The notes under the pieces are model-generated. The model worked only from the letters and a program-made list of their open reading frames with translations. It did not search any database and had not been told where the DNA came from. The position numbers were made by a program, and so were the translations under genes. DNA of 34,315 nt from Halovenus sp. (lineage in GTDB: Archaea; Halobacteriota; Halobacteria; Halobacteriales; Haloarculaceae). Location: NCBI GenBank assembly GCA_003551945.1, contig PUNZ01000200.1, positions 1 through 34,315 of the forward strand, read 5' to 3'. This document shows positions 1 through 34,315 of the stretch, one piece after another (position 1 is the first letter of the stretch; each line of letters begins with the position of its first letter).

Positions 1-1677
1 CTCTATCGTGATTTCCTCGATACGGTGATTGCACTGATTGGGATTGCTGTCGTGTTGCTGTGGACAGCGGGTATCGTCGGCTGGAGCGGTATCGAACCCA
101 CCCAGTTGCTGGTTGCTGTCCCGTGGCTTGTCCTCGGGCTTGCCATCGATTATGGGCTCCACGTCGTCATGCGGTATCGGGAAGCTATCGACGCCGGCGA
201 GCGTCCACCCACTCAGGCGATGGCTGTCGGCCTTGCTGGCGTTCTCGTTGCGATTACTATCACCAGCCTCACGACAGCAGCCGGCTTTCTCTCGGGGCTA
301 TTCGGTCCCACAACAATCCGTGAGTTTGGTATCGTCACCGCCGCAGGTATCGGCTCTGCGCTCGTCGTCTTCGGTGTCCTCGTTCCCGCCATCAAACTCG
401 AATTTGCTGGGACAGGCTCAAGCGAACGCAGCAAACCGCCACTTGGAGCAAACCAAGTTGTCAACCGGCTTGTCAGCCTCGGCGTCGTTGGCGCGAAACG
501 AGCACCGGTTGTCGTCCTCATCCTCGCCGTGGTTGTTGCCGGTTTCGGTGCCTACGGCGCAACGCAGGTCGAAACATCGACTGACCGGACAGACTTTTTC
601 CCCGGCGAGCCACCGGCGTGGGCCGAGCAGGTACCGGGAATAACGGTCGATAGCGAGGCCATGACCCTCCAAGAGCAGGGGACGATACTGGACGAGCGAT
701 TCGAACTCATCGACGGGAGCGAGCAAGTCGAGTTTCTGATACGCGGGTCGGTTGCAAACGAAAGCGGTGCAAGTGCCATTCAGCAGATAGAGACAGAAGC
801 AAACGAATCACGGTGGCTCAGAGCGGGCAATCAAACTGTCTTTACGCCGCTCGATGTCGTTGAACGGTTCGCTGCGTTTGATTCCGGTATTGAGACCGCC
901 CTTGATGAGGCCGATACGACTGGAGACGGGATACCGGATGAGAATCTGACTGCCGCCTTCGACAGGACTGCTGAACTTGATACGGATGCGCTACAGGCTG
1001 TCGTGGCACAAACGGATGGTGAGTACGACGCCATGCGGATTGTCGTGCCGATACAGAGCGGAGCAGACTCACAGGAAGTTGCAGCCGAGATGCGTGCGAT
1101 TGCCGAGCAGGTGGACGAACCCGGCATCACCGTTACGGCAACTGGCGGGCCCGTTGTAACGGCAGACCGCGAGCAGGCATTGGTTGCAACGCTCACCCAA
1201 TCGTTCGGTCTCGCGCTGGCGGTGACCGGCATCCTGTTGATTGCCCTGTTCTGGCTGCAGTACCGACGTGTTGGCGTTGGTCTCGTCACACTCGTTCCCG
1301 TCCTCGTTGCCCTTGCCGGGATGCTCGGTACGATGGCGTTGCTCTCGATTCCGTATAACGCCGAGACCGCAATCATCACCGGGATTGCAATCGGGCTTGG
1401 CGTGGATTATGCGATTCACGTGAGCGCCCGGTTCCAGCAGGAACGGCAGAATGCGACGGTCTCGGATGCCATCGAAACCGCCGTCATCCAGACCGGGGGG
1501 ACGCTGTTTGCGAGTGCTGTGACGACGATTGCTGCGCTGGCAGTGTTGGTAGCGACGTTTATTCCATCCCTCCAGCGGTTTGGGATTGTGATGATGTTTG
1601 TCGTCGCCTATGCGTTTCTGACAGCGGTGTTCGTACTTCCGAGCATGTTGATGCTGTACGAGCGGTGGGGAAAATAA
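1..1677 (+). CDS. RND superfamily (MMPL-type) exporter, 5' truncated by window edge
   Basis: Open frame continues to base 1 (LYRDFLDTV...); 550 aa with repeated TM blocks and GLAIDYGLHVVMRYRE / GIGLGVDYAIHVSARFQQE motifs typical of MMPL/RND transporters. Confidence 0.85.
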   Translation, partial: LYRDFLDTVIALIGIAVVLLWTAGIVGWSGIEPTQLLVAVPWLVLGLAIDYGLHVVMRYREAIDAGERPPTQAMAVGLAGVLVAITITSLTTAAGFLSGLFGPTTIREFGIVTAAGIGSALVVFGVLVPAIKLEFAGTGSSERSKPPLGANQVVNRLVSLGVVGAKRAPVVVLILAVVVAGFGAYGATQVETSTDRTDFFPGEPPAWAEQVPGITVDSEAMTLQEQGTILDERFELIDGSEQVEFLIRGSVANESGASAIQQIETEANESRWLRAGNQTVFTPLDVVERFAAFDSGIETALDEADTTGDGIPDENLTAAFDRTAELDTDALQAVVAQTDGEYDAMRIVVPIQSGADSQEVAAEMRAIAEQVDEPGITVTATGGPVVTADREQALVATLTQSFGLALAVTGILLIALFWLQYRRVGVGLVTLVPVLVALAGMLGTMALLSIPYNAETAIITGIAIGLGVDYAIHVSARFQQERQNATVSDAIETAVIQTGGTLFASAVTTIAALAVLVATFIPSLQRFGIVMMFVVAYAFLTAVFVLPSMLMLYERWGK

Positions 1678-1711
1678 AACGAAGCCAACTGTCCGAACAG
1701 ACCCGTCGCAG

Positions 1712-3637
1712 TTATTTTCGCGGTGCGAACCGTTCTTCGAGGTCAATCATCCGCTGTGCAAAGTCTTCCGGTGCTTCGTCGTGGTGTTCCCAGATGTTGA
1801 TATCCGCGTTTCGGATATCGTCAACACGTGGGTGCTCGCCGCTTGCCAGCCACGTCCAGTCAGTCATCCCGGGATACATACATGGGACGGTGTAGGTCTC
1901 GATATCGCTCCAGTCATCGGGCCGGTCGTCGACCTCTTCGGCGACGAGCCTGCTTGTAACGCCTTCCATATCGAATCCTTCCCAGTCCGCAGGGAACTCC
2001 GCGTCTTCGCCGAGCGCAAGTTTGTACGGATAGCCGACCCAGTGCCAGCGCTGCGCGCCACCGCCGTGAACTGCCGGTGACCAATCATAGACCTCGCCAA
2101 CCTCGAAGTCGGTTTCACCGAGATAGCCTGCCTCAAGCGGACGGAACATCTCGACATCCCACGTCCCATCTTCATAGGTTGCATCGACTTTCCACAGTCC
2201 GCCTGGCCCCTCGACTTCGTCAGGGAAGTTCATCCGCCGGGGAATAGCTGCACCCTCGAATTCGGCAACATCAGGGTCAAATGGTGCAGTCGTATCCTCG
2301 ACATCCGGAGGCCAGGCATCGTCGTCTCTGTTTTCATCGCGGTGGATAAGCGCGTGGACGTCGGTCTGTGCAACGTTTCCGTCGTAGATTTCATCCAGTT
2401 CGAGCGCACCGTTTTCGACGATATCAGGGTCGAACATGTATTCCGGACGTCCATCTTCATCCAGTCCCTGACTGTCACGGATACGAGTCGATGGTTCGTC
2501 CATCGCACCGTGGCGGTGGTCAAGAATGGTGTGAACCGTTGCATACCCACCGGGTGCACCACGGTGAGCGCGCATCATCGGCATATCAAGATACTCACCG
2601 TTTTCAAGCATTTCGTCGAGTTCATCCTGGTCTTTCACGTCATCCCAGGCGTTCTCCCACCAGTCACCGTTGCGTGACTGTGGAATGTATTTCCGAACGT
2701 CGTCGTTTTCGAGAATATCGCCGTGGTGTGGGTGGTTCTCGACTTCCTCGCCTTCGACCGCACCGGGAAGCGTTCGTGTTCCCTCGTGGATTGTCAGCCA
2801 GCCACCGAATTGTTCGAAACCTTCCACGCTTCCGTCGTCAATCATGAAGGCCACTCTGTCTTCGGTAAATCCGCTGAAGTTATCGCCAACACCGTAGCCT
2901 TCCATTGCTGCGCCAGGATTCGGGTCGCCATATCGCACCCACTCGCCATCTTCGTAGACAAAGAGGTCATGGAACCAGCCGTTCGGAACGTCCCAATCCC
3001 ACTGGAAGCGGAAATAGATATTTTCGTCATCGTATGCGACCTGTGTTGCGAGGTCAATGACCAGCTCTGACGGTGCCCAGTGAGGGGCCATGTGGTCAAG
3101 TTCGGTATAATCTGGCGGTCCAATCGCTCGGGAAACGCTGACACCCTCATCCGGCGTTTCGAGTCGGATATCGTAGCTGTCACCGGGTGCGTCTGAGGTC
3201 TGAGAGACGGCTAGTTCCGTACTCTCGCCGCTGCCAAGCATAAACTCCGTCTCTTCGATAATCTCACCGTTGATGCTTAGTGCAACATCACGGAGCCCGG
3301 TCTCATCCCCGGTATTTTCGATGGTGCCAACGATGTCGTAGTCTTCGTTGATGCCGAGTTCTTCGGGCACGTCAAGGGCAACTTCGAAATACGCACCCTC
3401 ACGGTCGATTTCGCCGTCCTCGGCTTCGCCGACAATACGTTCCTCATCGTCCGGTTCTTCGTCATCGTCGAGGCTGAGACAACCTGCGATGGAAAAGACG
3501 CTGGCCCCAGCCATCGCTTGCAGTAACCGACGGCGGTGTGTTCGAGAGGTTCCCGGCGGAAACACCGGCGTCCCCTTCAATTCGTCTTCGCTGATGTCTG
3601 GGTCAGAATCAGACGGGTCTGATTGGTCGTCTGGCAT
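1712..3637 (-). CDS. Ethylbenzene-dehydrogenase/DMSO-reductase type II heme-b-binding-like protein, Tat lipoprotein
   Basis: 641 aa; TRRRLLQAMAGASVFSIAGC Tat/lipobox; DHMAPHWAPSELVIDLATQVAYDDENIYFRFQWDWD pattern of EB_dh-like heme-binding domains. Confidence 0.7.
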   Translation of the reverse strand: MPDDQSDPSDSDPDISEDELKGTPVFPPGTSRTHRRRLLQAMAGASVFSIAGCLSLDDDEEPDDEERIVGEAEDGEIDREGAYFEVALDVPEELGINEDYDIVGTIENTGDETGLRDVALSINGEIIEETEFMLGSGESTELAVSQTSDAPGDSYDIRLETPDEGVSVSRAIGPPDYTELDHMAPHWAPSELVIDLATQVAYDDENIYFRFQWDWDVPNGWFHDLFVYEDGEWVRYGDPNPGAAMEGYGVGDNFSGFTEDRVAFMIDDGSVEGFEQFGGWLTIHEGTRTLPGAVEGEEVENHPHHGDILENDDVRKYIPQSRNGDWWENAWDDVKDQDELDEMLENGEYLDMPMMRAHRGAPGGYATVHTILDHRHGAMDEPSTRIRDSQGLDEDGRPEYMFDPDIVENGALELDEIYDGNVAQTDVHALIHRDENRDDDAWPPDVEDTTAPFDPDVAEFEGAAIPRRMNFPDEVEGPGGLWKVDATYEDGTWDVEMFRPLEAGYLGETDFEVGEVYDWSPAVHGGGAQRWHWVGYPYKLALGEDAEFPADWEGFDMEGVTSRLVAEEVDDRPDDWSDIETYTVPCMYPGMTDWTWLASGEHPRVDDIRNADINIWEHHDEAPEDFAQRMIDLEERFAPRK

Positions 3638-3793
3638 ATCTAGCGGTTCGGTCCACCACCGCTAAGGGATTAGCCTCAACAATCCAGTCTTTTATAAGGG
3701 GTGAATTCAGCTGTGAGGAAGAGAGTGATGGGAACAGAAAAACGAGAGACAAAGCAAGAGCGACAGCGATCGAAATGCCGCATACAAGCGGTA

Positions 3794-4681
3794 TTATTCT
3801 CGGTCTTCGAACTCGTCGTGGACGTTGGTCCGCATGCTGAAGCTGTCGGTTGGAAAGCCCGTACAGGGGAGGACCCAGCCTTCTTCGACGGCTTCCTCAT
3901 CAAGCGGGTCGTAATCGTTCGCGGTCATCTCGACTAACTCGCTCCCGTCTCCGGAGACCTTTGCCATACATTGGCCACAGGAGCCGACGCGACACGCATA
4001 ATCGATATCAAGGTCTTCTTCTTCACCAGCAACGAGCATGTTTCGGTCCTCGTCAATCAGCGCATCAACGCCACCCTCGAACTCAATAACGGTCGGCTCA
4101 TCGTCGTGGATATAGGTGACGAACGATGTTACATCCTCCTCTTCAACGTCTTCCTCTTCTTCGTCAACTTCCTCGTATTCGGCGAGTTCCTCACCCTGGT
4201 CAAGGTTCGACTGGAAGGAAAAGTTCGCCCGGGGCTGGCTGGTACACGGGAGGAAATACCCATCGCTGACTGCTTCATCGGTCAGGTTACCGACATCGTT
4301 GATTGCCATATGAACAGCTTCGCTCGCATCCGAATCGGCTTTGGCCAGACATTGGCCACAGTAGCCTGCCTTACACGCGTAGTTCAGCTCGAACCCTTCT
4401 TCGAGACCCGCTTCCAGGATGGTTTCACTCCCTCGAAGCCGAAGGGTCGTCCCCTCACGGAGATAGTTCACATCGAACTGGGCATCCCGGCCACGAACCT
4501 GGCTCTCTTGTGGTTCGGCAAGAATGGTGGTACAGCCAGCGAGTGACAAGGCACCTCCTGCGGCGACCGCGCCAAGCAGTCGGCGGCGCTTTGTCTCACA
4601 AAGCGTCTGCTCACACGGCGTGTCGTCGTCACAGGAGTAACTCACCTCCGTCTCTTCGTCCCGTTGCTGTGACTCGTTCAT
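3794..4681 (-). CDS. Tat lipoprotein with two tandem plant-type [2Fe-2S] ferredoxin domains
   Basis: CETKRRRLLGAVAAGGALSLAGC signal; CKAGYCGQC...LPC and CRVGSCGQC...LPC (two Cx4Cx2CxnC motifs). Track ORF begins at 4735; ATG at 4681 (MNESQQRDEE) preferred. Confidence 0.85.
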   Translation of the reverse strand: MNESQQRDEETEVSYSCDDDTPCEQTLCETKRRRLLGAVAAGGALSLAGCTTILAEPQESQVRGRDAQFDVNYLREGTTLRLRGSETILEAGLEEGFELNYACKAGYCGQCLAKADSDASEAVHMAINDVGNLTDEAVSDGYFLPCTSQPRANFSFQSNLDQGEELAEYEEVDEEEEDVEEEDVTSFVTYIHDDEPTVIEFEGGVDALIDEDRNMLVAGEEEDLDIDYACRVGSCGQCMAKVSGDGSELVEMTANDYDPLDEEAVEEGWVLPCTGFPTDSFSMRTNVHDEFEDRE

Positions 4682-4859
4682 GCGAACTAGTCCGTACGGT
4701 GTCTCCCTTAACCCTTTGCCACAGTATGAAGGCATTTATATATAGCAAAAGAAATTTGGCAAATATCTCACGGTAGAGGGTTTCTATCCCGAGAATCTAC
4801 CACTCGAAAAATGAGAACAACCCCCCTCTTTTTAATCCCCGGAGAGAGAACATGCGCGT

Positions 4860-5288
4860 ATGTACCGAGTACTACTGCCGGTCGACGAGAACCCGAAACG
4901 AACGCTCGCACAGGCACAGGCTGTAACGAACTTACCCAACGCCGGCGAGGCAGTGAAAGCGTTCATGCTCTATGTCTTCGTCGACGAGGACAGTCTCGAC
5001 CCGAACGTAGATGAGTCAGTACGCAGCGTCGAGGATATTGAGGCAATCATCCAAGCGAAAAACCATCTCGAAGAACACGGTATCGAGGTCGAACTCTTCG
5101 AAGATAGAAAGGATCCAGTTCAGGCCATCCTCGACCATGAAAGCGCACACGACGCCGACGCCATCGTCATTGGCGGACGAAAGCGCTCACCGGCGGGCAA
5201 AGTACTATTCGGTAGCGTCACCCAGTCGGTGCTGATGAACACTGACACACCAGTCGTCGTGACTGGGGATGCCGGACTCAGCGAGTAG
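4860..5288 (+). CDS. UspA-like universal stress protein
   Basis: 142 aa; MYRVLLPVDE N-terminus, GGRKRSPAGKVLFGSVTQSVLMNTDTPVVV nucleotide-binding motif. Confidence 0.9.
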   Translation: MYRVLLPVDENPKRTLAQAQAVTNLPNAGEAVKAFMLYVFVDEDSLDPNVDESVRSVEDIEAIIQAKNHLEEHGIEVELFEDRKDPVQAILDHESAHDADAIVIGGRKRSPAGKVLFGSVTQSVLMNTDTPVVVTGDAGLSE

Positions 5289-5381
5289 GAACGACACACC
5301 GACAGCCGCAAAAACACCAATATCGGCAGTTTTTCGACGGAAAAAGAAATGACGACAGCGACGCACAGCCGACCAACCCGC

Positions 5382-5594
5382 TCAAAGCGGGAGGTTTGCG
5401 ATGACCCAGAAGGCAACGCCGAGCCCAGCCGTTGCACCGATCATCAGGACGGCAATCACACCCATATAGACGATGCCGATACTTGCTGTTCGGCCATCCC
5501 GTGGCTCAGCAAACAGCCACGAAGCGAGCGTGACATAGACCGGCATCAGCAGGATGAACAGCAAGACGAGCATCCCGATTGGTGGAAGGTTCAT
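5382..5594 (-). CDS. 70-aa two-TM membrane protein, possible small subunit of the NrfD complex
   Basis: Two hydrophobic helices; start overlaps the 3' end of the NrfD ORF by 4 bp. Confidence 0.65.
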   Translation of the reverse strand: MNLPPIGMLVLLFILLMPVYVTLASWLFAEPRDGRTASIGIVYMGVIAVLMIGATAGLGVAFWVIANLPL

Positions 5595-6874
5595 TCGTTG
5601 CTCACCTCCGTTGTCCGCACCGTGGCAAGTGGGATGAACTTAAGCGCGACCACGAACAGGAACAGTGCAATTGCAATCGCACCGAGCGTGATAACCCACT
5701 CGACGATGGTTGGGGTGTACGTTCCCTGAATACCCGGCAGATTCGGGAACAAAAGCGGCTCCATCACCGTCAGATTCGATTTTATCCAGACGCCAAACAG
5801 GATCGAGAATCCGGCAAGCGTCTGTAACCGAACGCCAAGACGATATTTTGCGGCGGCGAGGAAGAACGTTGGCACAGCAACCAACAGTATCGACGCCCAG
5901 AAAAACGGTGCAAGCGAGCCCGTAATCATGGCGTCACCGATGCGCTGTTCGTAGAACGGCGCCATATCGGTAATGACGGTCGTCACGTCGACGAACATAA
6001 CGATCAACCAGACAAACCCGAAGGCGGCCATCATCTGGCCGAGGCCGCGCATCACTGGGTTCGACAGTTTATCTCGCCAGCTGTAACGCATGCGGAGGAT
6101 ACCAGCGGTCACTGACAGCAACGCGATACCGGTGAGCATCCCACTGACAAGGAAGATGATACCGCTTTCTGCGCCGAAGTATCCCGGCTGTCCGCCGACA
6201 ACGCCAAGCAGCAGTCCCGGAACGAGGCCAGCAGTCAGGGCGAGCACGATGAGTCCAAGCCCAAGCCACTGCCGCATGGATTCGAGTTTCGGAATCTCCT
6301 CTTCGGTTGCCCCAATGCTCACAAGCCGTTTGACGATGCTTGTGTGCAGCGGTAGGTCGTTATCCATCCGCAGGAAATCAAGCCGCAGCGAGAGCACAAG
6401 CATCGTGAGCGTAAACACCATCAGCGTGGTGACAAACGTCACATCCCATGCAAGCGGCGAGTGAAGCACCGTCTCGTGCCAGTTCGTCAGAATGACCAGC
6501 ACACGGTGTGGTGTCCCAAGGTCGATGATAATCAACCAGGCTGCAGAGAGGCCACAGATGAACGCCCAGATGTTGCCGATGCGGGCAATCATGTCGTACT
6601 GGTCAAGCTGGTTAAACCGGATATAGCCGGTAATTGCAAGCGTCCCGACGGCCATTCCGGCAAACCACTCGAATGTTCCAATGTACAGTCCCCAGGTCGC
6701 TCCGCCCTGTGTTCCTTGCTGGGCAAGGTCAGTCATGACGAGGCCACGTTGGACCTGATGGATGATGGCTTCGAGCGTGAAGAGAACTCCCACGAAGAGG
6801 ACACCGATAAGCAGCAGGTATCCTTTCGAGATGCCCCGCAAATGGTCAAGCGAGTAGTCAGTTCTAGCTGTCAT
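5591..6874 (-). CDS. NrfD/PsrC-family polytopic membrane subunit
   Basis: About 427 aa, multiple TM helices, directly downstream of and overlapping a 4Fe-4S PsrB-like gene. Track start 6901; MTARTDYSLDHLRG start at 6874 also possible. Confidence 0.8.
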   Translation of the reverse strand: MTARTDYSLDHLRGISKGYLLLIGVLFVGVLFTLEAIIHQVQRGLVMTDLAQQGTQGGATWGLYIGTFEWFAGMAVGTLAITGYIRFNQLDQYDMIARIGNIWAFICGLSAAWLIIIDLGTPHRVLVILTNWHETVLHSPLAWDVTFVTTLMVFTLTMLVLSLRLDFLRMDNDLPLHTSIVKRLVSIGATEEEIPKLESMRQWLGLGLIVLALTAGLVPGLLLGVVGGQPGYFGAESGIIFLVSGMLTGIALLSVTAGILRMRYSWRDKLSNPVMRGLGQMMAAFGFVWLIVMFVDVTTVITDMAPFYEQRIGDAMITGSLAPFFWASILLVAVPTFFLAAAKYRLGVRLQTLAGFSILFGVWIKSNLTVMEPLLFPNLPGIQGTYTPTIVEWVITLGAIAIALFLFVVALKFIPLATVRTTEVSNE

Positions 6875-8225
6875 CCTCATCACCTCGTTCTGGGTAGTCA
6901 ACCGGTCCTCGTCCGGTTCGAGACCGCGTCAAGTCGCGGTGCATATCTTCGACCGTCCGTGGCCCCTCGACCGGTGTTGCATCCGGTGACGGCTCACTGC
7001 CAACGTAGATGACGTTCGGTTCCGTGCCGCGGTCTTCGAGCAACCGGTAGGTCGACTCGTCGTCATCAAGGTCAGCAATGTGCTGTCGTGGCGCACTCTC
7101 TTCGTCTTCGAGGTCGCCGAAGTGAATTGCATCGACCGGACAGACCTGTTCACAGGCTGTTGTCCCCTGCAGGGCTTCGCTTTCGGAGTCCTGGCGGTGC
7201 ACACAGAACGTACACTTGCCCATGACTCCTTTCGGTGGGTTACCGCCGCCGTGTGTGCCATCAGCAGTTTGCCGTGGGTCGTCGATGGTCTCCGTGATGC
7301 TTTCGTTCAGGTCACCAGCCGTAATGTTCTCCTCTTCGTCGATGGTGATGTTCTCATCGAGGTCACCGGGTGCGAGTTCAATTGCCCCGTCGGATTCGTG
7401 CATCTCGGTGAACTCCTCGGGGTCGTGGGGCTCGTCCCACTGGAGATAATTAACCCCGTACGGGCAGGCGACCTCACAGTAGCGACAGCCGATACAGGAG
7501 TCATAGTCGGTGAGGACAATCCCATCCTCATCGCGCTGGAACCGTGCCGTCGTCGGACAGGCCGCTTCACACGGCGCGTCCGAACAGTGCTGGCACGGTC
7601 GTGGGAGATACTCTTCGGTATCTCGGTAATCCTCCTGAACGTACCGATGGACGAACATCCAGAGTGCGTCAGGAGTGTTGTTATTCTCAACGTTACAGGC
7701 TTCAACACACTGGAGACAGGCGATACATGAGTTCATGTTTATCGCCATCCCCATCTGGGTGTCAGGCTCGTCACCGCTGCCTGAAACCCCCGTAGTCATG
7801 CCTTCAACGCCGGCGATACCGACGGCCGCAGCACCGAGTACTCCGGCTGTTTTCAACACTGAGCGACGTGATGGGTCCTCACCGGGAACACCAGGAAGGT
7901 TCGATGGGTCTTCGCCGCCGCCCCCTCCGGTGTCACCGTCCCATGGGCCCGTGTCGTCAGCGGATGTGTCAACACCGGGGACAGCTGGGCTCGTGTCCGC
8001 GGTGTACGTCTCGAGACGCTGGTCGACACCAAACTCGTCAAGCACCTGCTCGTGATACCGCTCGTGGAACTCCGCCTCGGATATCTCACCCCGGGCAAGC
8101 CGTTGAGCATCACGACCCAGGTCCTTTCCCAACTGGGTATCGTAATCGACCGCGCCAAGTCGACGTTCAGCGTCCGCTTCCCACGCCTCGTCGAACTCAG
8201 ACGCTGTCGATGGGTCTGATTGCAT
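6864..8225 (-). CDS. 4Fe-4S ferredoxin-type (PsrB/DmsB-like) electron-transfer protein with internal Tat-like signal
   Basis: 453 aa; CIACLQCVEACNVE, CQHCSDAPCEAACP, CIGCRYCEVACP, CTFCVHRQ...CEQVCP clusters; SRRSVLKTAGVLGAAAVGIAG after about 119 residues. Confidence 0.85.
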   Translation of the reverse strand: MQSDPSTASEFDEAWEADAERRLGAVDYDTQLGKDLGRDAQRLARGEISEAEFHERYHEQVLDEFGVDQRLETYTADTSPAVPGVDTSADDTGPWDGDTGGGGGEDPSNLPGVPGEDPSRRSVLKTAGVLGAAAVGIAGVEGMTTGVSGSGDEPDTQMGMAINMNSCIACLQCVEACNVENNNTPDALWMFVHRYVQEDYRDTEEYLPRPCQHCSDAPCEAACPTTARFQRDEDGIVLTDYDSCIGCRYCEVACPYGVNYLQWDEPHDPEEFTEMHESDGAIELAPGDLDENITIDEEENITAGDLNESITETIDDPRQTADGTHGGGNPPKGVMGKCTFCVHRQDSESEALQGTTACEQVCPVDAIHFGDLEDEESAPRQHIADLDDDESTYRLLEDRGTEPNVIYVGSEPSPDATPVEGPRTVEDMHRDLTRSRTGRGPVDYPERGDEDDS

Positions 8226-8490
8226 TACTTCTCACATCGTGTACTACCAACGGTTCGCCCATCGACATTTACATTCATAATACAGGCTTTAAAAAGGGGT
8301 AGGAAACACAGAGGAAGAAGGGCGTGAACACACCGAAATCAAACAACGGGGAGACCAGAGTACAGCGGCCAAGCGTGTCAATGCAAAATAAGGAGTCTTA
8401 TAAAACGGTTGATTATATAGCTGAGATACTATTGTCGAAGAAAAACATCTAGTTAAATAGCCCCCGTGCTGGCCGCGCTGGGCACTCAGC

Positions 8491-8862
8491 ATGTCATCAG
8501 AAACAATGAATGACGCCGAATCGACACAAGGTCCGGTGCAAGTTGTCCTTGAGGTAGCCGACCAGCAGTCGCTTCGGGACGTCCTCCAGTCGATTACAGC
8601 GCTTGACCAGCAGATACAGACAAAATCAATCTCGCAAGCGTCGCTCGCTGGGCAGGAAGTGACCGTTGAACTCGATATTCTCACCGAAAAGCAGCGTGAA
8701 ACGCTAGAATTGGCAATAAAGAAAGGCTATTACGAAAAACCACGTGCCGCCGACTTAACGACGCTTGCAGACGAACTTGAGATTTCAAAATCAGCAGTCT
8801 CTCAGCGTCTGCGAACCGCTGAGCGGAAGATAATCACGAACGCGCTTGCACGGTATTTGTAG
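8491..8862 (+). CDS. HTH_10 (Bat-like) transcriptional regulator
   Basis: 123 aa; LTEKQRETLELAIKKGYYEKPRAADLTTLADELEISKSAVSQRLRTAE. Confidence 0.85.
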   Translation: MSSETMNDAESTQGPVQVVLEVADQQSLRDVLQSITALDQQIQTKSISQASLAGQEVTVELDILTEKQRETLELAIKKGYYEKPRAADLTTLADELEISKSAVSQRLRTAERKIITNALARYL

Positions 8863-8873
8863 TTGAGTAACAC

Positions 8874-9536
8874 TCAGTCAGCAAGAAACGCCTGTACAAG
8901 CTTCGTCTCTGCGGCGTTGAGTCGTTGTGACGCAGCAGATTCTGAAATATCGAGTTCAGTAGCGATGGTTCCAAGGTCGGCCCCCCGAGGTTTTTCATAG
9001 TAACCCAAGGAAGCAGCAAGTTCCAGTGCCTCTTGTTGTTTGTCCGTGATTGTCCCCGTTTCAATCTCGGTTATGTGGGTGGTAGTCTCACCTTGTACCA
9101 ATCGCTCGACAGAAACGGTGGCCTCAACGGCGTTGAGTTCGCTGACGATTGACCGAAGTTCATCTCGGGATTGAACGGTGACGGTCATGACCACCGAATC
9201 ACCGCTAACCGCGTTGATTTCGGTGATACAGTCGTGGTGTTCGAACACCGGACAGATACAACGTGCGGTCACCGAGGATTTGATGTATCGTTGCTCCGCT
9301 TCTGAATCGGAGCCAAACGTGACCTGTGCATGGCACTCACCGGAGGTGGAGCGACAGTCGTCCTCTTCGCATCCGTTCGTTCGCTGGGATTTGAGATTCC
9401 GTGTGAGGTTCGTGATGGGTTGGTTCGTACGAATAACTGGACAGCCGGAGCCGACGTGTGGCGTGATGGACAATCGCGCCTTGAGTGGACCCACCGTGGA
9501 GCCAGTATCGCTGGGGGAGTGTGCTGACTGCGACAT
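8874..9536 (-). CDS. HTH_10 (Bat/DmsR-like) regulator with Cys-rich N-terminal half
   Basis: 220 aa; GCEEDDCRSTSGEC and CICPVFEHHDC; C-terminal LAASLGYYEKPRGADLGTIATELDISESAASQRLNAAE. Confidence 0.85.
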   Translation of the reverse strand: MSQSAHSPSDTGSTVGPLKARLSITPHVGSGCPVIRTNQPITNLTRNLKSQRTNGCEEDDCRSTSGECHAQVTFGSDSEAEQRYIKSSVTARCICPVFEHHDCITEINAVSGDSVVMTVTVQSRDELRSIVSELNAVEATVSVERLVQGETTTHITEIETGTITDKQQEALELAASLGYYEKPRGADLGTIATELDISESAASQRLNAAETKLVQAFLAD

Positions 9537-9678
9537 AAGTTACTATTCATAATCAAGCCCTATAAAAGAGGGCGTGAATGTTCAACATGTGGAAAAACCG
9601 GTACAGTTTAATAGTGTGAATTGTTGTCACGCCGCAAGAAGACAGTGGCGGTGAGCTGAATCACCGAAGCAGGACCGC

Positions 9679-9822
9679 TTATTCCTCGAAAGCCTCCTCT
9701 TCTCCAGCGGTCAGGTCAGCGACTTGCTGTTCCAGTGTCCGTAGTTTGCTACGGAGATAGAAGACATACACCACGAGTGCAAGGAAAATCGAACCGTACC
9801 CAACCAGGAGCAGATAATCCAT
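9679..9822 (-). CDS. ccmD: CcmD-like heme exporter small subunit (47 aa)
   Basis: Hand translation: MDYLLLVGYGSIFLALVVYVFYLRSKLRTLEQQVADLTAGEEEAFEE*; one TM helix plus basic/coiled tail, directly downstream of ccmC; absent from ORF track because of its length. Confidence 0.75.
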   Translation of the reverse strand: MDYLLLVGYGSIFLALVVYVFYLRSKLRTLEQQVADLTAGEEEAFEE

Positions 9823-9827
9823 ATGAA

Positions 9828-10574
9828 CTAGTCACCTCCCGTTGGTTTTTGTGTTTCCATTCGCCGCCGGTTTTTCAGCCGACTGAGCGTGTGGTCGAGT
9901 TCCTGCAGTCGAATACGGCTGCCAAGCAAAAACAGGTAGACACCAAGGATGGCAAGTGTCGAAATCAGCAACACTTCGCCGGTGATGGCGGCTTCTGCAT
10001 CAGGGTTGCCAATGGATGGGGAATGCAGGCTGACAGTCCACAGCCGTGTTGAAGCATATGAAATTGGCACGGTAATAAAGCCCACAATGCCGTAAACCGA
10101 GGCAAGTCTGGAGACCCGGTCAGTGCTTCCGGCACCTGAGTAAATGATAAGATAGCCAGCGTAAACGAACCAGACGAAGAGAAACGTCACCAGACGAATA
10201 TCCGACCAGTCCCACCACGTGTTCCAGATGATTCGTCCCCAGACGCTCCCGGTTATGAGCGTCAACGTTGCGAAGATAAATCCAAGCTCAGCAGAGCCGT
10301 AGGCCAGACGTTCCCAAAATCGCGTGGATGTGAGGAGATAGAGCACACAGCCAAGGAAGGTAACCGTCAGTGCCAATCCACCGACAATGGCGAGCGGGAC
10401 ATGCCAGTAGGCAATGAGGTTAATCGGATGGGCAATCCCGTACATATCGTCGGAGGCAACACCGAAGATGAGACCAATCGAGAGCAACCCAGTCACGAGC
10501 GTAAATGCACCAAGCACCCGGTTGTGAAAGAGGAGTTTGATGCCCGAAATAACTCGACGTTCGTAAGCGCGCAT
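9828..10574 (-). CDS. ccmC: CcmC heme exporter/cytochrome c assembly protein
   Basis: 248 aa; HPINLIAYWHVPLA, WGRIIWNTWWDWSDIRLVTFLFVWFVYAGYL (WWD-type motif). Confidence 0.88.
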   Translation of the reverse strand: MRAYERRVISGIKLLFHNRVLGAFTLVTGLLSIGLIFGVASDDMYGIAHPINLIAYWHVPLAIVGGLALTVTFLGCVLYLLTSTRFWERLAYGSAELGFIFATLTLITGSVWGRIIWNTWWDWSDIRLVTFLFVWFVYAGYLIIYSGAGSTDRVSRLASVYGIVGFITVPISYASTRLWTVSLHSPSIGNPDAEAAITGEVLLISTLAILGVYLFLLGSRIRLQELDHTLSRLKNRRRMETQKPTGGD

Positions 10575-10643
10575 GTCTCGTAGTTCTCTTCTAGCAAGAT
10601 AAAAGGGTGTCTGCTTTTTTCAGAGGACCGGAGCACGTCTTCC

Positions 10644-11252
10644 TCAGAGGAACTCGACTTCCCATTCACCAGCGGCTTCGACGGCCACCCATCCGACTCC
10701 CTCGTGTTCAAACGTCGTCTCCGTATCGACGCTGCCGAGGTCGGTGAACAACAGCGTTCGAGAGCTAATATCCTGTGGATAAATCCAGACGTTGAAATCA
10801 CCGCTTCCCTCGTGGACACCAGTTGCATCGTATTCGCCTTCAAACTTGTACGGACCAAAGACCCGAGGTCGTGTATCCGACAGAGAATCTGGTACTGCCT
10901 CACCATAGTCTTCCCGTGGCTGTGTGATGTCAACTTCCCACGGTCCGTCTGCATCGACTTCAAGGCTGTACGTGCCGGCTTCGAGTAGGGACGGCGATTC
11001 ACCGTGGTACTCCCCAACATGCATCGCAAATGCGTGGCTTGACCCGGCCTCAGAGACGAGCATTACCTTGAATCCACGCCGGCCCTCGTGTGTTGATTCA
11101 AGCACAGTTAGTCCTTCTTCAATGTCGATACCGTCCTCAACGTGGTCACCAGTCCCAGAAAAGGAGGTCTCAACCGGCGTCTCATTATCATCTCCGAGAC
11201 AACCAGCGAGAAGTGGCATGCAGAGTCCGGCTAGATAGGCGCGCCGTCGCAT
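10644..11252 (-). CDS. Haloarchaeal lipoprotein of unknown function
   Basis: MRRRAYLAGLCMPLLAGC lipobox; GTYSLEVDADGPWEVDITQPR. Confidence 0.65.
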   Translation of the reverse strand: MRRRAYLAGLCMPLLAGCLGDDNETPVETSFSGTGDHVEDGIDIEEGLTVLESTHEGRRGFKVMLVSEAGSSHAFAMHVGEYHGESPSLLEAGTYSLEVDADGPWEVDITQPREDYGEAVPDSLSDTRPRVFGPYKFEGEYDATGVHEGSGDFNVWIYPQDISSRTLLFTDLGSVDTETTFEHEGVGWVAVEAAGEWEVEFL

Positions 11253-11379
11253 ACAACCCCGTCAGGAATCCAGCAATTTATACTGTCGGTTTGGGGACCT
11301 TAATAGTGCGGTGATTGATACGGTGAGAAAGATAGAGCGGTTCGACAGTATCATACCCTATCCTCCGTAGTGTCGAGAT

Positions 11380-11805
11380 ATGTTCGGCTCCGAATATGTA
11401 CTCATTCGTTCGATACACGTCCTCGGAGCCGGGTTGCTGTTTGGCAGTAGTGCGCTCGTATGGCTGTTGTTCTTGAGTGACCGAACCGTTTCAGTGCGGC
11501 TGCTCACCCAGTTTGAAATACTGTTCTGGCCGGTTTTCGCGCTGGTGGTATTCACCGGCATGGGGAATATTGTCGGGTTTGGTGTGGCACCACCAGAGAC
11601 CGATGCAGGCATCGCGTTTACTGTCAAACTCACCCTCTTACTCGTGATTGTCTGTAGCTCTGTCATCCGTTCAGTGTTGGTCAGGCAAAGAGCAGACACC
11701 GACCGAAGCCGTGTGGGTGGGTCAGGACTGCGACGATTGTATGCCGCGACTGGCTGGCTCCTTGCCATGGTCGTCCTCCTTGCAGGGGTGGTTACCTATG
11801 GATGA
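11380..11805 (+). CDS. CopD-like membrane protein
   Basis: 141 aa, four hydrophobic helices, IRSIHVLGAGLLFGSSALVWLLF. Confidence 0.6.
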   Translation: MFGSEYVLIRSIHVLGAGLLFGSSALVWLLFLSDRTVSVRLLTQFEILFWPVFALVVFTGMGNIVGFGVAPPETDAGIAFTVKLTLLLVIVCSSVIRSVLVRQRADTDRSRVGGSGLRRLYAATGWLLAMVVLLAGVVTYG

Positions 11806-12319
11806 ATCCAGGACGACTTCGTCCCCTCCCCACGAAGGGCTATCTGACCAATCCAACACATCGCTCACAATGGGACGGGTGTTGGAGATTGTGACCGTCG
11901 GGACAGCAGTTGCCGTAGGGGTGACGATTGGACTTATCCTCATCCTTCATCTGACCGATGACTTGCGCGCGGTGGCTGTCGAAATCGGGACGTTTCCTGC
12001 ATCACTTCTGTTTGGTTATCTGTGGCTGTTGACGCTGGTTGGAGCGAGTCAGCTCACGCTTGAAGCCGCCGCCAAAGAGGGTGCGTACAGAACCCAGTTC
12101 GAAAACGGTGCGATTGCAGGTATCGGCATCTCGCTGGTCTATCTCACCGTCGTGTTCATTATCGGATTCGTCGCATCGGGTCCTGCAGCGTTAGACCCAG
12201 CTAACCATTCGGTGTTTCTCGTTGTCGGCGCGGGAGTTGTCGTGGGTGCGCTTGCCGGGCTGTTCGTGGTCGCGTTCGTCCTAGCTGTGAGTCAGTACAC
12301 CAGACAGCGGGAGTACTGA
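11798..12319 (+). CDS. Polytopic membrane protein of unknown function
   Basis: Start ATG 11798 (MDESRTTSSPP) overlaps upstream stop by 8 bp; four hydrophobic helices; longer track ORF from 11648 reads antisense/out of frame to the CopD-like gene. Confidence 0.65.
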   Translation: MDESRTTSSPPHEGLSDQSNTSLTMGRVLEIVTVGTAVAVGVTIGLILILHLTDDLRAVAVEIGTFPASLLFGYLWLLTLVGASQLTLEAAAKEGAYRTQFENGAIAGIGISLVYLTVVFIIGFVASGPAALDPANHSVFLVVGAGVVVGALAGLFVVAFVLAVSQYTRQREY

Positions 12320-12343
12320 AAGAAGTCGTCCTAGCTGTGTTTC

Positions 12344-13087
12344 TCAGGCGTCTGCCGTGTCATCAGGGAGGTCAATCGAGACCGGTTCGTCGTGGTCTGA
12401 GATAGTCGTCTCGGTTGTCACGAGCGCGGGTTCACCACCCTGTGAAATCATTGCACGGATGTCGATTGCATGGAGCTGTTCAGTGTCAGGGTCGACGAAC
12501 ACAACGTACTGGAGCTCCTCCACCTCTAGCGGGATATGCGCGTCATCATCGAAGCCAAAGAGTTCAGCGGCAGCCGATTCGGAGATGTTTGCTTCGAACG
12601 CTTCAGTTTCGATGCCATTTATCGTCTCAGTCCCGACAGTCTCGAACGAGGTTTCCTCAAGCGTGTCCGTGATATTACCCAGCGGGTCAAATTCGCTCCA
12701 CACATCGTCGGTAGCAGTCATCTGCTCCCACTCATCATCCGTATGGAGATATTCATTTCCATCGACAAGATATCGCTCAGTGGTTTCTTCGGTGTCAATG
12801 CCAAGCGTCGTTTCGGTCGTCTCACGCACCACTGCCTCGTTTGCCTCCCGGTCAACAGCACCGATCAGTGTCACTGTATCGTTTGCCCCCTCCGACTGCA
12901 TCGTCTGCGTCGATTCGTAGGCGTAACTATCGAGTGATCCGGTGTTTTCGTTGACGTTCTCCGGGTCGACCTCACCGGTGTCGGCCCCCAACAACAGGAA
13001 GCTGACGACAGCCAACCCAGCGAGCACAACAACAGCAGCGATGATCAACAATCCCTGCCGTTGTGGTAGAACGTGTGTTCGACTCAC
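12344..13087 (-). CDS. LolA-like/outer-membrane-lipoprotein-sorting-like anchored haloarchaeal protein
   Basis: 247 aa; N-terminal TM, LDSYAYESTQTMQ...ERYLVDGNEYLHTDDEWEQM pattern. Confidence 0.55.
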   Translation of the reverse strand: MSRTHVLPQRQGLLIIAAVVVLAGLAVVSFLLLGADTGEVDPENVNENTGSLDSYAYESTQTMQSEGANDTVTLIGAVDREANEAVVRETTETTLGIDTEETTERYLVDGNEYLHTDDEWEQMTATDDVWSEFDPLGNITDTLEETSFETVGTETINGIETEAFEANISESAAAELFGFDDDAHIPLEVEELQYVVFVDPDTEQLHAIDIRAMISQGGEPALVTTETTISDHDEPVSIDLPDDTADA

Positions 13088-13354
13088 AGGAGGCGGTAGG
13101 TGAACGCAGCGTTAAAACCTTCGTCTCATTTTTGCAATCCGAAAATGACTACCAAGACCTACCGACCGCCATATGTGTTGAACAGACAACCAACATGAAA
13201 TAAAAACAGCATAAACTAACACATACAGATATTGACATTCATTCGCGATACACCGCGATATAACGGTTTTGCCGAACGCTACTGACAGAAAAGTCACTTA
13301 CAGTAGGTGGGAATTGGAGCAATGTTTTTATAACCGGCACCATTGGTTGCGAAC

Positions 13355-14641
13355 ATGAATCGTGATGTAAAAATTGCACTTATCAGTCTGCTCGCATGTC
13401 TCGTGCTGATTGCAGCGGCAGGTGCTGTGTCAGCGACGGACGACGCAGTCACCCAAGAAGACAATGCGACAGACGAACTCCCGGTTGAGCCGATTGAAGA
13501 CCCGCATCCGGGATACGAAGCGCAGAACGTCGACGATGATACGGAGGAGCTGATAGAGCTTGGGAAGATGCTCTATTTCGACCCACGTATCTCTGAGACC
13601 GGAACTATTTCTTGCAACACCTGTCACAACGTGATGGAAGGCGGTGACGACAGCCGTGACATCGCCATGGGAGTCCACGGACTGACGGGGCCGGTTGCCT
13701 CACCAACAGTGTGGAACTCCGGATTCCACCACACTCAGTTCTGGGATGGTCGTGCTGACACCCTCGCAGAACAGGCAGAAGGACCAATCGTCGCTGACGT
13801 CGAGATGGGAATGCCTGACCACGAAGCAGCACTTGACCGCATCAGAGCCGTTGAAGGCTACACCGACCGCTTCGAAGATGTCTTTGGTGACGACGAAGTT
13901 GACCTTGAGCGCGTGACCGAAGCAATTGCTGCATACGAGCGCACGCTTATCACCGACAACAGTCCGTTCGACCAGTACGCACGTGGTGACGCTGATGCAA
14001 TGACCGACGAGCAGATCGCGGGAATGGAGACCTTCCAGGAAGTCGGCTGTCAGAGCTGTCACAGCGGTCCGATGTTCAGCGGCCAGTACGACAACCCAGA
14101 GTCCGGTGAGTTCCACGGCGACCGGAACCCAACCTACGAAGACAACGAACTCTGTCAGGAGTACATCGAGGACTGGGACCTGCAACAACACGATGGTCGC
14201 ATGGATGTGACCGGTGACGAAGCCGACCAGTACGTCTACAAAACACCAACGCTTCGTAACATCGAACACACTGCACCATACCTCCACACTGGACAGGGTG
14301 AAAACCTTGAGGAGACCATCCGCATGATGGCCGCCTGCCAGCTCGATACCGAAATCGATGACGAGGAAGTCGACGAAATTCATTCGTTCCTCACCGCACT
14401 GACCGGTGAGTACCCAGAGCAGACGATGCCACAGCTACCAAACCCAAGCGGTGAGTCGATGATTCCGATGGACGCAATGGATATCGACCTTGAGGACGCC
14501 ATCGGCGAGGAAGTCGATGAAGACGAAAACGGTGAGGACGACGGTATCGGCATGATGGCTGTGCTTGCCGGTATCCTTGCACTTGCACTTGTTGCGGCGC
14601 TTGCAACCATCGTCTACATGCGCCAGCAACAGACCGCGTAA
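13355..14641 (+). CDS. MauG/CcpA-like di-heme cytochrome c peroxidase family protein, C-terminal TM anchor
   Basis: ISCNTCHNV and VGCQSCHSGPMF (two CxxCH), LGKMLYFDPRIS, TPTLRNIEHTAPYLHTG; N-terminal signal, C-terminal helix MMAVLAGILALALVAALATIVYM. ATG at 13355 preferred over TTG at 13343. Confidence 0.9.
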   Translation: MNRDVKIALISLLACLVLIAAAGAVSATDDAVTQEDNATDELPVEPIEDPHPGYEAQNVDDDTEELIELGKMLYFDPRISETGTISCNTCHNVMEGGDDSRDIAMGVHGLTGPVASPTVWNSGFHHTQFWDGRADTLAEQAEGPIVADVEMGMPDHEAALDRIRAVEGYTDRFEDVFGDDEVDLERVTEAIAAYERTLITDNSPFDQYARGDADAMTDEQIAGMETFQEVGCQSCHSGPMFSGQYDNPESGEFHGDRNPTYEDNELCQEYIEDWDLQQHDGRMDVTGDEADQYVYKTPTLRNIEHTAPYLHTGQGENLEETIRMMAACQLDTEIDDEEVDEIHSFLTALTGEYPEQTMPQLPNPSGESMIPMDAMDIDLEDAIGEEVDEDENGEDDGIGMMAVLAGILALALVAALATIVYMRQQQTA

Positions 14642-14764
14642 CGCAGAACCTATCACTCTGATTTTGTTTTATTTCGCGGGCTAGTCAGCCGTGTCGTAGC
14701 CGTAATGCAAGCTTCTTAGAATGAGCGTAATGGCTTTACTTGGGCAGTAGGTAGATTGTCCCAG

Positions 14765-15226
14765 ATGACCCCGCGAAAACTACTTACAATTCTCGTTCTC
14801 GTCGGGGCGCTTGGCTTCGGATACTATTCGATGAACGCTGCACCGGTCATGAGCGACCAGGACTACACCTATCAGGGCGGCATCGAATGGCACGAGGACC
14901 CGGACGAAGCGCTCTCGGTGGCAGAACAGGAGGATAAGCCAGTGCTTGTCTATTACTGGACAACGTGGTGTACCTACTGTCAAGATTATGAGGATGACCA
15001 CTATCAAAACGAAGAAATTCAGGAGTTACTGGACGAGTATGTCCTGTTAGCTATTAATCTGGACGAACCCGGAGATGGCTCAAGCCTGGCGTCTGACCAC
15101 GATGCCCTCTATCCACCGATGCACGTCATCATCGACGATAATGAAGAGATTCTCGGTCAGCTAGGCGGATTCACTGAGGAAGACAGATTCAAAGAAGAGC
15201 TTGAGACGGGGTTGGCTACACACTAA
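14765..15226 (+). CDS. Membrane-anchored thioredoxin-like protein (CcmG/DsbE-like role inferred)
   Basis: VLVYYWTTWCTYCQDYEDD (CxxC), N-terminal TM; ATG at 14765. Confidence 0.8.
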   Translation: MTPRKLLTILVLVGALGFGYYSMNAAPVMSDQDYTYQGGIEWHEDPDEALSVAEQEDKPVLVYYWTTWCTYCQDYEDDHYQNEEIQELLDEYVLLAINLDEPGDGSSLASDHDALYPPMHVIIDDNEEILGQLGGFTEEDRFKEELETGLATH

Positions 15227-15227
15227 T

Positions 15228-17588
15228 ATGATGGGAACACTGCTTTCGATGGTTCCGGCTTCGCTTACGGGCGGAACGCTTCTGATTATCGTTGCGGCCT
15301 TCACCGGAGCACTTGCCACAGTGCTGCTGTTTTACAGTTATCTCGCAGAGACCGATGAATTCAGAAAACCAATTCTGCTTACCTCCGGCATCGCAACGGT
15401 GTCGCTTGTTATTGCACACCTCTATCTGACCTACCAGTTTATCGTCGGAGATTACACTAACGCCTACGTTTATCAGAACTCCGCAGACCACCTTGACCTT
15501 CTGTATAAAATAACAGGCGTGTATGCGAATCACGAAGGCTCGATTCTCTTTTGGGCGACGCTGACAGCAATTGTCGCGACCTATACGGTCTATTCTTCGC
15601 GGTTTCAGGGATTGGGCTCTCGTCTTGTCCAATCTCTGTCGCTGGGCGTCGTGACGACGTTCGCGGTCATGCTCGTCACACAGAGTCCGTTCACTCCCAT
15701 CGAGGTCGCCCGATCCGGTGTGCCAGACAACTATGTCCCGCCGGATGGGAGTGGACTGAACCCGCTTCTCATCGACCCATGGATGGCAATTCATCCACCA
15801 ATCACTTTTGCCTCGTACGCCTTGCTTGTCGTCCCGTTTGCACTCGGTGTCACGCACTTCGTCGCGCTGTTCCGTGGACAAGACAGCGTCTTCAGAGAGT
15901 GGCTGCCAAGCATGATTCTCTGGCTCCGTGTATCGTGGTTGCTGCTGACCGCGGCAATTCTGTTCGGCGCAATCTGGGCCTACGGCGTGCTTGGCTGGGG
16001 GGGATTCTGGTCGTGGGACCCGGTTGAGACTGCAGTCCTGATTCCGTGGCTGTGGCTCACGGCAACGCTGCATGCCGCGAACCGCTACAGCAAAACTGGC
16101 GAGTACAAGCTGTTCGCACCGGCAGCAGCCGCGATTATCTTCCCGCTGATTATCTTTGCGACGACGGTCGTTCGGAGCGGTGTGTTCCGGAGCGTCCACT
16201 CATTCGCTGCGGGCGGTATCGGCGCTGGTGTGCTGTTCTTGCTCGTTGTGACCGGCATTCTCGCCGTTGGCCTGCCGCTTGCATACTGGCTGCTCAACGG
16301 CGGTGACGAGAGCAGCACGGACCGTGACTGGCTCAGTCACGGTCCGATTTTCCATGCAGTCGTCCTCTCGTTTGCCGTCCTCGCCTTTATCTCCGTCTGG
16401 GGACTGCTGTTCCCGGTCGTCAGAAGTACAATCACAGGCGTCGAGGTGAGCGTAGGACAGGACCACTATAACCTCTGGAGCTATCCCGTCGTCGTGGCGA
16501 TGCTCATTGTCGGTGGGCTGTACGCCTTACTGGATATGCGAAAGCGCCGACTCGCAATTGGCGCAACGGTAGCCGTCACGGTTGCCACGCTTATTGCGGC
16601 GTTCATTGCCCCCTCCGGAAACTGGTATCTGAGCGACCCGGCGGCCCATGACCCGATTGTCTACCGCGTTGTCGGAAATATGAGCGTCCTCTCTATCGTC
16701 CCGCCTGCGCTGTTTTTCGCCGGCACATGGACGGCGCGGTTTGTCTCACGGGCCAAAGGCGTTCCCTCACGCTCGTTCCAGATGCGAGAAGCAGGTATTC
16801 TCCTGATTCACGTCGGCGCAGCGGTGATGATAATCGCTATCTCGTTTATTTATCTGTTTGCCGCCTCGTCGTCCGTCGTCGTCGTCGGCCTCGAAGATGT
16901 CGGGAATCCGGATACCATCGTCGAGGAATCGGATGATGGACAGTACACCGTCGAAGTAACAGGATACGACTCAGACACAACACCGGGCGTCGAAGAGGCA
17001 GCGCTGACGCCGGAGGAAGTTCTCACTGCCTATGAGGATACGCCACTTGTGAGGGGTGAGGTAACGGCTATTGACCAGATAGAGGGGACAACTGTCGCTC
17101 AGCTTGATGGCTCCGATATCTGGCTGGCTGGCAGCCCTAACAGCGTCTCCTTTGAAGAAGGTGAGGAGGTTATTGCCCGCGGCACGCTGTTCGAATTCGA
17201 TTCGGAAGCCGACGGTGAGGCTGAAGCATACGTCTACACTGATGAAGAGAACCTCGGCACAGTGTCAGACCCGCCAAGCGACGTACACACCCCGCGCGTA
17301 ATTGACCACCAGATGGATATTACGGTCTACGAAGGCGATGAGAAAGTGACCTCCGGGACAATCGCTGCGCAGGACCACACCGATAACGAAATGAACACCA
17401 ACGACCCGCTCATCCAGCGCGGGCTAACCGGTGATACCTACGTCGTCGCAACGGAAATTGACGAAATCGGAGCGGGCCTCACAATTACCGAGTATCCGCT
17501 GGCGAACCAGATTTGGTTCGGTGTCATCATGGGAATGGTCGGAATGGTGTTGTTGCTCGTCGGTGACCGACGGCGCAACGCCAACTAA
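15228..17588 (+). CDS. ccmF: CcmF-like heme lyase subunit
   Basis: WGVLGWGGFWSWDPVETAVLIPWLWLTATLHA-type WWD motif; YKITGVYANHEGSILFW; about 786 aa polytopic; ATG at 15228 follows upstream stop by 1 nt. Confidence 0.92.
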   Translation: MMGTLLSMVPASLTGGTLLIIVAAFTGALATVLLFYSYLAETDEFRKPILLTSGIATVSLVIAHLYLTYQFIVGDYTNAYVYQNSADHLDLLYKITGVYANHEGSILFWATLTAIVATYTVYSSRFQGLGSRLVQSLSLGVVTTFAVMLVTQSPFTPIEVARSGVPDNYVPPDGSGLNPLLIDPWMAIHPPITFASYALLVVPFALGVTHFVALFRGQDSVFREWLPSMILWLRVSWLLLTAAILFGAIWAYGVLGWGGFWSWDPVETAVLIPWLWLTATLHAANRYSKTGEYKLFAPAAAAIIFPLIIFATTVVRSGVFRSVHSFAAGGIGAGVLFLLVVTGILAVGLPLAYWLLNGGDESSTDRDWLSHGPIFHAVVLSFAVLAFISVWGLLFPVVRSTITGVEVSVGQDHYNLWSYPVVVAMLIVGGLYALLDMRKRRLAIGATVAVTVATLIAAFIAPSGNWYLSDPAAHDPIVYRVVGNMSVLSIVPPALFFAGTWTARFVSRAKGVPSRSFQMREAGILLIHVGAAVMIIAISFIYLFAASSSVVVVGLEDVGNPDTIVEESDDGQYTVEVTGYDSDTTPGVEEAALTPEEVLTAYEDTPLVRGEVTAIDQIEGTTVAQLDGSDIWLAGSPNSVSFEEGEEVIARGTLFEFDSEADGEAEAYVYTDEENLGTVSDPPSDVHTPRVIDHQMDITVYEGDEKVTSGTIAAQDHTDNEMNTNDPLIQRGLTGDTYVVATEIDEIGAGLTITEYPLANQIWFGVIMGMVGMVLLLVGDRRRNAN

Positions 17589-17610
17589 GATGATGGATTG
17601 AGACCGCCCG

Positions 17611-18291
17611 CTATTCTTCGACCACGTACTCAAAGGTCATCCACCCAACAATGAGCACCAGCAGGTCATAGACCAACAAAATCTGCAACCACTCGAACGC
17701 GTTTGCGGTGGCGATGTCAACCTGTGTGAGTGCAGTCCCGGAGAGGATGACAGGGATGACCAGCGGGATGAGTAACACCGGTAGCAACGACTCTTGCAGC
17801 GGGGAATGAAGCATGAGCATCGAGAGGAGGACACCGACCGCGCTAAACCCGATTGCCACGAGCGGAACCACAAGCGCAAGCAAGAGCAGTGAATCGGCTT
17901 CGAAGGCATAACCGAGGAATATCCCGACAAAAAACAGCGAGAGAAGGCTGATGAACCCGATGAGTATGGCTGCGCTGATGACTTTACCGAGATAGATGGC
18001 TGAACGGTCAACGGGCGCAAGCAACAGTCCCTCGATGGCTTCGTTCTGGCCCTCCAGGGCAACGGCGTGGCTCAACCCAACTGCACCGCCGAAAACCACG
18101 GCCAACCAGAGGGCACCACGAGCGAGGATATCTCGGTCTTCGACGCGTTCGCCGAACACAAACGAGAAGACGACGATAATGAGAAATGCAAAGACGAACG
18201 CGGCGTTTATCGTCTGCTTGCTTCGGGTTTCAACGATGAGGTCCTTGCGAGCAATCTCATAGATCGTTCGAAAGTAACGCCCGCGCATCAC
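17611..18291 (-). CDS. ccmB: CcmB heme exporter membrane subunit
   Basis: 226 aa; ARKDLIVETRSKQTINAAFVFAFLIIVVFSF; overlaps ccmA by 4 bp. Confidence 0.85.
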   Translation of the reverse strand: MMRGRYFRTIYEIARKDLIVETRSKQTINAAFVFAFLIIVVFSFVFGERVEDRDILARGALWLAVVFGGAVGLSHAVALEGQNEAIEGLLLAPVDRSAIYLGKVISAAILIGFISLLSLFFVGIFLGYAFEADSLLLLALVVPLVAIGFSAVGVLLSMLMLHSPLQESLLPVLLIPLVIPVILSGTALTQVDIATANAFEWLQILLVYDLLVLIVGWMTFEYVVEE

Positions 18292-19052
18292 TCTCCCCCA
18301 CCATCAACCGTCGTCGGCGTTGTTCCCGTCGGTGAGACACCGGGCGTTGTCTGTCCATCGCCCAATCGACAGTGTTTGTCATAGCGCTCGATAAGCTCGG
18401 TCACGTCGTCGAACTCGGTCGTTTCTGCCTGTTCGACGAGTTGTCCTCGGTAAAGAAAGAGTACATAGTCGGCAAGATGATAGCCGCGTTCGAGGTCATG
18501 GGTCGTCGCAATCACTGTTTTGTCCTCAAGCGTCGCAAGGACCTCGGTAATTCGCTGGAGCGAAGCCTGGTCAAGCCCCGAGTAGGGCTCATCAAAAAGC
18601 AACAGGTCAGGGTCATGCAACAGCGCGCGGGCGAGCGAGACGCGTTTTTGCATCCCGTGAGAGAACCCGTCTACTCGGTCGCTGCCGCGCGTGGCCAAGC
18701 CGACGGTTTGGAGGAGCTGTTCACCACGTGATTCTGGGACACCGTGTAACCGTGCGTGGAGTTTGAGGTTCTCGCGCGCAGTCAACTCGTCGTACAACAT
18801 GGTGTCGTGACCAACGACGCCAATTCGTGAGCGCGCGTCAGCGTTGCCGATAACTGGCTCGCCGTCGAGCAGGATATCGCCCTCGGTTGGGCGAGAAAGC
18901 GACGCTAACATCCGGATAAGCGTCGTTTTCCCGGCCCCATTTGCGCCGACGATGACCGCCGAGTCCCCGGCATCCAGTTCGAACGAAACGGATGAAACGC
19001 CAACGTGGGGGCCGAACTGCTTTGTGACAGCCGAGACAGTAAGCAACGACAT
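18288..19052 (-). CDS. ccmA: CcmA heme exporter ATP-binding protein
   Basis: Walker A GANGAGKT, FSHGMQKRVSLARALLHDPDLLLFDEP; ATG at 19052 (MSLLTVSAV). Confidence 0.88.
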   Translation of the reverse strand: MSLLTVSAVTKQFGPHVGVSSVSFELDAGDSAVIVGANGAGKTTLIRMLASLSRPTEGDILLDGEPVIGNADARSRIGVVGHDTMLYDELTARENLKLHARLHGVPESRGEQLLQTVGLATRGSDRVDGFSHGMQKRVSLARALLHDPDLLLFDEPYSGLDQASLQRITEVLATLEDKTVIATTHDLERGYHLADYVLFLYRGQLVEQAETTEFDDVTELIERYDKHCRLGDGQTTPGVSPTGTTPTTVDGGGE

Positions 19053-19108
19053 TACGTGAGCGTTTGAGAACGGGCAAGTTAAACGTTCTACTTCCCTACC
19101 GACGGGCA

Positions 19109-19786
19109 ATGGATATTCCAGGCCTGTCCGTCGTTTTTCTGGCCGGGATTGCGACGATTTTAACGCCATGTTGTCTGCCGTTGTTGCCGCCACTGCTTGC
19201 TGGGAGTGTGGGCCATCGGTTGCGGCCGCTTGCTATCGTGACGGGGAGCCTGACTTCCTTTACGGCGCTTGGGCTGCTCGTTGGGACGCTCACTGCATTT
19301 TCGCCCGACGCCCTCCGTACGCCGGCGTTTCTCGTCATTATCGCGTTCGGCGCAATCATGGTCGATGAGGACCTCCACCGGCTCTACTCGACGTACTCCT
19401 CGAAGCTCGCCGGGCGCGCGACGGTGCGGGTGACCGCCTTGGATGAGCAGCGTCACCCACTCCTTTCAGCGTTCGTTCTCGGGCTTGCCCTTGGCCTCAT
19501 CTGGCTGCCGTGTGTCGGGCCAGTCCTTGGCGCGGTCCTGGCCTATGCTGCGGCTGGCGGTGGGACGGCGGACAGTGGGCTGTTGCTGTTTACCTACGGC
19601 GTTGGGTTTGCCATGCCACTGCTTGGCGTTGCCTACGGCGCAAAGGTGGCTGGAAAGCCGTTACAAGAACGCGTGACAGCACTCAATCGGCCGGATGTCA
19701 TTCGGCGAGTTATCGGCATTGTCCTGTTGCTTAGCGGGGTTGCGTTGCTCTTTGATTTGGACCGCCTGATGCTGTCGTTACTTTAA
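19109..19786 (+). CDS. ccdA: CcdA/DsbD-TM family cytochrome c biogenesis protein
   Basis: TPCCLPLLPPLLAG and LIWLPCVGPVLGAVLAYAA Cys-Pro TM motifs; ATG at 19109. Confidence 0.85.
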   Translation: MDIPGLSVVFLAGIATILTPCCLPLLPPLLAGSVGHRLRPLAIVTGSLTSFTALGLLVGTLTAFSPDALRTPAFLVIIAFGAIMVDEDLHRLYSTYSSKLAGRATVRVTALDEQRHPLLSAFVLGLALGLIWLPCVGPVLGAVLAYAAAGGGTADSGLLLFTYGVGFAMPLLGVAYGAKVAGKPLQERVTALNRPDVIRRVIGIVLLLSGVALLFDLDRLMLSLL

Positions 19787-19802
19787 GCGACACACGGGAG
19801 AA

Positions 19803-20330
19803 CTATACCGTGGTGAACTCAGAAACTGTGCCATCATCGTCGAAGGTGTACACCTGCAACGGGTCGCCAGGCTCACCCATCCCTGGCGAGTCAGCAGGCA
19901 TGCCTGGAATAGCAATACCTGCAACAGAGAGTTCCTCTTCGAACAACTGCTCGATAGCTTCGAGTGGGACATGTCCCTCTACGAGAAACTCATCAACAAC
20001 TAACGTGTGACAGCTTCGGATATCATCGGGGACACCGAGTTCCGTCTTTTTTTCCGGCAAGTCTGCAGTCCGCTCGACGGTGACATCAAAATCGTGCAGC
20101 GCGAGGTAGGCCACATAGTCCTCACAGCAGCCACAACTTGGGTCATGATACTGTGTAATGGATGAAACGGGAAGTGAGCCATCCCACGACCACGTTTCAA
20201 TCGGCGTATCGGCATCCGGAACATCATCTTCGGTTTCAGGTACCGATTCATCGTCGCCGCCGAGACAACCAGCCATCCCGACAGCGAGCGCTCCCGAACC
20301 AAGACAGAACTGCCGGCGAGTTGGCCTCAT
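19803..20330 (-). CDS. DUF411 family protein, Tat lipoprotein
   Basis: YHDPSCGCCEDYVAYL, SCHTLVVDEFLVEGHVP, GIAIPGMPADSPGM; TRRQFCLGSGALAVGMAGC signal. Confidence 0.88.
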   Translation of the reverse strand: MRPTRRQFCLGSGALAVGMAGCLGGDDESVPETEDDVPDADTPIETWSWDGSLPVSSITQYHDPSCGCCEDYVAYLALHDFDVTVERTADLPEKKTELGVPDDIRSCHTLVVDEFLVEGHVPLEAIEQLFEEELSVAGIAIPGMPADSPGMGEPGDPLQVYTFDDDGTVSEFTTV

Positions 20331-20469
20331 GATGGTTACAGTTCGAAGTACGCACTCAAATACCGCTCGCCAGTTCTAACGGAATGGGAACAACGAGACA
20401 ATCAGAACGATTCTTACGTTGTGAAGACAGGCGAAGCCTTGATACGTTCAAATCTGATACGTATCGATA

Positions 20470-20940
20470 ATGGAACGCCGAACCAAGCTCCTGTTTGGTA
20501 GCGTCTTCGTCGTGGTTCTCTTAGCTGTTCTTGCGACGACGACGATGGGCTCTTCAGCAGAGTTTGTCACCCCGGAAGACCTCGAAGGCGACAGCCAATA
20601 CGAAGGAGAGGTCGTCCAGCTCGAGGGGATTGTCGTTGATTTGGACGATGAGGACGGTATCGAATTCGACGTCACTGACGGAAACTACACGGTTGCCGTC
20701 GCCTACGATGGGGAGAAACCTGAGACGTTATCCGAAGGCCGGGAAGCCGTTGCTGAAGGCCACTTCAACGGTGACGCGGTCACTGCTGAGGACCTGACCA
20801 TCCGTGCGCATGAAGGAGAAGACGGCCACCCTGGAGATGATGAAGATGGCCCAGCGTACGATGACGACTATGACTATGATGGTGACGAATACGACTACGA
20901 TGAGGACTACGGAGACGAGACGAACAACGAGAGCGCCTAA
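20470..20940 (+). CDS. ccmE: CcmE-like heme chaperone with Tyr/Asp-rich tail
   Basis: N-terminal TM, EGEVVQLEGIV, GREAVAEGHFNGDAVTAEDLTIRAHEGED alignable by eye to CcmE ...LAKHDENY. Confidence 0.78.
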   Translation: MERRTKLLFGSVFVVVLLAVLATTTMGSSAEFVTPEDLEGDSQYEGEVVQLEGIVVDLDDEDGIEFDVTDGNYTVAVAYDGEKPETLSEGREAVAEGHFNGDAVTAEDLTIRAHEGEDGHPGDDEDGPAYDDDYDYDGDEYDYDEDYGDETNNESA

Positions 20941-20996
20941 GACAGCGTATTACGGTGGCGCGTGAACCGAGCGACCCGGCGAGATAATTAAGAGAG

Positions 20997-22496
20997 ATGA
21001 AACGAGCATTCCTCACTAACGTAATTGCTGTACTTGCCATCGGCGTCTCGACAGTTGCAACGTCGTTTGCGCTGTTTGCAACCTCCGAACGGTTTCTTGT
21101 ATCATCGTTCAACTTTGTTGCACTGGAAATTCTGCCGAGTGAGTTCGTCTCGACGGTGATTCAGGAGTTCGGTAACGACGCTCTCTGGCTGAGCATGGTC
21201 TTTACGGGGTTTGTGCTCTCGGTACTGCTCGGTGCTATCGGACTCGGGAGTTACCGATTGGTCGGGCGTGTACTCTCGGTGTATGAACGCGAAGTAGGTG
21301 TCGCTGTTGCGACTGTGTTGTTGTTCGTTGTTGCCGCGGTTGTCGTCGGCGATATCGTCTCAGCAATTGCCCCCGCGCTCGTCGGAGGGCTTGCTGTGCT
21401 GGTCGTCGAAGACCTCCCCGGAATCACCGAGGAACCACTGGACGCCGAGCGTCGGACGACAGTCCAAGTGCTCGGTGGGATTGCGGCATTCAATATTCTC
21501 GCACACGTTGTCGGCTTCATCCGACGTGAACAGACACAGGCAACTGAGCAAGCCCTGCAAGCCGGAGCAGTCCGTCGGGAAGCGGAGTCACTGGTCAACG
21601 ACGCCAACGAAAAATCACTTGCAGCGGAGAATCTGAAGCCGCTTATCTCCGAGATTGGCGTCTTCTATACAGTCGATATCAATCCGGAGCCGCCACAGCT
21701 CAATGCGAACGAGTGGACACTCTCGGTGACGGGAGCAGTCGACGAAGAAGCGAGTTTCGACTACAACGATATCCAAGGTCAGGAAATTGTCCACGAGCAC
21801 AAAGCAATCAGGTGTCTGAGCGACGATATTGACGGCGACCTGCTCGACAACGCAGTCTGGACCGGCTGTCGAGTTGGCGACCTATTGGATGATGTCGAAC
21901 TGCAAGGCGATTATGCGATGATGTACGGTGCAGATGAGTACTACTACTCGATTGCAGTCGACGAACTCAAAGACTGCACCCTTGCGTTCGGAATGAATGG
22001 GTTCGAACTGCCACCAGAGCATGGCTATCCCGCTCGGTTGCTCGTTCCAAATCGCTGGGGCAAGCTGCATATGAAGTGGCTCGTTGAGATTGAAATTATC
22101 GACGCCGAGGATGGAGGCTACTGGGAGGACCGCGGCTGGGACGGGATGGGCGAGGTCAACGCGGTGACAAAGCTTGACCAGATTAACCGACTTGGAGGCG
22201 GGACAATTCAGGTTGTTGGACACGCGTATGCCGGTTCCCGTGGCGTTGATACCGTCGAAGTGTCGCTCGATGGTGGTGACTCGTGGGAAGATGCGATGCT
22301 CAGCGAGCAGTTGCCCGACCCCGATACCCTCCGCCAGTGGGTCTATGAGATTCAGCCTGACGAACACGACGAGAGTTCCTTCGAGTTCCGCGCCCGGCTT
22401 GTCGATGGCGAAGGAACGACACAGACCGAAGAGCAATCCGGCCCGCATCCTGATGGTGCAACTGGCTGGATAGAGCGTTCAATTTCGGCGAATTAG
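20997..22496 (+). CDS. Sulfite-oxidase-type molybdopterin domain fused to N-terminal polytopic membrane domain
   Basis: FYTVDINPEPPQLNANEWTLSVTG, HKAIRCLSDDIDG (Mo-ligating Cys region), PARLLVPNRWGKLHMKWLVEIEI; C-terminal dimerization-like VEVSLDGGDSW; several N-terminal TM helices. Confidence 0.88.
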   Translation: MKRAFLTNVIAVLAIGVSTVATSFALFATSERFLVSSFNFVALEILPSEFVSTVIQEFGNDALWLSMVFTGFVLSVLLGAIGLGSYRLVGRVLSVYEREVGVAVATVLLFVVAAVVVGDIVSAIAPALVGGLAVLVVEDLPGITEEPLDAERRTTVQVLGGIAAFNILAHVVGFIRREQTQATEQALQAGAVRREAESLVNDANEKSLAAENLKPLISEIGVFYTVDINPEPPQLNANEWTLSVTGAVDEEASFDYNDIQGQEIVHEHKAIRCLSDDIDGDLLDNAVWTGCRVGDLLDDVELQGDYAMMYGADEYYYSIAVDELKDCTLAFGMNGFELPPEHGYPARLLVPNRWGKLHMKWLVEIEIIDAEDGGYWEDRGWDGMGEVNAVTKLDQINRLGGGTIQVVGHAYAGSRGVDTVEVSLDGGDSWEDAMLSEQLPDPDTLRQWVYEIQPDEHDESSFEFRARLVDGEGTTQTEEQSGPHPDGATGWIERSISAN

Positions 22497-22615
22497 CGTC
22501 GCTTACTCCACCGTCTGAAAGAACAACAAAGTCGACACCCTCCCCCTCTTCGACGGTATCAATCCGCTCTGGCGGAAGTTCTGCCTCAGAGCCAGTGAGC
22601 TAGCTCGCGCTACCA

Positions 22616-22822
22616 TCAGTCCGTCGTCGCCTGTTCATGCGTGTGGTGATAAAACCGAATGTGAGCCGTATTATCCACTGTATGCGGCTCGAAGCAGACC
22701 CGCCGGTACCGGTCATTTGACTGGAGGCCGACCATCAATCCTGAGGCGTGCTCAGTCACGGAATCGTACGGTGCCTCACAGACCGGACAAACAGCGGGTT
22801 GATTTGATGGGATAAACGGCAT
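22616..22822 (-). CDS. Small CPxC zinc-finger-like protein
   Basis: 68 aa; PAVCPVCEAPYDSV plus YRRVC/HTHE. Confidence 0.5.
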   Translation of the reverse strand: MPFIPSNQPAVCPVCEAPYDSVTEHASGLMVGLQSNDRYRRVCFEPHTVDNTAHIRFYHHTHEQATTD

Positions 22823-22923
22823 GGGACATCGTGAACGAAGCTGAAAGCGCGAAGACGGCTAACAGCTACTCGGTTGTCTAGGCATCAGTTCCACAAAAAC
22901 AAATAGATACCCTCGCTTGTGTG

Positions 22924-22985
22924 GACCAAACTCCACGGTTCAAACCCGCGTGGCTTTCGCTGCTCACTATGGTTCGCAGCAAAAA
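22924..22985. repeat. Partial copy of tRNA-Cys-associated repeat (right half)
   Basis: ggttcaaacccgcgtggctttcgctgctcact resembles unit 2 right half ggttcaaaccggcgtacctttcgctcctcact. Confidence 0.6.
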
Positions 22986-23085
22986 GCCAGGGGCCGCATA
23001 TTGAACCACCAGAACTTCGTTCCCTCGTTCTGTCATTCAAATCCGGCCTATCGGCTTTTCGTCCTCGTTATACTCAGACAGAAAA
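22986..23085 (-). repeat. tRNA-Cys 3'-end-derived repeat, unit 1
   Basis: Begins gccaggggccgcatattgaacc; hairpin CAGAAC-11 nt-GTTCTG; GGCCG/CCGGCC outer arms. Confidence 0.8.
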
Positions 23086-23185
23086 GCCAGGGGCCGCATA
23101 TTGAACCAGAGGAAGACTCACTGCGTTCGTCTTCCAGGGTTCAAACCGGCGTACCTTTCGCTCCTCACTTTTGTTCGTCGCAGAA
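23086..23185 (-). repeat. tRNA-Cys 3'-end-derived repeat, unit 2
   Basis: Begins with the identical gccaggggccgcatattgaacca; hairpin GGAAGAC-11 nt-GTCTTCC flanked by TTGAACC/GGTTCAA. Confidence 0.8.
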
Positions 23186-23262
23186 AGCCAGGGGCCGGAT
23201 TTGAACCGGCGGGGGTTCCGCTCTGCAGGCGGATGCGTTGGGCCGGACTCTGCCACCCTGGC
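23186..23262 (-). tRNA. tRNA-Cys (GCA)
   Basis: Reverse strand GCCAGGG...CCGC-CTGCAGA-GCGG...GCCGGTTCAAATCCGGC-CCCTGGC-T; anticodon GCA, U73 discriminator. Confidence 0.93.
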
Positions 23263-23316
23263 GCATTCGAATTTACTTGATTTTGACGCTTAAGCATAGC
23301 GATATGCAGCGGCCGA

Positions 23317-24783
23317 CTACTCAGCAAGCTGCGCGCCGACGATGTCGTCGGCTTTTTCGATAAATTCCTGCTCCCGTCCAGCCGGAATTGTCGCTCCTGC
23401 CGCCACGTCGTGACCACCGCCATCGCCGCCGAGCGCCCGTGAAGCCTCGCCAACGACGACCGACAGGTCAAGCCCGCTGCCCACTAACCGGCCAGTCCCA
23501 CGTGCGGAGACCTTGGTCTCCTCGTCGTTTTTCCGAGCGAACGCAACGATTGGTCTGTCCGGATCAACACCCTCCACGCCGAGTGCCATCCCCGCGACGA
23601 TGCCGACGATGGTTTCTCGAATCTCCTCGCCCGCATCGAACCACTGGATATACTCGCCGCGTTCGACGCCACGTGATTTGACCTGTTGCAACCCCTCAGA
23701 GAGATTCCGTCGATGATTGTCAAGCAGTCGGCGGGCCCGCTCAAGCGCCTCGTTACGGTCACCGAGACAGACCGCCAAGCCGACATCCGCACGCTCATAT
23801 CGAGCGGTTGCGTTGAGCAGCGTCGAGAACTCGCTGGCATCGCGGAGTTCCGTCCCCTCTTGTTCGGCCGCAAGCGTGTAGGTCGTTCCGACAAGTTGCT
23901 GTGCTTTGTCCGCCGGAACACCTTTTCTGAGCGCGTGCTGGAGGAGTTCGCTAACAAGGACCTGCTTTTCATCATCAGAGAGGTCGACCCACCGCCGCCA
24001 CCCTGAGTCACTCGTGAAGTCGACCGACAAGCCATCGAGAAACGAAATCGCGCCGTTCTGGTCATTTGAGATGCCGGGGATTCGGACCTCGCTTGCATAT
24101 TCGAGCAGTTTTGGAAGCGGGCGGGTTTGTTTGCCATAGAAAGTGATATCCGTCGTTTCGTTCACAACGCCCGCCTCCACACCCTCCTCGACGATGCCGC
24201 GGTTTGCGCCGGTCAGTTCGCCCTGTGTAGTCTGCATGTCGCCGACTGCGCCGACGACGGCAAGCGCTGCCAAGTCTCGGTTGTCAGCATCGATTTCGTC
24301 CGTCGCTGTGATGCCAGCGGCCGTTGCCTCGGTCCTGCTGTCTGCAACCTCTGCGAGCGCACGCGCGAGCACGTAACTCGCACCAGCCCCGGACAACTCG
24401 GATGCACCGTCGATACCAAAGAGGAGCGGGTTCAGGTGGAATTCGGTCTCTGCATCCGCCGGTTGGTGGTGGTCCGCGATAACAGGCGTAAAGTCGCCTG
24501 CCCGTTCGTGCTCGGCGATAACGTCGAGTTGACCGCTTCCAAAGTCAGTGAATAAAACCGTCTCATACTCGCAGGCAGCAATCGAAGCGATTTCCGTCGC
24601 GTCGAGTTGCTTTTTGAAGACGACCTCGTGTGGGATAGCCGCACGGGCGAGCGCCGTCGAGGCAATGGCGGCGCTGGTCAGCCCGTCGGCGTCGATATGC
24701 GAAGCAAGCAAGACTGAATCCGCCGCACAGAGCCGGCGAGCGCAGGCATCCGCCCGGTCAGTGAGGTCGGGTACTGGTCCCAT
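23317..24783 (-). CDS. DHH-family phosphoesterase, archaeal RecJ-like
   Basis: LLASHIDADGLTSAAI, TDFGSGQLD, IADHHQP, C-terminal GGDGGGHDVAAGATIP (DHHA1). Confidence 0.88.
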   Translation of the reverse strand: MGPVPDLTDRADACARRLCAADSVLLASHIDADGLTSAAIASTALARAAIPHEVVFKKQLDATEIASIAACEYETVLFTDFGSGQLDVIAEHERAGDFTPVIADHHQPADAETEFHLNPLLFGIDGASELSGAGASYVLARALAEVADSRTEATAAGITATDEIDADNRDLAALAVVGAVGDMQTTQGELTGANRGIVEEGVEAGVVNETTDITFYGKQTRPLPKLLEYASEVRIPGISNDQNGAISFLDGLSVDFTSDSGWRRWVDLSDDEKQVLVSELLQHALRKGVPADKAQQLVGTTYTLAAEQEGTELRDASEFSTLLNATARYERADVGLAVCLGDRNEALERARRLLDNHRRNLSEGLQQVKSRGVERGEYIQWFDAGEEIRETIVGIVAGMALGVEGVDPDRPIVAFARKNDEETKVSARGTGRLVGSGLDLSVVVGEASRALGGDGGGHDVAAGATIPAGREQEFIEKADDIVGAQLAE

Positions 24784-24869
24784 CGGAAGGGAGTTGGTTC
24801 GCCTTCGGGCTTAAGATTGCGGTCGCGAGTCGACCACGAGAACAAGAAGAGAAAACAGAAATCCGACGC

Positions 24870-25595
24870 TCAGGAGAGTTCGGCAATCACTGCGTTTGCC
24901 AACTGCTCGAAGTCGGCATCCTCGGGAACCACATCTACATCGATACCGAACGCTTCAGCCGTTGCTTTGGTCGGCGCACCAATGACACCGACGACAGCCT
25001 CGTCAAGCCCCGAGAGCGCATCGGCTCGAATCCCACGCTCGTCCGCAGCCTCAATGAAGTGTTCGACCGTGAGCGAGGAGCTAAAGAGTACGCCATCAAG
25101 TCGCCCGGCGGCCGCCCGCTCCGTTGAGATACCGGAGCCATCCGGTCGAACAAGCCGGTAGAGAATTGTTTCGTGAATGTATGCACCGGCCGCCTCCAGC
25201 CCATCGAGCAACACCGGTGAGCCGTGGCTACTCCGGGCAATCTCGACGCGAGCGCCATCCACTTCGTCGGCAAGGCGTTCGACAAGACCGCTAGAGGTGT
25301 AGGTTTCGGGAACGATGTCGACCTCGTAGCCGGCTTCGGTGAGTAATGCAGCCGTCGTCTCACCGATTGCACAGACCGTGCCACCAAGCTCGGCGGAATC
25401 AGCCAAGAGGTCAACACCGGTCTTGCTCGTTAATACAGTGTAATCAGCATCGGTGCGTGGTTGGGTACCAGTTGCTTGGATTTCGAGCATCGGGTCAGAT
25501 AATGGCGTCCCGCCAAGCGATTCAATCAGGCGTGTCGCCTCGACAGCCCGTTTATCATCGGGTCGAAAGAAGGCAATCGTTGGAGTTGTACTCAT
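24870..25595 (-). CDS. hemD: Uroporphyrinogen-III synthase
   Basis: TIAFFRPDDKRAVEATRLIESLGG, VLTSKTGVDLLA, GVLFSSSLTVEHFIE, next to hemC. Confidence 0.88.
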   Translation of the reverse strand: MSTTPTIAFFRPDDKRAVEATRLIESLGGTPLSDPMLEIQATGTQPRTDADYTVLTSKTGVDLLADSAELGGTVCAIGETTAALLTEAGYEVDIVPETYTSSGLVERLADEVDGARVEIARSSHGSPVLLDGLEAAGAYIHETILYRLVRPDGSGISTERAAAGRLDGVLFSSSLTVEHFIEAADERGIRADALSGLDEAVVGVIGAPTKATAEAFGIDVDVVPEDADFEQLANAVIAELS

Positions 25596-25619
25596 TGCTA
25601 GTATGTGATTTCTCAACCA

Positions 25620-26726
25620 CTACTCACGTTTCGGTTCGTCCGGCTCTTCCCGGCGAGCCTGTTCGATGAGGTCTGCCGCACCGCGTTCGGCGAGGTCGTG
25701 AGCGAATTCTGCTGCGGCGTCGGCGTGAGACGCCACAGGGAGGTCCCGTGAGTCACGCACTTCTTCGGACCCATCACGCGAGAGGACACGAACGGTCGTT
25801 GCGACAACATCACCCTGGACGCTGGCGTGAATACCAACCGGGGCAACACAGCCGCCGCCAAGTTCCGCGAGAATCGTCCGTTCAGTCGTGATTTCGACGC
25901 GCGTCGGCGGATGGTTGAGTCTGCTGTGAATCAACTCGGCCGTTTCGCCATCAAGCGCGGTAACAGCAATTGCACCCTGTGCTGCGGCCGGGACGAACGA
26001 GTATGGCGGAAGGCGCTGGAAGTTGACCGCCGAGAGCAATCCGCTTCGTGCAAGGCCGGCCTCGGCCAGACAGATGGCATCGTATTCGGTCTCGACCTCA
26101 CGTTCAAGGGCCGCCTGTTCGTGCTCGGTCAGGCTCTCGAACCACTCCTCTGGCGAGCGCTCGAACGATTCATCCGGCGTGTCCTCGGAGCTTCCTTCTC
26201 GGTCGGCCTCAACTCGTCTATCGCGTTCGCGCTGGATGGACGGTGCAAGCAGTTTCTCGATACGTGTATCGACGTTTCCACGAAGGCCCTCGATGGTCAG
26301 GTCAGGCCGCTCGGCCTGCAGTTGTGCCCCTCGGCGGAGACTCGACGTTCCAACGACTGCACCCTCAGGAAGCTCCTCAAGGGATTTTCCGTCAGGCGTG
26401 ACAAGCACGTCACCGGCGGGGGCGCGTTCAGGCACGCCTGCAATGACCAACTCCTCGGGCTGTTCGGTCGGCATGTCCTTCATCGAGTGGACCGAGCCAT
26501 CAAGCTCGCCAGCAAGGACTTGTTCATCAAGGCTCCTCACAAAGGCACCTGTCGTGCCGAGTCGATGGATGAGTTCGTCGCGTATCTCATCCCCAGTCGT
26601 GTTTACCTCGACAAGCTCGACCGAGAGTCGGCGTGTTTGCAGGCGGTCTTTGACCATTCGTGCCTGCGTCAACGCCAGGTCAGACCCCCGCGTCGCCAGT
26701 CGAAGTGTCCGGTCGCGTGTACTCAT
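25620..26726 (-). CDS. hemC: Porphobilinogen deaminase (hydroxymethylbilane synthase)
   Basis: LRLATRGSDLALTQARMV, VHSMKDMPTEQP, VGTSSLRRGAQL, ELGGGCVAPVGIHA. Confidence 0.93.
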   Translation of the reverse strand: MSTRDRTLRLATRGSDLALTQARMVKDRLQTRRLSVELVEVNTTGDEIRDELIHRLGTTGAFVRSLDEQVLAGELDGSVHSMKDMPTEQPEELVIAGVPERAPAGDVLVTPDGKSLEELPEGAVVGTSSLRRGAQLQAERPDLTIEGLRGNVDTRIEKLLAPSIQRERDRRVEADREGSSEDTPDESFERSPEEWFESLTEHEQAALEREVETEYDAICLAEAGLARSGLLSAVNFQRLPPYSFVPAAAQGAIAVTALDGETAELIHSRLNHPPTRVEITTERTILAELGGGCVAPVGIHASVQGDVVATTVRVLSRDGSEEVRDSRDLPVASHADAAAEFAHDLAERGAADLIEQARREEPDEPKRE

Positions 26727-26800
26727 TGTTCCTCACTCCTCGGCCAGCGGTGAAAAGCACACGCTTCTTGAATCGGGTCATCGAATCAGAGAGCGAGTGG

Positions 26801-27286
26801 TCAGCGGTACAGACCGTGGGTTTCAGTGGGCTGTGAAACAGCCGAACCCGCGAGTACACCTTCGATGGCAGCGCACGCCTCTTCGAGCGGGTCGTGTGTC
26901 AGGATATATGTCGCCAGCGCGAACTCCGTCTCGCTCGCGCGCGTGAGTTCGAGTGCATCACACCGGGAAATCTCACCGCAAATCCAATCGTCGAGAATAT
27001 CCCGCGCAATCGGGCCAAGCGGAAAGACGGACTCACCGAGCAGATGGAGCGTTTTGGCGGCTGTCACTGGTGCAACGCCAGCCGCTCGGCCGGAAGCACC
27101 GACAGAGCCCCCAGCAGTGTAGCGTTCAAGAACCGTCGCGGCTTCCGAGGCAGTGCATGGCAACTCCGAGTCGAACGGCTCCAATCGCTCGGTCAGTGAT
27201 GCATCCGTCGTGTCAACCGTGGCAACTCCACGCTCATCTTGGTGGTCGGTGAGTTCAATCCCCGCCGCAATATCCGATAACCCCAT
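26801..27286 (-). CDS. Conserved haloarchaeal protein of unknown function
   Basis: About 161 aa upstream of hemCD; compact acidic sequence; ATG at 27286 (MGLSDIAAG). Confidence 0.6.
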   Translation of the reverse strand: MGLSDIAAGIELTDHQDERGVATVDTTDASLTERLEPFDSELPCTASEAATVLERYTAGGSVGASGRAAGVAPVTAAKTLHLLGESVFPLGPIARDILDDWICGEISRCDALELTRASETEFALATYILTHDPLEEACAAIEGVLAGSAVSQPTETHGLYR

Positions 27287-27355
27287 TACTCGCCTCTGAC
27301 CCCGCATCAGGTATAAACGTTTGTCATCGAAACCGACTGTTCAGCTGAAACGAGC

Positions 27356-27394
27356 GTGTCCGGACACTACCCACCTACCGGTAACCGGTAGGTG
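27356..27394. promoter_or_regulatory. Two adjacent perfect palindromes, candidate operators between divergent genes
   Basis: GTGTCCGGACAC (27356-27367) and CACCTACCGG-taa-CCGGTAGGTG (27372-27394). Confidence 0.55.
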
Positions 27395-27469
27395 TCATTT
27401 CGAGGTGTATGCAACACTTGCCGCATTCCGCTTCGACTTAAATACCCAATCGGAGACAAGGTCGACGTG

Positions 27470-28336
27470 ATGATAGCAACGACAGCACACGCCTGTCCCG
27501 AATGCCAGGGTCGTCTGCAAGCCGACAACTGCGAGACTATCTGCACCCAGTGCGGACTGGTCGTCGACGAACACGCTATCGACCCCGGACCGGAATGGCG
27601 CTCGTTCGACGATGACGATACGAATCCTGAACGAACCGGCGCACCCCTGACGCGGGCGCGACACGACCGCGGCCTCTCGACCGAAATTGGTCACTCAACG
27701 CGCCTCAAGGGGCGAAAACGCCGACAAATGGCCCGCTTGCGTCGCCAGCACAAACGCTCACAGATTCGCAGCAAAGCAGAGCGTAACCGAGTGTACGCCT
27801 TCACCGAAATCCGCCGGCTAGTGAGTGCACTGGACCTGCCCGAACACATCCGCGACCGCTCGTGTGTCCTCTTTGAATCCGCACAGAACGAACAACTGCT
27901 CCAGGGCCGGTCGCTCGAAGGGTTCGCCGCAGCAGCAGTCTATGCGACCTGTCGGACTGATTCGGTCTCTCGAACAGTGACTGAAATTGTCGATGCGGCG
28001 AAAGCAACGCGAGCGGAGTTGGATGCCGCCTATGATGCGATGAACCGTGAACTCGGGTTGCCAACCGGTCCTATCGACCCTCGTGAGTATCTCGCCCGGT
28101 TTGCGAGCAAACTCGACGTGCCCCAGTCTATCGAGCGGGCTGCCCGCGAACTGGTTGCCGAGAGTCGTGAAGACGGCCATGACGTTGGCCGCAACCCCGG
28201 CGGCGTCGCCGCGGGATGTTTGTATGCTGCTGCACAGCGTGAAGGGTATCACCTGACCCAACAGGATGCCGCACGCGTTGCAGACGTTGCACCCGTGACT
28301 ATCCGAACGACGTATCACGCCCTCTCAGACGCGTAA
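27470..28336 (+). CDS. tfb: Transcription initiation factor IIB
   Basis: Zn ribbon CPECQGRLQADNCETICTQCGLVVDE, two cyclin-like repeats (GFAAAAVYATCR, GGVAAGCLYAAA); ATG at 27470 with upstream TATA-like cttaaata. Confidence 0.92.
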   Translation: MIATTAHACPECQGRLQADNCETICTQCGLVVDEHAIDPGPEWRSFDDDDTNPERTGAPLTRARHDRGLSTEIGHSTRLKGRKRRQMARLRRQHKRSQIRSKAERNRVYAFTEIRRLVSALDLPEHIRDRSCVLFESAQNEQLLQGRSLEGFAAAAVYATCRTDSVSRTVTEIVDAAKATRAELDAAYDAMNRELGLPTGPIDPREYLARFASKLDVPQSIERAARELVAESREDGHDVGRNPGGVAAGCLYAAAQREGYHLTQQDAARVADVAPVTIRTTYHALSDA

Positions 28337-28496
28337 TCGGTGGTTTTTCTGTTCTTGGAAAAGTCCCTACTGCGCCCCTCCTCACGTATGTATAAATCAT
28401 ATGTTGCGATATCAAATCGAGTTAGCGGAGCAAGGCGTGAGAGACAGAGTACTCATCCAAAACAGCAGATAGAGCGCCTCTCGGTCACGTTCTGGT

Positions 28497-29675
28497 TCAG
28501 CGCTGCTGAGCGAGCGATTCCTCGGGGAAGCCAACACGTCTGCGGGCATCACACCGTTCGTCGGCTGAGAGCCGGTATTTCGGGAGTTCAGCCGAGAGTG
28601 GCCCCAACTGAGCACGGCGCTTTTGATGTGTTTCAAGAAAGGTCGCAATCTGCTCCGCAGCGTATTCTTTTAGTTCCCCACTCAACAGCGAACCCGTTCG
28701 ATATTCCTGTGCAAGGTGCTCAACCTGTTCATCCGATTGCTCGAAAAAATAAAACAACAACTGGTAGGCAACGTCGATATCCGGGTTACCCCCGTGTGTT
28801 CGGTGGGCGTCGATACTGCGTTTCCCGCCGGAGTAAGCGTGAGCCTGAATTTTCTCGAAAACAGTCTCTCGGTCATCACCGAGCTGAATACTGGGCGTGT
28901 CATCGGAGGAACTCATCTTGCCTGGCCCATCGAGACTCGGGAGGAACTTCGAAAGCAATGCACCCGGTTTATCTACAGCATACCGTTGCTTTGCGGCGAT
29001 ATCGCGACAGATACGGACATGTGGGTCCTGGTCGACGGCAATCGGGACCAGTGTTGGGTGTCGACCAATAACGAGTTGTGGTAAGAGCAGGTGTGCGGCC
29101 TGCACCGCCGGGTAAAATGAGCGCCCAACGTTCTCGGATTTGCCATACGTGGCATCGACCGTCGATGGTGTGAGTTCTTTCGAGAGCGTGGCTGCAAGCG
29201 GATATATCACGTCAGCATCCGCCGAATCGATGATAAGTCGTGTTCTGTCGGGATCAAAGCCGACTGTGAGAATATCCCGAATATTTGCCCGCGTGTATGC
29301 GCTGATTTCCGCCAGCGTTCGGTCTTTCACGAGGTATTTTTCGTCATCCGAGAGGGGGATATAGACGAGCGCACCGGTCTGGTCCTGCAGATATTTGGCG
29401 AAATAGAACGGGAAGATGTGCCCAATATGCATCGGGCCGGATGGGCCACGCCCGGTGACAATGGAGTGTGTCTCGCCCGCGCGTGCAGCAGCGAGAAACG
29501 CGTCCACATCCCGCTGTGCGTAGAAGATGTCACGGCGGATGAGTGGGTGGTCAGGAAACTGTGCCTTCTGTTCGGGGGTGAGACGGTCGGCCCCGAACTG
29601 GTCCAAGAGACGGTCGTACTCGACATTCCCTTCGACGGTATACGGTGTGACAGTGAAGTTGTTGTCTGCTGGCAT
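28497..29675 (-). CDS. trpS: Tryptophanyl-tRNA synthetase
   Basis: GRGPSGPMHIGHIFPF, GPGKMSSSDDTPSIQL signature motifs. Confidence 0.9.
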   Translation of the reverse strand: MPADNNFTVTPYTVEGNVEYDRLLDQFGADRLTPEQKAQFPDHPLIRRDIFYAQRDVDAFLAAARAGETHSIVTGRGPSGPMHIGHIFPFYFAKYLQDQTGALVYIPLSDDEKYLVKDRTLAEISAYTRANIRDILTVGFDPDRTRLIIDSADADVIYPLAATLSKELTPSTVDATYGKSENVGRSFYPAVQAAHLLLPQLVIGRHPTLVPIAVDQDPHVRICRDIAAKQRYAVDKPGALLSKFLPSLDGPGKMSSSDDTPSIQLGDDRETVFEKIQAHAYSGGKRSIDAHRTHGGNPDIDVAYQLLFYFFEQSDEQVEHLAQEYRTGSLLSGELKEYAAEQIATFLETHQKRRAQLGPLSAELPKYRLSADERCDARRRVGFPEESLAQQR

Positions 29676-29783
29676 AGTTGTGTATCATGTGGGTGTACTC
29701 GGAGTGCGGAACAACCAAGAAAGCGAGTGAGCACCGCAGCCGAGTCCGCCGAGTGAGGCCCAGCGGCGTTAGCGTGCGATACT

Positions 29784-29850
29784 GTCCACTTCCCGAGAGA
29801 GATGCCAGCGCCAGCAGACGTGGGAAGTGGACTCCATGGTCAGTACCATG
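29784..29850. other. Inverted-repeat region upstream of trpS, possible structured RNA leader or element
   Basis: GTCCACTTCCC (29784-29794)/GGGAAGTGGAC (29822-29832) perfect 11-bp arms, then CATGGT-cagt-ACCATG (29835-29850). Confidence 0.5.
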
Positions 29851-29947
29851 TCATTGTCGGTGTTAACGGTTCTGCTTCAGTGAAAGCGAGACGTGATTCA
29901 CCTTGACCAGAACAATTCTATATAGCAGTATAAGATTTATCGGCGGG

Positions 29948-30232
29948 CTAAATACCGTCCGTTCCAGTGAGCACCTGCTTCAGCAATCTGCCTTCAGCAC
30001 GCCTGAGCGTTGTACTCGCGGAGGATTTGTCGATATCAAGTGTCTCAGCAACAGCAGCAAGCGAAGACTCACGAGGAATTTCAAAATAGCCCATTCGAAA
30101 TGCAGTTTCGAGAACCTCACGCTGTCGTGTTGTGAAAATATCCGTGGAATCCGTCGTTGTGAGAAGGGATTGCAGTTCGTGGGGAATATTCTCCCTCCTA
30201 GACTGGGCAGAAGCGATTGAGTAATCACGCAC
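29948..30232 (-). CDS. Short HTH_10 domain protein, possibly truncated
   Basis: FTTRQREVLETAFRMGYFEIPRESSLAAVAETLDIDKSSASTTLRRAEGRLL; only 94 aa. Confidence 0.6.
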   Translation of the reverse strand: MRDYSIASAQSRRENIPHELQSLLTTTDSTDIFTTRQREVLETAFRMGYFEIPRESSLAAVAETLDIDKSSASTTLRRAEGRLLKQVLTGTDGI

Positions 30233-30703
30233 TCTGGAGTTGCGAGTGTGGTAACAAAGTTACATCCGCCAGTGTCGACCGCCTCTCGTAGCCCCAATGA
30301 ACTCAAACAGGTCGGTATCACTGGTCGTATATTTGCCGAGCGACCAATTCTCGCACTGTTCGAGCACTTGATACTCGACAATCACCGGGCGGTTCCTGAT
30401 TCTATTCAACGTTGGAGCAAGGTCAGGACTTCCCCCAAGTTCGACAGCTGCCTCGCCTGTATGCTGGGGCGCAGCCGTCGACGTGCCGTTGATTTGGTTT
30501 GCAGCGAGACGATATGCCCAGTAACCGGCTGAGCGCACGGAATTTGACACGTTCAGCCAGAAGAAGAACTGACAGGCAAGGAGGCCAATAAATGAAATAC
30601 TGCGATATCAAATGAGTGGTCCGTCGCTGTTTGACTCTTCCACAGACGCGATTCGTGGGGAGAAGTTTGTCACCAGTCACACTGCCATTTAGCAACCGTT
30701 ACC

Positions 30704-31546
30704 TTATTGCACCGATGCAGGCGGAGTCTCGGACTGTTCTGACTCTGTTGTATTGTCTTCTGTGTCAGCGGCGGCAACGGATTCCTGACCAGAGACGAAC
30801 TGCTTCGTTCGCTCGTCGCGTGGATTCTCGAAGAACGATTGGACATCGTTGGCTTCGACGAGTTCGCCCAGATAGAGAAAGACGACATCATCTGCAAGCC
30901 GTTGGGCCTGGCTCATGCTGTGTGTGACCATAATAATCGTATACTCCTCTTTGAGCGCTGCAAGGGTTTGTTCGACTCGCTCAGCGGAGATGGGGTCAAG
31001 CGCTGAGGTGACCTCGTCACAAAGGAGAACCATTGGTTCGACGGCGAGTGAGCGTGCAAGGCTCAAACGCTGAATTTGGCCCGTCGAAAGTTCTGCACCG
31101 GGTTCATCGAGCCGGTCTTTTACCTCATCCCAGAGATTTACCTTCCGCAGGTAGGTTTCGACGCGTTCGTCGAGTTCCGCTTTCGAATAGTTTCCGTGGA
31201 TTTTCAGCCCATAGGCCACGTTGTTGTAAATCGACAGCGGCAACGCTGTCGGCGTTTGTGGAACGTAGCCAACGTGGCGACGAATCTCAGGCAGTGGCTC
31301 ATCCGTGTTGTAGACCCGCTCATCACCGAAATATACCTCGCCGGAAATCTCGGTATTTGACTGAATCTCGTGGAGTCGGTTCAACGACTTCAACAGCGTC
31401 GACTTACCACAGCCAGATGGGCCGATAATAGCCGTCAGCTTATTTTCCGTAAACTCGATGCTAACGCCATCGAGGGCAGTCACTTCTCTCTTTCCGGTGT
31501 ACGTTACCGTCAGGTTTTCAGTTCGGATTGCAGTGTGTGTGGTCAT
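30704..31546 (-). CDS. pstB: Phosphate ABC transporter ATP-binding protein
   Basis: GPSGCGKSTLLKSLNR, LSTGQIQRLSLARSLAVEPMVLLCDE, follows pstA. Confidence 0.92.
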   Translation of the reverse strand: MTTHTAIRTENLTVTYTGKREVTALDGVSIEFTENKLTAIIGPSGCGKSTLLKSLNRLHEIQSNTEISGEVYFGDERVYNTDEPLPEIRRHVGYVPQTPTALPLSIYNNVAYGLKIHGNYSKAELDERVETYLRKVNLWDEVKDRLDEPGAELSTGQIQRLSLARSLAVEPMVLLCDEVTSALDPISAERVEQTLAALKEEYTIIMVTHSMSQAQRLADDVVFLYLGELVEANDVQSFFENPRDERTKQFVSGQESVAAADTEDNTTESEQSETPPASVQ

Positions 31547-32415
31547 GAGTGTCGTCCTCCTGGCACGTACCGGGCGTAGCGCCCAGCAAGTACTCTGGAA
31601 ATAATGATGAGCGTCAGTACGGCGACAATGAGCACGAACGATGCCGCATACGCCTGGGCGTGAAGCTCAGGGTTCTGTGCCCGCGCATTGTCGAAGATGA
31701 GGATAGGAAGCGTCGTTGAGCCCTCAAAAAGCCCACCGGGCATGTTGTTGCTTCGGCCGGCCGTGAACAACACAGTTGCCGCATCGCCAATCCCGCGAGC
31801 AAAGCCCATGATGATGCCGGCGACGACGCCCGGTAGCGCCGACCGAACCGTAATCTGGGCCGTTTCGAATCGCGTCGCACCGAGTCCGTAGCTGGCCTCT
31901 TTGGCCGTATCGGCCACGGACTGCAACGCCTCGTCGGTGTACCGAGTCATAATGGGATATTGGAAAATGGCGATGGCGATGATACCGAAAAATAGGCTTG
32001 TCCGGGAGCCAACAGCGATGATGACGGTCAGGACAAACACCCCGTAGACGATGGGTGGCGTCGCCCAGAGCACGTTCAAAAACATGTTGACGCCGTCGGA
32101 AAAGCGCTCGCTTGAGTAATCACTCTGGAGGTAGACGGCCGTCGAAAGCGCGAGTATCATCGAGATGACCGTCGCCGGGACGACGATGAAAATGCTCCCC
32201 AGAATGGCATGAAGGAAGCCGCCATCCGCCTCAAGCGTGTATCTCGCTCCTGGTGGCGTGATTGCGACCGAGGGGTCTGTCAACAGCACATAGCCACCTC
32301 GCACAATTGTCACGCCGACAACCAGAATCATGACGCTGATGATGACGCCGGTTGCGCCGCGGGCAAGCAGGCCAAACAGCCGCTGTTTTGCGTATCGGTC
32401 CATCAGTACTGCCAC
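31543..32415 (-). CDS. pstA: Phosphate ABC transporter permease PstA
   Basis: 290 aa permease; EASYGLGATRFETAQITVRSALPGVVAGIIMGFARGIGDAATVLFTAG. Confidence 0.9.
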   Translation of the reverse strand: MAVLMDRYAKQRLFGLLARGATGVIISVMILVVGVTIVRGGYVLLTDPSVAITPPGARYTLEADGGFLHAILGSIFIVVPATVISMILALSTAVYLQSDYSSERFSDGVNMFLNVLWATPPIVYGVFVLTVIIAVGSRTSLFFGIIAIAIFQYPIMTRYTDEALQSVADTAKEASYGLGATRFETAQITVRSALPGVVAGIIMGFARGIGDAATVLFTAGRSNNMPGGLFEGSTTLPILIFDNARAQNPELHAQAYAASFVLIVAVLTLIIISRVLAGRYARYVPGGRHS

Positions 32416-33344
32416 CTCCGTTTGAGTCGGCGACGGGCAAGCATCGCCGCGAAGTTGAACAGCCAGACGATAATCACGAGCATCAGCCCAGCAAAGATTA
32501 ACGCTGACTGGGTGGTCGGCATCGACATCAGCTCACCAAAGTCGTTCACAATCAGGGTTGGGAGCGTCTGGCCCGTCGAAAACAGGGAATCTGGAATATG
32601 TGTTTGTCCGCCGATGAGCATCGCCGGAACGATGGTTGCCCCAAAAACGCGACCGAACCCGAGTAACACTGCCGAGAAGATACCCGGCCCAGCAGCACGG
32701 AGGAGCACCGACTGAATCGTTTCCCACTTGGTCGCACCAACGCCGAGTGAGGTCTCCCGAAGTTCATCAGGAAGCGCCTCCAGCGATTCGACGGTGAGCG
32801 AAATCATAAACGGGGTGATGACGATCGCCAGAACGAGACTAACCGTCAAAATGCCCGTTCCGGTTGCGTTCGAACCGACCGCTGGAGCCAGATAGTTGCC
32901 GACGAACGGCACGACGACCATCAGGGCAACGAGTCCGAAGATAACGCTTGGAATCGCGGCAAGGACATCAATAAATGACGAAACAAGCGTCTTTGTGCGG
33001 CCCTCAGCATACTCAGCAATGTAAATTGCGGTCAAGATGGCAAGCGGTGTCCCCATCAACATTGTCAAGATAGTAACATAAATCGTGCCGACGATTGCTG
33101 CAAGGAAGCCGAACTCGTTCTGTGCGGGGTCCCAGTTCGAGGAGGTGACCAGTTGCGCTAACGAGAACTCAGAGAGCAAGGGAAGGCTCTGATAGAGCAG
33201 CGTCAAGACGATGCAGACGAACAGGGCAATGGCGAAGTAGCCGCCAGCGGTAAACCAGTAGCTGCTGAGGCGCTCTCGGCGAAGGCGCTGTGCGCGACGC
33301 CCGCCCATTCGACTCTGCTCTCCGGATTCAGTCGCTTCTGTCAT
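32403..33344 (-). CDS. pstC: Phosphate ABC transporter permease PstC
   Basis: 313 aa permease; ETSLGVGATKWETIQSVLLRAAGPGIFSAVLLGFGRVFGATI. Confidence 0.9.
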   Translation of the reverse strand: MTEATESGEQSRMGGRRAQRLRRERLSSYWFTAGGYFAIALFVCIVLTLLYQSLPLLSEFSLAQLVTSSNWDPAQNEFGFLAAIVGTIYVTILTMLMGTPLAILTAIYIAEYAEGRTKTLVSSFIDVLAAIPSVIFGLVALMVVVPFVGNYLAPAVGSNATGTGILTVSLVLAIVITPFMISLTVESLEALPDELRETSLGVGATKWETIQSVLLRAAGPGIFSAVLLGFGRVFGATIVPAMLIGGQTHIPDSLFSTGQTLPTLIVNDFGELMSMPTTQSALIFAGLMLVIIVWLFNFAAMLARRRLKRRWQY

Positions 33345-33347
33345 CAG

Positions 33348-34315
33348 TTACGGTCCCGTTTCGAGTTTCTCTTGTGCTTCTTCGAGTCGTTCTTCTTCCA
33401 GTGGAACGTAGCCGTTCTCTCGGACATACTCCTGCCCGTCGGAGAGTACCCATTCGACGAAGTCGTACGCCTCACCATCGAACTGGCCGTCGGAGGCCAA
33501 AAACATCTCACGGGCTGGCGGGGCCGGATAGTTGCCTTCCTCGACGGCTGCAAGGAACTCATCACGCGTCTCGTAGAAATCTTCGTCCGCAGAGAGGCCC
33601 TCACCATCGCCATCAAGGGGAATCGGGCGGATGTCACCTTCGAGTTCGCCACTCGATAGGTCGTAGACGTAGTTGATGTTGTTCAGCGAAATAGCGTTTT
33701 CATCTCGGGCAAGCGCATCAGCAACGGCCTGGTCGCCGTCGTAGTTCCCATCGGAGAGGCCCTCAAGTTCGCTCTCGGTGTAGGCGTCATCCTCACCGCC
33801 AAGGAAATCACCCCACTGCTCGTAGGCTGCCGAGGAGTCTGAACGGCCGTAGACGACGATTTCTTCGTCAACATCGGAATCAACGACTTCGCCCCACGTT
33901 TCGACTTCTCTCGTGAAGATGGCTTCGAGGTCTTCTCTCGTCAGCCCGTGTTCCTGTATCTCGTCGATAACAGGGTTGTCAACGTTGACCGTCCCGACAA
34001 CCGTGTCGATGAGCATCGGAACGGCAAACAGCCCCTGGTCTATCTCCGACTCATCGGGGTCACGGCCCATCATCGCAATGTCGACTTGGTCGTTGAAAAC
34101 GTCAGAGACACCGACGCCAGTTCCGCCGCCGGAGACGTCGAATGACCCATCAACTTCGTCGTCAAACATATCCGCCCATACTTCGACCATCGGTAGCGGA
34201 CCGACGCCGCCGGAGATACGAATCGTCGAACCAGAGTCAGAGGATAAGCAGCCAGCGAGCACAGCAGCTGAACCAATACCAAGTGTGCTGAGCATCGACC
34301 GACGCGAAATCTTTC
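33348..34315 (-). CDS. pstS: Phosphate-binding protein PstS, N-terminus truncated by window edge
   Basis: ISGGVGPLPMVEVWADMF, GGGTGVGVSDVFNDQVDIAMMGRD; in-frame KISRRSMLSTLGIGSAAVLAGC Tat/lipobox reaches window end. Confidence 0.88.
   Translation of the reverse strand, partial: KISRRSMLSTLGIGSAAVLAGCLSSDSGSTIRISGGVGPLPMVEVWADMFDDEVDGSFDVSGGGTGVGVSDVFNDQVDIAMMGRDPDESEIDQGLFAVPMLIDTVVGTVNVDNPVIDEIQEHGLTREDLEAIFTREVETWGEVVDSDVDEEIVVYGRSDSSAAYEQWGDFLGGEDDAYTESELEGLSDGNYDGDQAVADALARDENAISLNNINYVYDLSSGELEGDIRPIPLDGDGEGLSADEDFYETRDEFLAAVEEGNYPAPPAREMFLASDGQFDGEAYDFVEWVLSDGQEYVRENGYVPLEEERLEEAQEKLETGP

Follow-up and report, generated by a model that had tools for sequence, protein, structure and literature searches.

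Short structured units behind tRNA genes of Halobacteria: candidate cassette-like elements at tRNA 3' ends

The window analyzed here is a stretch of 34,315 nucleotides from a Halovenus sp. contig (PUNZ01000200.1). A tRNA-Cys gene (anticodon gca) is located on its minus strand at 23186..23262 (ARAGORN; Rfam RF00005, 49.1 bits) and is the anchor of an array that extends downstream of it on the same strand over 262 nt and comprises, all on the minus strand, a 101-bp and a 100-bp unit, both complete, and another unit that is truncated. In the sense of the tRNA, a unit consists of two hairpins (1 and 2) separated by A*, an inverted copy of the T loop, and followed by T', a copy of tRNA nucleotides 53-73; the copied segment itself (GTTCAAATCCGGCCCCTGGCT) lies at 23186..23206, as delimited from the sequence and from the borders of 183 copies in many genomes. 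The body of unit 1 (23107..23185), defined by the fold and by a match to the covariance model R1 (23153-23093 minus, E = 1.6 × 10−4), comprises hairpin 1 (23185-23154), A* (GCCGGTTTGAAC, 23150-23139) and hairpin 2 (GGAAGAC[GAACGCAGTGA]GTCTTCC, 23135-23111), each taken from the fold, and is followed by T' copy 1 (23085..23106), recovered from the sequence and by repeat search, in which the T loop is one base longer (GTTCAATATGCGGCCCCTGGCT). The body of unit 2 (23007..23084) shows, also in the fold, hairpin 1 (23084 to about 23053), A* (GGCCGGATTTGAAT, 23048-23035) and hairpin 2 (CAGAAC[GAGGGAACGAA]GTTCTG, 23032-23010); T' copy 2 (22985..23006; sequence and repeat search) is identical to copy 1. 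Because unit 2 matches R1 weakly (E = 0.33), the tRNA-Cys array of the window is a degenerate form of its family. Unit 3 (22937..22984) is truncated to hairpin 1 (GCTGC[GAACCATAGTGA]GCAGC) and A* (GCGGGTTTGAACC) and lacks both hairpin 2 and the copy; it repeats unit 1 directly with 84% identity at a distance of 201 bp, and matches the first half-unit of the relative G012. Elsewhere in the window (1715-8225), family matches to ethylbenzene dehydrogenase, 2Fe-2S ferredoxin, NrfD and 4Fe-4S proteins are clustered, with an adjoining HTH_10/DmsR_N regulator (8877-9536); by its family matches, this gene group looks like a molybdenum oxidoreductase cluster.

The original prediction had placed the motif gccagggg at 22986, 23086 and 23187, with spacings of 100 and 101 bp, and these positions were reproduced. 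The recurrence of the tRNA-Cys end is real, but the copy extends over 21-22 nt (tRNA nucleotides 53-73) rather than 8 nt. A repeat search recovered a 27-nt family at 22982, 23082 and 23183, with the same spacings of 100 and 101 and with 100% identity between the two extra copies throughout the 27 nt; both T' copies differ from the tRNA-Cys by the same two changes, the additional T-loop base and one substitution (GTTCAATATGCGGCCCCTGGCT vs GTTCAAATCCGGCCCCTGGCT). The hairpins, arms and coordinates described previously were read on the strand opposite to the tRNA; all are seen when the minus strand is folded as RNA, where a UUGAACC/GGUUCAA arm, GCCG/CGGC and variable inner stems are present. When both strands of the array were folded as RNA, z was −5.9 for the minus strand and −3.4 for the plus strand, neither value being equalled by any shuffle; folded as DNA, both strands were better than shuffles (z = −4.9 and −5.1). 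Given these fold scores and the presence of the same architecture behind most other tRNA genes of the genome, the array is not a product of chance.

Within the same genome, this architecture lies behind most tRNA genes, including those for Thr, Met, Leu, Gly, Ala, Lys, Tyr, Ser, Asp, His, Val, Phe, Asn and Gln, and almost always includes a copy of the gene's own 3' end. Among the 218 tRNA genes (RF00005 hits) read in five genomes, 97 have at least one copy (at least 80% of the 21 nt) no more than 600 nt downstream, compared to 3/218 upstream and 8/218 behind another tRNA in the controls. The copy occurs patchily across tRNA types, with all five genomes having it at Gly-TCC, Asp, Phe and Met, and 148 of the 355 tRNA loci examined are without any unit. 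Unit length is mostly about 69-182 bp. The covariance model R1, built from 17 units of the window genome, finds the class-A form (core AGUCGC...CGUCU, with a helix containing a U.U mismatch) in 293/300 Halobacteria genomes and 74/78 genera. Set against the outcome that would have counted against the original prediction, namely no covariation and a single strain, the unit is widespread and covaries strongly. In a phylum-wide sample of 249 genomes, R1 matches 43 of the 45 genomes listed for the same order and none outside it. The same core recurs behind different tRNAs, and neighbouring units often differ except in the 53-73 copy. Mean similarity of hairpin 2 was.11 within a genome,.083 between genomes and.149 for the same tRNA in other genomes; free hopping between tRNAs was judged from these values and set aside, the signal being weak.

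The consensus unit had no match in 50,697 phage records and was found in three plasmid records, behind a tRNA-Val, behind an odd tRNA-Glu-like gene, and inside a tRNA-Cys. The last case (L372:2430-2571, Haloarcula halophila plasmid NZ_CP119561.1) has the unit at about position 53/54 of the tRNA, whose own nucleotides 53-73 come only after the unit; the gene lies with 22 other tRNA genes in a cluster upstream of a TROVE-domain gene, and is either a broken tRNA or one that requires removal of the unit. A tRNA intron spliced at a bulge-helix-bulge, suggested by the possible replacement of T by T' and by this locus, was rejected as a general model, many T' copies having an extra T-loop base. Several other arrangements were noted. 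A second kind of unit, whose hairpin tip motif is on the opposite strand, lies at four Gly-TCC loci (L076, L078, L082 and L084) between copies of the tRNA end only (about 61-73). At G022:C1:2635124-2637763 (L202), roughly a dozen tRNA genes or more are packed into 2.6 kb, resembling a provirus-borne tRNA cluster, and L105:1136-1311 contains two complete tRNA-Asp genes in tandem, with an array behind the second.

The borders of the copy were determined from 183 copies, located via nucleotides 53-62 and the upstream A*, so that identity at 53-62 is high by selection. The copies are 97-99% identical to the tRNA between G53 and 63 and 82-93% identical at 64-73; identity falls to 50% at 74 and then declines to background, and on the upstream side it is 81% at 52 and 34% at 51. 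The copy spans the start of the T loop (G53) to the mature 3' end at discriminator base 73, which is the segment that an element must carry to restore the tRNA after a crossover in the T loop. A snap-back duplication of the tRNA end was discarded as the source of A*, which matches only about 9-11 nt and not the whole segment. A first comparison of A* with T' and with the tRNA was biased by the way A* was located; when the question of which of the two A* follows was examined again, T' proved nearly invariant and most "compensated" changes came from mis-aligned type II units.

The original prediction that selection acts on structure is supported by strong covariation across 132 distinct class-A units, in which 94% of the cells pair and 220 cells have changed on both sides. 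Covariation was 0.296 vs. 0.115 in shuffled alignments (0/500) for these units, in an alignment fitted to, and biased towards, the model, and 0.365 vs. 0.190 in an unfitted alignment of 17 sequences. Helix 2 alone accounts for 152 double changes with 98% pairing; the covariation of helix 1 is partly trivial, both of its sides following the local tRNA. Changes on the A* side yield G.U in 51 cases and A.C in 16, suggesting that it is the tRNA-sense strand that pairs, either as RNA or as single-stranded DNA. The tip of the form stem-GA-R-C-NNN-G-Y-GA-stem was found 65 times in sense and 6 times in antisense orientation; among the 65 tips, the R-Y pair is G-C in 35 and A-T in 28, and 53/65 have GNA loops. 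Since GNA and GNNA loops form very stable mini-hairpins in DNA (PMC4686876), the tips tilt the balance, by analogy, towards a DNA rather than an RNA reading. A kink-turn or L7Ae site (GAAC..GUGA) was considered and lost ground: in the 65 tips, the inner R-Y and C-G positions form covarying pairs, so that the tandem G.A is symmetric and capped by a loop of 3 nt, in place of the asymmetric 3-nt bulge next to tandem G.A that marks a kink-turn; in about 30 tips with longer loops, a K-loop could still form. Hairpins with the same tip (GAGCGAAGCGAG, GAACGAAGTGAG) were also seen, with no link to a tRNA, in a short insert near or inside a Fic-like reading frame (L011; G000:C81, near 4043-4055), and are perhaps another small mobile repeat.

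To follow turnover, we compared 41 orthologous tRNA loci of two close species (G089 and G122), of which 7 were clean, 14 colinear, 8 unclear and 12 without a common flank. At each of the 7 clean loci, an additional 98-266 bp immediately follow the tRNA in one of the genomes, at the 53/73 borders and with flanks 81-96% identical, and the tRNA 3' end and flank of the other genome align to the copy and flank beyond the extra unit. For example, between G089 and G122, positions 1-805 correspond to 119-921 at Arg-CCT (86%), 1-804 to 112-921 at Cys (95%), 120-921 to 1-802 at Glu-TTC (95%) and 267-920 to 1-655 at Phe (96%). The extra units are proximal to the tRNA in 7/7 clean cases, the comparison being unrooted. 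The first and second units are swapped between the two genomes at Val-CAC (140-338 corresponds to 1-199 at 96%, and 1-162 to 122-283 at 94%) and at Ser-CGA, and Ser-TGA and Leu-TAA show the swap pattern over shorter or weaker stretches. When the first and last copies were compared within arrays of at least two, the first was the closer one to the tRNA in 35 arrays and the further one in 13 (p = 0.002). Gain or loss at tRNA-Cys has occurred within the window's own genus as well: the nearest relative (90% identical) retains the tRNA and a first half-unit, which matches the first unit of the window (94%) and the truncated third (84%), and is without complete units, and of the other congeners, one has one perfect unit, a third has a remnant, and most others read at this locus are without any.

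Taken together with the unit anatomy, the class-wide association with tRNA genes and the covariation, these whole-unit differences make it somewhat probable that the units are short, structured, gene-less, cassette-like elements whose insertion at the 3' end of a tRNA gene does not disrupt the tRNA. Of the three options put forward by the original prediction, the one that fares best is a repeat element, or relics of successive integrations at the tRNA 3' end, which fits the borders of the tRNA copies and the precise gain or loss of whole units, with the amendment that the family is class-wide and is still turning over. Insertion of a cassette would keep the tRNA intact and leave a 53-73 copy on the far side, by which further units could be added, mostly adjoining the tRNA. 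The presence or absence of units would then reflect insertion, the direction in time being conjectural, and movement would be due to a site-specific recombinase, which could be an integron-like enzyme that uses the sense strand in its folded form or an integrase of the T-loop type acting in trans. No recombinase was linked to the units or identified, and no integrase, for which the original prediction had suggested looking in linkage to the att-like sequence, was found among the 20 proteins of the window. The units would probably also be transcribed, as a 3' trailer of the tRNA. That haloarchaea run an undescribed, class-wide cassette system, in which minimal folded single-strand sites are excised and re-inserted at tRNA 3' ends in an integron-like manner with the tRNA as the anchor, is a more tentative proposal, for which we see a distinct possibility rather than a likelihood.

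Besides the lack of a linked recombinase, several considerations weigh against cassettes. The presence/absence comparison is unrooted, so that single cases could be due to loss by recombination between copies. The two T' copies of the window carry the same change, so the last duplication there used a T' and not the tRNA itself. Of the loci compared between G089 and G122, the 8 unclear ones and the 12 without a common flank also count on this side. Finally, A* fits the local tRNA, and a freely moving cassette needs either adaptation or movement within one tRNA type.

The main rival, which we consider unlikely as a full account, holds that the units are a structured non-coding RNA family of tRNA 3' trailers, whose hairpins bind a protein or steer folding or 3' processing of the tRNA; A* would be antisense to the T loop and T' its partner or decoy, with structure kept by selection on the RNA and turnover a by-product. 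The constant location of the units downstream of the tRNA on the same strand, the sense-strand bias of pairing along with the strong covariation, the better RNA fold of the sense strand (z = −5.9 vs. −3.4) and the tandem G.A tips, which could suit an RNA-binding protein, all speak for such a role. However, close species differ by whole units at one and the same tRNA and 148/355 loci have none, and therefore no unit is needed by its tRNA; furthermore, the GNA loops match those of stable mini-hairpins formed by DNA (PMC4686876), and searches of Rfam gave no family other than the RF00005 tRNA, either at the gathering threshold or with E up to 1. C/D and H/ACA guide RNAs were set aside as well (no boxes by eye, no Rfam match). 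A processed trailer RNA is not reported in the Haloquadratum and H. volcanii papers that were searched by term. The cassette and RNA readings can both hold, the RNA role fitting all of the structural data.

Ordinary integration of viruses or plasmids, with the copies being tRNA ends displaced by larger elements that later decayed or were deleted, is improbable: decay would not account for one and the same covarying core across 293 genomes, and the consensus unit is absent from the phage records. The copy borders do coincide with those of T-loop integration (Islander, PMC4383910), and four strong orphan R1 hits without a full tRNA lie behind a 3' part (L046, L087, L089 and L097), one of them (L097) downstream of what, by eye, is a tyrosine-recombinase-like reading frame; but in these attR-like arrays, again by eye, the larger element appears to have cut further upstream, in the anticodon arm, and to have carried the array as a passenger. 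We give similarly little credence to tandem duplication and homologous recombination between copies in polyploid cells with no dedicated mobility, which agrees with the near-identity of some neighbouring units (e.g. in the Met array of G089), the identical T' copies of the window and the reported deletion of DNA between short direct repeats in Haloquadratum (PMC3119063), but would not stop at nucleotide 73 and is at odds with neighbouring units that differ in all but the 53-73 copy and with the same core behind different tRNAs; such recombination could fit losses and some reshuffling, not easily different units with the same core and exact borders.

Among known systems, the cassette reading comes close to tDNA islands of tyrosine integrases, which share with the units an intact tRNA, a displaced 3' fragment in the same orientation that reaches the tRNA end, tandem arrangement and T-loop borders (PMC4383910); the units differ in size (~100 bp vs. 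>2 kb), in the lack of an integrase or any gene, and in their conserved folded body. Islander uses displaced 3' tRNA fragments as the marks of such islands and discards candidates below 2 kb or without an integrase (PMC4383910). Casposons, and Cas1 with CRISPR arrays, resemble the units in the short target duplication at a tRNA 3' end and the polarised repeat-unit-repeat order (PMC6977970), whereas the casposase duplication is 14-15 bp vs. 21 here and the units are a structured family rather than random spacers or a Cas1-coding element. Integrons have been reported in archaea (PMC9668308), in a paper in which the term Halobacter- does not occur. Integrons and CALINs (cassette arrays without an integrase) have in common with the present arrays modularity and folded single-strand sites, the units folding on one strand as a paired, imperfect palindrome as integron sites do, and may also share insertion beside a fixed anchor and reordering, in view of the tRNA-proximal extra units and the swaps at Val-CAC and Ser-CGA in the unrooted comparison; here, however, the anchor is a tRNA gene, the units have no reading frame and no IntI was seen in the window. 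The rtT repeats of E. coli tyrT (Rfam RF00391) are reportedly confined to one locus, with tandem units of about 178 bp behind the tRNA, each with a tRNA 3' end. They are similar in being tandem repeats behind a tRNA that hold its 3' end, but differ in sequence from the present units, which are ~100 bp long and occur at many loci; RF00391 had no match at the gathering threshold or with E up to 1. SMR-A of Haloquadratum are about 110 bp long and gene-less, insert into palindromes by a movement called enigmatic, target IS605-type elements and PATEs, and have inverted terminal repeats and no target duplication (PMC3119063), in contrast, by this published description, to the 21-nt copy that flanks each unit here. 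No description matching the tRNA-end units was found in the open-access literature, and their novelty is provisional.

If the cassette reading is true, a very common, class-wide feature of haloarchaea, occurring downstream of nearly half the tRNA genes of five genomes, would have been overlooked, because Rfam does not contain it and its small size and lack of genes hide it from island finders. The units would be among the smallest integrative elements known, and would provide a natural, tRNA-anchored cassette array in which recombination on folded DNA can be studied, while the rapid turnover beside tRNA genes would be explained. If, instead, the RNA reading is true, the units would constitute a large new family of tRNA trailer RNAs.
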